Assembly (NCBI GenBank): GCA_903819975.1
Contig: CAIJFI010000001.1
Coordinates: 62,001-126,000, forward strand
From: an uncultured Bacteroidota bacterium
GTDB taxonomy: Bacteria > Bacteroidota > Bacteroidia > Chitinophagales > Chitinophagaceae
Length of the DNA stretch: 64,000 nt
Direction: 5' to 3'
Shown: piece after piece, positions 1-64,000 of the stretch
How the letters are laid out: the number at the start of each line of letters is the position of its first letter
Position numbering within the stretch: position 1 is the stretch's first letter
Translations under genes and position numbers: made by a program
Notes under the pieces: model-generated
Database searches by the model: none
What the model was told of the DNA's origin: nothing
Seen by the model: the letters and a program-made list of their open reading frames with translations, nothing else

Positions 1-1
1 G

Positions 2-946
2 TTCATTTATACCTTATTGGGGATTAGTGCTAAAAGTCATTTAGGAGAAGCACTAAATTTTTTCGTGTTTGACACGATTAAGATTTTTATTTTACTTTTT
101 TTGGTTACCATATTTATGGGTGTTATTAACGCCTATTTCCCTGTTGAAAAAATTCGAAACTTTTTAAGCCGCAACAAAATGTATGGTTTAGAATACGTTT
201 TTGCTTCCTTTTTTGGTGTCGTCACTCCTTTCTGTTCTTGTTCCTCAGTGCCTTTGTTTATTGGGTTTGTAAAGGGGGGCATCCCATTAGGAATTACTTT
301 TAGTTATTTAATTACTGCGCCTTTAGTGAATGAAGTTGCGATTGCCATTTTTATTGGCGCCTTTGGTTTAAAAGTAACGGCCATTTATGTTGCTACAGGC
401 ATCTTATTAGGAATTATAGGAGGCTTTGTATTAGGAAAGATGAAATTAGAAAAACAACTTTCAACTTGGGTACAAAACATTTTAAATAGTGCTGTTATTG
501 AAGAAAGTTTGCAAGCCGAACATATCGGTTTAAAAGATAAAATGCCTACTATTATTAAAGAAGCATTGCAAATTGTTAAAGGCGTTTCATTGTATATTGT
601 AATTGGTATCGCAGTGGGTGGCGCTATGCATGGATTTTTACCTACTGGATTTTTTCAACACTACATTAGTAAAGATCAATGGTATGCCGTTCCCTTAGCT
701 GTTATCATGGGCGTGCCCATGTATAGTAATGCCGCGGGTGTTATACCTGTTGTGCAAGTTTTGGTTGCCAAGGGTGTTCCATTAGGCACCGCTATTGCAT
801 TTATGATGGGTGTAATTGGCTTATCGTTACCCGAAGCCATGTTGCTTAAAAAAGTAATGAGCTGGAAACTAATTGCCATTTATTTTGGCACCATTAGCTT
901 CTTTATGATTTTATCTGGGTATTTGTTTAATATACTTTTGAATTAG
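2..946 (+). CDS. ArsP/YraQ-type permease (5' end outside window)
   Basis: This is an integral membrane permease of the ArsP_1/DUF318 type, also annotated as the SO_0444-like efflux family. It is hydrophobic throughout, with about eight membrane segments. The family hallmark TPFCSCSSVPLF sits near residue 75, and a second copy of the fold follows near MGVPMYSNAAGVIP. The frame stays open to the window edge with coding-like sequence (FIYTLLGIS), so the TTG at position 17 is probably internal and the start lies upstream. Relatives export metals or organoarsenicals, but the substrate cannot be read from sequence. The paired cysteines suggest thiophilic metal handling, which is inference. The next gene is a Tat-exported DsrE-like protein 65 bp downstream. 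Confidence 0.8.
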   Translation, partial: FIYTLLGISAKSHLGEALNFFVFDTIKIFILLFLVTIFMGVINAYFPVEKIRNFLSRNKMYGLEYVFASFFGVVTPFCSCSSVPLFIGFVKGGIPLGITFSYLITAPLVNEVAIAIFIGAFGLKVTAIYVATGILLGIIGGFVLGKMKLEKQLSTWVQNILNSAVIEESLQAEHIGLKDKMPTIIKEALQIVKGVSLYIVIGIAVGGAMHGFLPTGFFQHYISKDQWYAVPLAVIMGVPMYSNAAGVIPVVQVLVAKGVPLGTAIAFMMGVIGLSLPEAMLLKKVMSWKLIAIYFGTISFFMILSGYLFNILLN

Positions 947-1011
947 ATTCTATTATCAATTGCAATCATATGCCTAATTGTTATCTTTAGTAAGATCAAA
1001 TATTTAAATAT

Positions 1012-1689
1012 ATGAGTGAACAAAATGGAAAGACCCGACGAAATTTTATAAATGCAATGGCTATGGGTATTACCGCAAGTAGTCTTTCGCTTTTAACCAA
1101 TCCCTTGTATGCAAATGATGAAAGATTTGTGCCTTTGCAATTAGATAATGCTGCTGGTTGGTTTAATAAAATAAAAGGAAAACATAGAATTGTTTATGAC
1201 GGAGCCAACCCTAATAAAGGTTTGCCAATAATTTGGAATTGGGCTTACTATGCTAGCAACAATCAAACAGGAAGTACTGATAACAACATTACTGCTATGA
1301 GCGTGTTAAGGCATGGTGGAATTGCACTTGCTTTGGACTCATTTTTATGGGAAAAATATCAACTTGGAAACATGTTTGGGGTCATAGATTCAGCGACTCA
1401 AAAACCAAGTATTCGAAACTTGTATTATGAACCACAAAATGGCGATTTTCCACTGCCAGAAATTAATGGAATCAAAAAATTGCAAGAACGAGGCGCATTA
1501 TTTTGTGTTTGTGACTTAGCCATTAAAAAAATGACGCACGATATTGCAGCAAAAAAAGGACTAGACCCGGCATTGGTTTACACAGATTGGATAAGCCATA
1601 TTTTACCAGACATTCAATTGGTCCCCTCAGGTGTTTGGGCATTAGGTATTGCCCAAGAACATGGATGCGGCTACATATACGCTGGCTAG
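1012..1689 (+). CDS. Tat-exported DsrE-like protein
   Basis: This 225-residue protein has a twin-arginine signal (KTRRNFINAM, residues 7-16) followed by a hydrophobic stretch ending near residue 34, so the folded protein probably acts in the periplasm. The C-terminal part, ending LVPSGVWALGIAQEHGCGYIY, matches the end of DsrE/DsrF-like domains, where a Val-Pro-Ser/Ala-Gly segment precedes a final strand. DsrE-family proteins carry sulfur or sit beside sulfur metabolism. Cysteines occur in the FCVCD pair and near the C-terminus, giving possible sulfur- or metal-binding thiols. It lies between the permease and a sulfide:quinone oxidoreductase gene, which fits a sulfur role. The exact function is unknown. 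Confidence 0.7.
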   Translation: MSEQNGKTRRNFINAMAMGITASSLSLLTNPLYANDERFVPLQLDNAAGWFNKIKGKHRIVYDGANPNKGLPIIWNWAYYASNNQTGSTDNNITAMSVLRHGGIALALDSFLWEKYQLGNMFGVIDSATQKPSIRNLYYEPQNGDFPLPEINGIKKLQERGALFCVCDLAIKKMTHDIAAKKGLDPALVYTDWISHILPDIQLVPSGVWALGIAQEHGCGYIYAG

Positions 1690-1911
1690 TTAATTAGGAA
1701 TGCCCTTTAATTACAATCTTCATTATTTTATAATTCAATATAAAAAAACGAATTAATTGAAAAAAGATAGACCTCCTTAAGAATAATGTAAAATTATTTG
1801 GAGTAGGTGGATAAAACTGTTCTGAATATTTAGTTATAATAAGTCTGTTTTCCATAATGTTGTTTTTATTCAATAATTAATTCCATTTTATTTGTCCTTA
1901 GTACGTAAAAT
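1690..1911. other. Intergenic region, nothing recognised
   Basis: This 222-bp AT-rich spacer separates the convergent DsrE-like and sulfide:quinone oxidoreductase genes. I see no ORF, RNA gene or strong terminator hairpin in it. Confidence 0.5.
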
Positions 1912-3375
1912 TTATTCTGGTATCATCCACCAAAAAGGCAATCCTTTAGCTTTATATAAGAACATATAGTGCATTAACCATTTTAACCAATGTCCTGCTA
2001 ATCCTGGCTCACCCATTGTTGTTTTAATGTCTCTTCCCCAATCAGGGAATTTTTCCCAATCAGGCACCACTGGGCTCACTGTCATTGTAGCTGCAGTCCC
2101 TTTACTCATACCATAACCTGCAGAAACAATACATGCTGCACCCATACGGCCCATTGAAGCTTTATGTATCATAGTGGCATTGCCAGTCTTGATCCAGTGT
2201 ATAATATTGTCGGCTGTTACCTTGCCCATAATGCCAGAAGGCATACCCGTTCTTGGCGCAGATGCAAATATGGGCGTTCCATTTTTACTAGTCATAGGTT
2301 TTGAAATTGAATGCGGAGGTGCAAATGCAATACCCGGTGCAAAAATATTTGGATAACTAGGATTTTGATAAGTTTCAGGCCAATCTTTTATAGACCATTG
2401 TTCAAATGGCTTAGGTGTATAATCGGCATCTACTCTCATTAATCCACTTGGTGCAAATAATTTTTCAGATATATCATTTCCAGCTTTATCGTATCCTTTA
2501 AATCCATGTCCTGCAAATCCAGGTATCAACATGGCAAAATCATAAGCTTGTTCTAAGTATTCTCCATCTAGATTTTCGTAGTAAATCTTGTGATCATCTA
2601 ATTTTTTCACACCTGCTCTTTTTATCCAGGTAATATTTCTTTCAACAAAGTAAGATTCTGCAAATAACTTGGTATTAGATATGAATCCACCTTTTGGTAT
2701 AAAGGCACCACCCATTCCAAAATCACCCAATTCGTATTCATTGGTGATCCATATAACTTCGGCTTGTTTCTCTAAGCCTCTTTTTTTAATTTCAAAATCT
2801 ACATTCAAAATGTATTCAAACGCTGCACCCTGGCAGGTTGCAGTAGGGTGGCCTGTTCCAATTACAAAAATTTGTTTTTCGCCATTTTTCATTTTATCTA
2901 GCTTTTCTTGGAATAATTCCCAAGCATGACTAGCATGTCCGAATGTGCAAACCGAAGCGATATTGCCATTGCCCGGTAATAATCCTTCTGTTGCTTCAAA
3001 ATTTAATTTTGGTCCAGTAGCATTAATTAAATAATCATAAGCTACTTTTCTTTTTACCCCTTTATGTTCTTCATTGGTGTATTCAACTTCTACAAAACCA
3101 GTTTTGATTTGATCATCTCCTTCTGGGTAAAAACTTTGCGCCTTTGCCTGTATAAATTCAATCCCCCATTTTTTATAAAGAGGCCTTAAATCAAATTTGA
3201 TTTGTTCGGGAGTCATTCTGCCAACACCTACCCAAATATTGGATGGAATCCATTGGTATGTTGGAGTTGGAGAAATCACGGTGATTTTGTGATTATTTTT
3301 GTTAAGCCCTTTTTGAAGGTATGCAGCGGCTGTATGACCAGCAACGCCAGCACCTAAGATTACTATGTTTGACAT
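1912..3375 (-). CDS. sqr: Sulfide:quinone oxidoreductase-like flavoprotein
   Basis: A 487-residue FAD-dependent oxidoreductase predicted to oxidise sulfide and pass electrons to quinone at the membrane. The N-terminus has the dinucleotide-binding motif GAGVAGHTAA (residues 8-17). I count exactly three cysteines (C143, C181, C415), which fits the three redox-active cysteines of many SQRs, though the subtype cannot be fixed by eye. The C-terminal stretch is rich in Trp, Phe and Leu, ending FWWMIPE, and resembles a monotopic membrane anchor. I chose the ATG at 3375 because the FAD motif starts immediately after it. The frame extends to 3414, but those 13 residues look non-coding. The gene is divergent from the RND operon, with two shared palindromes between them. 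A related non-SQR flavoprotein is the main alternative. Confidence 0.82.
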   Translation of the reverse strand: MSNIVILGAGVAGHTAAAYLQKGLNKNNHKITVISPTPTYQWIPSNIWVGVGRMTPEQIKFDLRPLYKKWGIEFIQAKAQSFYPEGDDQIKTGFVEVEYTNEEHKGVKRKVAYDYLINATGPKLNFEATEGLLPGNGNIASVCTFGHASHAWELFQEKLDKMKNGEKQIFVIGTGHPTATCQGAAFEYILNVDFEIKKRGLEKQAEVIWITNEYELGDFGMGGAFIPKGGFISNTKLFAESYFVERNITWIKRAGVKKLDDHKIYYENLDGEYLEQAYDFAMLIPGFAGHGFKGYDKAGNDISEKLFAPSGLMRVDADYTPKPFEQWSIKDWPETYQNPSYPNIFAPGIAFAPPHSISKPMTSKNGTPIFASAPRTGMPSGIMGKVTADNIIHWIKTGNATMIHKASMGRMGAACIVSAGYGMSKGTAATMTVSPVVPDWEKFPDWGRDIKTTMGEPGLAGHWLKWLMHYMFLYKAKGLPFWWMIPE

Positions 3376-3395
3376 ATGCCTTGTTTTAGTAAATC

Positions 3396-3403
3396 TAAAC
3401 TTA
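3396..3403 (-). promoter_or_regulatory. Possible -7 element for the SQR gene
   Basis: On the minus strand this reads TAAGTTTA, one base from the Bacteroidota -7 consensus TAnnTTTG. It lies about 20 bp upstream of the chosen SQR start. The palindrome at 3420-3433 would sit near -35, where an activator or repressor could contact polymerase. Confidence 0.35.
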
Positions 3404-3419
3404 ACTAAAACCATCCTGA

Positions 3420-3433
3420 GTGATATATGTCAC
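3420..3433. promoter_or_regulatory. Palindromic operator, SQR-proximal copy
   Basis: The sequence GTGATATATGTCAC has the GTGA-N6-TCAC symmetry of Crp/Fnr-family sites. It lies 45 bp upstream of the SQR start in the divergent SQR/RND promoter region. A second copy (3488-3501) differs by one base, and a related palindrome lies upstream of the hydrogenase genes at 18804. No Crp/Fnr gene is in this window, so the regulator is unidentified. Confidence 0.6.
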
Positions 3434-3487
3434 AGACAAAAATTATTTATTAAAAATTGGTATGTTAAATCACAACTAATTGATTGA

Positions 3488-3501
3488 GTGATAAATGTCA
3501 C
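3488..3501. promoter_or_regulatory. Palindromic operator, RND-proximal copy
   Basis: The sequence GTGATAAATGTCAC differs by one base from the copy at 3420-3433, and the two centres are 68 bp apart. It is centred about 40 bp before the likely transcription start set by the -7 element at 3524, the usual place for a class II Crp/Fnr activator. No TTG -33 element is seen at the proper distance, which fits activator dependence. Confidence 0.6.
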
Positions 3502-3523
3502 CTATATCCCTGTTTACTAAAGA

Positions 3524-3531
3524 TACATTTG
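3524..3531 (+). promoter_or_regulatory. -7 promoter element for the RND operon
   Basis: TACATTTG matches the Bacteroidota -7 consensus TAnnTTTG and lies 16 bp before the ATG of the TolC-like gene. The leader would be short. Confidence 0.5.
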
Positions 3532-3547
3532 CATACTTTATAAAATT

Positions 3548-4882
3548 ATGCAGATGAAATTTGAAAAATTGAACAACATTAAAATTTCGACACTTGCCTT
3601 GTTGTTTATTTTGAACGCAACAACAACAAATGCGCAAGTAATTACTAAGTCTTTGTCTTTGGAGGATGCGATACAAGCAGCCTTGCAAAATAACAAGCAA
3701 GTTGTGATTGCAAAAACCGACGAGGCCATTGCAAAATCTAACTTTAACCAAACTGAAGCTATTTGGCTACCAAATGTGAACTTATCTCACACTGCTTATA
3801 GTACCAATAATCCTTTAAATGTATTTGGATTTAAGTTGCAACAAGCAGGTGTACAGCAAGCGGATTTTAATCCGGCTTTATTAAACAATCCCAATAATTA
3901 TAGTAATTACAATACACAAGTGGCATTGCAACAGCCTATTATAAATGTAGATGCCTTATACATGCGCAAAGCAGCTAAGGCTCAAATTGGTATGTATGCA
4001 GCTCAATCCCAAAGAACTACCGAAGCCATTAAAATGCAAGTAGTGCAAACTTATCTGTATTTAGAGTTTACCTATCAATATGAGAAAGTAACAGTAGAAG
4101 GGTTAAAAACAATTCAATCTATTTATAAATTCACAAAGGACAGATTTGATCAAGGCATGATGCAAAAATCAGACTTGTTAAATGTAGAGGTACAAGTACA
4201 AGCTGCTCAATTACAGCATAGCCAAGCAAAATCACAAATTGATAATATTTCAGACCAGTTAAGTGTATTAATGGGGGCTCCAAAAGGAGTAGCCTATACA
4301 ACACAATCTTACACTTTAGGTACACAGGCTGATGTGTCTGATTCGGTTTCCTCAGGAAGATCCGACATACGCGCTTTAAATGCTGCAGTAAATAGTTACG
4401 ATATGGCTATAAAGAGCACACAAATGGGTTGGATGCCAAGACTGAATGGCTTTGCGAATTATAATATTAATGACAAGTCAATTGCCATTGATGGTGCGAA
4501 ATCATATATAGCTGGTGTTCAATTATCATGGGATATCTTCAAAGGAAATCAAGTGAATCGTAAAGTTGCTACACAGAAATTAGAAAAAACAAAAGTACAA
4601 GCGCAATTAAATAGTCAATTAGAAACAGGATCAGCAGAAATTAGAAAAACAAAAAGAGCTGTTGTAGACGCTAATTATAAGATTCAACAACAAACTACTT
4701 CAGTTCAACAATCCGAAGAAGCATTGAGAATTTTGCAAAATAGGTATGAGCAAGGTTTAATTAGTACGAATGATATATTGGTGGCGCAAACACAATTGTC
4801 TCAACAAAAACTATTGTTAGCACAAGCACAACTAGAACAAAAAACAGCTATCAATTACCTTGAATTTCTAACAACGAAATAG
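3548..4882 (+). CDS. TolC-family outer membrane efflux channel
   Basis: The 444-residue outer-membrane factor of a tripartite efflux pump. A signal peptide ends near NAQ at residues 28-30. Two outer-membrane-efflux repeats follow, rich in Gln and Ala and with the heptad pattern of the long periplasmic helices (for example the first repeat from SLEDAIQAALQNN and the second around RILQNRYEQGLISTNDILVAQTQLSQQ). It heads an operon with the adaptor 41 bp downstream and the RND pump after it. A second ATG two codons in (MKFEK) could be used instead. The exported substrate is unknown, but sharing a divergent promoter region with an SQR hints at sulfur or metal stress. Confidence 0.9.
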   Translation: MQMKFEKLNNIKISTLALLFILNATTTNAQVITKSLSLEDAIQAALQNNKQVVIAKTDEAIAKSNFNQTEAIWLPNVNLSHTAYSTNNPLNVFGFKLQQAGVQQADFNPALLNNPNNYSNYNTQVALQQPIINVDALYMRKAAKAQIGMYAAQSQRTTEAIKMQVVQTYLYLEFTYQYEKVTVEGLKTIQSIYKFTKDRFDQGMMQKSDLLNVEVQVQAAQLQHSQAKSQIDNISDQLSVLMGAPKGVAYTTQSYTLGTQADVSDSVSSGRSDIRALNAAVNSYDMAIKSTQMGWMPRLNGFANYNINDKSIAIDGAKSYIAGVQLSWDIFKGNQVNRKVATQKLEKTKVQAQLNSQLETGSAEIRKTKRAVVDANYKIQQQTTSVQQSEEALRILQNRYEQGLISTNDILVAQTQLSQQKLLLAQAQLEQKTAINYLEFLTTK

Positions 4883-4923
4883 TACAACATAAAAAATATA
4901 AAACAATTATAAAAATATACACG

Positions 4924-6024
4924 ATGAATTATAAAAAATTATTCTTTATTCCTGCAATCGCTTCTTCAGTATTGTTATTGAATGCATGTTCTAGTGGAGA
5001 ATCAAATAAAGCCGTAGACAATGAAAAGCCAATTTCCGTAACAACTTCTGCAAACACAAATGGTGCTTCTGCAATTGGCTTTACAGTTACTGGACAAATT
5101 GAAGCGGCACATTCAACCAATGTGGCTACTAGAATAATGGGCTATATCACTAAAATTTATGTAAAGGCTGGTGATAGAGTAAATGCTGGACAATTGCTGT
5201 TTACAGTTAATAGCAATGATATCCAAGCTAAACAATCTCAAGTAGATGCTATGTTAAAGCAAGCGGAAGCTGCTTTTCATGTGGCTCAAAAAGATTTTGA
5301 TCGTTATACTGCATTGTACAAACAAAATAGTGCATCTGCAAAAGAGTTAGAACAAATTACTATGCAATATCAGTCTGCAAAAGCTGGTGTCGAAGCTGCA
5401 AAAGGAATGCAACATGAAGTTAAGTCCCAATTAACTTATGCAAATGTAGTTGCTCCTTTTGGCGGAGTGGTAACACAAAAATTAGCAGACGAAGGAAGCT
5501 TGGCTAATCCAGGCATGCCTATTGTAACAATCGAGCAAGGCGGAAGCTTACAAGTAACTGCAATGGTACCTGAAACTGAGATTGCTTCATTAAAAGTAGG
5601 TGATGTGGCTAATGTAAACGTAGATGCAGCAAACAAGCAGTTTCAATCAAAATTGATTCAAATAAATCCTTCTTCACAATTTACAGGAGGGCAATATATT
5701 ATAAAGTTGAACATACCGTCAAGCGATGCAAACAAATTAATGGCGGGCATGTATGCGCAAATTAAAATTCAAACAAAGGGAACAAGCGTAAAAGCAGATA
5801 CAAGTAATACGGTGATGATACCTACAACTGCATTGATTTATAGAGATCAATTAGTGGGTGTATATACCATAAGTGCTCAAAATACAGCAATGCTAAGATG
5901 GTTGAGAGTTGGTAAAACCGAAGGCGATAAGGTAGAAGTATTATCGGGGTTAGCTAAAAACGAAGCGTATATCATTAAGGCAGAAGGTAATTTATACAAT
6001 GGCGCTAAAGTGAGTGTCAAGTAA
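4924..6024 (+). CDS. RND efflux periplasmic adaptor lipoprotein
   Basis: A 366-residue membrane-fusion protein that links the RND pump to the TolC-like channel. The N-terminus is a lipoprotein signal (VLLLNACSS) with C22 as the lipidated cysteine. A split lipoyl/barrel-sandwich domain appears as GYITKIYVKAGDRVNAGQLL and, after the hairpin, VVAPFGGVVTQKLADEGS. Between them lies an alpha-helical hairpin rich in Gln, Ala and Lys (about residues 100-165). Beta-barrel and membrane-proximal domains follow. It lies between the channel and pump genes with short gaps, clearly in one operon. Confidence 0.92.
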   Translation: MNYKKLFFIPAIASSVLLLNACSSGESNKAVDNEKPISVTTSANTNGASAIGFTVTGQIEAAHSTNVATRIMGYITKIYVKAGDRVNAGQLLFTVNSNDIQAKQSQVDAMLKQAEAAFHVAQKDFDRYTALYKQNSASAKELEQITMQYQSAKAGVEAAKGMQHEVKSQLTYANVVAPFGGVVTQKLADEGSLANPGMPIVTIEQGGSLQVTAMVPETEIASLKVGDVANVNVDAANKQFQSKLIQINPSSQFTGGQYIIKLNIPSSDANKLMAGMYAQIKIQTKGTSVKADTSNTVMIPTTALIYRDQLVGVYTISAQNTAMLRWLRVGKTEGDKVEVLSGLAKNEAYIIKAEGNLYNGAKVSVK

Positions 6025-6055
6025 TTAATTCAGTTGAGTTATAAAAATTAAATGA

Positions 6056-9000
6056 ATGGAAAAAGGTTTATCGGGTAATATAGCAAAAGGATTTTTGCAA
6101 TCCAAACTAACCATCTTATTGATGGTCGCGTTCTTACTGATTGGTGGTTACAGTACTATGTTAATGCCAAGAGAAGAAGAACCACAAATTAAAGTGCCAA
6201 TGGCGGATATTTTTTTAGGGTATCCTGGCGCTTCTCCAAAAGACGTAGAAACGAAGGTAGCTGCTCCAATGGAAAAAATCATCTCTAACATTAAAGGTGT
6301 GGAATACGTTTACTCCACATCAATGAAAGGACAAGTAATGTTAATTGTGCAGTTTTATGTGGGAGAGGATGTAGAAAAATCGATGGTGAAATTATATAGT
6401 GAATTATTAAAGAACATGGACAAGATGCCACAGGGTACTACCATGCCTTTGATTAAGACAAGAGCTATTGATGATGTACCTGTTTTGTCATTTACATTAT
6501 GGGGCGAAAATTATGACGACAATCGATTAAAATTATTAGGCCAAGAAGTTGCTAATGAGGTTAAGAAAATTCCCAATGTTTCAGATATTAATATATTAGG
6601 CGGAAGAAGCAAGGAGGTGAAAGTGGTTTTAGACAAAACTAAAATGGCTTCTAGTCATGTAGATTTCTTGTCAATTACAAAAGCAATACAAGCAAGCAAT
6701 ACCGAAATGGCAAGTGGATCAATCTTGCATAATGACACAAGTATTTCAGTACAGACAGGCAACTTTTTAACTTCCGCAGAGGATGTCGCGGGCTTAGTTG
6801 TAGGAATGAACGCAGGGATGCCTGTATATTTAAAACAAGTTGCAAAAGTGGAGGAAGCTCCTGCAACAAGTACTCAATATGTTTTCTTTGGCTATGGAAA
6901 GGCGGATACACTTGGCACAAAGTATAAAGGCACTTACCCGGCAGTCACTTTTGCCATTGCAAAAAAGCAAGGAGCAGATGCAATGAAATTGTCTGAGGAA
7001 ATCTTACATAAAATAGAGTCACTTAAAAAAGATTTAATTCCTACAGAGGTACAAGTTTCTACAACAAGAAACTATGGTGAATCTGCAGCAGATAAAGTTG
7101 GAGAATTATTGTTTCACTTATTTATTGCCATTGTGGTAGTTACATTATTTGTGATGCTTGCGATGGGATGGAGAGGTGGATTGGTTGTATTTTTATCGGT
7201 ACCAGTGACTTTTGCATTAACACTGTTCGCATATTATGCATTAAACTATACATTAAATAGAATCACTTTATTTGCGTTGGTGTTTATTACAGGTATAGTA
7301 GTGGATGACTCTATTATTATTGCCGAAAACATGCACAGGCATTTTAAAATGCGAAAATTACCACCATTGCAAGCGGCTATCTATGCTATTAATGAAGTGG
7401 GCAATCCTACAATTTTAGCAACATTCACAGTAGTTGCAGCGGTATTGCCAATGGCGTTTGTGTCTGGCTTAATGGGGCCTTATATGAGTCCAATGCCAAT
7501 TGGTGCTTCTATTGCTATGTTGCTTTCATTAATTGTAGCATTAACATTAACGCCTTATTTAGGGTATATCTTTTTAAGAGAAAAAGAGAAGCATGGAGTA
7601 GCGCACAATGATCATCATGGTGAAAAATTAGAAGACTCCCGTATTTACAAAATTTACAAAGCAGTTATCCAACCTATGTTAGAAGAGCGCTGGAAGCGTT
7701 GGGCATTTGTAATGGGAACAGTGTTGGTTTTATTGGCTTCGATGGTATTGTTTTATACTAAATCGGTAGCTGTAAAAATGTTACCATTTGATAATAAAAA
7801 CGAATTCCAGGTAGTAATTGACATGCCGGAAGGAACTACTTTAGAAAAGACACAAGCAGTTGCATCTGATATTGCAGCATATGTTGGCAAACAACCAATG
7901 GTTAATAATTATCAAGCTTATATTGGAACATCTGGTCCTATTAGTTTTAATGGATTAGTAAGACACTATGATTTAAGGCGTGGCGAAAACGTGGCTGACA
8001 TACAAGTAAACTTAGTAGACAAAACCAAGCGTAGTATTCAGAGTCATGATATTGCAAAAGGAATGCGTGCGGAAATCATAAAGATTGGAGCCAGGTATAA
8101 TGCCAATGTTAAAATTGTAGAATTACCGCCAGGACCTCCAGTATTATCTACTTTGGTTGCTGAAATTTATGGCCCAAATTATGATCAACAAATAGCAATA
8201 GGTAAGCAAGTGAAAAATTTATTTGCTAAAACGGAAGACGTGGTGGATGCCGATTGGATGGTAGAAGATGACGAGATGGAGTATAAGATTTTAGTAGATA
8301 AAGAAAAGGCAATGAAGTATGGCGTAGTTACTGCTCAAGTTTCTGCCTTAGTAAATGGTGCTTTGTCTGGCATGGTTGCCGGGAATATTAGTCAACCTAA
8401 TGCGTACAGTCAAATCCCGGTTCGCCTACAATTGAAAGACGCCGACAAAACTAGTATTGAGGATGTATTGTCTTTAAATGTAGTAGGAATGCAAGGTAAC
8501 ATGGTGCCTTTAAGAGATATCGTAAGCGTACAGTCTGCAATAAAAGACAAAAGCATCTATCGAAAAAATCAAAAAGAAGTTGTCTTTGTAATGGCTGATA
8601 TGGCCGGAAAGCTAGAAAGTCCTTTTTATGCAATTACAAAAATGTCCGATAGTTTAAAAAATATTAAAATGCCAGCTGGTTATATTTTAAATGAAGAATA
8701 TAGCAAACAACCAACTGACTTAGACAAGTATTCTTTAAAATGGGATGGTGAGTGGCAAATTACATTAGAGGTGTTTAGAGATTTAGGCATTGCATTCTTA
8801 GTAGTAATATTAATTATTTACATGCTAATTGTAGCTTGGTTTCAAGACTTCACCGTGCCATTGATTATGTTAGCAGCAATTCCATTGTCATTAATAGGAA
8901 TATTAGTTGGTCACTGGATCATGGGCGCTTATTTTACAGCAACTTCCATGATTGGTTTTATTGCACTAGCAGGTGTGATGGTCAGAAACTCCATTTTATT

Positions 9001-9256
9001 AATTGACTTTGTTAATATTAGATTAGACGAAGGGGTGCCTTTAAAACAAGCAATTATTGAAGCTGGCGCGGTAAGGACTACTCCAATTTTATTAACGGCA
9101 GGTGCAGTTGCTTTGGGTGCAGTAATTATTTTATTTGATCCAGTATTCCAAGGTTTAGCAATTTCTTTAATGGGCGGAACGGTTACTTCAACTTTCTTAA
9201 CCTTGATTGTAGTTCCATTATTATATTTTAAAATGATGAGAAATAAAAAAAACTAA
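6056..9256 (+). CDS. RND efflux transporter permease
   Basis: A 1066-residue inner-membrane proton-driven pump of the AcrB/CusA superfamily, full length, with the usual duplicated layout of an N-terminal membrane helix, a large periplasmic loop and a helix bundle in each half. The proton-relay pair is visible in TM4 as VVDDS, with D417 and D418. The porter-domain start (MLMPREEEPQIKVP) resembles multidrug/HAE pumps more than classical CusA pumps, so a heavy-metal role should not be assumed. An ATG at 6052 is out of frame and the start at 6056 gives MEKGLSGNIA. A PII-like gene follows 27 bp downstream. Confidence 0.93.
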   Translation: MEKGLSGNIAKGFLQSKLTILLMVAFLLIGGYSTMLMPREEEPQIKVPMADIFLGYPGASPKDVETKVAAPMEKIISNIKGVEYVYSTSMKGQVMLIVQFYVGEDVEKSMVKLYSELLKNMDKMPQGTTMPLIKTRAIDDVPVLSFTLWGENYDDNRLKLLGQEVANEVKKIPNVSDINILGGRSKEVKVVLDKTKMASSHVDFLSITKAIQASNTEMASGSILHNDTSISVQTGNFLTSAEDVAGLVVGMNAGMPVYLKQVAKVEEAPATSTQYVFFGYGKADTLGTKYKGTYPAVTFAIAKKQGADAMKLSEEILHKIESLKKDLIPTEVQVSTTRNYGESAADKVGELLFHLFIAIVVVTLFVMLAMGWRGGLVVFLSVPVTFALTLFAYYALNYTLNRITLFALVFITGIVVDDSIIIAENMHRHFKMRKLPPLQAAIYAINEVGNPTILATFTVVAAVLPMAFVSGLMGPYMSPMPIGASIAMLLSLIVALTLTPYLGYIFLREKEKHGVAHNDHHGEKLEDSRIYKIYKAVIQPMLEERWKRWAFVMGTVLVLLASMVLFYTKSVAVKMLPFDNKNEFQVVIDMPEGTTLEKTQAVASDIAAYVGKQPMVNNYQAYIGTSGPISFNGLVRHYDLRRGENVADIQVNLVDKTKRSIQSHDIAKGMRAEIIKIGARYNANVKIVELPPGPPVLSTLVAEIYGPNYDQQIAIGKQVKNLFAKTEDVVDADWMVEDDEMEYKILVDKEKAMKYGVVTAQVSALVNGALSGMVAGNISQPNAYSQIPVRLQLKDADKTSIEDVLSLNVVGMQGNMVPLRDIVSVQSAIKDKSIYRKNQKEVVFVMADMAGKLESPFYAITKMSDSLKNIKMPAGYILNEEYSKQPTDLDKYSLKWDGEWQITLEVFRDLGIAFLVVILIIYMLIVAWFQDFTVPLIMLAAIPLSLIGILVGHWIMGAYFTATSMIGFIALAGVMVRNSILLIDFVNIRLDEGVPLKQAIIEAGAVRTTPILLTAGAVALGAVIILFDPVFQGLAISLMGGTVTSTFLTLIVVPLLYFKMMRNKKN

Positions 9257-9283
9257 ATTATTAAAAAAATTAAAATTCATTTT

Positions 9284-9595
9284 ATGAAATTATTAATTGT
9301 AGCAGCTATCAAAGAGGATACAGACAAAGTAAGTACAATACTTAAAAAAGCTGCTATCCCTGTGTTTAGTGTAACCGATACTATGGGCATAAAAAATGCG
9401 ATTGACACAGACTTACTTACAGACTGGTTTAGCAGGGGTGTGGGAAAATTTGATTCTGTCTTTATCTTTTGCTTTACAACAGAAGAACACACAGAAGCGG
9501 CTTTAAAAGAAATTGAAATTTATAATAAACAACAAGCAAGTAATTTTCCAATAAGGGCGTTTGTATTGGCTGTGGAAAAATCTTTATATAATTAA
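9284..9595 (+). CDS. PG0541-like PII-fold transporter-associated protein
   Basis: A small cytosolic protein of 103 residues that resembles the PG0541 family of PII-like proteins found beside RND pumps in Bacteroidota. It has the alternating short beta-alpha-beta pattern of the PII fold: MKLLIVAAIKEDTDKVSTIL, then VFSVTDTMGI, then FDSVFIFCFTTEEHTEAALKEI and a final strand PIRAFVLAVEKS. The uridylylation-loop motif of classical GlnB is absent. It is the fourth gene of the efflux operon, so a regulatory or sensing role on the pump is plausible. The ligand is unknown. The family call rests on pattern memory rather than a search. Confidence 0.72.
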   Translation: MKLLIVAAIKEDTDKVSTILKKAAIPVFSVTDTMGIKNAIDTDLLTDWFSRGVGKFDSVFIFCFTTEEHTEAALKEIEIYNKQQASNFPIRAFVLAVEKSLYN

Positions 9596-9613
9596 AATCA
9601 AATATAACTCAAC

Positions 9614-9805
9614 ATGGATAGGTATATCAGAGCAATCGCAGGAACTTTTATTATAATCAGTGTTTTATTGGCATATTTTGTAAACATCAATTGGATTTGG
9701 TTTACACTATTTGTGGGTGTAAATTTATTACAGTCATCATTTACCAAATGGTGTTTGATGGAAGATATTTTAAAAGCATTAGGAGTAGAGAAAAATAAAA
9801 AATAG
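9614..9805 (+). CDS. DUF2892 (YgaP-like) small membrane protein
   Basis: This 63-residue protein has two membrane helices (about residues 7-23 and 27-44) and a short charged tail. The sequence MDRYIRAIAGTFIIISVLLAY and the later NLLQSSFTKWCLMEDILKALG match the DUF2892 pattern, the membrane part of YgaP-type rhodanese proteins. C47 lies in the KWCLMEDIL segment, where many relatives also have a cysteine. It is 18 bp after the PII-like gene and 3 bp before the methyltransferase, so it belongs to the efflux operon. DUF2892 proteins often sit in sulfur or thiol-stress operons, which fits the nearby SQR. Confidence 0.75.
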   Translation: MDRYIRAIAGTFIIISVLLAYFVNINWIWFTLFVGVNLLQSSFTKWCLMEDILKALGVEKNKK

Positions 9806-9808
9806 TTT

Positions 9809-10405
9809 ATGAATTCATTTTGGAACGAAAGATATGGAGGAAAAGATTTTGTATATGGAGAAACACCAAATGTTTACTTTGCCGAAATGCTTAGTACCTT
9901 ATCACCAGGCACTATAATTTTGCCCTGTGATGGCGAAGGTCGTAATGCAGTACATGCTGCTAAACAAGGATGGGAAGTTATGGCATTTGATTTAAGTGAA
10001 GCAGGGAAAGCAAAGGCGAATCACTTGGCATTAAAATATGGGGTGGATATTGATTTTCAAATAAAAGATGCTGCTTTAGCATTGTATCCGAATGAGTGTG
10101 CAGATGTTGTTGCAATAATTTACACTCATTTACCTCCTGAAGTAAGAACAAAACTTAATCGAAGCGTAATTAAGTGGCTAAAGCCTGGCGGCAAAGTAAT
10201 ATTAGAGACTTTTTGCCCTGAACAACTAAAAAATAGTTCTGGAGGCCCTAAGGATATAGACATGCTTAATACAAAGGAAATTCTTTCGGAAGATTTTAAA
10301 GCCTTAAGAATCGATTATTTGGAATATGAGCATATTGTTTTAAATGAAGGCAAATTTCACGAAGGTCCAGCCGACGTAATCAGGATGATAGCGACTAAGT
10401 TGTAA
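9809..10405 (+). CDS. TehB-like class I SAM methyltransferase
   Basis: A 198-residue cytosolic methyltransferase. The N-terminus (SFWNERYGGKDFVYGETPN) is typical of TehB/thiopurine-methyltransferase-like enzymes. The SAM-binding motif I reads ILPCDGEGRNAVHAA, followed by the acidic end of strand 2 (VMAFDLSEAG) and motif IV (ADVVAIIYTHLPP). TehB-type enzymes methylate small thiols or oxyanions such as tellurite. The substrate here is not known. The ATG follows the DUF2892 stop by 3 bp, so it is probably the last gene of the RND operon. Confidence 0.82.
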   Translation: MNSFWNERYGGKDFVYGETPNVYFAEMLSTLSPGTIILPCDGEGRNAVHAAKQGWEVMAFDLSEAGKAKANHLALKYGVDIDFQIKDAALALYPNECADVVAIIYTHLPPEVRTKLNRSVIKWLKPGGKVILETFCPEQLKNSSGGPKDIDMLNTKEILSEDFKALRIDYLEYEHIVLNEGKFHEGPADVIRMIATKL

Positions 10406-10441
10406 TTATAATTTAAACTTACATTATTAGTAAACACTGGG

Positions 10442-10449
10442 TAACTTTG
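10442..10449 (+). promoter_or_regulatory. -7 promoter element for the Omp85-like gene
   Basis: TAACTTTG matches TAnnTTTG and lies 31 bp upstream of the ATG at 10481. A TAAAC unit stands 11 bp before it at 10431, an arrangement also seen upstream of the TonB receptor at 36215. Confidence 0.45.
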
Positions 10450-10480
10450 TGCTCTCTAATTATTGTATTAATTTATTTAT

Positions 10481-11734
10481 ATGTTTCGAATTTCAATCAT
10501 TGTTTGTCTTTTATTTTCAAGTTTATTTTCAATAGATGGTAAATCCCAATTGTCTGATAGCATTCCAAATAATCTGCATAAAAAAAATATCTTTACGCTT
10601 GCTTTTTATAAACAGCCAGGAAAAGATTCAATGGTTGATTTTATAGATGGTGTTTACCGTATTCTTAAAATAAATAAAACACGCGAACAAGGCGTTGAAT
10701 TAAATAAAGCACATTTAACTTTTATTCCTGGGATTGAGTATAGCATAGGCACAGGTATGGCTGCTTCGGTTAATGCAAGTATAGTGTTACCTAAAATAGA
10801 GGGTACTGCTAATAAATCTACCATTTTCACTGAATTAAGATTTACTCAAAATCATCAAGTGGTAACGCAATTTGCCACCAATTTATGGTCAAAAAATGGC
10901 GACTATAATTTTAATTCAAATTGGTCTTATTTAAAGTATCCTCAAAAAGATTTTGGCCTTGGCAGTAATAGCAGTCTTAGCTTATTTGACGAGTTAGATT
11001 ATTCTTATTTAAAGCTTTATCAGTCTGTCTTAAAAAGAATTGCACCTAATTTATATTTTGGGCCAGGTATTAATATTGACTATCACTGGAATATTCAAGA
11101 TAGTACAACAATTAATAAACCATTAAATAGTGTAACACAATATGGTGCAACTAAAACATCCAACTCTACTGGAATATTGTTAAATCTTTTGTACGATACC
11201 AGGATTAACAATGTAAATCCGGTTGCTAATAGTTCATTTTTTAATTTTATTTATCGAGACAATTTAAGTGGGTTAGGTAGTGATCATAATTGGCAATCAG
11301 TTATCATGGATTTCAGAAAATATTATGCTTTCCCAAGCGGCAGTAAAAATATTTTAGCATTTTGGACGTATGATCAGCTTACTGTTAGTGGCCGCCCACC
11401 TTATTTAGACATGCCCAATACAGCAAGTGACACATATAGTAATTTTGGCAGAGGGTATGTTCAAAGCAGATTTAGAGGAGATAAGTTTTTATATGCCGAA
11501 TCGGAGTATAGATTCGGAATTACAGAAAATGGATTTTTAGGAGGTGTGGTTTTTGCTAATGTGCAAAGCTTATCGTCACAGCCTGGACAACCGATACAAG
11601 GCGTTTTGCCTGGTTATGGTGCCGGCTTAAGAGTTAAGTTTAATAAGCATTCCAATACAAGTGTTGCGTTAGATTATGGATTTGGTCAAGGGGGTTCTAA
11701 GGGCTTGTTTATGAATTTAGGAGAAGTGTTCTAA
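10481..11734 (+). CDS. Omp85/BamA-like surface-antigen barrel protein
   Basis: A 417-residue protein with a signal peptide ending near GKSQ (about residue 23). The rest looks like an outer-membrane barrel, with alternating aromatic strands and conserved turns such as NSSFFNFIYRDN, FGRGYVQSRFRG and a C-terminal GSKGLFMNLGEVF. The last segment is typical of bacterial surface antigen (D15) domains. There are no obvious POTRA repeats, so it is a short barrel-only member and not the main BamA. The transported or assembled substrate is unknown. It has its own promoter and lies just after the efflux operon. Confidence 0.72.
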   Translation: MFRISIIVCLLFSSLFSIDGKSQLSDSIPNNLHKKNIFTLAFYKQPGKDSMVDFIDGVYRILKINKTREQGVELNKAHLTFIPGIEYSIGTGMAASVNASIVLPKIEGTANKSTIFTELRFTQNHQVVTQFATNLWSKNGDYNFNSNWSYLKYPQKDFGLGSNSSLSLFDELDYSYLKLYQSVLKRIAPNLYFGPGINIDYHWNIQDSTTINKPLNSVTQYGATKTSNSTGILLNLLYDTRINNVNPVANSSFFNFIYRDNLSGLGSDHNWQSVIMDFRKYYAFPSGSKNILAFWTYDQLTVSGRPPYLDMPNTASDTYSNFGRGYVQSRFRGDKFLYAESEYRFGITENGFLGGVVFANVQSLSSQPGQPIQGVLPGYGAGLRVKFNKHSNTSVALDYGFGQGGSKGLFMNLGEVF

Positions 11735-11746
11735 GTAATTTGCAAG

Positions 11747-11971
11747 TTATGCCTCTATCATTCTAATATATAATTCCTCTACCTTTTTTCTAGCCCAAGG
11801 CGTTTTACGTAAAAAAGTTAAACTTGATTTTATACTTGGGTTACTGTTGAAACAGTTAATGGGAATATGCTGACCTAGGTCCTCCCATCCAAAATATTTC
11901 ACTAATTCAGTGACAATATATTCAAGTGTTTTACCGTGTAAAGGATCTTTTGAAACTTGCTGCATATGCAA
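11747..11971 (-). CDS. VF530 family protein (DUF2132)
   Basis: A small protein of 74 residues, or 72 if the second Met is the start. It matches the VF530/DUF2132 family along nearly its whole length: DPLHGKTLEYIVTELVKYFG, then INCFNSNPSIKSSLTFLRKT, then PWARKKVEELYI. The family folds as a helical domain thought to bind DNA, without a firmly assigned role. Its 5' end overlaps the region just upstream of the divergent pseudouridine synthase gene, and its stop is 12 bp from the Omp85-like stop. Confidence 0.85.
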   Translation of the reverse strand: MHMQQVSKDPLHGKTLEYIVTELVKYFGWEDLGQHIPINCFNSNPSIKSSLTFLRKTPWARKKVEELYIRMIEA

Positions 11972-11994
11972 TATTAAGTAATTTGCAATTGTAT

Positions 11995-12588
11995 ATGATT
12001 GCAGATAGATATTTTTTAGTGAATAAGCCCTATAATATGGTCTCTCAGTTTGTGAGTAGCCATGAAGTTAATTTGTTGGGTGATCTTGCATTCAATTTTC
12101 CCGAGGGCACACATGCCATTGGTAGATTAGATCAAAACTCGGAAGGTTTATTGCTTTTAACTACCAATAAGAAAATTACTAAACTTCTTTTTCAAGGTCC
12201 TATCCCACATAAACGCACTTATCTAGTTCAGGTTAAAAATGCAATGAATAAGGAAACCGCAGATAAACTTTCTGCTGGCATTGAGATTAGTGCAAAAACA
12301 GGCGCTAGCTTTAAAACTACTCCTTGTGAAGTTAAAATTGTAGAAAAGCCAGTAGGATTATTTGAGATGGGTAAGCCATTGCACGAAAAAGTGGTAACAA
12401 CTTGGATTACTATAACATTAACCGAAGGCAAGTTTCATCAGGTGCGTAAAATGGTAGCTGCTGTAAATCACAAATGTATTAGGCTAATTCGAATTTCCAT
12501 AGAGGATATAAAATTAGGCAATATGCAACCAGGGGAGGTAGTTGAGATAGATGAATCTAGCTTCTTTGAAAAGCTATACCTAAATTAA
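11995..12588 (+). CDS. RluE-like 23S rRNA pseudouridine synthase
   Basis: This 197-residue enzyme belongs to the RsuA/RluB/E/F group, which isomerises uridine to pseudouridine in rRNA. It starts directly with the catalytic domain (YFLVNKPYNMVSQF) and has the catalytic motif GRLDQNSEGLLLLT with D46 as the nucleophile. The C-terminal TEGKFHQVRKMVAAVNH motif is also conserved. No N-terminal S4 domain is present, as in RluE. The frame is open from 11926, but the ATG at 11995 is preferred because family similarity begins there. Which uridine is modified cannot be told from sequence alone. Confidence 0.88.
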   Translation: MIADRYFLVNKPYNMVSQFVSSHEVNLLGDLAFNFPEGTHAIGRLDQNSEGLLLLTTNKKITKLLFQGPIPHKRTYLVQVKNAMNKETADKLSAGIEISAKTGASFKTTPCEVKIVEKPVGLFEMGKPLHEKVVTTWITITLTEGKFHQVRKMVAAVNHKCIRLIRISIEDIKLGNMQPGEVVEIDESSFFEKLYLN

Positions 12589-12600
12589 GGCTATAGATTA

Positions 12601-13662
12601 CTAGCAAATTCTTGGAAGCTGCTCCCCAGTTAAGTAGTTTACAATACGCTTGCCGCCAATCCTACTTTTCATGATTACTTTTCCAGGATGTGTTGTTGTT
12701 ACCTCTCCAATGATAGCAGCATCTTTTCCGTTTTCGTCTGCTTTTAATTTTGCCAGAAATGTAGGAGCAATTTTAGGGTCCACTACAGCAATAAATAAAC
12801 CTTCATTAGCAACATATAATGGGTCCAAGCCTAGCATTTCACAAGCACCTTCCACGCTTTCATTTACAGGGATTAAGTGCTGATCCAAATTGAAACTTAG
12901 TTTAGTTAGTTCGGCAATTTCATTTAAAACAGATGCAACACCTCCACGTGTTGGGTCTCTTAAAAATTTAATATCGTTGCCAAATTCTTCAATTAACTTA
13001 ATAATGGTGTGATTTAAATTTGCTGTATCACTTTCAATGGTGGTTTCAAATTCAATGCCTGCTCTTAAACTCATAATGGCAATACCGTGATTTGCTATAT
13101 TGCCACTTACTATCACCACATCGCCTTCTTTAATATTATTGTGGTGAATATTTGCTTTAGGGTGGATAGTTCCTATGCCTGATGTATTTATAAAAATTTT
13201 GTCACCTTTCCCTTTTTCTACCACCTTAGTATCGCCCGTAACAATTTTAATCCCTGCTTTGTCTGCCGCATTTTTAATACTTACTAATACTTTCCAAAAT
13301 TCATCCATTGTAAAACCTTCTTCAATAATAAAACCCAAAGACAAATATTTTGGTGTAGCACCACACATAGCAATATCATTAACAGTGCCATTAATAGCCA
13401 GGTCTCCGATATCTCCGCCTGGGAAAAAGATAGGAGAGATTACATAACTATCTGTGCTAAATGCAGTCCTGCCTGTTAATTCAAAACTTGCTCCGTCATG
13501 TTGTTGATCTAATAAATCATTTTTTAAAATATCAAATACGCCGCTTTGTAAAAACTTATGTGTTAACAAACCGCCACTACCATGTCCCATTGTTATAACG
13601 TCAAAGTCAAACTTTGGCATAGGGCATTGTAAATTCATTTTTATTTTTGTATCGCTTGACAT
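12601..13662 (-). CDS. hypE: Hydrogenase maturation factor HypE
   Basis: A 353-residue AIR-synthase-type ATPase. HypE dehydrates a carbamoyl group on its own C-terminal cysteine to make the cyanide ligand of the NiFe active site. The invariant C-terminus PRIC is present, with C353 last. The N-terminal phosphate-binding segment reads VITMGHGSGGLLTHKFL, and SFSTDSY-like (AFSTDSYVISP) and DPTRGGVASVLNE motifs follow. The frame is open to 13767, but that part overlaps hypD and looks non-coding, so I chose the ATG at 13662. It is the last gene of the hyp operon. Confidence 0.95.
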   Translation of the reverse strand: MSSDTKIKMNLQCPMPKFDFDVITMGHGSGGLLTHKFLQSGVFDILKNDLLDQQHDGASFELTGRTAFSTDSYVISPIFFPGGDIGDLAINGTVNDIAMCGATPKYLSLGFIIEEGFTMDEFWKVLVSIKNAADKAGIKIVTGDTKVVEKGKGDKIFINTSGIGTIHPKANIHHNNIKEGDVVIVSGNIANHGIAIMSLRAGIEFETTIESDTANLNHTIIKLIEEFGNDIKFLRDPTRGGVASVLNEIAELTKLSFNLDQHLIPVNESVEGACEMLGLDPLYVANEGLFIAVVDPKIAPTFLAKLKADENGKDAAIIGEVTTTHPGKVIMKSRIGGKRIVNYLTGEQLPRIC

Positions 13663-13699
13663 AGTATTCTGTAGTTGTGTTGTTAAATGGCTTATAATA

Positions 13700-14821
13700 T
13701 TATGATGCCACAGTTTCTTTTTCCATGCTAGTTTCACTTGCATCAGCATAATGATAATAAGCCGCACAAGCTCCTTCGCTACTTACCATTGGTGCCCCTA
13801 ATGGATGCTCTGGTTTGCATTTAATTCCAAAGTTGGGACATTGCTTAGGTTTTTTTAATCCCTTCATAATTTCCCCGCTTATGCATTCTTTGTTTTCTTC
13901 GGCTAGTGGGATATTAATATGAAATTTAATACGCGCATTATATTCTTTATAGCGATCATTTACTTCGTATCCGCTTTGTGGAATATTGCCAATGCCTCTC
14001 CAAATGCGATCGCTTACAGTAAACACCTTATGTATTGTATCCTGCGCCATTTTATTCCCTTCGCGTTGTACACTTCTTGCGTATTGATTTTCTACTTCAT
14101 AAGTGCCATTTTCTAATTGCTGCACTGCCATTAAAATACCTTGTAATAAATCTACTGGTTCAAAACCAGTTACAACTATTGGACATTTGTATTTTGCTGC
14201 AATTGGATAGTATTCGTCAATACCCATAATGGTACAAACATGTCCTGCTGCTAAAAAGGCGTCTATCTTATTTTCATCATCGCCTAAAATGGCTTCCATT
14301 GCAGGAGGGACTAAAACATGCGAAGCTAGTATGCTAAAATTATTGACACCCATCTGATCGGCCTGAACTACACTTAAAGCATTGGCTGGAGCAGTGGTCT
14401 CAAAACCTACAGCAAAAAATACCACTTCTTTTTCAGGATTTTGCATAGCCAATTGAACTGCTTCTAATGGCGAGTATAAAATTCTAATATCTGCTCCCTC
14501 GGCCTTTGCTTCTAACAAACTTTTCTTACTTCCTGGCACACGTAACATATCTCCAAATGAACATAATATCACTTGCGGCTGCATTGCTAAATATATTGCC
14601 TCGTCTATTACGCTTACACTGGTAACGCATACTGGGCAACCTGGCCCATGTACCATGGTAATATTTGCAGGCAGCATTTCTAAAATGCCATTTTTTACCA
14701 AGCTATGTGTTTGTCCCCCACAAATTTCCATTAAGGTCCATGGCTTAGTGGTTATCTTATGAATTTCTTCAAGATAGGCAGTTACTAATTCTGGGTCTCT
14801 ATATTCAGTTAAAAATTTCAT
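13700..14821 (-). CDS. hypD: Hydrogenase maturation factor HypD
   Basis: A 373-residue iron-sulfur scaffold protein that, with HypC, carries the Fe(CN)2CO unit. Conserved motifs are [10 protein letters not shown] (C34), [10 protein letters not shown] (C62, C65), [10 protein letters not shown] and [10 protein letters not shown]-type segments. A C-terminal cysteine set ([29 protein letters not shown]) ligates the [4Fe-4S] cluster. The gene is 2 bp downstream of hypC and 37 bp upstream of hypE, consistent with the three products working as one complex. Confidence 0.96.
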
Positions 14822-14823
14822 AC

Positions 14824-15081
14824 TTAGTTGTTTGGTGTTTCTAGTTCTTCCACTTCCCCCATGTCTTTAAGGAATTGAAATGTCTGTTTGGCTTCTTCCT
14901 CATCAACCACATTTATGGCAACACCTACATGTACCAATATATAGTCACCTACTTTTGCTTCGGGTACCATGTATAAGTTCACTTCTTTTTGTATTCCTCC
15001 AAATGAAACTTTTCCTGTTCTAAATGTTTCATCAAGTTGCGCCGTAATCGCAAGTAATTTACCGGGTATTGCTAAACACAT
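14824..15081 (-). CDS. hypC: Hydrogenase maturation chaperone HypC
   Basis: An 85-residue OB-fold chaperone that delivers the iron centre with HypD and escorts the large subunit precursor. It begins MCLAIPGK with the essential C2. The [14 protein letters not shown] motif, with its conserved His, is near residue 50. Spacing to hypF (9 bp) and hypD (2 bp) shows tight operon organisation. Only one HypC/HybG-type gene is seen, which suits a single hydrogenase. Confidence 0.95.
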
Positions 15082-15090
15082 AAAATAATT

Positions 15091-17421
15091 TTAATTCGTT
15101 ACTAATTGTTGTTCATTATTTGACAAAGCATTTAACAAACTAAAGTCTTTAAAAATTTTCTTTTCATTTACATAATATGCCATTTGTCCAAGAGATATAC
15201 CTTCGTCATTTGGACTTACGTGTTTGTGGAAATATAATTTTCTTTGGGAAATATTTAATCCAATAATTGTATCCACTAACAACGCGTTTTGAAATACACC
15301 TCCACTAAATGCAAGACTATTGCATTTATATTGGTCACTTAGTAAGTAAATAAGTTCTACTAAACCATTAATTACCTTACGAGCAATAAAATCTTTTTCT
15401 TTATTGGCGGCAATATCAAGTAATAGCTCATTTACAAACTCCTCCCATTCAATAATGTTATTTTTTACTATAAATGAGTAGTATGCTTTATGTGGGTAGC
15501 TGTTTCGCGCAAGTGCCTCTAACTGCATAGGCGCTTCACCTTCAAAACTAGACTTACTATTGATTCCTATAATACAAGCAATAGCATCCATAAAACGACC
15601 CATGCTACAAGTTTGAATTAATTCATTTTCTTCAAGTAATTGTTGATAGTAGTTCCACTCTATATCTGTAAATTGTTTTTTTACAAAATTTCGCTTGTCA
15701 ATTTTACTTAACAAACTTAATGCGGATAGTCTTGGTTCCTTACTCATTTTATCTCCCAATAAAATGGGGAAATATTTTAGATGTGCCATTCTATTCATTG
15801 TTCCTTCATAATATGAGAACAATTCAGATCCCCAAATTTGCCCATCTTCGCCATATCCAGTGCCATCCCATATAAATCCCAGTACTTTTTCTTTTTGGTT
15901 TAATAAATGATGTTCGGCTAAAACTGAAGCAAAATGTGCTTTATGATGTTGGATAGAAAAAGTAGACAGGTTTAAGGTATTCGCAATTTCCTTCCCGGCA
16001 TTAGACACAAAATAATTAGGGTGCTTGTCAATTAAAACAATTTCAGGTAGGCTTTTAAATAACTTTTGAAAATGCTTGAATGTGTTTGCGAAGGCTTCCT
16101 GTGATTCTAGATTAGTCTGGTCTCCCAAAAACTGACTGATATATAAATTTTTTTGATGAGAAAAAGCAAATGCGCTTTTTAATTCTCCACCAGTTGCTAA
16201 AATACTTTCATTGTTTGTTTCAAATGCAACAGGGAAGTAGTTTGGGGCTAAGCCACGACTACGCCTTAAAATAATTTGTTGCTCTTTTTCTGTAAACAAA
16301 ATAACACTATCATCTTGTGGCGAAACAATAGCACGATCGTAGGTTAATACCAAGTCTGCTATATCAAATAAGTTTTCAAGTGCATCAACATCTTTGTAAA
16401 TAATTGGAGACCCACTTAAATTTCCGCTGGTGGCAATAAGCGGCTTATTTAATTGTGTACTTAAAATATATAATAATGAACTACTAGGCAACATTACACC
16501 TAGTTTATCTAAGTTTGGCGCGATATCGTTGATAATAATGCCTGATTTTGGTTTTGTATTTAATTTACATAATACAATAGGAGCTACGGTACTAAATAAT
16601 GCATCAACTTCTATTGGACGTAAAATAATATCTCCCCCCATCATCTCAATATTTGGGTATAATACAGCTAAAGGTTTTGAAGGTCTTCTTTTATGTAATC
16701 TTAATGTTTGTATGGCTTCTTGATTGGTAGCATCACAAACCAATAAATATCCACCAGTATTTTTTACTGCAATAATTTTACCTTTATTAATTGCTTGAAT
16801 TAATGCATTAATAATTGTTTCGTTATTGTGATTAATACATGTGTTACTGGAGTTAAACAAATGCATTGGTATGGTACATTCCGGGCAGGAGTTTGTTTGG
16901 CTAAAATGTCTTCTGTCTTGGATATTGTAATACTCTTGTTCGCAGCTTAAACACATTTGTAAACCATGCATTGTTGTATGATGCCTATCGTAAGGCAAAC
17001 TTTCAACTATTGAATATCTTGGTCCGCATTGTAAGCAGGTAGTAAATGGATATGCGTGACGTTTATTGCTAGTTGTATCAATTTCTTTTTTGCAATCTTC
17101 GCAAATTGCGTAATCGGGTGTGACCAATACATTTGGTATTACGTTGTTGCTACTTTCTTGTATTGTAAAATCTATATGCTTGTAATCCTTAGAATGTTGA
17201 ATAGATGTGTGGGTAATAATTGCGTTTAATGGTGCTTCTTTAATAATGCGTTCTAAAAATGCTTCTGCTTCTTTTTTATCTGCATTTATTTGTATGTGTA
17301 CGCCATCACAACTATTATTAACCCAACCTTTTATGTTAAGATCCTTCGCTATTCTATACACATGTGGACGAAATCCCACACCTTGCACTAGGCCGTTAAT
17401 ATGAATAGTATAAGTATGCAT
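15091..17421 (-). CDS. hypF: Carbamoyltransferase HypF
   Basis: A full-length, 776-residue enzyme that uses carbamoyl phosphate and ATP to carbamoylate HypE, the first step of cyanide ligand synthesis. Domains in order: acylphosphatase (GLVQGVGFRPHVYRIAKDL, residues 10-28), two zinc-finger pairs (CEDCKKEI, TTCLQCGPR, QMCLSCEQEY, SCPEC), a YrdC-like domain (about residues 205-390) and a Kae1-like domain with HHKAHFASVLAEH and WDGTGYGEDGQIWG. It starts immediately after the hypB stop codon with no gap, suggesting translational coupling. Confidence 0.96.
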   Translation of the reverse strand: MHTYTIHINGLVQGVGFRPHVYRIAKDLNIKGWVNNSCDGVHIQINADKKEAEAFLERIIKEAPLNAIITHTSIQHSKDYKHIDFTIQESSNNVIPNVLVTPDYAICEDCKKEIDTTSNKRHAYPFTTCLQCGPRYSIVESLPYDRHHTTMHGLQMCLSCEQEYYNIQDRRHFSQTNSCPECTIPMHLFNSSNTCINHNNETIINALIQAINKGKIIAVKNTGGYLLVCDATNQEAIQTLRLHKRRPSKPLAVLYPNIEMMGGDIILRPIEVDALFSTVAPIVLCKLNTKPKSGIIINDIAPNLDKLGVMLPSSSLLYILSTQLNKPLIATSGNLSGSPIIYKDVDALENLFDIADLVLTYDRAIVSPQDDSVILFTEKEQQIILRRSRGLAPNYFPVAFETNNESILATGGELKSAFAFSHQKNLYISQFLGDQTNLESQEAFANTFKHFQKLFKSLPEIVLIDKHPNYFVSNAGKEIANTLNLSTFSIQHHKAHFASVLAEHHLLNQKEKVLGFIWDGTGYGEDGQIWGSELFSYYEGTMNRMAHLKYFPILLGDKMSKEPRLSALSLLSKIDKRNFVKKQFTDIEWNYYQQLLEENELIQTCSMGRFMDAIACIIGINSKSSFEGEAPMQLEALARNSYPHKAYYSFIVKNNIIEWEEFVNELLLDIAANKEKDFIARKVINGLVELIYLLSDQYKCNSLAFSGGVFQNALLVDTIIGLNISQRKLYFHKHVSPNDEGISLGQMAYYVNEKKIFKDFSLLNALSNNEQQLVTN

Positions 17422-18129
17422 TTAAACGGTTTCGGGGGCTAACACTTTTGATTTTAACCAAGCATACCATTCTTGTAATCCTTCGCCACTAGTGCAACTC
17501 ACTTCAATAATATGTAAGTTTCTATTAATTTTTAATGCGTTTTCTTTTACTTTTTCTACACTAAATGGAACGTATGGCAATAAGTCTATTTTATTTACAA
17601 TACAAACTGTAGAAGAGAAAAACATATCAGGATATTTTAAAGGCTTGTCATCACCCTCTGTGGTACTAATAATTACAACTCTTTCCTTTTCACCTAAATC
17701 AAACATTGCAGGACAAACAAGGTTGCCTACATTTTCGATAAACATTACCGAGTTTGCCTTTGGTTTCATGCCTTGTAATGCATGTGAAATCATTTGAGAA
17801 TCTAAGTGACAACCCTTTCCAGTATTGATTTGTGTAACCTTTGTTCCTGTAGCATGAATGCGATCGGCATCATTTGTAGTTTGCTGATCGCCTTCAATCA
17901 CACAAAATTCTAATTCGCCTTTTAGGTCGGTTAAAGTCTTTTCAAGTAATGTTGTTTTACCAGAACCAGGTGAGCTAACTAAGTTTAATGCTAAAATATT
18001 TTTAGCTTCAAAGTAACCACGGTTTCTTTCTGCTAATAAATTATTTTGATGTAAAATATCTTGTTCTACATCAACAATTGTTTTGCCGTGTTCATGTTCT
18101 TTTCCGTCGCATCCGCAAGTAACACACAT
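17422..18129 (-). CDS. hypB: Hydrogenase nickel incorporation GTPase HypB
   Basis: A 235-residue SIMIBI-class GTPase that inserts nickel into the hydrogenase large subunit together with HypA. The N-terminus MCVTCGCDGKEHEHG carries the CxxCGC high-affinity nickel site with a very short His segment, unlike the long His-rich stretches of some HypB proteins. The P-loop reads SSPGSGKTTLLEK, and switch and base-recognition motifs (ENVGN, VNKIDLLPY) are intact. It lies 26 bp after hypA. Confidence 0.96.
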   Translation of the reverse strand: MCVTCGCDGKEHEHGKTIVDVEQDILHQNNLLAERNRGYFEAKNILALNLVSSPGSGKTTLLEKTLTDLKGELEFCVIEGDQQTTNDADRIHATGTKVTQINTGKGCHLDSQMISHALQGMKPKANSVMFIENVGNLVCPAMFDLGEKERVVIISTTEGDDKPLKYPDMFFSSTVCIVNKIDLLPYVPFSVEKVKENALKINRNLHIIEVSCTSGEGLQEWYAWLKSKVLAPETV

Positions 18130-18155
18130 ATAATTAGGTTTAATAATGATCTAAT

Positions 18156-18503
18156 CTACACTTCGTTCACAACAAGGCTTTTTACTTTTAATTCTTTGCC
18201 TTTTTTAATATTTAAAAAGTGCCCGCCACAAACTGGACAAGCATCATATAATTGTTGTATGGAAAAATCAATCATACAATCCAAGCAGGTGGCTATTCCC
18301 TCAGGTTTATGAATAGTTCTAACTGCATTTTGCAATGGCGTATTTCTAATAGCCTGCTTCCATGCAAACTCAAAGGAGTTTTCCTCCACACCACTCAATG
18401 CACCTATCTCTAATTCAATTTCTTCAATAGTGGTAGCGTTTGCATTTTCCATTTGCTTAGTAGCTATGTCAATAATGCTCATCACTATAGAAAGTTCGTG
18501 CAT
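18156..18503 (-). CDS. hypA: Hydrogenase nickel metallochaperone HypA
   Basis: A 115-residue nickel carrier that works with HypB. It begins MHELSIV, with H2 and the N-terminal amine as nickel ligands. The zinc site is made by CLDC and CPVC pairs in the C-terminal half. The length is standard for the family. It lies between the small His-rich protein (19 bp upstream) and hypB (26 bp downstream) in the minus-strand operon. Confidence 0.96.
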   Translation of the reverse strand: MHELSIVMSIIDIATKQMENANATTIEEIELEIGALSGVEENSFEFAWKQAIRNTPLQNAVRTIHKPEGIATCLDCMIDFSIQQLYDACPVCGGHFLNIKKGKELKVKSLVVNEV

Positions 18504-18522
18504 GCGTAATTAAGTTATATGA

Positions 18523-18732
18523 TTAACGCGTTTGATTTCTTTTGCGTGTATAAGCCACAAATGCTATAGTAGCTACAATACATCCAATGCTAACCACTGC
18601 GTGCATTGGCTCAACAAAATAGTGGGTAATAGTATAGCCACCTTCATGTCCGCCATGTCCTGGATGTGCTAATAATAATTCAGGCATGAATGCAATAAAA
18701 ATCATCATTAAAATAGAGATAAACTTTTTCAT
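18523..18732 (-). CDS. Small His-rich membrane protein leading the hyp operon
   Basis: A 69-residue protein I do not recognise as a named family. Residues 1-22 form a signal peptide ending LLLA, so the mature N-terminus would start HPGHGGHEGG. That is a dense histidine cluster able to bind nickel or copper outside the membrane. A single hydrophobic segment (AVVSIGCIVATIAFVAY) and a basic tail (TRKRNQTR) follow, giving an N-out, C-in topology. The HPGHG start resembles the N-termini of HupE/UreJ nickel permeases, but the rest of HupE is missing. As first gene of the hyp operon it may help nickel acquisition, which is inference. Confidence 0.75.
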   Translation of the reverse strand: MKKFISILMMIFIAFMPELLLAHPGHGGHEGGYTITHYFVEPMHAVVSIGCIVATIAFVAYTRKRNQTR

Positions 18733-18781
18733 AGTCTTTAATTTATAGTTACCAAATTAAAACCATTCGCAAATTACCGAT

Positions 18782-18795
18782 ATGACTAGAATCAT
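18782..18795. promoter_or_regulatory. Degenerate Crp/Fnr-like half-site pair
   Basis: ATGACTAGAATCAT fits RTGA-N6-TCAY. Its centre is 22 bp, about two helical turns, from the better palindrome at 18804-18817. It lies on the hyp side of the divergent hyp/hya region. Confidence 0.4.
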
Positions 18796-18803
18796 TACCC
18801 ATG

Positions 18804-18817
18804 ATGACATTTGTCAT
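18804..18817. promoter_or_regulatory. Palindromic operator in the hyp/hya divergent region
   Basis: ATGACATTTGTCAT is a perfect inverted repeat with 6-bp arms and a 2-bp centre. It agrees with the two operators between the SQR and RND genes in the pattern RTGAYAWWTGTCAY. It lies between the first gene of the hyp operon (start 18732) and hyaA (start 18887), so it could control both directions. Confidence 0.6.
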
Positions 18818-18886
18818 AAAGGAGGATAATATAGGTAGGTAAATTAGTAGTCGAATTCACGAATTATCACCTTTAAATTTTTCAGC

Positions 18887-20017
18887 ATGGATAACGAAAT
18901 GCTCGAAGTTAAACAACCTACTTATTACGAAGAGGTTATACGAAAAGGATACAATCGCCGCGATTTTATGAAGTTTGCAAGTATGATGGCCGCCTTTATT
19001 GGATTGGAGAAGTCATCTATTGGACAAGTTGCAAAAGCGATGGAAACCAAGTCTCGTATCCCTATCATTTGGTTGCACTTCCAAGAATGTACTTGTTGTA
19101 GCGAAAGTTTTATTCGCTCTTCTCATCCAATGGTAGCCGATATCTTGTTAGATATGGTTTCCTTGGATTACACAGAAACTTTAATGGCAGCTTCAGGTTT
19201 TCAAGCCGAGCAGTCATTAAAAAACACAATGACTAAATATAAAGGTGAATACATCCTTTGTGTTGAAGGAAGTGTTCCTTTAGCCGCAGACGGGGTGTAT
19301 TGTATGATTGGAGGTAAAACTTCAATTAGTATATTAGAAGAAGCTGCAGCTGGTGCTAAAGCGATTATTGCTTGGGGTAGTTGTGCTAGTAATGGTTGTG
19401 TTCAATCTGCTAAGCCAAATCCAACACAAGCAACACCAATTCATAAAATTATTACCGGTAAGCCAATTATAAAAGTGCCTGGCTGTCCTCCAATTGGAGA
19501 GGTAATGGCAGGTGTAATTGTACACTTATTAACTTTTGGTACTATTCCTGAATTAGACAGAGTGGGTCGTCCTAAAGCATTCTACAGTAAACGTGTTCAT
19601 GATAGTTGTTATCGTCGACCATACTTTGATGCAGGATTATTTGTAGAAACATTTGATGATGAAAATGCGAAGAAAGGATATTGCTTATATAAAGTAGGTT
19701 GTAAAGGTCCTAGTACTTATAATGCATGTGGTGTGATGAAATGGAATGGTGGAACAAGTTATCCAATTCAATCTGGTCACGGATGTATTGGATGTAGTGA
19801 AGAAAATTATTGGGACAATGGTAGAATTTATGAACGAGGATCTTCTTTTGCTGGATTTGGCATTGAAGCAGATGCAGACACCATTGGCAAAGTAGCATTA
19901 GGCGTAACCGGTGTAGCTGTTGCTGGACATGCCATTGCAACCAATATTGGAAAGAAAAATTCCATCCATAATTTAGAAACAGAAGGAAAAATTAGTGAAC
20001 ACGAATTACCTTCTTAA
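18887..20017 (+). CDS. hyaA: Oxygen-tolerant [NiFe] hydrogenase small subunit
   Basis: A 376-residue iron-sulfur subunit of a membrane-bound uptake hydrogenase. A Tat signal (NRRDFMKFA, residues 23-31) exports it with the large subunit. The proximal cluster site has six cysteines: C68, C70, C71, C166, C171 and C200. These keep the exact spacing of E. coli Hyd-1 (C17, C19, C20, C115, C120, C149), the signature of the [4Fe-3S] cluster of oxygen-tolerant enzymes. Distal and medial ligands follow (H238, C241, C266, C272, then C281, C300, C303). A C-terminal membrane anchor ([17 protein letters not shown]) fits group 1d-type enzymes. hyaB begins 26 bp downstream. Confidence 0.96.
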
Positions 20018-20043
20018 TTGATTCACCTCCTTAATAATTTTTT

Positions 20044-21771
20044 ATGAGTAAAAGAATTGTAGTAGACCCAGTAACCAGAATTGAAGGTCACTTGCGCGTT
20101 GAAGCAGATATAGAAAACGGTAAAATTAAAGACGCATTTAGTAGTGGAACCATGGTGCGTTTGTTAGAAGAAATTTTACGCGGAAGAGATCCAAGAGATG
20201 CATGGGCTTATGTAGGTCGTGTGTGTGGAGTTTGTACTTCAACACACTCTTTAACATCGGTACGATGTGTGGAAGATGCTTTAGGCATTGAAGTTCCACC
20301 CAATGCGGAATTAGTGCGTAACCTTATGCATTGCGTTTTGTATATGCATGATCACGTTGTGCATTTTTATCATTTACATGCAATGGACTGGGTGGATGTT
20401 GTAGCTGCGTTAAAAGCAGATCCTAAAAAAACATCCGAACTAGCTCAAACTATTTCAAAATGGCCTAAGAGTTCTCCAGGATATTTTAGTGATATTCAAA
20501 CAAGAATTAAAAAATTTGTAGATAGTGGTCAACTAGGAATTTTCGCAAATGGCTATTGGGGACACCCAGCATACAAATTACCTGCAGAAGTTAATTTAAT
20601 TGGACTTGCGCACTATTTAGAAGCATTAGAATGGCAAAAAGAAATTGTAAAAGTACAGGCTATTTTTGGCGGTAAAAATCCACACCCTAACTATTTAGTG
20701 GGTGGTATGGCATGTTCAATTAGTTTAGATGACGTGAGCGGTATTAACGCAGAACGTCTTGCATACATCCATCAGTTGTTAAAGCAAGGTAAAGAGTTTA
20801 TCAATCAAGTATACATTCCAGATTTAATGGCAGTAGCTTCTTTCTACAAAGACTGGGGAGCAATTGGTGGAGGTCTTGGAAACTATTTGGTATATGGTGA
20901 TTTGCCAACTAAAGGATACAAGGACACTGCTTCTTACAAATTCCCTTCTGGTGCCATCTTAAATAAAGACATCAGTAAAGTGTATGAGGTTGATTTAAGA
21001 AAAGAAGACGAAGTGCAAGAATTTATCACCCACTCTTGGTATGATTACAAAGAAGGAAAAGATAAAGGATTACACCCTTGGAAAGGAGAAAGCAAAATTA
21101 ATTACACAGGACCTAAACCTCCATTTGAACATTTAGATACTTCCAAAGAATATAGTTATTTAAAAACACCAAGATGGAAAGGCAATGCAATGGAAGTTGG
21201 TCCATTAGCGCGTGTGTTAGTTGGATATGCTAAAGGGGTTGAAGAGTACAAAGCAATTGTAGATAAAACATTAAAAGATTTAGATGTGCCAGTTGCTGCA
21301 TTGTTCTCAACATTAGGCCGAACTGCAGCAAGAGGATTGGAAGCCGTATTGGCCGCTGATTGGGCATTGGAATTTTATGATTCATTAATTGCAAATATTA
21401 AAGCTGGCGATAAACGCATGGCCGAAATGAGCAAGTTTGATCCTTCTACATGGCCTAAAGAGGCTGTATTAGGCGTGGGTCATTCTGAAGCACCTCGAGG
21501 CGCATTAGCACACTGGATAAATATTAAAGATGAGAAAATTGCTAACTATCAATTAGTGGTTCCAACAACATGGAATGCTTCACCTAGAGATGGTAAAGGT
21601 CAAATGAGTGCTTATGAAGCAGCCTTAATTGATACACCAGTGCATGATGAAACACAGCCATTAGAAATTATCAGAACAATTCACAGCTTTGATCCATGTA
21701 TGGCTTGTAGTGTGCATTTGTATGATGAGGATGGAAAGACTATCAGCCGCATTAGTGTAGTTGGTGATTAA
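20044..21771 (+). CDS. hyaB: [NiFe] hydrogenase large subunit
   Basis: The 575-residue catalytic subunit that splits H2 at the NiFe centre. Nickel ligands are in the N-terminal RVCGVCTSTHS motif (C61, C64) and the C-terminal DPCMACSVH motif (C552, C555). Cleavage after H558 would remove a 17-residue tail, the job of the protease encoded two genes downstream. The start MSKRIVVDPVTRIEGHLRVE is typical. No signal peptide is present because export relies on the Tat signal of the small subunit. Confidence 0.97.
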   Translation: MSKRIVVDPVTRIEGHLRVEADIENGKIKDAFSSGTMVRLLEEILRGRDPRDAWAYVGRVCGVCTSTHSLTSVRCVEDALGIEVPPNAELVRNLMHCVLYMHDHVVHFYHLHAMDWVDVVAALKADPKKTSELAQTISKWPKSSPGYFSDIQTRIKKFVDSGQLGIFANGYWGHPAYKLPAEVNLIGLAHYLEALEWQKEIVKVQAIFGGKNPHPNYLVGGMACSISLDDVSGINAERLAYIHQLLKQGKEFINQVYIPDLMAVASFYKDWGAIGGGLGNYLVYGDLPTKGYKDTASYKFPSGAILNKDISKVYEVDLRKEDEVQEFITHSWYDYKEGKDKGLHPWKGESKINYTGPKPPFEHLDTSKEYSYLKTPRWKGNAMEVGPLARVLVGYAKGVEEYKAIVDKTLKDLDVPVAALFSTLGRTAARGLEAVLAADWALEFYDSLIANIKAGDKRMAEMSKFDPSTWPKEAVLGVGHSEAPRGALAHWINIKDEKIANYQLVVPTTWNASPRDGKGQMSAYEAALIDTPVHDETQPLEIIRTIHSFDPCMACSVHLYDEDGKTISRISVVGD

Positions 21772-21797
21772 TCATTGTTGAAACCTAATTATAATTT

Positions 21798-22541
21798 ATG
21801 GAAACTAAATATTTACGTTTACCAAGACTGCGCAGAGTATATGTGTGGGAGCTACCAGTAAGATTTTATCATTGGCTAAATGCAGCTGTGATTATTGCAT
21901 TAATCGCAACAGGATTTTATATCAATAATCCATTTGCTTTAATGAGTCAAAAGGAAGCTACACAGGTATTTACAATGGGTTGGGTTCGTTACGTACACTT
22001 TGCAGCTGCTTATTTATTTTTCTTTAATTTCTTATTTAGAATTTATTGGGGATTTGTAGGGAATAAATATGCGAATTGGAAGCAGTTCATTCCTACTTCT
22101 AAAAGATTTTTCAAAGAAATGTGGACTGTGTTTAAGATTGACATTTTAATGTTAAAGAAAGACGGAAAGGAGCAGCATCATTTAAGTATTGGCCACAATG
22201 CCATGGCAGGGTTCATTTACTTTTTAACTTTTATTGCTTTTGCAGTACAATGTTTTACTGGATTTGGATTATATGCTGATATGGGTGGATGGTGGTTGCC
22301 TAAATTGTTTGCATGGGTGCCTTCGGTATTTGGAGGAGACATGTTAACTAGACAAATCCATCATTGGACGATGTGGTTTTTTATCCTATTTGCTGTGATA
22401 CATGTTTACTTGGTATTTTACCATGATTATGTTGAAGGTAGAGGTGAAATAAGCAGCATGGGTGGCGGATGGAAATTTATTGAGGAAGATGTTTTTGAGG
22501 AGAAAAAACACCATACTCCAAATCCTCGTAAAAAGCATTAA
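21798..22541 (+). CDS. hyaC: Hydrogenase b-type cytochrome subunit
   Basis: A 247-residue di-haem cytochrome b that passes electrons from the small subunit to the quinone pool. Four membrane helices are visible. Likely haem ligands include H25 (RFYHWLNA), the His of VRYVHFAAAY, and those of IHHWTMWF and FAVIHVYLVFYHDY. The C-terminus is charged and cytoplasmic (ending NPRKKH). It lies 26 bp after hyaB and 5 bp before the maturation protease gene, in a standard hya order. Confidence 0.95.
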   Translation: METKYLRLPRLRRVYVWELPVRFYHWLNAAVIIALIATGFYINNPFALMSQKEATQVFTMGWVRYVHFAAAYLFFFNFLFRIYWGFVGNKYANWKQFIPTSKRFFKEMWTVFKIDILMLKKDGKEQHHLSIGHNAMAGFIYFLTFIAFAVQCFTGFGLYADMGGWWLPKLFAWVPSVFGGDMLTRQIHHWTMWFFILFAVIHVYLVFYHDYVEGRGEISSMGGGWKFIEEDVFEEKKHHTPNPRKKH

Positions 22542-22546
22542 TACCA

Positions 22547-23032
22547 ATGAAGTATAAAAACAAAATATTGATTTTGGGCATCGGAAACTATTTAATGGGG
22601 GATGAAGGAATAGGAGTACATATTGCCGAGCGATTAGAAAAAGAAACATTGCCTTTAGAGGTAGATGTTTTAGACGGTGGTACAGGAGGGTTTCATCTTT
22701 TAGAGTATTTTGAACTATACCCTAACGTAATATTAATAGACGCGACATTAGATTCAAATCCTCCTGGCACCATCCGTTTAATTAAACCAAAATTTGCTAA
22801 AGATTTTCCGCAAGCCATGAGCACCCACGATATTGGTTTAAAGGATATGGTGAGTGCTTTGCAAATTATGGGGACTATTCCCGACATTGACTTATTCGTT
22901 GTAAGTATTGAAAGTATTCAACAACAAGGAATAGCATTAACACCCGAAGTGGAAGCGGTCGTGCCATTGATTATTGATAAAGTAAAAACATTGATGCATG
23001 AATTGTTGGCAAACGAAAAAGTGTTAGGTTAA
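22547..23032 (+). CDS. hyaD: Hydrogenase maturation endopeptidase
   Basis: A 161-residue protease that removes the C-terminal peptide of the large subunit after nickel insertion. The nickel-sensing ligands can be placed: E20 in GIGNYLMGDEGIG, D65 in VILIDATLD and H94 in STHDIGLKD. They match E16, D62 and H93 of E. coli HybD. The DGGTGG motif near residue 43 is also conserved. It lies 5 bp after hyaC. Confidence 0.95.
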   Translation: MKYKNKILILGIGNYLMGDEGIGVHIAERLEKETLPLEVDVLDGGTGGFHLLEYFELYPNVILIDATLDSNPPGTIRLIKPKFAKDFPQAMSTHDIGLKDMVSALQIMGTIPDIDLFVVSIESIQQQGIALTPEVEAVVPLIIDKVKTLMHELLANEKVLG

Positions 23033-23065
23033 GTTAGTGAAATTTTTAAGTCAAAACCGATTGCC

Positions 23066-23497
23066 ATGCCTACTGTAAAAGAAATTATAAGTACAAAAAA
23101 TAGATCTGTTGTAACAGTATCAAATGTAATGCCAATTATTGATGCATTAAAAATAATGGCTGCTGCAAATATTGGCAGCTTGGTTGTTTTAAAGAATGAA
23201 AAATATGCAGGAATTTTTACTGAAAGAGATTATGCGCGTAAAGTAGTTTTAGAAGGACGTGGATCCAATGACACTTCGGTGGAAGAAGTTATGGAAACCG
23301 ATCTGCCGCATGTAAAAGCAAATGATTCCATTGAACATTGTACTTTAATAATGACAGAAAAAAAATTAAGGTACCTGCCCATTTTTGAAAACGGTGTTTT
23401 ATATAATATTATTAGTCAAAGTGATATTATTAAACATACTATAGAAGCGCAAAAAAAATTAATTGAACACTTGCAGGACTATATGAGTTTAAAATAA
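23066..23497 (+). CDS. CBS-domain protein at the end of the hya operon
   Basis: A 143-residue cytosolic protein made of two CBS repeats (about residues 8-65 and 75-130). The ends of each repeat (YAGIFTERDYARKVV and LYNIISQSDIIKHTI) are typical. Such stand-alone Bateman modules bind adenosine nucleotides or similar ligands and act as energy sensors. It begins 33 bp after hyaD on the same strand, so it is probably co-transcribed with the hydrogenase. A direct role in hydrogenase control is inference. The gene ends 2 bp from the convergent dehydratase stop. Confidence 0.85.
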   Translation: MPTVKEIISTKNRSVVTVSNVMPIIDALKIMAAANIGSLVVLKNEKYAGIFTERDYARKVVLEGRGSNDTSVEEVMETDLPHVKANDSIEHCTLIMTEKKLRYLPIFENGVLYNIISQSDIIKHTIEAQKKLIEHLQDYMSLK

Positions 23498-23499
23498 TT

Positions 23500-24453
23500 T
23501 TAAGCTCCAAACCATTCTCCAAATTTTGTTAAGTCTACATTTCCGCCTGAAAGAATTATGCCTACTTTTTTTCCTTTGAATAATTTGGGATTTTTAAATG
23601 CAGCTGCAAAAGGAACTACGCAACTAGGCTCAACTACAATTTTCATTCTTTCGTAAATTAATTTAAGTGCTGCTTTTATTTCTTCTTCTGTCACTAATAT
23701 AATATCAGTAACATGTTCTTTTATAATTGCTAGTGTTCTATCACTTAATGTTGTCATCAAACCATCGGCAATCGTATTTATATAAGGAGCTTTTTCAACT
23801 TTACCCGATTTAAAACTTAATACTGCATCAGCTGCTCCTTCTGGTTCTCCTGCATACACTTGCAGGCCTGGTTTAAAATAATAAGCGCCTAAACAGGTGC
23901 CTGATAATAAACCGCCACCACCTACTGGGGTAATTACGATGTCTAAATCGGGGACATCTTCAATTAATTCTTTTACACAGGTAGCTTGCCCTTCAATCAC
24001 ATCATCGTTATCATAAGGATGAACAAATGTTGCACCCGTTGCTGCCACAATTTTATTTAATGTTTCTTCTCTTGCTTGTTGATTGGGTTCACACATAATT
24101 ACCTCAGCTCCATAACCTTTTACAGCATTTACTTTTACTTGAGGCGAAGTTTTTGGCATTACGATGAATGCTTTTGTTCCTAAAGTTTTTCCTGCAAATG
24201 CCATTGCCTGCGCATGGTTACCAGAAGAGTGTGTTGCAACTCCTTTGCTTAATTGTTCGGGATTAAGTTTTAGACACGCATTCATACCACCTCTAATTTT
24301 AAATGCACCAATCTTTTGGAAGTTTTCACATTTAAAATAGAAATCAATACCGGTCATTTCATTAATACTGTTATTAGTAAGAACGGGGGTTTTATGTATA
24401 TAGGGTTTAATTCGTTCGTGCGCAGCTTGTATGGACGCTTTGGTAATTTCCAT
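23500..24453 (-). CDS. PLP-dependent threonine/serine dehydratase
   Basis: A 317-residue fold-type II PLP enzyme. The cofactor lysine is K52 in FQKIGAFKIRGG, the phosphate-binding loop is GGGGLLSG near residue 180, and the end motif IILSGGNVDL is typical. There is no C-terminal ACT domain, so it resembles catabolic threonine dehydratase or serine racemase rather than the feedback-inhibited biosynthetic IlvA. It would convert threonine to 2-oxobutanoate and/or serine to pyruvate. It is monocistronic, convergent with the CBS gene and divergent from susC. Confidence 0.85.
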   Translation of the reverse strand: MEITKASIQAAHERIKPYIHKTPVLTNNSINEMTGIDFYFKCENFQKIGAFKIRGGMNACLKLNPEQLSKGVATHSSGNHAQAMAFAGKTLGTKAFIVMPKTSPQVKVNAVKGYGAEVIMCEPNQQAREETLNKIVAATGATFVHPYDNDDVIEGQATCVKELIEDVPDLDIVITPVGGGGLLSGTCLGAYYFKPGLQVYAGEPEGAADAVLSFKSGKVEKAPYINTIADGLMTTLSDRTLAIIKEHVTDIILVTEEEIKAALKLIYERMKIVVEPSCVVPFAAAFKNPKLFKGKKVGIILSGGNVDLTKFGEWFGA

Positions 24454-24572
24454 TATTCTAATTTGATATGAATTTAAAGAATATTCAAACTAGGCTATTA
24501 AGTTTTACATAAAAGCAATAAAGATTATGGTTTAAATTGGTAGCTTAAAAACAAACTTTTCAATAGTATTAA

Positions 24573-24592
24573 CCAAAAAACTGGTTTTTTGG
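24573..24592. promoter_or_regulatory. Inverted repeat 1 upstream of susC
   Basis: CCAAAAAAC and GTTTTTTGG arms of 9 bp are separated by 2 bp. It could be an operator or, because of the A and T runs, a weak bidirectional terminator. No gene ends here, so an operator is more likely. Confidence 0.45.
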
Positions 24593-24673
24593 CAGTTATT
24601 GTTATAAAATCAAGGTTTATTGAGAAAATTTGATATATGTAATAAATTACAATATGTCTGATAAAATTTTCTT

Positions 24674-24686
24674 ATTGATAATCAAT
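24674..24686. promoter_or_regulatory. Inverted repeat 2 upstream of susC
   Basis: ATTGATAATCAAT is a perfect palindrome with 6-bp arms around one base. The half-site TTGAT/ATCAA resembles Fnr-type half-sites, but the spacing is too short for a classic Fnr box. Confidence 0.4.
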
Positions 24687-24711
24687 TAGTTACAAAAAAT
24701 TTAGAAAGAAG

Positions 24712-24728
24712 TCTACTAAATTAGTAGA
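24712..24728. promoter_or_regulatory. Inverted repeat 3 upstream of susC
   Basis: TCTACTAAATTAGTAGA is a perfect palindrome with 8-bp arms around a single central base. It lies 110 bp upstream of the SusC start and is the most symmetric of the four repeats. The bound factor is unknown. Confidence 0.5.
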
Positions 24729-24767
24729 AAATTACGCAATAATTAAGCCTATTTTATTAGATATTTG

Positions 24768-24782
24768 TTAAGAATTTCTTAA
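24768..24782. promoter_or_regulatory. Inverted repeat 4 upstream of susC
   Basis: TTAAGAATTTCTTAA has 7-bp arms around one base and lies 56 bp upstream of the SusC start, probably near the transcription start. Confidence 0.4.
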
Positions 24783-24837
24783 TTTAGGGATTCGTGTTAC
24801 ACAAGACAAGTTCAGTCTAACAAAAATTAAAACAAGT

Positions 24838-27800
24838 ATGAGAAAAAAACTTTTATGGAGCTTACTTGCATCGTGCCTATTCTTTGGTACGGCAATGGCC
24901 CAAAATCCTACCGTAAATGGTAGAGTAACTGACGAAAAAGGAGATCCAATTTCTGGAGCTTCTATTCAAGTTAAAGGTACTAGAGTTGGTGCTTCAGCTA
25001 ATACTGATGGTACTTTCACACTTAAAGCTGCAAATGGTGCAACTTTAGTAGTATCTGCACTTGGATATGAGTCAAAAAATGTAGCTGCTGCTGCAAATGT
25101 GACTGTGAAATTAGCTACTGATGTGAAAGCATTAAGTGAGGTAGTTGTAACAGGATCTGGTGTTGCAACATCTAAAAAGAAATTAGGTATTTCTACAGAA
25201 TCTATTAGTTCTGCAAAATTACCTATCGTTCCTGCTGCTTCTATCGATCAAGCTTTGATTGGTAAAATCCCAGGTGCTCAAATTTCTTCTGTATCAGGTA
25301 ACCCTGGTGACCAAGTAAACATCGTTTTACGTGGTATTAATACAGTACAAGGTGGTACTCGTCCATTAGTATTATTAGATGGAGTTGAAGTTCCTTTTTC
25401 TAGTTTAACAACTATCGACTTAACTCAAGTTGATCGTGTTGAGGTAGTACAAGGTGCGGCTTCTGCTTCATTATATGGTGCGCAAGGTGCGAATGGTGTT
25501 ATCCAAATTTTCACTAAAAAAGGACAAAAAGGAAAGATTAATGTAAACGTGTCTTCAAGCATTGCTAACAGCACTTTCATTAACTCTGGTAACTTTGGTA
25601 AAGCAAAATTACACCCTTACTTAACAGATGCGAATGGTAACATTATCTCTGCTGGTAATAGTGGTGGATTTGCTACAGGTGCACCTTTAAGTGTTGACCC
25701 AGTATTAGGATCTATTTTAGGTTCTGGTTCTTTGGCTTACACTTATGGAAGCAACGTAGGAACGAATCCTGGTGCTCCTGGTGAAACTCAAAACTATACG
25801 CGTTATGGTATCTTGGATCCAAGAAATAATTTTAATAAACCATACGTTGGCGCTTTAAGTTTTCATGATCACTTTGCTGAAATCTTCCAAGATGCGCAAA
25901 CAATCAATAACAGCATTAACATAAATGGTGGTGGTGAGAAAAATGACTTTAGCTTGACTGTTTCTAACAATCATTCTAATTCTCCTTTCTTAAGAAATAA
26001 TGGTGCTTTAGATAGAACTAATATTACTGCGAACATTGGTGCTGAAGTTTTCAAAAATTTCACTATCCGTTCAATTACTAATATCGCTTATACCGAAAAC
26101 ACAATGCACCCAGGTTTAGGTGCGCCAGGTGGATCAGGTTATGGATATGGTAACCAAAATGCTAACGTTGGTCAGATTTATGGTTTCTTAAATACCTCTC
26201 CTTTTTTAAGCATTGCTGATACAGTATTAGGTGGTAAACACCCAGCTTATCAAAAAGCTAGTTTCGTTTCGGTTAACGCTGCAAACCCTTACTACCAAGT
26301 TGATTATACTAAAGCAAACAGTAAAAAATACGATATCATTCAAAATTTTGAAGCAAACTATAAAATCAACAAGAACATTGTGTTGAATGCAAAATATGGT
26401 GTAAGCTACAAAAACGAAAATGATGTTTGGACTTATTATAACCAATCATTAGACGAAAGTTCTAACTATTATGGAAGTTGGTCAGGTTGGTATAACAATT
26501 CTTCTTCTGGTATTGATAATACTGGTGAGATTGTTAACTGGCAATATAATTTAACAAAACAAAACTTTACGGCGAACGCAGTTGCAACAACTGACTTCCA
26601 AAGAGATTTTGGTTTGAAAATTCCAATTACTACTTCTACATTAGCTGGATTTGATTATCGTAAGAGTCAATATAAGGAATTGGATCAATGGGGATATTCT
26701 TTACAGTTTAACCCTCCGTTTTCTTTGACTTCTACTCAGTCTCAACATACAAGTGCTGACTATAACGAAACTTTTGTTACTTATGGTTATGTAGTGGATC
26801 AAAAAATTGACTGGGCTAATCACGCAGGTGTTACTGGTGGTTTCAGAACTGACTATTCTTCTGCATTCGGTGCAGGTTCTAAACCATTCACTTTCCCTCA
26901 CTACAATGGTTATGTAAACTTAGAATCATTCAAATTCTTTGATGGTTTAAGTAATACAATCACTTCTTGGAAATTACGTGCGGCTTATGGTCAAGCGGGT
27001 ATCCAACCAGGTGCATTTGATCGTTACCCAGTGTTAAACTTACAACCTACAGGTAATGAAGTTGCTTACACGAATCAGTCTTCAGCTAAAAATCCAAATT
27101 TAGGTGTGGAAGTTTCTAGTGAAACTGAATTTGGTACAGATTTATCTTTAGGCTTATTAAAATCAGGTAACTGGTTCAGAAGCTTAAATGCTTCATTCAC
27201 TTACTGGAAGCGTAATACAGACAATGCAATCTTTGCTCAAAACGTACCGCCAAGTACTGGTGGAACAAGTTTATTGACAAATGCAATTGCATTATCTTCT
27301 AACGGTATTCAATTTAGCTTAAGTGTTCCTGTAGTTACTACAAAGAACTTTAGCTGGGATTTCACAACAAACTGGGGTCACCAAGTATCTACTATCGATA
27401 AAGTAGAAGGTGGTGATATACCATTGTTATCATATGCTGGATCTACAGGTTTAGCATTAGCTGCTGGTCGTAAAATTGGTGAGTTATATGGTTACAAAGC
27501 TTTAACTAGCGTTTCTCAAAAAAGAGCTGATGGTTCTTTATTTATTGCAGCTGCTGATCAAAGCAAATATGAAATCGTTCAAGGTCGTGTAGTGAATACT
27601 GCATCTAAATCAATTTTCTTCTCTGACGAAGCAACTTCTTTAGGTGATCCTAACCCTACATTTACTTCTTCTTTCATCAACAACTTTACATTTAAGCAAG
27701 CAATCACTTTTGGTTTCCAATTTGATTGGGTTAATGGTGCGCACTTATACAACCAAACTAAAGAATGGATGTATCGTGATGGTATCAGTAGCGACTTTAC

Positions 27801-28173
27801 TAAGCCAGTTACAATTGGTGGTCAAACAGGTGCTTGGTCTGCTTACTATGCTAGTGCTTACTATGCATTAGGTAATACAGCTAAAGGTGTTGGTAACAAC
27901 GTTACTAAAGACTTCTTCTATTATGATGCGTCTTTTGTAAGATTAAGAAATATCTCTTTAGGGGTTGACTTAGCTAAATTCACAGATATCAAATGGGCTA
28001 AAAAAGCACAGTTGGTGTTGAGCGGTCGTAACTTGTTAACCTTTACTAAATATGATGGTTTAGATCCAGAAATTAGTTCAGGTGCATCTAACTCTTCTTA
28101 TGATAGAGGTGTTGACCATAGCACGATTCCAAACATGAAATCTTTCCAAATTTCATTAAACCTTGGTTTCTAA
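24838..28173 (+). CDS. SusC/RagA-type TonB-linked outer membrane transporter
   Basis: An 1111-residue outer-membrane barrel that imports a ligand using TonB energy together with the SusD partner downstream. A signal peptide ends at about residue 21 (TAMA, then Q). A CarboxypepD_reg-like domain follows (VNGRVTDEKGDPISGASIQVKG, residues 26-47), then a plug domain with the SusC-type sequence IVLRGINTV and PLVLLDGVEVP, then the barrel. It uses many U-ending Gly, Ala and Thr codons and CGT arginine codons, unlike its AGA-rich neighbours, which suggests high expression. No glycosidase is encoded beside it, so the ligand is unknown. Confidence 0.95.
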   Translation: MRKKLLWSLLASCLFFGTAMAQNPTVNGRVTDEKGDPISGASIQVKGTRVGASANTDGTFTLKAANGATLVVSALGYESKNVAAAANVTVKLATDVKALSEVVVTGSGVATSKKKLGISTESISSAKLPIVPAASIDQALIGKIPGAQISSVSGNPGDQVNIVLRGINTVQGGTRPLVLLDGVEVPFSSLTTIDLTQVDRVEVVQGAASASLYGAQGANGVIQIFTKKGQKGKINVNVSSSIANSTFINSGNFGKAKLHPYLTDANGNIISAGNSGGFATGAPLSVDPVLGSILGSGSLAYTYGSNVGTNPGAPGETQNYTRYGILDPRNNFNKPYVGALSFHDHFAEIFQDAQTINNSININGGGEKNDFSLTVSNNHSNSPFLRNNGALDRTNITANIGAEVFKNFTIRSITNIAYTENTMHPGLGAPGGSGYGYGNQNANVGQIYGFLNTSPFLSIADTVLGGKHPAYQKASFVSVNAANPYYQVDYTKANSKKYDIIQNFEANYKINKNIVLNAKYGVSYKNENDVWTYYNQSLDESSNYYGSWSGWYNNSSSGIDNTGEIVNWQYNLTKQNFTANAVATTDFQRDFGLKIPITTSTLAGFDYRKSQYKELDQWGYSLQFNPPFSLTSTQSQHTSADYNETFVTYGYVVDQKIDWANHAGVTGGFRTDYSSAFGAGSKPFTFPHYNGYVNLESFKFFDGLSNTITSWKLRAAYGQAGIQPGAFDRYPVLNLQPTGNEVAYTNQSSAKNPNLGVEVSSETEFGTDLSLGLLKSGNWFRSLNASFTYWKRNTDNAIFAQNVPPSTGGTSLLTNAIALSSNGIQFSLSVPVVTTKNFSWDFTTNWGHQVSTIDKVEGGDIPLLSYAGSTGLALAAGRKIGELYGYKALTSVSQKRADGSLFIAAADQSKYEIVQGRVVNTASKSIFFSDEATSLGDPNPTFTSSFINNFTFKQAITFGFQFDWVNGAHLYNQTKEWMYRDGISSDFTKPVTIGGQTGAWSAYYASAYYALGNTAKGVGNNVTKDFFYYDASFVRLRNISLGVDLAKFTDIKWAKKAQLVLSGRNLLTFTKYDGLDPEISSGASNSSYDRGVDHSTIPNMKSFQISLNLGF

Positions 28174-28201
28174 TTCTAACCTAAATTAAAAAGTATAACA
28201 G

Positions 28202-29911
28202 ATGAAAAGATCAAAATATTCAATACAAACAGGATCGTACAGTTTGTACATCTTGGCGGTCGCTGTCATCATGTTGGTTTCTAGCTCATGCACGAAACAA
28301 CTTGATGTGAAAGACCCGAACGACCCGACATTTGCGGGCAACGTAAACTCTGAAGCTGGAATCGCTGCATACGCTAAAGGTAGCGTGTACTGGAATGGCT
28401 TCAATTACGGTGATGGCTGGTTAGGTGATAGCTATTTCTCTTTACCATGGGGATACCGTGAGTTAATGGGAGATGTAATTGGTGGTGGTCAAGGTTCTAA
28501 CAACCAAACTACTACTATGGGTGTTCCTGATAGTTTTGTTGCAGATCCTTCAAACGCTGCAGCTACAACTTTCACAAACACTTCACCTCAAGCATTAGGA
28601 ATTATCCGTGGTTTTAACGACCCAGCTTCTACAGCAAACGGGAACAATGCTTTATATTATGAGTGGACAAATATGTATGCTATGATCAATGGTTGTAACA
28701 CAGCCCTTGAAAACTTAGGATCTATTTCTACATTATCTGCTGATAAAGCAAAAACAGTTCAAGCTTGGTGTTATTGGTGGAAAGGATATGCATACGCTCA
28801 ATTAGGTAGTATGTATTATGCTGGTTTAATTCAAGATAAATCTGCAACAATCAACAATAAATATGTTGACCATAATGCAATTATCGCTGAATCTAACAAG
28901 CAATTGAATTTGGCTTTAACTACATTATCTAGCATCAGCAATCAAGGTGATTACGCTACTATGTTAACTGAGTTAATCCCTACTCAAAATCAAGTTGGTT
29001 TAGGTAAAACACCTTCAACGGCACAATTTATCAAGTCAATCAACACTATGTTGGCTAGAAATATTGTTGTGAATAAATTAGCTCCTTTTGTAAATGGTAG
29101 CACAAGTGCTTCTATTGCTAAGGCTTCTATTCCTGCAATGACTGCTGCTGATTGGGCTGCTGTAACTACTTATGCAAATGCTGGTATCCAACAAGGAGAC
29201 TATGTATTTACTGGCCGTTCATCTGCTGGTAACTCATTCTTCTCTGCAAATGCTGGTACCGTTGCTAGTATCGCTGCTTCTTCTAACCAAAACACTACTT
29301 ATAAAGTGTCTGAGCGTTTAGTTGCAAACTTTGGTACTGGTGATGCTCGTTTAGCAAACTTCTCTACTGCTGATGGTACTTTTTATGGTGATGCGAATAC
29401 AAACACTACTCGTTATAGTTTAGTGGATGGCGCAACAGCTGGCTTAACAGTTCCTGTTTTAGGTTCTCGTCAAGCTGGTAAATTAGAAATTTACATTGGA
29501 CCAACTTACGAAGAGAATGCTTTAATGTTGGCTGAAGCAAAAATCAGAAACAGTGATGTTGCTGGTGGTGTTGCTTTAATCAACGCTGTTCGTGCTTACC
29601 AAAAAGCTGGTGTTGCTGCTTTAGCAACTACAATCTCTGCTACTGCTGCTTTAACTGAATTAACTAAAGAAAGAGGTGCTGCACTCGCTTTCCGTGGTTT
29701 ATCTTGGTTTGACGCAAGACGTTGGGGTTGGTCATATAGCACTGCAAATGGCGGTGGTCGTTATGGCGCTACTTTGATTTATAACAAAGTAGTTTACACT
29801 AACGCAAAAATTAACTACAACTTTATGGACTATTGGGATGTTCCTACAGATGAAACTGGAAAGAATGCTCCTGCAACTGGTTCAGCTGCAGTTAAGAATC
29901 CAAACTGGTAA
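28202..29911 (+). CDS. SusD/RagB-family surface lipoprotein
   Basis: A 569-residue ligand-binding lid for the SusC-like transporter 28 bp upstream. The lipoprotein signal ends VSSSC with C30 lipidated. TPR-like helical segments follow (YYEWTNMYAMINGCNTALENL and KAKTVQAWCYWWKGYAYAQLGS). The C-terminal motif ALAFRGLSWFDARRWG is characteristic of SusD proteins. Codon use is the same highly biased pattern as in the SusC gene. A strong terminator follows at 29971. The substrate is not predictable from sequence. Confidence 0.94.
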   Translation: MKRSKYSIQTGSYSLYILAVAVIMLVSSSCTKQLDVKDPNDPTFAGNVNSEAGIAAYAKGSVYWNGFNYGDGWLGDSYFSLPWGYRELMGDVIGGGQGSNNQTTTMGVPDSFVADPSNAAATTFTNTSPQALGIIRGFNDPASTANGNNALYYEWTNMYAMINGCNTALENLGSISTLSADKAKTVQAWCYWWKGYAYAQLGSMYYAGLIQDKSATINNKYVDHNAIIAESNKQLNLALTTLSSISNQGDYATMLTELIPTQNQVGLGKTPSTAQFIKSINTMLARNIVVNKLAPFVNGSTSASIAKASIPAMTAADWAAVTTYANAGIQQGDYVFTGRSSAGNSFFSANAGTVASIAASSNQNTTYKVSERLVANFGTGDARLANFSTADGTFYGDANTNTTRYSLVDGATAGLTVPVLGSRQAGKLEIYIGPTYEENALMLAEAKIRNSDVAGGVALINAVRAYQKAGVAALATTISATAALTELTKERGAALAFRGLSWFDARRWGWSYSTANGGGRYGATLIYNKVVYTNAKINYNFMDYWDVPTDETGKNAPATGSAAVKNPNW

Positions 29912-29970
29912 TATTGAATTATTTGCCCTTTAAGAAATTAGAGGCAAATAATTTCGTTCTCTAAAGATTT

Positions 29971-30004
29971 AAAAGCCCTTACGAATTTCGTAAGGGCTTT
30001 TTTA
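29971..30004 (+). terminator. Terminator after the SusC/SusD operon
   Basis: Perfect 15-bp arms (AAAAGCCCTTACGAA and its complement) surround a single T and are followed by a T run. The hairpin lies 60 bp after the SusD stop and closes the transcription unit. Confidence 0.9.
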
Positions 30005-30060
30005 GTTTTTCTCCGAACTATTTCTATAAATATTTCCACTACTTTTCCTATCTTAACACA

Positions 30061-31389
30061 ATGCAGGAAACAAAACAACTAGGTTTATGGACAAGCACTT
30101 CGCTTGTAGTGGGTAATATGATTGGGGCTGGCGTATTCATGATGCCTGCAACGCTGTCAAGTTTTGGAGGTATAAGCTTAGTGGGTTGGGTTTGTTCTGC
30201 TATTGGTGCTTTTTTAATTGCAAAAGTATTTGCACATCTTTCTAAATTATTACCAGCTGCTGACGGCGGTCCTTATGCATACTCTCAAAAAGGCTTGGGC
30301 GATTTTGCAGGCTTCTTAGTGGCCTGGGGTTATTTAGTTTCAGTATGGTGTACCAATGCGGCCATTACGGTTTCTTTTATTAGTGCAATGAGCACTTTTA
30401 TACCTGCGTTAGCAACTAATCCTTTTTTAGCTGTGGGTGCTGGACTTGCAACCATTTGGTTTTTATCCTGGATTAATTCTTTAGGAATTTTAACATCAGG
30501 CATTTTACAATTAATAACAACTATCCTTAAAATTGTACCAATTGTATTAATAGGATTAGTGGGGCTGTTTTATATACAGTGGAATAATTTCTTGCCCTTT
30601 AATTCAAGTGGTACTTCTACGATTGCTGCAATTACTGCTACAACAACACTAACATTTTTTGCATTTCTTGGAATTGAATGTGCAACAATTCCATCGGGCA
30701 GTGTTGCTAATTCTGCTTCTACTGTTGCAAAAGCTACAACCCTTGGAACCCTTATTGCCACTGTGGTTTATATATTAAGTACGGTTGCCATTATGGGAAT
30801 GATTCCTGCAGCGCAACTAAAACACAGCGTTACTCCATTTGCCGATGCGGCAGTTTTAATTTGGGGACAGGGTGCAAAATATTGGGTAAGTGCAGGTGTT
30901 GCTATATCTGCATTTGGCGCTTTAAATGGATATATTTTAATTCAAGGGCAGTTGCCGTATGCAGTTGCAAAGGATCAATTGTTTCCTCCTATATTTTCAC
31001 GAAAAAATGACAAAGGCGTGCCAGTATTTGGCATTGTAATTTCAAGCATATTTGTCTCTGTTTTTATGGCAATGAATTATACAAAGGGTTTAGTTGAACA
31101 GTTTCAGTTTTTGATTTTACTTACAACTTCTACTATTTTAATTCCTTATGTATTTTGTACTGCCTCTTATTTATTATTAAGATTAAAAGGGACTTTACAT
31201 TCGAATAAAACTTTTAACGGAGCTATTTTATTAGCTTCTCTAACTTTCATATTCTGTATTTGGATTATGCTAGGCCTTGGTTATGAAACTGTATTTTGGG
31301 GCTTTGTATTAACCATGTCTTCGGTACCTATCTACGTTTTTGCAGTATGGAAAAGAGACCAGCAAGTAAACAAAGGAGTAATAGAATAA
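30061..31389 (+). CDS. APC-family amino acid transporter
   Basis: A 442-residue polytopic permease with about twelve membrane helices. The first-helix motif GNMIGAGVFMMP (residues 18-29) is typical of basic amino acid antiporters such as AdiC, PotE and ArcD-like members, and FFAFLGIECATIPSG in helix 6 also fits AdiC-type proteins. It starts 57 bp after the SusD terminator and is followed 73 bp later by a dimethylargininase/arginine-deiminase-like gene. Transport of arginine, citrulline or a methylated arginine is a reasonable guess. Substrate specificity is inference. Confidence 0.85.
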   Translation: MQETKQLGLWTSTSLVVGNMIGAGVFMMPATLSSFGGISLVGWVCSAIGAFLIAKVFAHLSKLLPAADGGPYAYSQKGLGDFAGFLVAWGYLVSVWCTNAAITVSFISAMSTFIPALATNPFLAVGAGLATIWFLSWINSLGILTSGILQLITTILKIVPIVLIGLVGLFYIQWNNFLPFNSSGTSTIAAITATTTLTFFAFLGIECATIPSGSVANSASTVAKATTLGTLIATVVYILSTVAIMGMIPAAQLKHSVTPFADAAVLIWGQGAKYWVSAGVAISAFGALNGYILIQGQLPYAVAKDQLFPPIFSRKNDKGVPVFGIVISSIFVSVFMAMNYTKGLVEQFQFLILLTTSTILIPYVFCTASYLLLRLKGTLHSNKTFNGAILLASLTFIFCIWIMLGLGYETVFWGFVLTMSSVPIYVFAVWKRDQQVNKGVIE

Positions 31390-31462
31390 TTCATTACACC
31401 TTGTAAGTAATTTTGTATTTTTAACAGGAGTTAGGTATCATAAATTTTACAACTAATAATTA

Positions 31463-32338
31463 GTGAAAATGAGCGCACATTCAGAATCAGGAAAATTAAA
31501 ATCTTTGTTTATAAAAAAAGCAGCTTCGGCATTTATTGACGATGCACATATCTCAAAGCATTGGGAAGCACTTAATTATTTAGGCAAGCCAGATATTAAT
31601 ATTGCATTAGAAGAGTACAATGCTTTTGAGCAAATTTTAAAAGACAACGGTGCTGAAGTGTTGTATTTGCCGCAGGACGACACTGTGAATATGGATTCTA
31701 TTTATTGTAGAGATGCTGCTATTGCAACAGACAAAGGAATGATTATTTGTAATATGGGTAAGGAAGGTCGTATTAAAGAGCCAGCAGCAGAACAACGTGC
31801 GTTTGAAGCAAATGGCATTCCCGTACTAGGAGTCATTACTGCACCAGGAACTGTGGAAGGGGGAGATGTAGCTTGGTTAGATAATAAAACATTAGCTGTT
31901 GGTCATACCTATAGAACAAATGAAGAAGGCATTCGTCAATTAACAGCATTGCTTGTACCATTAGGCGTTTCGGTAATGTCAGTGCCGATGCCACATTATA
32001 AAGGTCCTTCGGATGTATTTCATTTAATGTCCGTGTTAAGCCCTGTGGATAGCAACTTAGCAGTAGTATACTCTCCATTAATTCCAATTGTTTTCAGAAA
32101 TGAATTAATTGCCCGTGGTTATGATTTAGTTGAAGTGCCAGATGAAGAATTTGATAGCATGGGTTGTAATGTATTGGCATTAGCTCCACGTGTTTGTTTA
32201 ATGGTACAAGGAAATCCAACAACTAAGTCGCGTTTAGAAAAAGCTGGCTGTAAAGTAATCGAATACAAAGGAGCAGAAATTAGTGTGAAAGGTGGCGGTG
32301 GTCCAACTTGTTTAACAAGACCCGTAATGCGTGATTAA
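31463..32338 (+). CDS. Dimethylargininase / arginine deiminase-like amidinohydrolase
   Basis: A 291-residue enzyme of the guanidino-group-modifying (pentein) superfamily. The catalytic cysteine is C283 in GGGGPTCLTRP. The catalytic His is probably H187 (SDVFHLMS), and the acidic substrate-binding motif EGGDVAWLD is present. The length near 290 favours dimethylargininase (DDAH) over the longer arginine deiminase. It would hydrolyse arginine or N-methylated arginine to citrulline. A second Met three codons in (MSAHSES) is an equally good start. It lies behind an APC transporter that could supply substrate. Confidence 0.82.
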   Translation: MKMSAHSESGKLKSLFIKKAASAFIDDAHISKHWEALNYLGKPDINIALEEYNAFEQILKDNGAEVLYLPQDDTVNMDSIYCRDAAIATDKGMIICNMGKEGRIKEPAAEQRAFEANGIPVLGVITAPGTVEGGDVAWLDNKTLAVGHTYRTNEEGIRQLTALLVPLGVSVMSVPMPHYKGPSDVFHLMSVLSPVDSNLAVVYSPLIPIVFRNELIARGYDLVEVPDEEFDSMGCNVLALAPRVCLMVQGNPTTKSRLEKAGCKVIEYKGAEISVKGGGGPTCLTRPVMRD

Positions 32339-32372
32339 TTATTAAATACCAGGGGCTTATTCTTCAAGATTT

Positions 32373-33614
32373 CTATAAATCCGAAATGCGTTTTATGTAA
32401 TTGTAAAACTGAAATTTTGCGCCTTCTTTTAGTTGTGCGCTATAAATTCCACTAGCACCAGAAGTGAAGTAGGATACAACACTTGCTATTCCAATAAATA
32501 TTCCAGCTTCTACTCCAAACATTTCAATGCCTAATGCAATGGATGCAATAGAGCAGTGCGTTGCACCTGCAAACACTGCAACAAAGCCCATGCTTGCCAA
32601 TAATGCAATTGGCAAAGGAATAAGCCATATAAGCGCATTGCCTAAGGTTGCACCAATAAAAAACAATGGCGTTACTTCGCCACCTTTAAAACCAGCACTC
32701 AGAGTAAATGTGGTTAATAATAGTTTAATTAGAAAATCATACTTCCCAACAGGACCATTAAATGAATCCATTATAGTTGGTATACCTAGTCCAATATGTT
32801 TTGTAGTTCCTAGTAAGCCTATTGCAATAACCAAAACAACACCCCCAATAAATGGCCTTAGTGGTTCGTATTTTATTTTAGTAAATATCCATGACCATAA
32901 ATTATTAAGTCTTGTAAAAAACATAGCAGTAAGTCCAAAAATTAATCCTGCTAAAAAAGTAGACACCATTGTAATGGCACTGATTTTAGGAATAGTGTTA
33001 ATTAAATATGTAGTATGATGAATTCCTAGATATAGGCAAGTGAAATGTGCAATATAAGCTGCTGCAAAACTAGGAATGACATCGGCTATTCTGATATTTT
33101 TAAATAACATTATTTCTAATGCAAAAATGGCTCCCGCAATTGGTGTGCCAAATACCGCAGCAAAGCCTGCGCTAATGCCAATAATTAAAATAGTTTTTCT
33201 TTGCTTTTCGTCTAGTTTAAATAAGGATGTAAACTGATCTGCAATTGCACCACCCATCTGAACTGCTGTGCCTTCACGGCCTGCAGACCCCCCTGCCAAA
33301 TGAGTCAAGATGGTTCCTATATAAACCAAAGGCGCCATCTTTAAAGGAATTTTTGATTGAGGGTCGTTATGCTCTTCTAATAAAAGATTGTTCCCCTTTT
33401 TGGTATCACCGCCTAAGTAGTAGTACATCGCGCCAATTAAAAAACCAATAACTGGAAGTGTGTAAATAATCCATAAATGATTTTCTCTCCAATTGGTTAC
33501 AAAATCTAAGCTACTTAAAAAAAAGGCCGAAGCCGCCCCAATTAGCACGCCTGCAATTATACATATGGCAATCCATTTTATTAAATTGATGATATGTGTT
33601 TTAGCGGTGCTCAT
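32373..33614 (-). CDS. ClC-family anion channel or antiporter
   Basis: A 413-residue membrane protein of the ClC family, without C-terminal CBS domains. The gating glutamate is in GSAGREGTAVQMGG (E114). The first anion-coordinating loop reads GNNLL (residues 74-78), where chloride ClC proteins have GSGIP. Loss of that Ser-containing motif recalls the fluoride/proton antiporters of the CLC-F clade. FKGGEVTPLFFIGATLGN forms the later re-entrant segment. I found no fluoride riboswitch upstream. It is the second gene after a small membrane protein, only 3 bp away. Chloride, nitrate or fluoride transport cannot be separated without alignment. Confidence 0.85.
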   Translation of the reverse strand: MSTAKTHIINLIKWIAICIIAGVLIGAASAFFLSSLDFVTNWRENHLWIIYTLPVIGFLIGAMYYYLGGDTKKGNNLLLEEHNDPQSKIPLKMAPLVYIGTILTHLAGGSAGREGTAVQMGGAIADQFTSLFKLDEKQRKTILIIGISAGFAAVFGTPIAGAIFALEIMLFKNIRIADVIPSFAAAYIAHFTCLYLGIHHTTYLINTIPKISAITMVSTFLAGLIFGLTAMFFTRLNNLWSWIFTKIKYEPLRPFIGGVVLVIAIGLLGTTKHIGLGIPTIMDSFNGPVGKYDFLIKLLLTTFTLSAGFKGGEVTPLFFIGATLGNALIWLIPLPIALLASMGFVAVFAGATHCSIASIALGIEMFGVEAGIFIGIASVVSYFTSGASGIYSAQLKEGAKFQFYNYIKRISDL

Positions 33615-33617
33615 TAT

Positions 33618-33860
33618 TTAATCTTTCTTTTTTCTTTTTACAATCATAACTATCGCAATAATTACCCAAACAATATTTACCACCATCGAAGGATATGCTT
33701 GGTGAAAATAAGTATTTATAACAAAAAATAATCCACCAAAAATGTTTGCCCATACATACCATTTGCTTTCTGCATGTAAACGTCCAGTAATATTTAATGC
33801 ATATGAACCCACAATTAAAACTGATGCAATCCACCCCAGGGTTTCTATTAATATATTCAT
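33618..33860 (-). CDS. Small CBU_0592-like membrane protein
   Basis: This 80-residue protein has three hydrophobic segments and a Lys-rich C-terminus (MIVKRKKKD). The pattern LGWIASVLIVGSYALNITG, then WVWANIFGGLFFVINTYF-like segments, then MVVNIVWVIIAIVMI resembles the CBU_0592 family of unknown function, common in Bacteroidota. It starts a two-gene unit with the ClC gene 3 bp downstream. A larger overlapping frame on the same strand lacks this pattern and is not real. Confidence 0.7.
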   Translation of the reverse strand: MNILIETLGWIASVLIVGSYALNITGRLHAESKWYVWANIFGGLFFVINTYFHQAYPSMVVNIVWVIIAIVMIVKRKKKD

Positions 33861-33929
33861 GGTATAAAAATACAGTAAAAGGGCTTAAATAGGGTGTTTT
33901 GAATACCAAACCTCCCTGAATCAGGCTCT

Positions 33930-33957
33930 AGTAGTCAATTTAAAAATATTGACTACT
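33930..33957. promoter_or_regulatory. Inverted repeat upstream of the carbonic anhydrase gene
   Basis: Perfect 10-bp arms (AGTAGTCAAT and ATTGACTACT) flank an 8-base AT loop, and the right arm is followed by TTTATA. It lies 49 bp before the carbonic anhydrase ATG. Genes on both sides point away, so it does not end a known transcript. It may be an operator or a leader hairpin. Confidence 0.45.
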
Positions 33958-34005
33958 TTTATACTCGTAAAGCATTTACTACTGCCTTAAAACGCAAATA
34001 AGACC

Positions 34006-34638
34006 ATGGAAAAATCGTATAAAAAATTATTAGAGAACAATAAAAAGTGGGTTGCTGATCAATTGGCTTTAGACCCTAATTTTTTCAATGAGTTAGCGGA
34101 TAAGCAAAATCCAGAATATTTATGGATTGGTTGTTCGGACAGTCGTGTTCCAGCTAACCAAATTACAGGCACCCAACCTGGAGATGTTTTTGTGCATCGT
34201 AATATTGCCAATATGGTAGTGCATAGTGACATGAACATGTTAAGTGTATTGTCATATGCTGTGGAGGTTTTACAAGTTAAACATGTAATAGTTTGCGGAC
34301 ACTATGGTTGCGGAGGTGTATTAGCTGCAATGCATAATAAGCAATTAGGTTTAATTGATAACTGGTTAAGACATTTGAAAGATGTATATAGAATTAATTA
34401 CCAAGAGTTAGATGCGATACAAGACCAAGATGCGCGCGGCCGACGTTTTGTAGAATTAAATGTGATTGAACAAGTTTTTCATTTAGGCAAAACATCTATC
34501 GTTCAAAATGCATGGAAGCGTGGTCAGGACTTGCACTTACATGGATGGGCTTATGACGTAAAAGATGGACTAATTAATGACCTTGGTGTAAACTTTACTA
34601 ATACCGACGATCTGCATAGTGTTTACCATTTAGATTAA
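34006..34638 (+). CDS. can: Beta-class carbonic anhydrase
   Basis: A 210-residue zinc enzyme that interconverts CO2 and bicarbonate. Zinc ligands are C43 (in CSDSR, with the D45/R47 dyad), H99 and C102 (CGHYGCGG). The length and motif spacing are those of bacterial type II beta enzymes. It is a single gene in its own transcription unit, with an inverted repeat in its upstream region. Confidence 0.94.
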
Positions 34639-34728
34639 TCTTCAAAAGTTTAATTTTTATTTTACCCTTATTATTTCATTTGGCATTGTCGTTTTTTTAT
34701 TAAATTTAAAGAACGATAAACATGCCTT

Positions 34729-36048
34729 ATGAAAAACTTCATTACTCTATTTGCTTGCTTTTTTATTTTACAAACGCAAGCTCAAAACTACACACCCACA
34801 TCTGGCAATTTAGCTGCTAGAACTGCTTTTCAAGATAGAAAGTTTGGAATGTTTATTCATTGGGGTGCTTCCAGTGTATTAGGCGACGGAGAGTGGGTAA
34901 TGGAAAATCATGGCATCCAAGCAAAAGACTATAAAAAATTAATAAAACTTTTTAATCCTATTAATTTTGATGCTGCTAAATGGGTAAGCACTGCAAAAGG
35001 AGCTGGCATGAAGTATATTGTATTTATCACAAGACATCATGATGGTTTTTCTAACTGGGATACTAAGTATTCGGATTGGAAAATTACCAATACACCGTAT
35101 AAGCAAGATCCATTAAAAATGTTAGCGGCAGAATGTAAAAAACAGGGCATAGAACTTGGTTTGTATTATTCAACTTTGGATTGGAGCCGTAACGATTATC
35201 CTTATGAAACAGGAAGGACAGGGCAAAAAGCAGGTCGTACCGAAAAAAGCAATTATGCTTCTTATTTACAGTTCATGAAAAATCAATTAACCGAATTACT
35301 TACAAATTATGGCAGTATTTCATGTATCTGGTTTGATGGGCATTGGGATCAAACTAATCCGGAAGGTGCTGCCGATAGAAGCTCAAGAGTTGATTGGAAA
35401 TATGATGAAATTTATAGTCTAATTCACAAACTTCAACCTAACTGTATGATTGGGAATAATCATCATTTAGATCCAATAAAGGGGGAGGACTTTCAAATGT
35501 TTGAGCAGGATTTGCCTGGTCAAAATAATGCGGGCTTAAATTTTCAATCTACTTCTGCATTGCCTTTAGAATCTTGCATAACGATGAATGATTCATGGGG
35601 ATTTAGAATCACGGATCATCATTATAAAACGTTTAATGAAATTATCCGCACTTTGGTGGGTGCTGCTGGACGAAATACCAACTTATTATTAAACGTAGGT
35701 CCAATGCCTAATGGAGAAATTGGCAAGGAGTTTACTGATACCTTGGCTTTAGTGGGTAAATGGACAAAGCAATTTGGTCATACAGTTTATGGAACCCGAG
35801 GTGGTCCAATGCATGCAGAAAAATGGGGTGTAACCACTCAGGATGCAAAGCATGTTTATTTGCATTTATTTGAAAAACCTTCAAGCGATACAATTCTTAT
35901 ACCAGGAAATTACAAAACCGCCATTGTTACTATATTAAATACGGGGGCAAATATTACAGGAAAATTGGTTAACAATGGTATTGAAATATATGCTCCTGGC
36001 TTAGTATTTAATGTACCTTCTACAGTATTGCAAATCTCTAAGAATTAA
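34729..36048 (+). CDS. GH29 alpha-L-fucosidase
   Basis: A 439-residue exported glycosidase that releases alpha-linked L-fucose. A signal peptide ends around residues 16-18 (LQTQAQ). The GH29 landmarks are FGMFIHWGASSVLGDGEW, YIVFITRHHDGF and the nucleophile motif CIWFDGHWD with D203. It is shorter than fucosidases with an added C-terminal carbohydrate domain. A short C-terminal beta domain is present (about residues 350-439). It is not adjacent to the SusC/SusD pair, and the following TonB receptor has its own promoter. Confidence 0.9.
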   Translation: MKNFITLFACFFILQTQAQNYTPTSGNLAARTAFQDRKFGMFIHWGASSVLGDGEWVMENHGIQAKDYKKLIKLFNPINFDAAKWVSTAKGAGMKYIVFITRHHDGFSNWDTKYSDWKITNTPYKQDPLKMLAAECKKQGIELGLYYSTLDWSRNDYPYETGRTGQKAGRTEKSNYASYLQFMKNQLTELLTNYGSISCIWFDGHWDQTNPEGAADRSSRVDWKYDEIYSLIHKLQPNCMIGNNHHLDPIKGEDFQMFEQDLPGQNNAGLNFQSTSALPLESCITMNDSWGFRITDHHYKTFNEIIRTLVGAAGRNTNLLLNVGPMPNGEIGKEFTDTLALVGKWTKQFGHTVYGTRGGPMHAEKWGVTTQDAKHVYLHLFEKPSSDTILIPGNYKTAIVTILNTGANITGKLVNNGIEIYAPGLVFNVPSTVLQISKN

Positions 36049-36094
36049 GCTGCTATTGCTTTATAGTGCCTCAAGTATTCTAGTTTAAAATCAG

Positions 36095-36156
36095 TTAACA
36101 ATTTGGTAACATTGGGTTTATCTATACTTAATATCAAACGTAACAATTTGGTAACT
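36095..36156 (+). promoter_or_regulatory. TAACA direct repeats upstream of TonB receptor
   Basis: Two pairs of repeats each have an 11-bp period: TTAACA/GTAACA at 36095 and 36106, and GTAACA/GTAACT at 36140 and 36151. Both contain TAACAATTTGGTAAC. The arrangement resembles Pho boxes, which are TTAACA- or TGTCA-type repeats every 11 bp. The second pair overlaps the -7 element at 36152. Confidence 0.5.
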
Positions 36157-36159
36157 TTG
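36152..36159 (+). promoter_or_regulatory. -7 promoter element for TonB receptor
   Basis: TAACTTTG fits TAnnTTTG, 55 bp before the ATG. No TTG -33 element is found about 21 bp upstream. Confidence 0.45.
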
Positions 36160-36214
36160 AAATAGCCTTTAACAATTCATTAATTCTTTCTTTTGTGGTT
36201 CAAATTAAGAAAAA

Positions 36215-39200
36215 ATGAAAAAGGTTCTAATTTTTATCGTTTTAGGTTTATTCCTAAACAGCGCATTCGCACAAGAAACGTCTTCTACATTAAGTGGTCG
36301 TGTAACGACTGAAAAGAATGAAATAGTGGCAGGTGCTACTATCAAATTAACACACGTTCCAACTGGTTCAACTGTTACTTTTCAATCTAACGCAAAAGGA
36401 TTGTTTGTAGCTCCTAACTTAAAGCCAGGTGGTCCTTATGCTATTAAAATTAGCTCTGTTGGTTTTAAAGACCAAGAATACAATGATGTTACTTTAACAT
36501 TGGGTGCGAATCCAGATGTGAATATCATTTTAGTTTCAAAAGTGAATCAACTTTCTGATGTTGTTGTAAACAGCAACAGTCGTAAAAGAGCAGAAGGTGG
36601 TGTTGTAATTGGCACAAGACAATTAAATGCTTTACCAACATTAGGTAGAAGTTTAAGTGATTTCACAAGATTAACTCCTCAATCAAATAATAACTCATTT
36701 GCAGGATCAAGCTTCCGTTACAATAACTTAACTATTGACGGCGCAATCAATAACGATGCATTTGGATTTAGCAACTCTGCTGGTGGTACAAGTGGTGGTG
36801 GTCAATCAGGAGCAGCGGGTTCTGGAACAAGAACCAATCCATATAGCTTGGATGTAATTCAAGAAGTACAAGTTCAATTAGCACCTTATGATGTTAAATT
36901 AGGAAACTTTACTGGTGGTAGTGTTAACGCTGTAACTAAAAGTGGTACAAATGAAATTCATGGTAGTGTATATAACTATGCACGAAATGCAAGCCTTATA
37001 GGTAAAAGTGTTGACGGTTTAAAAACTCCAATGGCTTCAAGTTTTTATGATTACAATCAAGGTGTTACAATTAGTGGTCCAATTGTTAAGAATAAAGCTT
37101 TCTTTATTTTAAACTATGAAAGAACAGATCGTCAAGAACCAAGTTCTTACAATATTGGTGATCCAGGTGCTGCGATTACATTGTCAGAAGCTCAGTCAAT
37201 TGTTTCAAAATTACAAACTAAGTATGGGTATGATCCAGGAAGCTATTTAGGTGCATACAATATTTTCACAAAGAGCGATAAGTTATTTGGTCGTTTAGAC
37301 TTTAATTTGAATGACAAAAATACATTGACTGTTCGTGGTATTTATACAAATGGTCGTGGTAATAACTTAGAGCGTTCTGCTACTAACTTCCAATTTGGCT
37401 CAACTGACTTTACACAGTACACTAAAAACATAAATTTAACTGCGGAGTTAAAAACTAAATTTAGTAATAGTGTAAACAATCAGTTAAACATGAGCTATGT
37501 TAATGTTCATGAATATCGTGACTTCCCAGGAACATTAGCTCCTTATATAGATATTGACAATGGTCGTATTACTTTAGGTACTTGGAGAGAAGCTTCTATC
37601 TATAACTTAAAGCAAACTACATTTGAATTAAGTGACAACTTAACTATCACAAAAGGAATTAACAAATTCACTTTAGGTACACACAATGAATTTTATGATT
37701 TATCATATGGCTTCATTAACTCATACAATGGTCGTTGGGAATATTCAAGAGGCTTAAGTAGTTTCTTAGCTGATAATCCTAGCCGTATTCGTGGTGCATT
37801 CATTACAGCGCCAGGAGTAGATGGAACAAGAGATGGTATTTACAATAACCCTCCTAATCCATTTAAAGTTGCTTTAATGAGTGCTTATTTCCAAGATGAA
37901 ATTTCTGCTAGCAGCAAATTTAAAGTAAGCCCAGGTATCCGTTTTGACTATTCTTATGTAGGTAACCAACCAACTTTGGATGCTGGCTTAAATGGTACTA
38001 ATTCTGTAGGTTATGTTTCTGCAAATCCTACTTATAGTGCTCCTGCATTTAATACTTTAACAGATAAAATCCCTTCTCGTCTTGCAATTTCTCCTCGTTT
38101 AGGATTTAATTATGACGTGAAAGGTGACCAATCTTTAATCATTAGAGGTGGTACTGGTATCTTTACAGGTAAGGTTCCATTTGCATGGTATGGATACGCT
38201 TATACATTAAGTGGTAATACTTATGGCAATATCGACTGGAATGGTCCAGCAGCAGGTGCAACTGTACCTTTAGCATTTAATACAGACAAATTAAGAGACA
38301 CAGTTACTAAGTATGGTGGTGTATCAAGAAGTGCAACAAGAGAGCTTGACATTTTTGATAATAACTTTAAATTACCAACAATTTGGAGAAGTAGTTTAGC
38401 AGTAGATTACAAATTTGGCAAAGGATATAAATTCACAGCCGATGTTTTATACACTAAAACTATTTATGATGTTAAGTATGAGCAAATTAACTTAAAAGAT
38501 TCGGTTGCTTACTTTACAACAGGGCCAACTCAAACTCCAGTATATGTAGGTGGTAAATACAATTCGAACTATTCAAATATTTACTATTTAACTAATACAG
38601 ATCAAGGGTATAGATATAACTTAACTGCACAATTATCTAAGTCTTCAAATAATGTTGCTATTGGTAAATACCTTGCTAATATTAGTTGGAGCGCAGCTTA
38701 TACATATGGCATGAGTAAGGATATTACAAATGGTATTCGAAACTCATGGGAGAGTAGTTATAACGTAAACCCAACAATTACACCAAGTAACTCAGCGTTA
38801 ACTTATTCTAACTTTGACTTACGTCACAGAATTGTTGCAACATTCTCTAGTAGTTTTATTTGGAATAAAATGAATTCTTCTTCATTAGCATTTGTTTACT
38901 CAGGCGCTTCTGGAAACCCTTATAGCTTAATTTATCAATCTGCTCCATTTGGTAACGGATCTAACGCTCCATTGCCTTATATCCCTAAGGATGCATCTGA
39001 TATTAACTTAAAGGACAATGGTACTTATACGGCTGCACAACAATGGGCTGACTTAAGCACATTTATTGACAACGATCCTTACTTAAAAACAAGAAAAGGA
39101 CAATATGCAGAAAGAAACGGATTGCGTACTCCATGGGTACACGATTTGGATATGAAATTGATGCATGAGTTCAAGTTAAATAAGAATAACTCAAAACAAT

Positions 39201-39472
39201 CATTACAAATTAGCTTAGACGTATTTAACGTGTTAAACTTAATTAATAACGATTGGGGTCATATTAACTTTGTTACAAACTTAAACAACTACACAGTAAA
39301 CTTCTTAAAGTTTGTTGCTGATGCAAGTGGCAAGGCTGCAGGTGCTCCATCAACTGGATACAAGCCAACCTTCAACTTTGTTAAACCAACAGGTGTAGGT
39401 GGACAATACTATTCAGTAGATCCGATTAACTCAAGATGGCAAGGACAGTTAGGAATTAAGTTTAATTTCTAA
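36215..39472 (+). CDS. Oar-like TonB-dependent outer membrane receptor
   Basis: A 1085-residue outer-membrane receptor. The signal peptide ends near residue 19 (SAFA, then Q). A CarboxypepD_reg-like domain (LSGRVTTEKNEIVAGATIKLTH) is followed by a plug with RSLSDFTRLTPQ and NLTIDGAINND. The segment DVIQEVQVQLAPYDVKLGNFTGGSVNAVTKSGTNEIHG is typical of Oar-like receptors. The C-terminus ends in a barrel strand, LGIKFNF. No SusD partner follows, and a strong terminator lies 20 bp downstream. Upstream TAACA repeats suggest control by a PhoB-like or other direct-repeat-binding regulator. Confidence 0.92.
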   Translation: MKKVLIFIVLGLFLNSAFAQETSSTLSGRVTTEKNEIVAGATIKLTHVPTGSTVTFQSNAKGLFVAPNLKPGGPYAIKISSVGFKDQEYNDVTLTLGANPDVNIILVSKVNQLSDVVVNSNSRKRAEGGVVIGTRQLNALPTLGRSLSDFTRLTPQSNNNSFAGSSFRYNNLTIDGAINNDAFGFSNSAGGTSGGGQSGAAGSGTRTNPYSLDVIQEVQVQLAPYDVKLGNFTGGSVNAVTKSGTNEIHGSVYNYARNASLIGKSVDGLKTPMASSFYDYNQGVTISGPIVKNKAFFILNYERTDRQEPSSYNIGDPGAAITLSEAQSIVSKLQTKYGYDPGSYLGAYNIFTKSDKLFGRLDFNLNDKNTLTVRGIYTNGRGNNLERSATNFQFGSTDFTQYTKNINLTAELKTKFSNSVNNQLNMSYVNVHEYRDFPGTLAPYIDIDNGRITLGTWREASIYNLKQTTFELSDNLTITKGINKFTLGTHNEFYDLSYGFINSYNGRWEYSRGLSSFLADNPSRIRGAFITAPGVDGTRDGIYNNPPNPFKVALMSAYFQDEISASSKFKVSPGIRFDYSYVGNQPTLDAGLNGTNSVGYVSANPTYSAPAFNTLTDKIPSRLAISPRLGFNYDVKGDQSLIIRGGTGIFTGKVPFAWYGYAYTLSGNTYGNIDWNGPAAGATVPLAFNTDKLRDTVTKYGGVSRSATRELDIFDNNFKLPTIWRSSLAVDYKFGKGYKFTADVLYTKTIYDVKYEQINLKDSVAYFTTGPTQTPVYVGGKYNSNYSNIYYLTNTDQGYRYNLTAQLSKSSNNVAIGKYLANISWSAAYTYGMSKDITNGIRNSWESSYNVNPTITPSNSALTYSNFDLRHRIVATFSSSFIWNKMNSSSLAFVYSGASGNPYSLIYQSAPFGNGSNAPLPYIPKDASDINLKDNGTYTAAQQWADLSTFIDNDPYLKTRKGQYAERNGLRTPWVHDLDMKLMHEFKLNKNNSKQSLQISLDVFNVLNLINNDWGHINFVTNLNNYTVNFLKFVADASGKAAGAPSTGYKPTFNFVKPTGVGGQYYSVDPINSRWQGQLGIKFNF

Positions 39473-39491
39473 TTTTACAAGCTAGCACGAT

Positions 39492-39527
39492 AAAAAAAAT
39501 GGCCTCCAACTGGAGGCCATTTTTTTT
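39492..39527. terminator. Bidirectional-type terminator after TonB receptor
   Basis: A 17-bp perfect stem (A8 followed by TGGCCTCCA, and its complement) has a 2-base loop and ends in a run of T. The A and T runs make it active in either direction. It lies 20 bp after the receptor stop. Confidence 0.9.
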
Positions 39528-39624
39528 ATCACTACTTAACAATTACTTAATATTAATACAAGGTTAATTAATTTAAAATAGTTGATTTTTGATTAGTAAT
39601 TATAATCAATATCATCATTTAAAA

Positions 39625-40080
39625 ATGAACTCAAATCAAAATTTCAAAGTCAGAAAAGCGCGTTTGTCAGACATTGAGTTTATTCATCAAGTAATTAGCA
39701 CTTTAAGTGAGTCAAATATTAGATTAAATGAGTTTGAGGCTATACTTAAGGCTAAATTAAAAGCAACTGGATATTATATATACTTATTAGAGGAACACTC
39801 AAAGACCATTGAAAATGCTGGCTTATTGGTAGTTAATGTTAATCAGAGTCTAACAGATTTTTGGCCAATAGTAGAGGTACAAGATTTTTTTATAATTCCT
39901 AAATATCGAAAATTTGGCGCAGCAGATTTTTTATATAATTTCCTTGAAAATTTTGCTAAAGAACAAAAGGCGTACAGGTTAAAAGTTAGTTGCAAAATCA
40001 ATTCAACCTTAAATCAAAATTTTTATACCACTAGAGGGTTTAAAATTTCTAAAAAGCAGTATATAAAACCTGTTTATTAA
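39625..40080 (+). CDS. GNAT-family N-acetyltransferase
   Basis: A 151-residue protein with the GNAT layout: KVRKARLSDIEFIHQVI at the start, a central strand WPIVEVQDFFIIPKYRKFGAADFLYNFLENFA covering the acetyl-CoA loop, and a final NFYTTRGFKISKKQYIKP. The acetyl-CoA motif KYRKFGAAD departs somewhat from the usual R/Q-x-x-G-x-G/A. The frame opens at 39589, but the ATG at 39625 fits the domain start better. The substrate is unknown. It lies convergent to ppx. Confidence 0.78.
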   Translation: MNSNQNFKVRKARLSDIEFIHQVISTLSESNIRLNEFEAILKAKLKATGYYIYLLEEHSKTIENAGLLVVNVNQSLTDFWPIVEVQDFFIIPKYRKFGAADFLYNFLENFAKEQKAYRLKVSCKINSTLNQNFYTTRGFKISKKQYIKPVY

Positions 40081-40085
40081 ATAGG

Positions 40086-40970
40086 TTACTTTCCTTTTTC
40101 TACTTGGTCGTACAAATGATGAATAAGACCGTCTGCAAGGCCAATTTTAGGAACTAATACTTGCTCAATATCACACCATTTAAAGATGTTATTATAAATA
40201 AGGAGTGCCGGAACTATTACCTCAGCTCGATCCTTTTTTATGTTGTACTTTTTCATTCTTTCTTCAACGTTTAAAAGTTGAATATCCTTATACATCTCTT
40301 TTACAGCGTTTGCTTGTAAATGCTTATCGTCCTTAGATCTTAGTAATGAAAATATTTTATTAATATTTCCGCCTGATCCAATGCCAGTAATATGCGAATA
40401 CTTTTTAGAGATGTTTTTGCAAATTTCTTTAAGTTCTTCCCAGGTTTCATCTGGCACTTTATTTGTAAGTAATCTTACTGTTCCAATATTGACGGATTTT
40501 TGTAGGACAAGCTCGTTATTATTATACAATGTAAGTTCTGTGCTACCGCCTCCAACGTCCATGTATAAATAACTATCGTTTTTGTCTAATAACTCGGCTA
40601 TATGATTCTCGTAAATGATCTCTGCTTCTAGCTCTCCAGTAATAACTTCTATTTCTATACTTGTTTCGCTCTCTATCTCTTTGATAATTTCTTTGCTATT
40701 TTGAGCGTCTCTCATTGCACTTGTTGCACAGGCCATATAATGTTCTACATCGTAAACCTTCATAAGTTGCTTGTAGGCCTTAATGGTATCAATTAGCATC
40801 TTTTTTTTACGACTGCCAATAAAACCTTTTTCAAATACATCGAAACCTAATTGAAGTGGAATACGAACAATATTTAATCTGTTAAACTCGGTATCTTTTC
40901 CATTTTTTACAACTTCACAAATAAGAAGCCTTGCTGCGTTACTACCAATATCAATTGCTGCGAGTATCAA
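40086..40970 (-). CDS. ppx: Ppx/GppA-family exopolyphosphatase
   Basis: A 294-residue actin-like ATPase-fold phosphatase with the short domain arrangement of Bacteroidota and Aquifex members. The phosphate-1 motif AAIDIGSNAARLLICEV and the phosphate-2 motif YLYMDVGGGSTELTLY are intact, as is ITGIGSGGNINKI. It would hydrolyse terminal phosphates of polyphosphate or the pentaphosphate of (p)ppGpp. It lies 6 bp downstream of polyphosphate kinase, so the pair probably balances polyphosphate synthesis and breakdown. Confidence 0.9.
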   Translation of the reverse strand: MILAAIDIGSNAARLLICEVVKNGKDTEFNRLNIVRIPLQLGFDVFEKGFIGSRKKKMLIDTIKAYKQLMKVYDVEHYMACATSAMRDAQNSKEIIKEIESETSIEIEVITGELEAEIIYENHIAELLDKNDSYLYMDVGGGSTELTLYNNNELVLQKSVNIGTVRLLTNKVPDETWEELKEICKNISKKYSHITGIGSGGNINKIFSLLRSKDDKHLQANAVKEMYKDIQLLNVEERMKKYNIKKDRAEVIVPALLIYNNIFKWCDIEQVLVPKIGLADGLIHHLYDQVEKGK

Positions 40971-40976
40971 TGTTGA

Positions 40977-43040
40977 TTATTTTTTCCTTTTTAGATAGTT
41001 GAAAGTCTCTTCCTGAGATTTATTTTTCTTTCCGATCAAAGGTACATATTTATTAAGTAATTCAGTATCTAGTATCCTTGCTTTCTGATTGTCTTTTAAT
41101 TGAATATTGATAATTTCAATCAATTCTTTTTTAATTGCTTGATCAAAAATGGGAGTTGCCACTTCAATACGATGATCTAAGTTGCGCACCATCCAATCAG
41201 CACTTGAAATAAATACTTTCTCATTGCCATTATTATGGAATATCATTACCCTGGCATGTTCTAAATATTGGTCTACAATACTAATGGCATTTAGTCTTTG
41301 GTTTGCCTTGTCTGAATGTAGTTTTAAAGTCAATATGCCTCTAATAATTAAATGAACTTCGACATTGGCCTTAATGGCTTTGTACAATGCTTCAATTAAA
41401 GTAATGTCAGTTAAGGAATTCAATTTAATAATAATTTTAGCGGTCTTCCCCTGTTTTGCGAATTTGATTTCGTTTTCAATTAACTGCAATATGGAATTTC
41501 GCATGTTAATTGGCGAAATCAATAAATTCCTCATTTTAGCAATGGGCTTATCTCCTTGCTGCCAATTTTCTAAATAGGTAAAAATGCGTGTTGCTTCATT
41601 CATTAACGGCACATTGGCTGTTAATAAACAATGATCCGCGTACACTTTAGCAGTTTTCTCATTTAAATTGCCAGTACTGATAAATCCATATTTTATCAAT
41701 TTCCCTTGCATCCTTTTTTGGATGATACACAGTTTTGCATGCACTTTTTTATTTGGCACACCTACTAAAACGCGAATCCCTTCCTCTTCCATAATAGATT
41801 TCCATTCTAAATTCGCTTCTTCATCAAATCTTGCTTTTAACTCTAAAAACACCGTAACTGCTTTTCCGTTTCTTGCAGCATTAATTAAAGCGTTTATCAC
41901 CTTTGAATTAGATGCCAATCTATATGCAGTAATTTTTATGCTGATTACATTATCATCCATCGCTGCTTCCCTTAACATGTCAATTACTGGATCATAGGAA
42001 TGATATGGGAAATGCAACATAATATCCTTTTGCTTTAATAGGTCAGATACTAAATCTTTCTTTTTAAAAGCAGGATGCATCAATGGACTAGGCCTTACTG
42101 TTTTTACAGGAATCACATTGGGAAAATCCATGAAATGTCTAAAATTATGGATATGACCTCCAGGAATAATGCTACTTTTTCTTGTTAGGTTTAATTTTTT
42201 AATCAAATATTCCAACATTTCGCCGTTCATCTCTTTTTCATACACAAATCGAACCGGCTTTCCCTTTCTTCTATTTTTAATTCCTTTTGAAATTTTATCA
42301 ATGAAATTGATGCCTATTTCTTGATCCAAGTCAATCTCCGCGTCCTTAGTTATTTTAAACACATGTGCTTCAAATTTATTAAATTTGAAATGAGAAAAAA
42401 TAATCGGAAGATTAAACCTTATTAGGTCTTCCAACAAAATAATATTAGATGTGCCAGGCTTAGAAGGTAATTCAATAAAGCGCCCTACAGACCTAGAGGG
42501 AATTTCAATTAAGGAGAATTTTTGATCGTACGCATTGGTCTTATTGCCCATTACGATAGCTAGATATAAGCTCTTATCTCTTAAATAAGGAAGTTCTGGT
42601 ACATTTTCAATCATCAAAGGAATAATATAGGGACGCACCACTTCGTCAAAGTAGTTTTTAACAAATACCTTTTGTTCAATATTTAATTTCTTGTCATCAA
42701 TTAAAAAAATTTTATTGGCTTTCAATTCCTTGTTCAAATTTTGCCAAATACGATTAAACTCGTTTTGCTGTCTTAATACTATTCTTTGAATTTCGTCAAG
42801 TACCGCTTGAGGTGATTCGATTAAATCAATATTATGAATATGCCCTTTTTTATCTGTGAACTCCGCCATTCTTTTCAAAGTAGCTACACGGACTCTAAAA
42901 AACTCGTCTAGATTATTTGAAAATATACCTAAAAAACGGATACGTTCATTTAATGGAACTGTTGGGTCATTGGCTTCTTGTAACACACGGCCATTAAAAC
43001 TTAACCAACTAATATCCCTTGCTAAAAATCTGTCTTTCAT
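40977..43040 (-). CDS. ppk1: Polyphosphate kinase 1
   Basis: A full-length 687-residue enzyme that polymerises the gamma phosphate of ATP into polyphosphate. Domains run N (RDISWLSFNGRVLQEANDP), H, C1 and C2. The autophosphorylated His is in KVHAKLCII, and YGFISTGNLNEKTAKVYAD follows. The FLELKARFDEEANLEW segment with its metal-binding residues is typical. It is the first gene of a ppk1-ppx unit and divergent from an LpxH-like phosphoesterase. Confidence 0.95.
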   Translation of the reverse strand: MKDRFLARDISWLSFNGRVLQEANDPTVPLNERIRFLGIFSNNLDEFFRVRVATLKRMAEFTDKKGHIHNIDLIESPQAVLDEIQRIVLRQQNEFNRIWQNLNKELKANKIFLIDDKKLNIEQKVFVKNYFDEVVRPYIIPLMIENVPELPYLRDKSLYLAIVMGNKTNAYDQKFSLIEIPSRSVGRFIELPSKPGTSNIILLEDLIRFNLPIIFSHFKFNKFEAHVFKITKDAEIDLDQEIGINFIDKISKGIKNRRKGKPVRFVYEKEMNGEMLEYLIKKLNLTRKSSIIPGGHIHNFRHFMDFPNVIPVKTVRPSPLMHPAFKKKDLVSDLLKQKDIMLHFPYHSYDPVIDMLREAAMDDNVISIKITAYRLASNSKVINALINAARNGKAVTVFLELKARFDEEANLEWKSIMEEEGIRVLVGVPNKKVHAKLCIIQKRMQGKLIKYGFISTGNLNEKTAKVYADHCLLTANVPLMNEATRIFTYLENWQQGDKPIAKMRNLLISPINMRNSILQLIENEIKFAKQGKTAKIIIKLNSLTDITLIEALYKAIKANVEVHLIIRGILTLKLHSDKANQRLNAISIVDQYLEHARVMIFHNNGNEKVFISSADWMVRNLDHRIEVATPIFDQAIKKELIEIINIQLKDNQKARILDTELLNKYVPLIGKKNKSQEETFNYLKRKK

Positions 43041-43177
43041 AAGTTGTTCAATTTCAGTTCAAATGTATCATTACTGCTATAAGTTACAAAAATAGCAGTA
43101 AGAAGTTAATAATAAATTAATAATTAGGAAATATTGTGTTCATATGCAAATGCGTATTTTACTAAAATTCTAACCCA

Positions 43178-44020
43178 ATGGAAAAACGTAAAATTGATGT
43201 TTGCGTTATCAGCGATGTTCATTTAGGTACTTTTGGCTGTCAAGCAAAAGAAGTGCTCAATTACTTAAGAAGCATTCAACCTAAGACTTTAATCCTCAAC
43301 GGAGATATTATAGATATTTGGCAGTTTAGTAAGCGCTTTTTCCCTGCAAGTCATATGGCAGTAATTAAGGAAATCTTCAATATGGCAAGTAAGGGTACAA
43401 AAGTTGTATATATCACAGGTAATCATGATGAAGCAATGCGCAAATATGCCGATTTTGAAATGGGTAATATTTTGCTAACTGACAAGATTGTATTCGAAAT
43501 AAATGGTGAAAAGAACTGGGTGTTTCATGGTGACGTATTTGATCGTACAACTAAGGGTAGTGCTAAAATTTTAGCAAAACTAGGGGGATATGGGTATGAC
43601 TTACTAATCATTTTGAATAGCCTATTTAATTGGATTTCAAGAATACTTGGAAAAGAGAAATTAAGCTTCAGTAAAAATGTAAAAAATGGAGTTAAGAAAG
43701 CAGTTTCTTGGATTGGGAACTTTGAACAAACAGCTGCAGAATTGGCTATAGCAAATGGCTACCAATATGTTATTTGTGGCCATATACACCAACCTCAGCA
43801 ACGTGTAATTACTACCGAAAAGGGTTCGGTAACTTATTTAAATAGTGGTGATTGGATTGAAAATTCTACTTCATTAGAATATTATGAAAATGCATGGCAT
43901 TTATACCATTATGATGCTAAGCAGTTTGAACATGTTTCTAAAGAGAAAATTAAAATAGTGCATTTGAATACTGAATTGAGCGTAATGACCAGCGAGGTAG
44001 CCTTTCAGGTATCACTTTAA
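43178..44020 (+). CDS. LpxH-like metallophosphoesterase
   Basis: A 280-residue calcineurin-type phosphoesterase with all metal motifs: SDVHLGT (D13, H15), LNGDIIDIW, YITGNHDEAM, VFHGDVFD and CGHIHQPQ. The closest recognised group is the UDP-2,3-diacylglucosamine diphosphatase-like family of Bacteroidota, which acts in lipid A or related envelope lipid synthesis. The protein is somewhat longer than E. coli LpxH. A glycosyltransferase gene follows 8 bp downstream, supporting an envelope role. Confidence 0.85.
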   Translation: MEKRKIDVCVISDVHLGTFGCQAKEVLNYLRSIQPKTLILNGDIIDIWQFSKRFFPASHMAVIKEIFNMASKGTKVVYITGNHDEAMRKYADFEMGNILLTDKIVFEINGEKNWVFHGDVFDRTTKGSAKILAKLGGYGYDLLIILNSLFNWISRILGKEKLSFSKNVKNGVKKAVSWIGNFEQTAAELAIANGYQYVICGHIHQPQQRVITTEKGSVTYLNSGDWIENSTSLEYYENAWHLYHYDAKQFEHVSKEKIKIVHLNTELSVMTSEVAFQVSL

Positions 44021-44028
44021 TTTATTTC

Positions 44029-45018
44029 ATGAAAATATTTTACGCAATTCAAGGTACAGGTAATGGCCATATTAGTAGGGCTGTTCAGTTGTATCCTTAT
44101 TTAAAAAAATACGGCGAAGTAGATTTTTTTTTAAGTGGCTCCAATGCGCATTTAAATACAGCCATACCCATCAAATTTAAAAGTAAAGGGCTAAGTTTGT
44201 TTTATAAACATACCGGGGGGCTTGATTATAATAAAATTGCAAGCTCTTTGTCTTTTAATATTTACAAGGATGCAAAGTCTTTGCCTGTAAACGAGTATGA
44301 TTTAGTAGTAAACGATTTTGAATTTGTTTCATCACTTGCATGTTCTATCAAAAAAGTGCCTTGTGTTCATTTTGGACATCAGGCTAGCTTTCAAAGCAAG
44401 TATACACCAAGGCCCAAAGGAGTAAACCCATTAGGAAATTTGATTTTAGAAAAGTTTGTGAAAAGCAATAAGCATATTGGATTACATTTTGATGCTTATG
44501 ATGAAAATATATATAATCCAATTATTAAGGATGAGATAATAGCTGCAACTCCTATTAATGACGGTCACATTACAGTATATTTACCTCAATATTCAATTGC
44601 TGTACTAGAACCACATTTACTATTTCAAAGTAAATTTCATTTTGAAGTGTTTACTAACGAAGTTTCAAGTATTGTGTGTAAACAAAACATAACATACTAC
44701 CCTATCAATAATAGGCAGTTTACAAGTAGCATGGTTAGATGTTATGGTATTATTACTGCAGGTGGTTTTGAAACGCCAGCCGAAGCAATGTATATGAATA
44801 AAAAGGTATTAAGCATTCCCATAATGCGTCACTACGAACAAGAATGTAATGGCGTTGCACTAGCTAAAAAAGGGGTAATGGTGCTTCGTAAAATAGACGA
44901 AAATTTTGGCAAACACTTTGATCAGTGGATTAATGAAAAAAAACCAGTTAAACTAGACTTAACACATACAACCGAGCAAATTGTAGACATTCTAATACAA
45001 TCAGCCAATAAAAATTAA
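44029..45018 (+). CDS. MJ1255/VC2487-family glycosyltransferase
   Basis: A 329-residue GT-B-like glycosyltransferase of the MJ1255/VC2487 type. The start KIFYAIQGTGNGHISRAVQLYP matches MurG/GT28-like enzymes. The C-terminal half has the nucleotide-sugar-binding motif GIITAGGFETPAEAMYMNKKVLSIP and MRHYEQECNGVALAKKGV. The acceptor is unknown. It is 8 bp after an LpxH-like gene and 2 bp before a small unknown protein, so the three are likely co-expressed. Confidence 0.82.
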   Translation: MKIFYAIQGTGNGHISRAVQLYPYLKKYGEVDFFLSGSNAHLNTAIPIKFKSKGLSLFYKHTGGLDYNKIASSLSFNIYKDAKSLPVNEYDLVVNDFEFVSSLACSIKKVPCVHFGHQASFQSKYTPRPKGVNPLGNLILEKFVKSNKHIGLHFDAYDENIYNPIIKDEIIAATPINDGHITVYLPQYSIAVLEPHLLFQSKFHFEVFTNEVSSIVCKQNITYYPINNRQFTSSMVRCYGIITAGGFETPAEAMYMNKKVLSIPIMRHYEQECNGVALAKKGVMVLRKIDENFGKHFDQWINEKKPVKLDLTHTTEQIVDILIQSANKN

Positions 45019-45020
45019 TT

Positions 45021-45365
45021 ATGTATACAATTTTGAATCAAAAAGGAGAGAAGGTTGCGTATATCCAAAACATGATGATTATGGATTTAACGCAGGAGCA
45101 AGTACTAGGTATTTTAATTGGCGACTGTTTTTTTGGAAGAAAAAACAATGTGATTGGTAAAATATTTAACAAGACAGCCTATTTAATTAATGGTGAAATT
45201 GTTGGCAAGGTGATTAATAATGAGGAGTATAAAAATATTGCCTTGAAAAAATCTCAAATGCAGGCTGCATGGGATATCTTGTCTAATATCAAGGAACACA
45301 CTAGTACATGGATTGTAGAATCTAATAAATGGTCCGAGAAGCCATTGTTATTTCATTTATTATAA
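45021..45365 (+). CDS. Small beta-repeat protein, possible beta-flower domain
   Basis: This 114-residue soluble protein has no signal peptide. Its first 65 residues show a repeated beta-hairpin rhythm: MYTILNQKGEKVAYIQ, then LTQEQVLGILIG, then KNNVIGKIFN, then INGEIVGKVIN. Each unit ends in a short hydrophobic strand. This resembles the four-fold beta-flower domain described by family databases, but I give that name with caution. The C-terminal 45 residues look helical. It follows the glycosyltransferase gene by 2 bp. The function is unknown. Confidence 0.6.
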   Translation: MYTILNQKGEKVAYIQNMMIMDLTQEQVLGILIGDCFFGRKNNVIGKIFNKTAYLINGEIVGKVINNEEYKNIALKKSQMQAAWDILSNIKEHTSTWIVESNKWSEKPLLFHLL

Positions 45366-45383
45366 TACCACTAATTTTATTTT

Positions 45384-46802
45384 ATGTTTTCAAAATTCCA
45401 AAGTTTAGCAATTATTCTGCTACTTCCTTTTTGTGCGCTAGCCCAAAATCCATTCCTTGCTAAACCCTATTTACAAGCGGGACACAAGGGAGATCGTAAT
45501 AGTTTAGAATTATTATGGCACACAACTGACTCAGCTGCAACATGGGAGGTAGAAGTTGCAACTGGTGAGCGTTGGTCAAAAGCTACAGAATACAGCGTAA
45601 ATAAAGTAAACGTTAAAAACGTTGCTCCTTTTTCGGTTTATCATGCTGTATTAAACAATTTGGAATCCGGCAAAGTATTTAAGTATAGAGTTATTGAGGA
45701 TAATAAAATTGTTTTTACATCAGAAGGCCAAGCGCCAAAATCTATAACACAGCCGTATAGTTTTATTGCCATTGGTGATATTGGCGCAGAAAAATCGGAT
45801 CAAAAAAAATTAGCTTCTATAGCATATGGTTTACATCCCGACTTTGTTGCTGTTCCTGGTGATATTGTTTATGAAAACGGTTTAGTGTCTGAGTACACTA
45901 AAAAGTTCTGGCCAATTTATAATGCCGACATTGCGGATAGTAATGGCGCTCCATTAATGAGAAAGATTCCATTTATAGCTGCTGTAGGTAATCACGATGC
46001 AGACAATAATGATTTAGATAAATATCCTGATGGTTTGGCTTATTATTATTTTTGGGCACAACCATTGAATGGTCCAAAAGTTGCTGATTTTGCAAATGCG
46101 TATCCAACATTCAAGGCTAGTGAAACTAATAAGAATGCTTTTTTAAATGCAGCTGGTAAGGCTTACCCTATAATGAATCATTTTTCTTATGATTATGGGA
46201 ATGCGCATTGGTTAGTAATTGACGCCGACACATACGTAGATTGGACAAATAAGGAGTTATTAGACTGGGTAAAGCAAGATTTACAAAATGCCTCAAATGC
46301 TACTTGGCGTTTTGTAATGTACCATCATCCTGGTTTTAATTCTTCAAGAGAACATTTTGAACAACAACAAATGCGTTTATTAGCGCCTGTTTTTGAAGCA
46401 GCAAAAGTGGATGTAGTGTTTAACGGGCATGTACATAATTACCAAAGATCTTATCCCTTAACTTTTGTTCCAGATAGAAAAGGAACCTTGTTAGTTGGAG
46501 GGAAAGATAACAAAACTTATCGCGGTAGAGTAGTTAATGGAAAATGGACTTTGGATAAAAGTTTTGATGGCGTTGCAAATAAAAAGCCAAAGGGAGTTAT
46601 CTATATTGTAACTGGTGCTGGCGGTGCTGATTTATACAACCCAGAACAAACGAATGATCCAGACTCATGGCAAAAATTTACTAGTAAGTTTTTTGCTACT
46701 TCACATAGCTTATCTTATGTACAGATTAAAGACAATACATTTAAATTACAACAAGTAACTGCTGAAGGTAAAGTAGTTGATAGTTTCGAAATTGTAAAAT
46801 AG
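45384..46802 (+). CDS. Purple-acid-phosphatase-like secreted phosphoesterase
   Basis: A 472-residue exported phosphoesterase. The signal peptide ends near ALAQ (about residue 21). An N-terminal FN3-like purple acid phosphatase domain (about residues 25-120) is followed by the metallophosphoesterase core with FIAIGDIGAE, AVPGDIVYENG, AAVGNHDADN, VMYHHPGFNS and FNGHVHNYQRS. These five blocks provide the usual Asp, Asn and His metal ligands. It probably releases phosphate from organic esters in the periplasm or outside the cell. It starts 18 bp after the small beta-repeat gene, though readthrough is not certain. Confidence 0.87.
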   Translation: MFSKFQSLAIILLLPFCALAQNPFLAKPYLQAGHKGDRNSLELLWHTTDSAATWEVEVATGERWSKATEYSVNKVNVKNVAPFSVYHAVLNNLESGKVFKYRVIEDNKIVFTSEGQAPKSITQPYSFIAIGDIGAEKSDQKKLASIAYGLHPDFVAVPGDIVYENGLVSEYTKKFWPIYNADIADSNGAPLMRKIPFIAAVGNHDADNNDLDKYPDGLAYYYFWAQPLNGPKVADFANAYPTFKASETNKNAFLNAAGKAYPIMNHFSYDYGNAHWLVIDADTYVDWTNKELLDWVKQDLQNASNATWRFVMYHHPGFNSSREHFEQQQMRLLAPVFEAAKVDVVFNGHVHNYQRSYPLTFVPDRKGTLLVGGKDNKTYRGRVVNGKWTLDKSFDGVANKKPKGVIYIVTGAGGADLYNPEQTNDPDSWQKFTSKFFATSHSLSYVQIKDNTFKLQQVTAEGKVVDSFEIVK

Positions 46803-46815
46803 CCGAATTATAATA

Positions 46816-49269
46816 TTAATTATCTGATGGAGGAGAGAATAAAAAGTTCTCTCCTTCTTTTGTTTTAGCCACTTTTAAATTACCGAACTTATAGCTAAAA
46901 GACAATCCAAATGATTGATAAGGGATATTTCTGTATGAGTTAGTAACTGTGTTTTTGCTAATCAATTGACTTGTTTGACGAATATATACATCAAATGGAT
47001 TTACGATTACTAATCCTATACTTCCCTTGTTATTTAAAATTTGCTTTCTTGTAGCAATGGTATAGCTATAGTTGGACGGCTGTCTGCCTTGCCATTTCAT
47101 CCCTAAATTATAGTTGCCAAACAGTTCAACTGCCCAGGTTTTATTTACATTATAACTAGTGTTGATACTGGTTCTATACCCAAAGCTATTTAACACTTTT
47201 GGTTCGTCAAATGGGTTTATAAGATGCCTGTTAAATAGCATCAAATTAGGACGGACAACCCATTTGTCGCCAAATGGTAAAGAAGCTGAAATATTTAATC
47301 CAGCCCTTGTCTCAGCACTAATATTTGCCCTACTTGTAATAGTAACATCATTATATACACTATCTCCAATTTTATAGAAAGGATAATAGGTTATATAAGG
47401 TTTAATATCTGGACTATTGTATTGGCAAAATAATACTAGATTTAAATTTGCACCGTTGGGGAATGGCTTATTTAAACTTAATTCAACATTATTTCCAATC
47501 TCAGGTTGTAAATTTGGATTACCTGTAGTAATATTATGAGGATCCGATAAATTCATAAATGGATTTAAATCCTTGTAGTCGGGTCGTTCTATACGGTAAG
47601 TATACGCAAATTTTAATACCTGGTTATTTTTAAACTTATGTGATAAAATAAATGATGGTGCAATATTTCCGTAATCAGGAATGCTTGTAGTACCTGATTG
47701 AGAATAAAAAGCGTTGCTTTTAGTATATTCATATCTAATACCTGATTTAACATCAACTGTTTTTAGAATTTTGTAAGAAGCAACTAAGTAGCCGGCAATA
47801 ATATTCCTAGTGTATTTAGATTGGTAAGATTGACTTTGATTGATCTCAAATTGTTGTGTATTTGAATTTAACGAAAACACGTCGGCGTTACTTACAATAG
47901 ATTGATGTGTATACCTTGTTCCAGCCTCAATTGTAACCGTTTTGCTAATTGGATTGAAATAATCTATAGCTATATTTTCTTCGGATTCTTTCCCAGGATT
48001 TAAACTATGAGCACCTGCAAATGGGTTGTTGTTATTTACCAGGTACTGGCTTTGCTGATAATATGAATTATTTTTATTAGCGCTTCCATTATAAGTTAAT
48101 TCAATACTTTCTCCTTTGCTGTTCAGGGTTTTTTTATATCCCAAACTTTGTTCAAAATCGTTCACGCTTAAGGTGTTAGTAAATTGTCGGGTACTTAGCA
48201 AATGGCTAACTTGATTGTTGTTATTATCAAATTGGCTTTGTGCTTGACTAATTACACCATTATTGTCATTGCTAAAATTATTAAAGCTTAAAGAAGCAGT
48301 TAAATTGCTTGACTTATTAATTTCCCAATCTAATCCAAAACCGCTTTTATAACTCTTTCTGCCAAAATTGGATCTGCTATCCTGTGCTAATACTTGGGTA
48401 CCAGTTGTGCTTGTCGAAGTTCTGACACTTCCGTTAGGTGTTATGCCGTTAAGTTGTTCATTGCCACTAAAAAATGCATTAACACCAATATTATTATGCT
48501 TCCAACTAGTATTAAAGCTTCCATTTTCCAGCCTGCTTCCTATTGAAATATTTACATTGCCGTTATAACCTTCCAGTTTGCTTTTTTTAAGTATAATATT
48601 TATTATTCCTCCTGTGCCGGAAGCTTCATACTTGGCACTTGGACTACTCATTACTTCGATACTTTGAATTTGACTGTTTGGGATAGATTGCAATGCCTCT
48701 GCAATACTATTGCCAAATAATGCCGATGTTTTCCCATCAATTAAAAACTTGATGCTTGCATTTCCTAATAGTTCTACATTACCATCGGCATCAACTGTTA
48801 TTTGCGGAATCTTTCTTAAAATATCAGTTGCTACACCACCTTGAGAACTAATGTCTCTATCTACATTATATATAGTTTTATCAATCTTATTCTCAATTAC
48901 AGGCTTGGTACTTTTTACAATTACGTCTGCTAGGTTATTATTAATTTTATTTAGTAATATTTGGTTGATTGAATCAATTTGAGTTACAATAATTGTTTTA
49001 CTGTAAGTAGCGTACCCAATATATTGTACTTTTATATTATAAGTTCCTTTTGTAATATTCGAAATCACAAATGCTCCATCAACATTAGTTTGTGTCTTCT
49101 TGATTGTAATATTATTTAAATCCAACAAATAGATACTTGCAGCGGGAAGTGAGGTTAAATTAGCTGCATCTAATACTTTCCCTTTATAGTTAAAAACAGC
49201 ATTCAGCTGTCCAAAAGAGATACTCTGAAATTCAATAAACAAGAGTACCAAGATTGTAATTTTTTTCAT
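46816..49269 (-). CDS. TonB receptor-like outer membrane beta-barrel protein
   Basis: An 817-residue protein of the Bacteroidota outer-membrane barrel family (PF14905-like), related to TonB-dependent receptors. The signal peptide is about 20 residues (MKKITILVLLFIEF, ending SFGQ). A CarboxypepD_reg-like domain (GKVLDAANLTSLPAASIYLLDL) and a plug-like domain with TDILRKIPQITVDADGNV, KFLIDGKTSALFG and IEVMSSPSAKYEASGTGGIINI follow. The barrel fills the rest. I chose the ATG at 49269, four codons inside the open frame, because the signal peptide begins there. It is divergent from the next TonB receptor. The ligand is unknown. Confidence 0.88.
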   Translation of the reverse strand: MKKITILVLLFIEFQSISFGQLNAVFNYKGKVLDAANLTSLPAASIYLLDLNNITIKKTQTNVDGAFVISNITKGTYNIKVQYIGYATYSKTIIVTQIDSINQILLNKINNNLADVIVKSTKPVIENKIDKTIYNVDRDISSQGGVATDILRKIPQITVDADGNVELLGNASIKFLIDGKTSALFGNSIAEALQSIPNSQIQSIEVMSSPSAKYEASGTGGIINIILKKSKLEGYNGNVNISIGSRLENGSFNTSWKHNNIGVNAFFSGNEQLNGITPNGSVRTSTSTTGTQVLAQDSRSNFGRKSYKSGFGLDWEINKSSNLTASLSFNNFSNDNNGVISQAQSQFDNNNNQVSHLLSTRQFTNTLSVNDFEQSLGYKKTLNSKGESIELTYNGSANKNNSYYQQSQYLVNNNNPFAGAHSLNPGKESEENIAIDYFNPISKTVTIEAGTRYTHQSIVSNADVFSLNSNTQQFEINQSQSYQSKYTRNIIAGYLVASYKILKTVDVKSGIRYEYTKSNAFYSQSGTTSIPDYGNIAPSFILSHKFKNNQVLKFAYTYRIERPDYKDLNPFMNLSDPHNITTGNPNLQPEIGNNVELSLNKPFPNGANLNLVLFCQYNSPDIKPYITYYPFYKIGDSVYNDVTITSRANISAETRAGLNISASLPFGDKWVVRPNLMLFNRHLINPFDEPKVLNSFGYRTSINTSYNVNKTWAVELFGNYNLGMKWQGRQPSNYSYTIATRKQILNNKGSIGLVIVNPFDVYIRQTSQLISKNTVTNSYRNIPYQSFGLSFSYKFGNLKVAKTKEGENFLFSPPSDN

Positions 49270-49363
49270 AATTGAACACAAAGCTAATTATTATACAGCT
49301 ATAATTAAAATGTAAACCATTGAAGCATCCATTAACTTAAAATGTGATTAAAACACCTTTCAA

Positions 49364-49402
49364 TTAACAATTAGGTAACAATAAGTTCATTTATTCGTAA
49401 CA
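49364..49402 (+). promoter_or_regulatory. TAACA direct repeats upstream of TonB receptor
   Basis: TTAACA at 49364, GTAACA at 49375 and GTAACA at 49397 lie at offsets of 11 and 22 bp, on one face of the helix. The first two form TTAACAATTAGGTAACA, differing by one base from the repeat at 36095. The set lies about 60-100 bp before the receptor ATG. The pattern resembles a Pho box. Confidence 0.5.
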
Positions 49403-49433
49403 TCGTATTTATAGATATGCTGCTATGTAAAGA

Positions 49434-49441
49434 TAGCTTTG
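49434..49441 (+). promoter_or_regulatory. -7 promoter element for TonB receptor
   Basis: TAGCTTTG fits TAnnTTTG and ends 21 bp before the ATG at 49463. No TTG element stands at the usual -33 distance, which fits an activator-dependent promoter. Confidence 0.45.
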
Positions 49442-49462
49442 CCATTCATTAAACATTTAGTC

Positions 49463-52228
49463 ATGAGTGGTAAATTCTTAACGCAAAAACTTAAAAGCGT
49501 TATCCTTCCAATTTTACTATTATTTACAATCAACAGCTTTGCAGGTGATATTAAGGGTAGAGTTTTAGATGCAGGTAATGGTGAGCCTTTAGTAGGCGCA
49601 ACAGTTACAGTAAATAACCAAGCCGTAATGGTGAAGTTAGATGGAACTTATCATTTTAAAAATGTAAGTGCAGGAAAGTATAACATCAAAGTGAGTTATG
49701 CTGGTTATAAGTCTGAGTCCAAGGATGTTATTTTAAATAATGCAACTGAAACTAAAGTAGTTGACATTAATTTAGAATCTACATCTGCTTCCTTAACGTC
49801 TGTAACAGTTAGTTCAAATAACAAAGACAATGATAAGTCTGTAAGAAGATTAGAGAAAATTGCTGATCCAATTATCAACGTATTGTCTTCAAAAAATATT
49901 CAATTATTGCCGGATATTACAGTTGCTAATGCTTTACAAAGAGTAAGTGGTGTAACTATTGAAAAAAGCGGATCAGGTGAAGCAAGATATCCTATTATTA
50001 GAGGTATGGAAAAAAGATACATCAACACATTGGTGAATGGTATCAAAATTCCAAGCCCAGATAATAAAAATCGTTTTATTCCTTTGGATTTATTCCCTTC
50101 TGAATTATTAGAGCGTTTAGAAGTTGGAAAAAGTTTAACTCCAAGCATGGAAGGCGACGCGATTGGCGGTACGATTAATTTAGTAATGAAGGACGCTCCT
50201 GATCGTTTATTAGTACAAGGCAATGTTGCAGGTGGTTTTAATACCTCTTTTCCTGATCAAAAATTTAGCAAGTTTGATAATAGCACAATGAGTGTTTTAT
50301 CTCCAGCACAAATTAAGGGTAGTACTTATGTTGCTAATTTAAATGACTTGCCGGTTGCTCATTTGAATTATGACGAAAAGTCAAATCCAGTTAATTCAAC
50401 ATTTGGTTTAACTGTAGGAAATAGATTTGGAAAAACAAAGCAATTTGGATTTGTATTATCAGGCAGCTATCAAAATATCTACCGTGGTACAACTTCTAAT
50501 TTCTTTTTACCAAACTCTCAACCTGGTTTAAACAATATTCCTTTATTTTCTGATTTACAATTAAGAAAGTATTCTGTTCAAAGTCAAAGAAAAGGCGTGA
50601 ATGCGAAATTTGATTATCGTATTAATAAGAATAATAAAATTTCATTATTCAATACATATGTACGTTTAGATGACTATCAAACACGTTTTATTTGGGACAC
50701 AGTTGCGTTAAACTCATTAATTAACAAATCAACAAGAAGTCAGTGGGTATTTCAATCAATCAATAACACTACTTTGCAAGGTGAACATAAGTTAAGCAAT
50801 ACAGATAAATTAGATTGGTCTTTGGCATATTCAATTGCTAAAAGTAACACTCCGGATCAATCTACTTATACACATGAGTATCCAATTGTACCAACTAGCT
50901 TAACGATAGATAAATTACAATCTATGTCAAGAATTTGGACAAGCAATACGGATAAAGATCAATCTGCTTATTTGAATTATACAAAAAACACTTCTGTATT
51001 TAATCGTGATTTTGAGTTAAAAGTAGGCGGCTTGTATAGAAATAAAAATAGAGACAACTATTATATTGCTTACTCATTATCTCCGGTTTTAGGTGCAGCA
51101 TATAATACAATTAATACGGCTCAGTTCTTGTTTAACCCAGCTAGCAATGGAGCTCCAGGATTAAATGGTAATAATTATTCTTTCGAAGAGAAAATCACTG
51201 CAGGATACTTACAAGGCAAGTGGAACTTGTCTAGTAAATTTGAATTATTAGGAGGCGTTAGAGCTGAAAATACCAATCAACATTATGAGACTTTATTGAC
51301 TAATGATGTTCAAGCAAAATCAGGTACTATTCAATACACCGACTTATTGCCAAGTGCTCAAATGAAGTATTCTTTAACTCCAAATCAAAACTTACGTTTT
51401 GCTTATTACAGAGCTATCGCAAGACCTGGTTTTTCTGAATTAATTCCTGATGGTGCTGATGGTGAATTTTTCAAAGAAGTTGGTGACCCGGTTAATTTAA
51501 AACATACTATAGCAGACAACTTAGATATTCGTTATGAATTATATAGTAAAGGATCTGATCAATTATTGTTAGGTGGTTTTTATAAGGACATTCAAAACCC
51601 AATTGAGATATCTGCAGTTAAACCACAAAACGTAAATAGTTTGTATTTACAGCCAGTTAATATTGGCAAGGCAACTAACTATGGTTTTGAAGCGGTTGCG
51701 GCAAAATTCTTTGGTTCTTTTGGAATCTCTGCTAACTATACTTATACAAATTCTAGTATTACCAATGATAGTTTAATATTTTCTTATCGTAACACTGCTG
51801 GACAAATTGTATCAAAGCGTGTTTCTGAAACAAGACCACTTCAAGGGCAGTCTAATCACGTAGGAAATTTATCATTCATTTACAAGAATCCAAAAATTGG
51901 ATTTGATTTTCAAACAGCAGTTGTATATACAGGAGAAAGAATCAGTTTTATTAGTCCATATGCAGGCTTAAATTACTGGCAATCACCAACAACTCAATTG
52001 GATCTTTCATTTGAAAAGAGATTTGGCAAGCATTTTTCTTTCTATGGAAAAATTAATAACCTAACTGATGCTCCAATGGAATTGTCTTTACACCAATCAT
52101 ATAATGGATATATGGCAGGAAGTGGATCAAGAGCATTGGCATTACAAACAGACCCAGCAAATAAAATAATCATCCAAAAGGATTATTATAGAACTACTTA
52201 TTTATTTGGCATCCGTTTTAAACTTTAA
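49463..52228 (+). CDS. TonB-dependent outer membrane receptor
   Basis: A 921-residue TonB-dependent receptor. The signal peptide covers about residues 1-28 (ending NSFAG). CarboxypepD_reg-like (IKGRVLDAGNGEPLVGATVTV), plug (NALQRVSGVTIEKSGSGEARYPIIRGM and EVGKSLTPSMEGDAIGGTINLV) and barrel domains follow. The C-terminus YLFGIRFKL is a classic last barrel strand. The frame opens at 49439, but the ATG at 49463 gives the proper signal peptide. The next gene, 20 bp downstream, encodes a beta-helix lipoprotein that could replace SusD as surface partner. Upstream 11-bp repeats suggest phosphate control. Confidence 0.92.
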   Translation: MSGKFLTQKLKSVILPILLLFTINSFAGDIKGRVLDAGNGEPLVGATVTVNNQAVMVKLDGTYHFKNVSAGKYNIKVSYAGYKSESKDVILNNATETKVVDINLESTSASLTSVTVSSNNKDNDKSVRRLEKIADPIINVLSSKNIQLLPDITVANALQRVSGVTIEKSGSGEARYPIIRGMEKRYINTLVNGIKIPSPDNKNRFIPLDLFPSELLERLEVGKSLTPSMEGDAIGGTINLVMKDAPDRLLVQGNVAGGFNTSFPDQKFSKFDNSTMSVLSPAQIKGSTYVANLNDLPVAHLNYDEKSNPVNSTFGLTVGNRFGKTKQFGFVLSGSYQNIYRGTTSNFFLPNSQPGLNNIPLFSDLQLRKYSVQSQRKGVNAKFDYRINKNNKISLFNTYVRLDDYQTRFIWDTVALNSLINKSTRSQWVFQSINNTTLQGEHKLSNTDKLDWSLAYSIAKSNTPDQSTYTHEYPIVPTSLTIDKLQSMSRIWTSNTDKDQSAYLNYTKNTSVFNRDFELKVGGLYRNKNRDNYYIAYSLSPVLGAAYNTINTAQFLFNPASNGAPGLNGNNYSFEEKITAGYLQGKWNLSSKFELLGGVRAENTNQHYETLLTNDVQAKSGTIQYTDLLPSAQMKYSLTPNQNLRFAYYRAIARPGFSELIPDGADGEFFKEVGDPVNLKHTIADNLDIRYELYSKGSDQLLLGGFYKDIQNPIEISAVKPQNVNSLYLQPVNIGKATNYGFEAVAAKFFGSFGISANYTYTNSSITNDSLIFSYRNTAGQIVSKRVSETRPLQGQSNHVGNLSFIYKNPKIGFDFQTAVVYTGERISFISPYAGLNYWQSPTTQLDLSFEKRFGKHFSFYGKINNLTDAPMELSLHQSYNGYMAGSGSRALALQTDPANKIIIQKDYYRTTYLFGIRFKL

Positions 52229-52248
52229 TAATAATACAATTCTATAAA

Positions 52249-53652
52249 ATGAAACAAAAGTTTACATATTTAATAGCAATTTTAGTAATCGGACTAACGT
52301 CTTGTACTAAAACGGAAGAAACTAAAGATCTTTGGCAAGCAGTTATTGTACCAGCTTCTCCAATTAGTGAATCAGCTCCATTAACTGGTGCCCTTAAAGG
52401 AACAATGCTAGCTGGTAAAACATATACTGTTAGTGGTGATATTTTTGTGAACACTGGTGATACTTTAATTATTCAACCAGGAGTTACAGTAAACTTTACT
52501 GGAACTGGCGGTGTGCCGGTTGGTATAGGAGTTAAAGGAACATTACTTTCATTAGGTACTAAAGAAGCACCAATTTATTTAACCTATCCTGGTGTTACAA
52601 GAACAGACCAACTAGGTGCTAATCCAGACACCGATCCAGCCTTAAAAGGAAAATGGACTGGTGTAACTGGTGCGACAACTTGTCCTTTAATTGTTTTAAA
52701 ATGGACGCATGTTGATTTTGGCGGTGCTACTATTAGTTCTGCAATGAAGAGTTTTACAGGTAGTTCAAGTCCATATCCAGTTTATTTTGCGAATCCTGAT
52801 GGTAGTTTTATTTTAGAAGATTCATGGATTTATGGTAGTGTGGATGATCCTTTTAGAATTAATGGTGGTAAGATTCATATTATGAGAAATACTTTTGAAA
52901 AGTGTGGATATACCGGTGGTGAAGCCATGAACTCAAAAGCAGGAACAATTGGTGACTTTGCATATAACTTATGTGTAGGCATGGCAACAAATGGCCCTAA
53001 AGTATCTAATATTAACGTTGCAGTAGGAAAGCCAGGGTCTAATGTGCGTATTTACAATAACACAATCATTAACTGTGGATATCGTAGAGCTGCGGCAGGT
53101 CGTGGAGGTTCTATAAATTTTGAAGAAGGCGCTGCAGGAATGGCTTACAATAATTTAATTGTAAACTGTAAATTTGGTTTGCGTATAGTAAATAACCCAA
53201 TTGCAGATACTGCAAATATCCAGTATGGCTATAACTTTTATTATGCCGATTCTTTATCTGTTGCTAGTCAGTTTATTCCATCGTTAGCAGTAAGCACAGC
53301 TATAAGTAAAGCACAAGAAACAGATATTCCAAAACCGTCTACTTACTTACCAGCAGGTTGGTTAATTGGACAAGCATACACAGCAAATGCTGCTGTGGTA
53401 GGTGCCAATAATCCTCAATTCATTAATGCGCCAGTGCCATTGCCAGCGGGTTTAATGTTAAGAGATATTGCTGTGGTGGGAACTTCAAACTATGCATTAA
53501 AACCTAATTCACCTTGTATTGGTGCTGGTTATACTGGATTTACTCCAAGGGCCGATGTAATACAAGACTTAAGATTAGGAGCTACAGAAATTACTCCTCC
53601 AGGTAAAGATATAGGTTGCTACCAAAGTAATGGTAGAGGCAACCAACATTAG
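52249..53652 (+). CDS. Right-handed beta-helix surface lipoprotein
   Basis: A 467-residue lipoprotein (signal ending GLTSC, C19 lipidated). From about residue 60 the sequence has repeated short strands and turns typical of a right-handed parallel beta-helix, for example IFVNTGDTLIIQPGVTVNF, then IHIMRNTFEKCGYTGGEA, VRIYNNTIINCGYRR and MAYNNLIVNCKFGLRIVNN. Such folds bind or cleave polysaccharides, but no lyase catalytic signature is recognised. It lies 20 bp after a TonB receptor and before a terminator, so it may capture that receptor's ligand. Confidence 0.78.
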   Translation: MKQKFTYLIAILVIGLTSCTKTEETKDLWQAVIVPASPISESAPLTGALKGTMLAGKTYTVSGDIFVNTGDTLIIQPGVTVNFTGTGGVPVGIGVKGTLLSLGTKEAPIYLTYPGVTRTDQLGANPDTDPALKGKWTGVTGATTCPLIVLKWTHVDFGGATISSAMKSFTGSSSPYPVYFANPDGSFILEDSWIYGSVDDPFRINGGKIHIMRNTFEKCGYTGGEAMNSKAGTIGDFAYNLCVGMATNGPKVSNINVAVGKPGSNVRIYNNTIINCGYRRAAAGRGGSINFEEGAAGMAYNNLIVNCKFGLRIVNNPIADTANIQYGYNFYYADSLSVASQFIPSLAVSTAISKAQETDIPKPSTYLPAGWLIGQAYTANAAVVGANNPQFINAPVPLPAGLMLRDIAVVGTSNYALKPNSPCIGAGYTGFTPRADVIQDLRLGATEITPPGKDIGCYQSNGRGNQH

Positions 53653-53672
53653 TATTTGTTTTAATTTGAATT

Positions 53673-53708
53673 AAAGGTGCCCTAATGAAAATTATGGGCA
53701 CCTTTTTT
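53673..53708 (+). terminator. Terminator after the beta-helix lipoprotein gene
   Basis: The stem AAAGGTGCCC pairs with GGGCACCTTT, extended by TAAT/ATTA with one bulged T, around a GAAA loop, followed by a T run. It separates the lipoprotein gene from the phosphoesterase 21 bp further on, so the latter needs readthrough or its own promoter. Confidence 0.85.
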
Positions 53709-53728
53709 ATTATATTTATTCCACTAAG

Positions 53729-54871
53729 ATGAAAAACATTAAATCATTTATTACTTTTCTATTGGTATTAGTAATTTGCAATAACAATCTTATTGCACAA
53801 TCAATTCCTGTAAAACAAAATGACAGTATTGTTCAATTTATATTTACGTCTGATGTACATTTTGGATTAGTAAAAGATAAATTTAAAAATGCTAATAATG
53901 TTTCCGCTTATGAAGTAAATAAAGCTATGGCTGGTGTGATGAACCATTTAAAAGGCAAATCCATTCCTAATGATGGCGGTGTTTTGGCTAATTATAAAAT
54001 TGATGGTATTGATGCTTTGGTAATAACAGGTGATATTGCAAATAGAATGGAAAATGGGGTGCAATCTGCAACTAAATCTTGGGAAGAATTTAAAACGGTA
54101 TTTATTGATAGTTTAGATATAAGAAAAACCAATCTTGATAAATCTGATTTGTTTCTAGTTCCTGGAAATCACGACATGAGCAATGCTATAGGGTTTCACA
54201 GAAAAATGGAGCCTAAAAAAGACCCGGCTTCCATGTTAGGTATTTATAATTTAATGTTCCCTAATAAAGCTGTTACTCAATTTGACAGTATTTTATGCAG
54301 AGTGCATTATTCAAAAGATATCAATAATGTGCATTTTATTTTTTTAAGTTTATATCCTGATTCGGCAGAAAGAGTTTGGATGGAGCAAGATTTAAAAAAT
54401 GTTGCCACTTCAACCCCGGTTTTATTATTTGCACATTCTATTCCAGAAGTGGAACCTCGTTTTTTTGAAAATCCCAATGGCATTCACGATATAAATGATG
54501 AAGATAAATTTGAAAATCTTGTACCTGAAAGATATAAAGACGGAAAAGACGTGAAAGGAGAAACAAGGATTGAGCAAAATGCATTTGTTGCATTTGTAAA
54601 AAAACATGCTAATATCAAAGTGTATTTTCATGGACATGAAAACTTTACGCAGTATTATACCTATCAAGGCCCTAATAAGGATATTAATTTAACCTGCATA
54701 AGAACCGATAGTCCAATGAAAGGAAGGGTTTCAGCCAAGGATGAGACAAAACTAGCTTTTGAATTGGTAACAATTAATACACATAAAAAAACACTTTCCG
54801 TTAGGGAAGTGTTATGGAATGATTTAAAAAGTAATATAAAGTGGGGTGACTCAAAAACAATAATATTGTAA
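53729..54871 (+). CDS. Secreted metallophosphoesterase
   Basis: A 380-residue exported calcineurin-like phosphoesterase. The signal peptide ends near NNLIAQ (about residue 24). Metal-binding blocks are FTSDVHFGLVKD, VITGDIANRM, VPGNHDMSN, LFAHSIPE and YFHGHENFTQ. The HGHE form replaces the commoner GHxH, so one metal ligand may differ. It lies behind the TonB receptor and beta-helix lipoprotein genes but after a terminator. A role in releasing phosphate from an imported or surface-bound ester is plausible. Confidence 0.85.
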   Translation: MKNIKSFITFLLVLVICNNNLIAQSIPVKQNDSIVQFIFTSDVHFGLVKDKFKNANNVSAYEVNKAMAGVMNHLKGKSIPNDGGVLANYKIDGIDALVITGDIANRMENGVQSATKSWEEFKTVFIDSLDIRKTNLDKSDLFLVPGNHDMSNAIGFHRKMEPKKDPASMLGIYNLMFPNKAVTQFDSILCRVHYSKDINNVHFIFLSLYPDSAERVWMEQDLKNVATSTPVLLFAHSIPEVEPRFFENPNGIHDINDEDKFENLVPERYKDGKDVKGETRIEQNAFVAFVKKHANIKVYFHGHENFTQYYTYQGPNKDINLTCIRTDSPMKGRVSAKDETKLAFELVTINTHKKTLSVREVLWNDLKSNIKWGDSKTIIL

Positions 54872-54876
54872 ATATT

Positions 54877-55293
54877 TTACAATACTTTGTCTCTAACAAA
54901 ATCCTCGCAATAGTTCTTTACCATTTCTCTCACAGTTCTAAATTCATTCATTATCTCTTCCTCTGTTCCTGTTGCTTTAGCTGGATCAGGGAAATTATAA
55001 TGAAATTTTAAAGCCTTGGTTGGGAAGTAAGGACAACGCTCCTTTGCGTTATCGCAAACAGTAATTACATAGTCAAAATCAACACCAAAATATTCGGTGA
55101 TATTATTTGAAGTATGGCCAGAAATATCTATCCCATCTTCTTTCATAATGGCAATGGCTTTAGGATTTACGCCATGTGTCTCTACGCCAGCTGAATATAC
55201 ATTGGCTTTCCCTTTTGTTATTTCGGCTAAATAGCCATGTGCTATTTGACTGCGGCAACTATTCCCTGTACATAATACTAATATATTTTTCAT
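54877..55293 (-). CDS. arsC: Arsenate reductase, thioredoxin-coupled LMW-PTP type
   Basis: A 138-residue low-molecular-weight-phosphatase-fold enzyme that reduces arsenate to arsenite. The P-loop is CTGNSCR with C8 and R14. The redox pair C80 and C87 (VCDNAKERC) keeps the spacing of S. aureus ArsC (C10, C82, C89), which marks it as an arsenate reductase and not a plain phosphatase. It follows the arsM reading frames on the same strand by 53 bp, forming a small arsenic operon. No arsR or arsB is seen next to it. Confidence 0.92.
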   Translation of the reverse strand: MKNILVLCTGNSCRSQIAHGYLAEITKGKANVYSAGVETHGVNPKAIAIMKEDGIDISGHTSNNITEYFGVDFDYVITVCDNAKERCPYFPTKALKFHYNFPDPAKATGTEEEIMNEFRTVREMVKNYCEDFVRDKVL

Positions 55294-55346
55294 AAAAGGT
55301 TACTTCAAATTTTACTTAGCAATTTTATATTTACTTTTTTTAAACA

Positions 55347-56187
55347 TTAGCAACATCCAGATCCTGGAGTGCAAGTGCTTGTTGGTTTTTCGGCGTAAAC
55401 AGTTACCGAAAAAATACCTAAATCCGATTGATTGAATTTTGCAATTTCGGCTTCTGATAAATAATTTTTTAAAATATCATTAGGAATTACAATTGGTTTT
55501 TCTTTTTGTAACACCACATTTTTAAAGCCACATGTATTGATTAACTCTAAATACACTTGCTTTTGAATGGCGCCACTTACACAACCGGCATACATTTCAG
55601 CTGCATTGCGTAATTCGTTTGGCAAGGCACCTACTAACACTACATCTGAAATACTAAAGTGACCACCTGGTTTTAATACTCTGTATATATCGGTTAATAC
55701 TGCATGTTTATTAGGCACTAAGTTTAAAACGCAATTGCTTACTACAACGTCTGCAACATTAGCAGTTATTGGCATGTTTTCAATGTCGCCTTGTCTAAAC
55801 TCAACATTATGGTATCCCATTTTTTCGGCATTCGCGCGTGCCTTCTCAATCATTGCTGGCGTAAAATCAACGCCAATTACTTTTCCAGTCACGCCCGTGC
55901 TTCTTCTTGCTACAAAGCAATCATTGCCAGCACCCGAACCTAAATCTACAACTACATCACCTTCTTTTAATTTTTGCAAATTCAGTTGGTAAGCCACAGC
56001 CTAATCCTAAATCGGCATCTGCAACATAGCCTTCCATTTTTGTATAATCGTCTGACATGATATTGTACACTTCTGTACTGCATCCACCTGCACCACAACA
56101 TGATGACATATTTGTTTCTTTGTCCTGTAACGCAATCTCGCTGTACTTTGCTTTTACAATTTCTTTTAGTTCTAATTCTGTTTTCAT
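55347..56187 (-). pseudogene. arsM: Frameshifted arsenite methyltransferase
   Basis: Two frames together make one arsenite S-adenosylmethionine methyltransferase. The N-terminal piece (56187 to 55957) begins MKTELELKEIVKAKYSEIA and ends GLGCGLPTEFAKIKRR. The C-terminal piece (from about 55990 down to 55347) carries KEGDVVVDLGSGAGNDC, the SAM site, and ends CTPGSGCC. The frames are joined by dropping one base in the A4 run of the coding strand (T4 at 55965-55968), restoring FAKIKEGDVVVDLGSG. The arsenic-binding cysteines (GLGCG, SNCVLNL, GCVSGA) are kept. It is either a recent loss or a sequencing error in a homopolymer. Confidence 0.85.
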
Positions 56188-56250
56188 GTTACTAATTTGT
56201 ACAAATTTCGCACTATTTGGAGTAATACAAATAGGAGGTTATGCACATTA

Positions 56251-56281
56251 AAAAAGCCTAGTCTTTTGAACTAGGCTTTTA
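56251..56281 (-). terminator. Terminator of the alanine dehydrogenase gene
   Basis: The stem AAAAGCCTAGT pairs with ACTAGGCTTTT around a short loop. On the minus strand it is followed by a T run and lies 25 bp after the alanine dehydrogenase stop. Confidence 0.85.
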
Positions 56282-56305
56282 GGCTTATAAACACCAAATG
56301 AAAAT

Positions 56306-57394
56306 TTATGCGCTTGCTAATGCATCGGCTACACCCTTGTGTAAAACCTTGCCTGCTCTAATATTTAATCCTTTTGCTAATGCTGGATTTTCGGCACATG
56401 CTTTTTCCCATCCTTTGTTTGCAATTGATATTGCGTAAGGTAAAGTTGCTTGTGTTAATGCACGTGTAGATGTTTGTGGAACTGCTCCTGGCATATTCGC
56501 AACACAATAGTGTGTTACATTATCGATAGTGAATACTGGATTTTCGTGTGTTGTTGGTTTACATGTTTCAATACATCCACCTTGGTCAACAGCTACGTCC
56601 ACAATAACCGAACCCGCTTCCATTAATTTTAAATCTTCCTTCTTCACTAAATGTGGCGCTTTTGCACCATGTAATAATACGGCACCAATTAATAAATCGG
56701 TCGTTGCTAATTTTTCTTTAATTGCTAAGATGGTAGAATATTGTGTTACTACGTTTGCTGGCATTACATCACTTAAGTATCTTAATCTTGCTAAGTTGGT
56801 ATCCATCAAGGTTACGTTAGCGCCTAGTCCTGCAGCCATTTTAGCGGCTTGTGTTCCAACAATACCACCACCAATTACTAATACTTCTGCTGGTTTTACA
56901 CCTGGCACACCACCTAGTAATTTTCCTTTGCCACCAAATGGTTTTCCTAAATAATAAGCACCCACATTAATAGCCATTCTTCCAGCTACTTCTGACATGG
57001 GAACTAATAATGGTAATGATCCGTCTGCTAATTCTACAGTTTCATATGCAATACAAACTGCATTAGACTTCATCATCGCTTCTGTCAATTCTCTTGAAGC
57101 TGCAAAGTGGAAATATGTAAATAATATTTGTCCCGCTTTGATATAAGGAAACTCTACAGCCAAAGGCTCTTTTACTTTAATAATCATTTCAGCAATTTCA
57201 TACACTTCCTTGGCAGTGTTCAAAATGCTAGCGCCAACTGCTTTGTATGCTTCGTCAGAAAATCCTGAACCAGCTCCGGCGTTGGTTTCTACATATATAG
57301 TGTGACCTTGTCTAACTAGTGCGTCTGCACCTTCTGGAGTTAAACCTACTCTGTACTCTTGAATCTTGATTTCTTTTGGGCAACCTATTATCAT
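56306..57394 (-). CDS. ald: Alanine dehydrogenase
   Basis: A 362-residue NAD-dependent enzyme that interconverts L-alanine and pyruvate plus ammonium. The substrate residues are the Lys of IIKVKEPLAVEF (near residue 74) and His of LFTYFHFAASRE (near 95). The Rossmann motif VLVIGGGIVGTQAAKMAAGLG and YCVANMPGAVPQTSTRALT are characteristic. The start MIIGCPKEIKIQEYRVGLTP is typical. It is divergent from an Lrp/AsnC regulator, a classic arrangement for control by that regulator. Confidence 0.96.
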   Translation of the reverse strand: MIIGCPKEIKIQEYRVGLTPEGADALVRQGHTIYVETNAGAGSGFSDEAYKAVGASILNTAKEVYEIAEMIIKVKEPLAVEFPYIKAGQILFTYFHFAASRELTEAMMKSNAVCIAYETVELADGSLPLLVPMSEVAGRMAINVGAYYLGKPFGGKGKLLGGVPGVKPAEVLVIGGGIVGTQAAKMAAGLGANVTLMDTNLARLRYLSDVMPANVVTQYSTILAIKEKLATTDLLIGAVLLHGAKAPHLVKKEDLKLMEAGSVIVDVAVDQGGCIETCKPTTHENPVFTIDNVTHYCVANMPGAVPQTSTRALTQATLPYAISIANKGWEKACAENPALAKGLNIRAGKVLHKGVADALASA

Positions 57395-57514
57395 AATATT
57401 TGTTTTTATTACTGCATAAATATCATCAAAAAGGAAATATTTTGAAATATTCGTTCATATTCAGGAAATAATACTAATAATTTATAATATTTAAGGAATT
57501 GTCGGTAATTTAGA

Positions 57515-57536
57515 CTGCCAATTGGCTTGTTGGCAG
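57515..57536. promoter_or_regulatory. Nested palindromes between ald and lrp
   Basis: GCCAATTGGC (57517-57526) is a perfect 10-bp palindrome. CTGCCAA and TTGGCAG form a second inverted repeat with 7-bp arms, sharing the left half. It lies 30-50 bp before the Lrp/AsnC start and may be its autoregulatory operator. Confidence 0.45.
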
Positions 57537-57566
57537 AAATAATTCCTTTACATAAAAGAGTGACCT

Positions 57567-58025
57567 ATGAACCTTGACACAATTGATACCGCCATTTTGC
57601 GCATTCTCCAAAAAAACGCATTGGCAAAAATTAAAGATATTAGTGCAGAAGTGAATCTATCTATGAGTCCAACGCACGATCGCATTAAACGTTTGGAGTC
57701 CGAAGGTTATATTCAAGGATATGTTGGCATATTAGATAGAAAAAAAATTGACCTAGGATTAATTGTTCATTGTCATGTGACTTTAGATAAACAAACGCGT
57801 AATAATTTTTCCGAGTTTGAGCAAATCATTGCGCAATATCCAGAAGTTATTTCATGTAGTTTAGTGTCTGGCAATTTTGATTATTTTTTAAAGCTAGTGT
57901 CTAAAGATGTTGAAACTTATAATAAGTTTTACCAAGAAAAATTAGCTGTACTTCCCATGGTTGCACATATCAATAGTTTGTTTGTTATGGATGAAATTAA
58001 AACTACTACGGCACTGCCATTATAA
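57567..58025 (+). CDS. Lrp/AsnC-family transcription regulator
   Basis: A 152-residue regulator. The N-terminal winged HTH reads LDTIDTAILRILQKNALAKIKDISAEVNLSMSPTHDRIKRLESEGYIQGY. The C-terminal RAM/ActD ligand-binding domain includes YPEVISCSLVSGNFDYFLKLV and VMDEIKTTTALPL. Divergent from ald, it most likely activates ald with alanine or another amino acid as effector and represses itself. The target assignment comes from neighbourhood and is inference. Confidence 0.92.
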   Translation: MNLDTIDTAILRILQKNALAKIKDISAEVNLSMSPTHDRIKRLESEGYIQGYVGILDRKKIDLGLIVHCHVTLDKQTRNNFSEFEQIIAQYPEVISCSLVSGNFDYFLKLVSKDVETYNKFYQEKLAVLPMVAHINSLFVMDEIKTTTALPL

Positions 58026-58068
58026 ACAAGGTGTCACAAAAATATATTTACTACTAAATAATTATAAC

Positions 58069-58683
58069 ATGTACGATATTTCTTATTTCAAAGCTAAAGA
58101 TCATCAAGAAGTAATTGATTTTATGCAAGTCAATCCTTTTGTAACAATTTGCGGAGTGGATGCAAATGGATTTCCTGTTGCAACGCAAGTGCCTGTTTTA
58201 ATTAAAATTATAAATGACCAATTAGTAATAAGTGGGCACGTAATGCGCAAGCAGGATCATACCATTGCTTTTGAAATGAATAAAAATGTACTTGTGTTGT
58301 TCACTGGACCGTCTGCATTTGTAAGTGGTAGTTGGTATACAGACAAGACCATGGGGAGTACTTGGAATTACCAATCGGTGCATGCTAAAGGTAAATTAGA
58401 GATAAAGGACAGCGCACACTTACTTTCTTTGTTAACAGCACTTACAGCGCATTTTGAGGAAGATCCAAATGCTTCTAGTCAGGTAAAAAATCTTTCTGCA
58501 GCATACATGGAGCAGAACATGAAAGCTATTTACTCCTTTGATATTGTAGTAGAAAATTTACAACATGTTTTTAAACTTAGTCAAAACAGAGACGACGTTT
58601 CGCATGAAAATATTAAAGCCGAATTAAGTAAGGGAACGCCTGCGTGCAAACATATGGCAGCAGCTATGACGCGCAAAAAATAA
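58069..58683 (+). CDS. PaiB-like FMN-binding protein
   Basis: A 204-residue protein of the PaiB/pyridoxamine-oxidase-like FMN-binding split-barrel family. The start MYDISYFKAKDHQEVIDFMQ, the strand PFVTICGVDANGFPVATQVPVLI and the block LVLFTGPSAFVSGSWYTDKTMGSTWNYQSVHAKGKLEI are typical. The frame opens at 57961, overlapping the regulator gene, but family similarity starts at the ATG at 58069. PaiB is described as a negative transcription regulator in Bacillus, but most homologues lack direct evidence. Confidence 0.87.
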   Translation: MYDISYFKAKDHQEVIDFMQVNPFVTICGVDANGFPVATQVPVLIKIINDQLVISGHVMRKQDHTIAFEMNKNVLVLFTGPSAFVSGSWYTDKTMGSTWNYQSVHAKGKLEIKDSAHLLSLLTALTAHFEEDPNASSQVKNLSAAYMEQNMKAIYSFDIVVENLQHVFKLSQNRDDVSHENIKAELSKGTPACKHMAAAMTRKK

Positions 58684-58702
58684 TTTGACGCGGCTTGAAG
58701 TA

Positions 58703-59098
58703 TTATTTTGCTGGCTGAATTAAATCCCAAAGATTTCCATAAATATCTTTAAATACTGCAACGGTTCCATATTCTTCGTCGTGTGGAGGAATTGTAAACT
58801 CAACGCCTTTTGAATTGTAGTTTTCGTAATCTCTGTAAAAATCATCAGTGTATAAAAATAAAAACACACGGCCACCTGTTTGGTAACCAATAAATTTTTC
58901 TTGTTCTTCTGTCGCTGCTTTTGCTAATAATAATGTACACCCATTTTCGGCACCAGTTGGCTGCACCATTACCCATCTTTTTGTTTCAGATAAAACCGTG
59001 TCCTCAATTAATTTAAACCCCAAAGTGTTTGTGTAATAATTAATTGCTTCATCATAATCTCTTACAACAACTGCAATATGTGCTAGACTTTGTTTCAT
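58703..59098 (-). CDS. VOC-superfamily (glyoxalase-like) protein
   Basis: A 131-residue protein made of two beta-alpha-beta-beta-beta units. It begins MKQSLAHIAVVVRDYDEAINYYTNTLGFKL and ends AVFKDIYGNLWDLIQPAK, the standard VOC frame with a first-strand His and a C-terminal acidic metal-ligand region. The substrate cannot be inferred. It may be a dioxygenase- or glyoxalase-type enzyme or an antibiotic-binding protein. It is divergent from the HAD gene and single-gene. Confidence 0.85.
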   Translation of the reverse strand: MKQSLAHIAVVVRDYDEAINYYTNTLGFKLIEDTVLSETKRWVMVQPTGAENGCTLLLAKAATEEQEKFIGYQTGGRVFLFLYTDDFYRDYENYNSKGVEFTIPPHDEEYGTVAVFKDIYGNLWDLIQPAK

Positions 59099-59113
59099 AT
59101 TTCAAAGATAGAT

Positions 59114-59121
59114 TACCTTTG
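59114..59121 (+). promoter_or_regulatory. -7 promoter element for HAD phosphatase
   Basis: TACCTTTG fits TAnnTTTG, with TTTG at 59089-59092 as a -33 element 21 bp upstream. It ends 14 bp before the ATG at 59136, so the leader is very short. Confidence 0.55.
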
Positions 59122-59135
59122 TTCAAATTTTAATT

Positions 59136-59750
59136 ATGGCAGCTACAAAAAATTTGATTTTTGATTTAGGCAATGTGTTGTATGATATTGACTTTTCAAA
59201 AATGTATGCTGCTTTTGATACTTTAGGTATTCCAAATTTCGAGAACCACTTTACCTTAAATAAATCAGATCAAATTTTCTTTGATTTAGAAAAAGGCTTG
59301 ATTAATGAACAAGAATTTTGTGATGGTTTTAATGCGTTATATAAATTGTCTTTGTCCAATGATCAAATTGTTGGTGCTTGGAATTCCTTGCTAATTGGGT
59401 ATAGAAAAGAGAGTATTGAATGGATAAAGAAGCATAATAGTATTTACCCGACTTTTTTATACTCCAATACCAATCAGATCCATTATGATTATTTTATCCC
59501 TCAATATGCCCAAGAAATAGGCGGAAACTTCGAAAATTTGTTCAAAACGTCCTATTTTTCGCATAAAATGGGTCAAAGAAAGCCCGATCCGGCCTCTTTT
59601 CAGCATATTTTGGGAAAAGAAGGATTGGTGGCTCAGGAAACTTTATTTATAGACGACAATGAGCCAAATGTGATTGCCGCGGCTTCGGTTGGCCTACAAG
59701 TTTTGTATTTGCAGCCAGGTATGAGGGTGGAAAAGGATTTGGTTCTTTAA
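59136..59750 (+). CDS. HAD-superfamily hydrolase (YihX-like)
   Basis: A 204-residue HAD phosphatase. Motif I is LIFDLGNVLYDIDF with nucleophile D10, close to the E. coli YihX sequence, motif II is FLYSNTNQIHYDYF (with S/T in TLYSNT-like context), the Lys of motif III is in FSHKMGQRKPDPASF, and motif IV is TLFIDDNEPNV. A helical cap is inserted after motif I. YihX dephosphorylates glucose-1-phosphate, but the substrate here is unproven. Confidence 0.87.
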   Translation: MAATKNLIFDLGNVLYDIDFSKMYAAFDTLGIPNFENHFTLNKSDQIFFDLEKGLINEQEFCDGFNALYKLSLSNDQIVGAWNSLLIGYRKESIEWIKKHNSIYPTFLYSNTNQIHYDYFIPQYAQEIGGNFENLFKTSYFSHKMGQRKPDPASFQHILGKEGLVAQETLFIDDNEPNVIAAASVGLQVLYLQPGMRVEKDLVL

Positions 59751-59768
59751 GCGCCTTATATCAAGCAA

Positions 59769-60032
59769 CTATTTCTTAACTTCTTCAAAATCAATGTATT
59801 CTGCTTCAACAGCTACTTCTTTTTTGGGAGCATTTGAAGCTTGGTTGCTACTTTGAGTACCAGATTGTGCACTTGCATTTTGGGCCTGTTTGAATGCTTC
59901 TGCCTGTTGTCTTTGCATTTGCTCCATATTTCGTTTCACCGACTTTATGCCTTTGCTAACTGGTACCACTACCTCAAATATAACCTTATAAAGCAGGTAA
60001 ATAATTAGCCCATCAATTATAAATTTCCACAT
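59769..60032 (-). CDS. DUF4834 family small membrane protein
   Basis: An 87-residue protein with one N-terminal membrane helix (FIIDGLIIYLLYKVIFEVVVPV) followed by a basic linker (SKGIKSVKRNMEQMQRQQ), a Gln/Ala/Ser-rich low-complexity region and an acidic end (YIDFEEVKK). This is the layout of DUF4834, a Bacteroidota family of unknown function often found upstream of rimP-type genes. It is divergent from the rimP operon. Confidence 0.75.
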   Translation of the reverse strand: MWKFIIDGLIIYLLYKVIFEVVVPVSKGIKSVKRNMEQMQRQQAEAFKQAQNASAQSGTQSSNQASNAPKKEVAVEAEYIDFEEVKK

Positions 60033-60062
60033 AATGCAAAAATAGGGTACTATATAATATTA

Positions 60063-60094
60063 TTGGGTGATTTCATCACGTTTTATTACCTTTG
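60063..60094 (+). promoter_or_regulatory. Promoter of the rimP-nusA-infB operon
   Basis: A TTG at 60063-60065 and TACCTTTG at 60087-60094 form a Bacteroidota -33/-7 pair with a 21-bp spacer, the same spacing as the promoter at 59089-59121. Transcription would start near 60100, leaving a leader of about 50 nt before rimP. Confidence 0.6.
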
Positions 60095-60115
60095 TTCCAG
60101 AATAAGCAGAGAAAT

Positions 60116-60147
60116 GAAGGGAACGAAATCGTTCCCTTCTTCTTTTT
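60116..60147 (+). terminator. Terminator-like hairpin in the rimP leader
   Basis: Perfect 11-bp arms (GAAGGGAACGA and TCGTTCCCTTC, 60116-60126 and 60129-60139) are followed by TTCTTTTTT. The structure lies between the predicted promoter and the rimP ATG at 60153. No plus-strand gene ends upstream within range, so it is best read as a leader attenuator or a structured 5' end. Confidence 0.65.
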
Positions 60148-60152
60148 TAACT

Positions 60153-60623
60153 ATGGAAGTAAACGATTTAAAAGAAAGGGTACACGGTATAATTGAGCCT
60201 CTATTAGTAGAGGATCCAGAATATTTTTTAGTGTGGATTAAGGTAAAACCAGGCCACATTATAAGAGTGTACCTAGACGGAGACAACGGGTTGCCTATTC
60301 AAAAGTGTATTTACTTTAACCGTAAATTATACAGGGCCATTGAGGAAGCGGGTTGGTTCCCAGACGGTGACTTTGCTTTAGAAGTTTCTTCACCAGGCGT
60401 TGACGAACCATTGCTATTAAAAAGACAATACAATAAAAATATAAATCGTAAGGTAGAAGTAGAATTATTAGACGGCACTAAAAAAGAGGGTACGTTAACT
60501 ACTGTCGCAGAGGCGGATATTATTATTGAGTGGACAGAAGGAAAGGGTAAAAAAGCAACCCAGCACCAATTGCTTATTCCGTTTGAGAATATTAAATCAA
60601 CTATAGTTCAAATTCAATTTTAA
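60153..60623 (+). CDS. rimP: Ribosome maturation factor RimP
   Basis: A 156-residue factor for 30S subunit maturation. The start MEVNDLKERVHGIIEPLL, the segment FALEVSSPGVDEPLL with the SSPGVD hallmark, and the C-terminal SH3-like part (NRKVEVELLDGTKKEGTL) are typical. The frame is open to 60063 from a TTG, but that portion includes the promoter and hairpin, so the ATG at 60153 is preferred. nusA follows 38 bp downstream. Confidence 0.93.
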   Translation: MEVNDLKERVHGIIEPLLVEDPEYFLVWIKVKPGHIIRVYLDGDNGLPIQKCIYFNRKLYRAIEEAGWFPDGDFALEVSSPGVDEPLLLKRQYNKNINRKVEVELLDGTKKEGTLTTVAEADIIIEWTEGKGKKATQHQLLIPFENIKSTIVQIQF

Positions 60624-60661
60624 CAAATCATCAAGCGAAAAGCTTGAAAAAAAATTATGTT

Positions 60662-61912
60662 ATGGCAAGTATAAATTTGATTGAAGCCTTTCAGGAGTTT
60701 AAAGACGCAGAAAGCATTGATCGTCCCACGATGATGAAAGTGGTAGAGGATGTTTTTAAAACTTTACTAAGAAAAAAATATGGTAGCGACGAAAATTTCG
60801 ACGTTATCGTGAACGCTGAAAAAGGTGACTTAGAAATAATTCGTCGTCGTGAAATTCGTCCTGATGATGACGTTGATAATCCTTTAGCTGAGGTTTCTTA
60901 CTCTGACGCAATCAAGATAGAGCCTGACTTTGAGATAGGTGAGGAATTATTAGAGGAAGTAAATATTTACGATTTTGGTCGTCGTGCTATCTTAGCTGCA
61001 AAGCAAACTTTAGCATCTCGCATAAACGATTTAAAAAAGAATGCATTAGTTAAAAAATATTCTGATAGAATAGGCGAAATTATCAATGCTGAAATTTATC
61101 AGGTTTGGAAAAAAGAAGTTTTGTTATTAGACGAAGAAGGAAATGAATTAATTCTTCCTAAGACTGAACAAATTCCTCAAGACTTTTTTAAGAAAGGAGA
61201 AAACATCAGAGCAGTAATTGCACGTGTGGATATGAAAAACAATTCACCTGTAATTATCTTATCTAGAACAAGTCCTTTATTCCTTGCTAAATTATTAGAG
61301 ATTGAAGTACCTGAAATTTTTGATGGCTTAATCACTATCAAGAAAATTGTTCGTGAGCCAGGTGAGCGTGCTAAAGTAGCAGTTGAATCATTTGATGATC
61401 GTATCGATCCAGTAGGTGCTTGTGTGGGAATGAAAGGTTCTCGTATTCATGGAATTGTTCGTGAATTGAAAAACGAAAATATCGATGTAATCAACTTTAC
61501 TACTAACACACAATTATTAATTCAACGTTCATTGACGCCAGCTAAAATTAGCTTCATGAATTTGGATAACGATCGCAAGCGTGCCGAAGTGTATTTGCAA
61601 GCAGATCAAGTGTCATTAGCAATTGGTCGTCGTGGTGTTAACATCAAATTGGCTTCTGAATTAACAGGATACGAATTGGATGTTTACCGTGAAGACGAGG
61701 AAGTGGTTGACGAATTTGATATTGATATGGATGAATTTACAGATGAAATTGAAACATGGATTATCGACGAATTTAAGCGTGTAGGTTGTGATACGGGCCG
61801 TGCAGTATTAAAATTAAGCGCCGATGAATTAGAAAGAAGAACAGACTTGGAAAAAGAAACGATTGCTGAAGTGCGTCGTGTCTTACAAGAAGAGTTTGAC
61901 AAAGGTGAATAA
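60662..61912 (+). CDS. nusA: Transcription termination/antitermination factor NusA
   Basis: A 416-residue RNA polymerase-binding factor. It begins MASINLIEAFQEFKDAESIDR, the usual Bacteroidota start. An N-terminal polymerase-binding domain, an S1 domain (about residues 135-200), and two KH domains follow (GACVGMKGSRIHGIVRELKNENIDV and AIGRRGVNIKLASELTGYELDV). A short C-terminal helix-hairpin module (GCDTGRAVLKLSADELERRTDLE) ends it. The frame opens six codons earlier, but the ATG at 60662 matches the family. Co-transcription with rimP and infB is standard. Confidence 0.95.
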   Translation: MASINLIEAFQEFKDAESIDRPTMMKVVEDVFKTLLRKKYGSDENFDVIVNAEKGDLEIIRRREIRPDDDVDNPLAEVSYSDAIKIEPDFEIGEELLEEVNIYDFGRRAILAAKQTLASRINDLKKNALVKKYSDRIGEIINAEIYQVWKKEVLLLDEEGNELILPKTEQIPQDFFKKGENIRAVIARVDMKNNSPVIILSRTSPLFLAKLLEIEVPEIFDGLITIKKIVREPGERAKVAVESFDDRIDPVGACVGMKGSRIHGIVRELKNENIDVINFTTNTQLLIQRSLTPAKISFMNLDNDRKRAEVYLQADQVSLAIGRRGVNIKLASELTGYELDVYREDEEVVDEFDIDMDEFTDEIETWIIDEFKRVGCDTGRAVLKLSADELERRTDLEKETIAEVRRVLQEEFDKGE

Positions 61913-61992
61913 CCTTTGAATTAGAAGTATATTTGTATTAGGTGACTCGTCCCGCGTCATCTTAAGAATGAACTGGGACAAAAAACAACAGA

Positions 61993-64000
61993 ATGTCAGA
62001 ATTGAAACTACCAAGACTGTTAGCAGCCGCTAAAGAATTCAATGTGGGTCAAGATACCATCATTGATTTCTTGGCTAAGAAAGGTTTTCCTAAAGACGAC
62101 CTTAAGCCAACAGCTAAATTATCTGAAGAGCAGTATTATGCTTTGCAGGCTGAATTTCAAAGCGATAAAGTCGCTAGAAATAAAGCGGATCATGTTGAAT
62201 TGCCAAAGAATGCAATTAGCGACAAAGCAAAAAAGGCGGATGAGCCTGTTGCTGAAGTAAAGAAAGTAGAAGCACCTATAGCTGCTGCTCCTGAAGTTAA
62301 AAAAGTGGATGCGTTTGCAGAGATTGCAAATCCAACTCCGGTTAAGGAAGAGGCGCCTGCTCCAGTTAAAGTGGAAGTGCCAGAAGTGGAAGCTCCAAAA
62401 GTGATTAATAAAATTGACCTGTCTTTAATTGACTCGTCAACACGTCCAAAAAAAGCTGCTAAAAAAGTGGAACCTACTCCTGCTCCTGCAGCTGAGGAAA
62501 AACCAAAAGCAGAAACTAAAAAAGCAGCTGCTCCTAAAGTAGATGCCCCTAAACCAGCTCCGGCTGCTCCAGTGGATCACTCAATTGCACCAGAAAATGT
62601 GCATGGAGAAATCACAAACATTCAAGCGGATAAATTAACTGGTCCAAAAATTTTGGGCAAGATTGATTTACCAATTAATAGCGATACGCGCCCTAAGCCT
62701 TTAAGCCAGGAGGAAAAGCGTACACGTAAACGTATTCCTGTTCAAGGTCAAGGTAATCGTCCACAAGGCCAAGGTCAACAAGGTGGTGGAAATGTACAAG
62801 GCGGTGGTGGTTATCAAGGCAATCGCCCACAAGGCGGTGGTGGCGGATACCAAGGCAATCGTCCACAAGGCGGCGGCGGTGGTTATCAAGGCAATCGTCC
62901 TAATAATCGTCCAGGCCAAGCCGGTGGTGGAGCACGCGGAAGAAACATGCCTCAAACTGCAGAACAAAAAGAAATAGATCAAAAAGCAATTCAAGATAAG
63001 ATTAAGGAAACACAAGCTAAATTATCTGGCCAAGGTGGTAGAGGTAAGAGCATGAAATCCAAATATCGTCGTCAAAGAAGAGAAGAAGCTGCTGAAAACG
63101 AAAACAACGAGCAAAGAGAAGACAACAAATTACAGGTAACAGAATTTGTTACAGTAAGTGAGTTATCAAGTTTGATGGATGTGAGTTTTGCCGATATCAT
63201 TAGCAAGTGTATGAACTTGGGTATCATGGTTTCTATCAACCAACGGTTAGATGCCGAGGTAATTGAATTAGTGGCATCTGAATTTGGATTTGAAGTTGAA
63301 TTCGTTGGATTAGAAGATGCAGAAGAAATGGATGAAGAAGAAGAAGCAGAAGATCAAGCGAATTTAGTTGAACGTCCTCCAATTGTGACTATCATGGGTC
63401 ACGTGGATCACGGTAAAACTTCATTACTGGATTATATTCGTAACGCAAATGTGGTTGCAGGTGAGGCCGGTGGTATCACGCAGCACATTGGAGCATACGA
63501 GGTAACATTACCAAACGGAAAAGCAATTACTTTCTTGGATACTCCAGGTCACGAAGCCTTTACAGCGATGCGTGCGCGTGGTGCTAAAATCACAGACATT
63601 GCAATTATTGTAGTAGCTGCCGATGACGCAGTGATGCCACAAACTAAGGAAGCAATCAGTCACTCGCAAGCAGCGAATGTGCCGATGATTTTTGCGGTGA
63701 ATAAAATTGATAAAGACGGTGCACAACCGCAAAAGATATACGAGCAATTATCTCAAATGAACATTTTAGTAGAAGCTTGGGGTGGTAAATTCCAAAACCA
63801 AGAATTATCTGCTAAACAAGGTTTAAATGTAGATGCATTGTTAGAGAAAGTATTATTAGAGTCTGAAATTTTAGACTTGAAAGCAAATCCTAACCGCGAG
63901 GCAACAGGTAGTGTAATTGAAGCGTCCTTGGATAAAGGTCGTGGATATGTTGCAACCATCTTGGTTCAAAACGGAACATTACGTCAAGGTGATTTGATTT
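61993..64000 (+). CDS. infB: Translation initiation factor IF-2 (3' end outside window)
   Basis: The first 669 codons of IF-2, which brings initiator tRNA to the ribosome using GTP. The N-terminal domain starts [21 protein letters not shown] long Lys/Ala/Pro/Glu linker and a Gly/Gln/Asn/Arg-rich repeat region (62800-62910) follow. The second N-domain ([19 protein letters not shown]) leads to the GTPase with GHVDHGKTS (G1), DTPGHEAF (G3) and NKID (G4). The frame is still open at the right edge. A spacer of 80 bp separates it from nusA. Confidence 0.97.
62800..62910 (+). repeat. In-frame tandem repeat in infB linker
   Basis: Three imperfect units of about 33-36 bp encode the pattern [11 protein letters not shown]. 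Codons vary between units (GGT/GGC, TAT/TAC), so the repeat is old enough to have drifted. It lies in the disordered N-terminal linker of IF-2. Confidence 0.85.

Follow-up and report, generated by a model that had tools for sequence, protein, structure and literature searches.

What does a terminator-like hairpin do ahead of the first gene of an operon, at a place where there is no upstream gene for it to end? The question is raised by a site on contig CAIJFI010000001.1 (GCA_903819975.1) of an uncultured Chitinophagaceae bacterium (Bacteroidota), of which a window of 64,000 nucleotides (62,001-126,000 of the forward strand) was analyzed; all site coordinates below are window positions. The plus strand carries rimP (60153-60623; 156 aa; Pfam RimP_N and RimP C-terminal SH3 domain), nusA (60662-61912; 416 aa; NusA_N and KH_5) and infB, encoding IF2 (61993-63999, running off the window; IF2_N and GTP_EFTU). 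The rimP-nusA-infB operon is essential, and NusA is a transcription factor. The upstream neighbor, a DUF4834 gene (59769-60032), lies on the minus strand, divergent from rimP, and the next plus-strand gene, a HAD gene, ends at 59750, with the DUF4834 gene between it and the hairpin. The hairpin therefore cannot be an end-of-gene terminator, in agreement with a preliminary description of this DNA, which held that it ends no upstream gene.

The site has the layout of a promoter followed immediately by a terminator. On the plus strand, a candidate −33 element, TTGG (60063-60066), which has TTGG or TTTGG as its counterpart in most relatives, precedes a −7 element of the Bacteroidota type TAnnTTTG (TACCTTTG, 60087-60094), present in 95 of 97 relatives. 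Judged from this element, the first part of the leader RNA would cover 60100-60115, transcription beginning some 13-16 nt ahead of the stem. The hairpin itself, GAAGGGAACG-AAAT-CGTTCCCTTC, occupies 60116-60139 and is directly followed by the U-tract TTCTTTTTTA (60140-60149) with a conserved C at +3; thirteen bases separate the stem from the rimP ATG at 60153. The −7 element at 60087, the T-rich run after the stem and the ATG 14 bp past it were thus all placed correctly in the preliminary description, as was the perfect stem, but its length of 11 bp requires a 2-nt loop, while RNA folding yields ten unbroken pairs closed by a 4-nt loop. The folding energy of the leader is −23.5 kcal/mol, compared with −15.8 (sd 2.9) for shuffled sequences (z −2.6; 2 of 200 shuffles equal it). 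Four perfect terminator-like hairpins, this one included, were found on the plus strand of the window; of the other three, two mark the ends of genes and one precedes a carbonic anhydrase gene. At 33931-33956, the palindrome GTAGTCAAT..ATTGACTAC, followed by TTTTATAC, lies 50 nt ahead of the carbonic anhydrase gene (34006), divergent from a ClC channel gene, and is a candidate leader hairpin or operator. The rimP-leader stem occurs at a single site in its own genome, even when 3 mismatches are allowed, and neither further copies nor a repeat family of the hairpin were found there.

Leaders were then compared in related genomes, a check proposed in the preliminary description. The same stem, together with the same U-tract, stands upstream of rimP in 68/68 congeners, although RimP identity falls to 49%. 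With any 4-nt loop, the exact stem was found in 82/296 family genomes, in nearly all of them at a single place, whereas a reversed control pattern had 0 occurrences in the 296. A covariance model built from 30 copies matches 231/296 Chitinophagaceae genomes and 71/89 genera. Exact copies were read from the family scan and from the matches listed in a scan of one genome per GTDB species, 110 in all; among these listed matches, a RimP reading frame lies 9-126 nt downstream in 108, and 9-17 nt from the stem in most relatives. The two exceptions are a locus cut off at its end and a 3' terminator in Sphingobacterium. Among 19 congeners with no RimP match the leader is also absent in 17, and the remaining two copies lie at contig ends. 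One congener (G025), rated 99% complete, has neither a RimP match nor a leader, through rimP loss or an assembly gap. Outside Chitinophagaceae the model matches ordinary 3' terminators and not rimP leaders, so the exact stem is essentially a trait of this family. In Sphingobacterium faecium (L157:5575-5598) it serves as the terminator of a 689-aa ORF that, by eye, resembles methionyl-tRNA synthetase; this occurrence is probably a coincidence. The conservation of the rimP-leader hairpin is far above chance.

Analysis of the 97 copies revealed what is kept and what is free to vary. All ten stem pairs form in every copy; only two of them vary, each by a double change that preserves pairing, while the GGG/CCC core is invariant and is followed by an A-U pair. 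The loop, by comparison, takes 25 sequences and two lengths, the arms being spaced by 4 bp in 66/97 relatives and by 5 bp in 31/97. The U-tract, which was not a search criterion in this set, has the consensus T-T/C-C-T-T-T-T-T, with T at +1 in 100%, C at +3 in 89% and T at +4 to +8 in 84-100%. From the end of the −7 element to the stem there are 17-23 nt, mostly 18-21, in the 95 of 97 relatives that have the element. At three loci (L101, L104 and L107), rimP starts about 100 nt further downstream and the U-tract still adjoins the stem, so its function belongs with the hairpin rather than with the start codon. The −7 element, its near-constant distance to the stem, the stem itself and the adjoining U-tract are thus kept as a set, and hairpin and U-tract form one unit tied to the promoter, which is what a leader terminator would lead one to expect.

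We consider it likely that this unit is a promoter-proximal intrinsic terminator acting as a transcription attenuator of rimP-nusA-infB, with readthrough most likely set by NusA. RNA polymerase would start about 15 nt ahead of the stem, the nascent RNA would fold into the GAAGGGAACG/CGUUCCCUUC hairpin followed by a U-tract interrupted by C at +3, and polymerase would either stop at the U-tract, releasing a leader RNA of about 45-50 nt, or read on into rimP. With only some 13 nt of RNA ahead of the stem, an aptamer, a leader peptide or an antiterminator cannot be accommodated; since the terminator is imperfect and is preceded by nothing capable of housing a sensor, readthrough would most likely be governed by termination-promoting factors, and what is sensed is therefore probably the termination machinery itself, of which NusA is the best candidate. 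NusA would come first among these factors in setting readthrough, more NusA giving more termination and less operon mRNA. For termination in the cell, this proposal draws on the sequence features described above; for the role of NusA, it leans on published precedent in other phyla.

These precedents are direct. In 2010 Naville and Gautheret presented the rimP-leader as the most ubiquitous of attenuators, a terminator standing alone whose stem letters are conserved to an unusual degree; they proposed NusA as its reader and also raised RimP feedback (PMC2965389). In Streptococcus agalactiae, rimP transcripts end 31 nt past their start, at a terminator before rimP (PMC4448216), and in Bacillus subtilis NusA controls its own expression by stimulating termination in its leader (2025 review, PMC12288461) and aids termination at suboptimal hairpins and U-tracts (PMC8060035). 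Like the 2010 element, the hairpin described here is a short lone terminator with a G-rich 5' arm, a C-rich 3' arm and unusually conserved stem letters, at a similar distance from the gene (4-130 nt there, 9-126 here). It belongs to the 5' UTR of an operon whose downstream genes Pfam identifies as rimP, nusA and infB, is directly adjoined by a T-stretch, and with 17-23 nt between −7 element and stem has no larger conserved sensor or antiterminator. The two share a GGG/CCC core but differ in the stem beyond it: the 2010 element has the motif GGGc(...)gCCC (PMC2965389), whereas in the fixed stem GAAGGGAACG the pair after GGG is A-U. Elsewhere in Bacteroidota the stem changes from family to family, and in some CCC stands on the 5' arm. 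Bacteroidetes are absent from the main text of that study (PMC2965389). The Rfam scan gave no match at the rimP-leader site; in particular, the 102-position rimP model RF01770, likewise a leader of rimP with a terminator, has no match at the window site and none at or above the gathering cut-off in the whole genome, and thus misses the rimP leader in this organism. The window leader is a Bacteroidota variant of the rimP-leader kind and not a member of RF01770.

What is shared with B. subtilis NusA autoregulation is an intrinsic terminator ahead of the genes of the nusA operon and, by analogy, negative feedback; in B. subtilis NusA depletion helped to establish this feedback, which is proposed here from precedent. 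The leader of S. agalactiae gbs0413-gbs0418 (PMC4448216) is equal in scale and layout, with termination before rimP, but belongs to another phylum and has mapped RNA ends. Within the phylum, a transcribed, conserved and structured 5' region without an Rfam match precedes rimP in Flavobacterium psychrophilum (PMC9723704), where it appears in a list only, its mechanism not having been worked out. The preliminary description had likened the element in principle to the autoregulated E. coli nusA operon; the E. coli metY-rimP-nusA leader is more complex, and the closest precedents are instead the rimP-leader and NusA attenuation in B. subtilis or S. agalactiae. Given these published leaders, NusA feedback would be the simplest reading here too. 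Of the earlier suggestion that the operon senses its own NusA level, the attenuator has thus been strengthened by a co-conserved promoter element, a near-constant distance, stem and U-tract, and by a terminator before rimP nearly throughout the phylum, while NusA as the signal has the support of published precedent in other phyla.

That spread was seen in a survey of 111 Bacteroidota genomes, in which a terminator-like hairpin of −8 kcal/mol or lower with a U-run, here a search criterion for genomes and control stretches alike, lies within 150 nt before rimP in 110, compared with 14% of shuffles, an approximate control that moved two-base blocks. At −10 kcal/mol or lower the figures are 87% versus 6%. 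The control stretches gave 7% at the rimP/nusA junction, 2% inside nusA and 13% further upstream at the −8 threshold. The count was taken irrespective of the upstream gene, and a few of these hairpins may end one. Stems differ by family (GAGGGGAC/GTCCCCTC, AAGTGGGG/CCCCACTT, TCGCCC/GGGCGA), and in 58/111 genomes the 5' arm has GGG and the 3' arm CCC, in 28/111 the reverse. Loci L267-L380, from other Bacteroidota, carry family-specific rimP leader stems, with an inverted CGCCC/GGGCG type in one family.

Several other functions could place a hairpin here. It might be a 5' mRNA stabilizer or a translation control element whose U-tract merely offers an unstructured ribosome landing site, as its end 13 nt ahead of the ATG, and 9-17 nt in most relatives, would suit; we regard this as unlikely, since the U-tract stays against the stem even in leaders whose ATG lies some 30-126 nt off, hairpin and U-run recur throughout the phylum with different letters, and the infB leader hairpin has the A-rich tail of a non-terminator. 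The 24-bp palindrome, which is perfect, letter-invariant in its arms and present once per genome, could instead act as an operator in the DNA, bound by a dimeric repressor shortly after the promoter. Yet the conserved U-tract is orientation-specific, families change the letters while keeping hairpin and U-run, and the bacterium's own genome has no second site, which makes an operator very improbable; a dimeric one was rejected on the arm spacing of 4 or 5 bp noted above, a variation that dimeric operators rarely tolerate. Least credible of all is a hairpin within the rimP coding region: an ATG at 60114 is in frame with RimP in the window, but the distance from stem to gene is not constant modulo three across relatives. 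Translation from 60114 was rejected on this ground and because many congeners lack the ATG (gtGAAGGG, tcGAAGGG, ttGAAGGG).

A leader terminator that answers to something other than NusA, such as NusG, RimP, NTP levels or an early state of RNA polymerase, is a further alternative. The letter-fixed stem suggests specific recognition, NusG likewise drives intrinsic termination in B. subtilis (PMC8060035), and RimP feedback was raised in the 2010 study (PMC2965389); direct precedent for the rimP-nusA operon nevertheless points to NusA (PMC12288461, PMC4448216), and we think another signal improbable.

Two features were unexpected. The stem letters of the rimP leader are fixed although its loop varies and an ordinary terminator in the same genomes changes its stem. 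The 3' terminator of the alanine dehydrogenase gene in the same genus (protein 87-100% identical) has at least seven different stems, with an uninterrupted T-run in most copies (the U-run being a search criterion for this set), and the infB leader hairpin of the same operon, which ends in an A-rich sequence, varies in its stem letters with pairing mostly kept (22 distinct congener versions). Because both hairpins change letters, the rimP stem is held by more than base pairing; fixed stem letters are, by these comparisons, not general to hairpins in these genomes. Such invariance within the family exceeds a terminator's needs and counts against the attenuator reading. The conserved C at +3 of the U-tract was the other unexpected feature; it may weaken the terminator and to that extent also counts against the reading. 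Tentatively, and as a possibility we rate below an even chance, the stem letters could be read directly by a co-evolved protein, for example by the KH/S1 domains of NusA or by RimP, each Bacteroidota family having its own recognition code. In the nusA-infB spacer, a TAnnTTTG-type element (TATATTTG, 61928-61935) precedes the infB leader hairpin (about 61949-61979), whose tail lies just before infB; this arrangement, with pairing mostly preserved as the letters change, suggests that infB also has a promoter of its own, followed by a distinct leader hairpin.

Because the same genomes carry a regulatory stem with frozen letters alongside ordinary terminators that change freely, one can test whether leader terminators of this kind are recognized by sequence or by shape alone. 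A phylum-wide covariance family could be built from the family-specific rimP leaders. The results indicate that termination in the rimP-nusA-infB leader, already known in Firmicutes and Gammaproteobacteria, is near-universal in Bacteroidota too.
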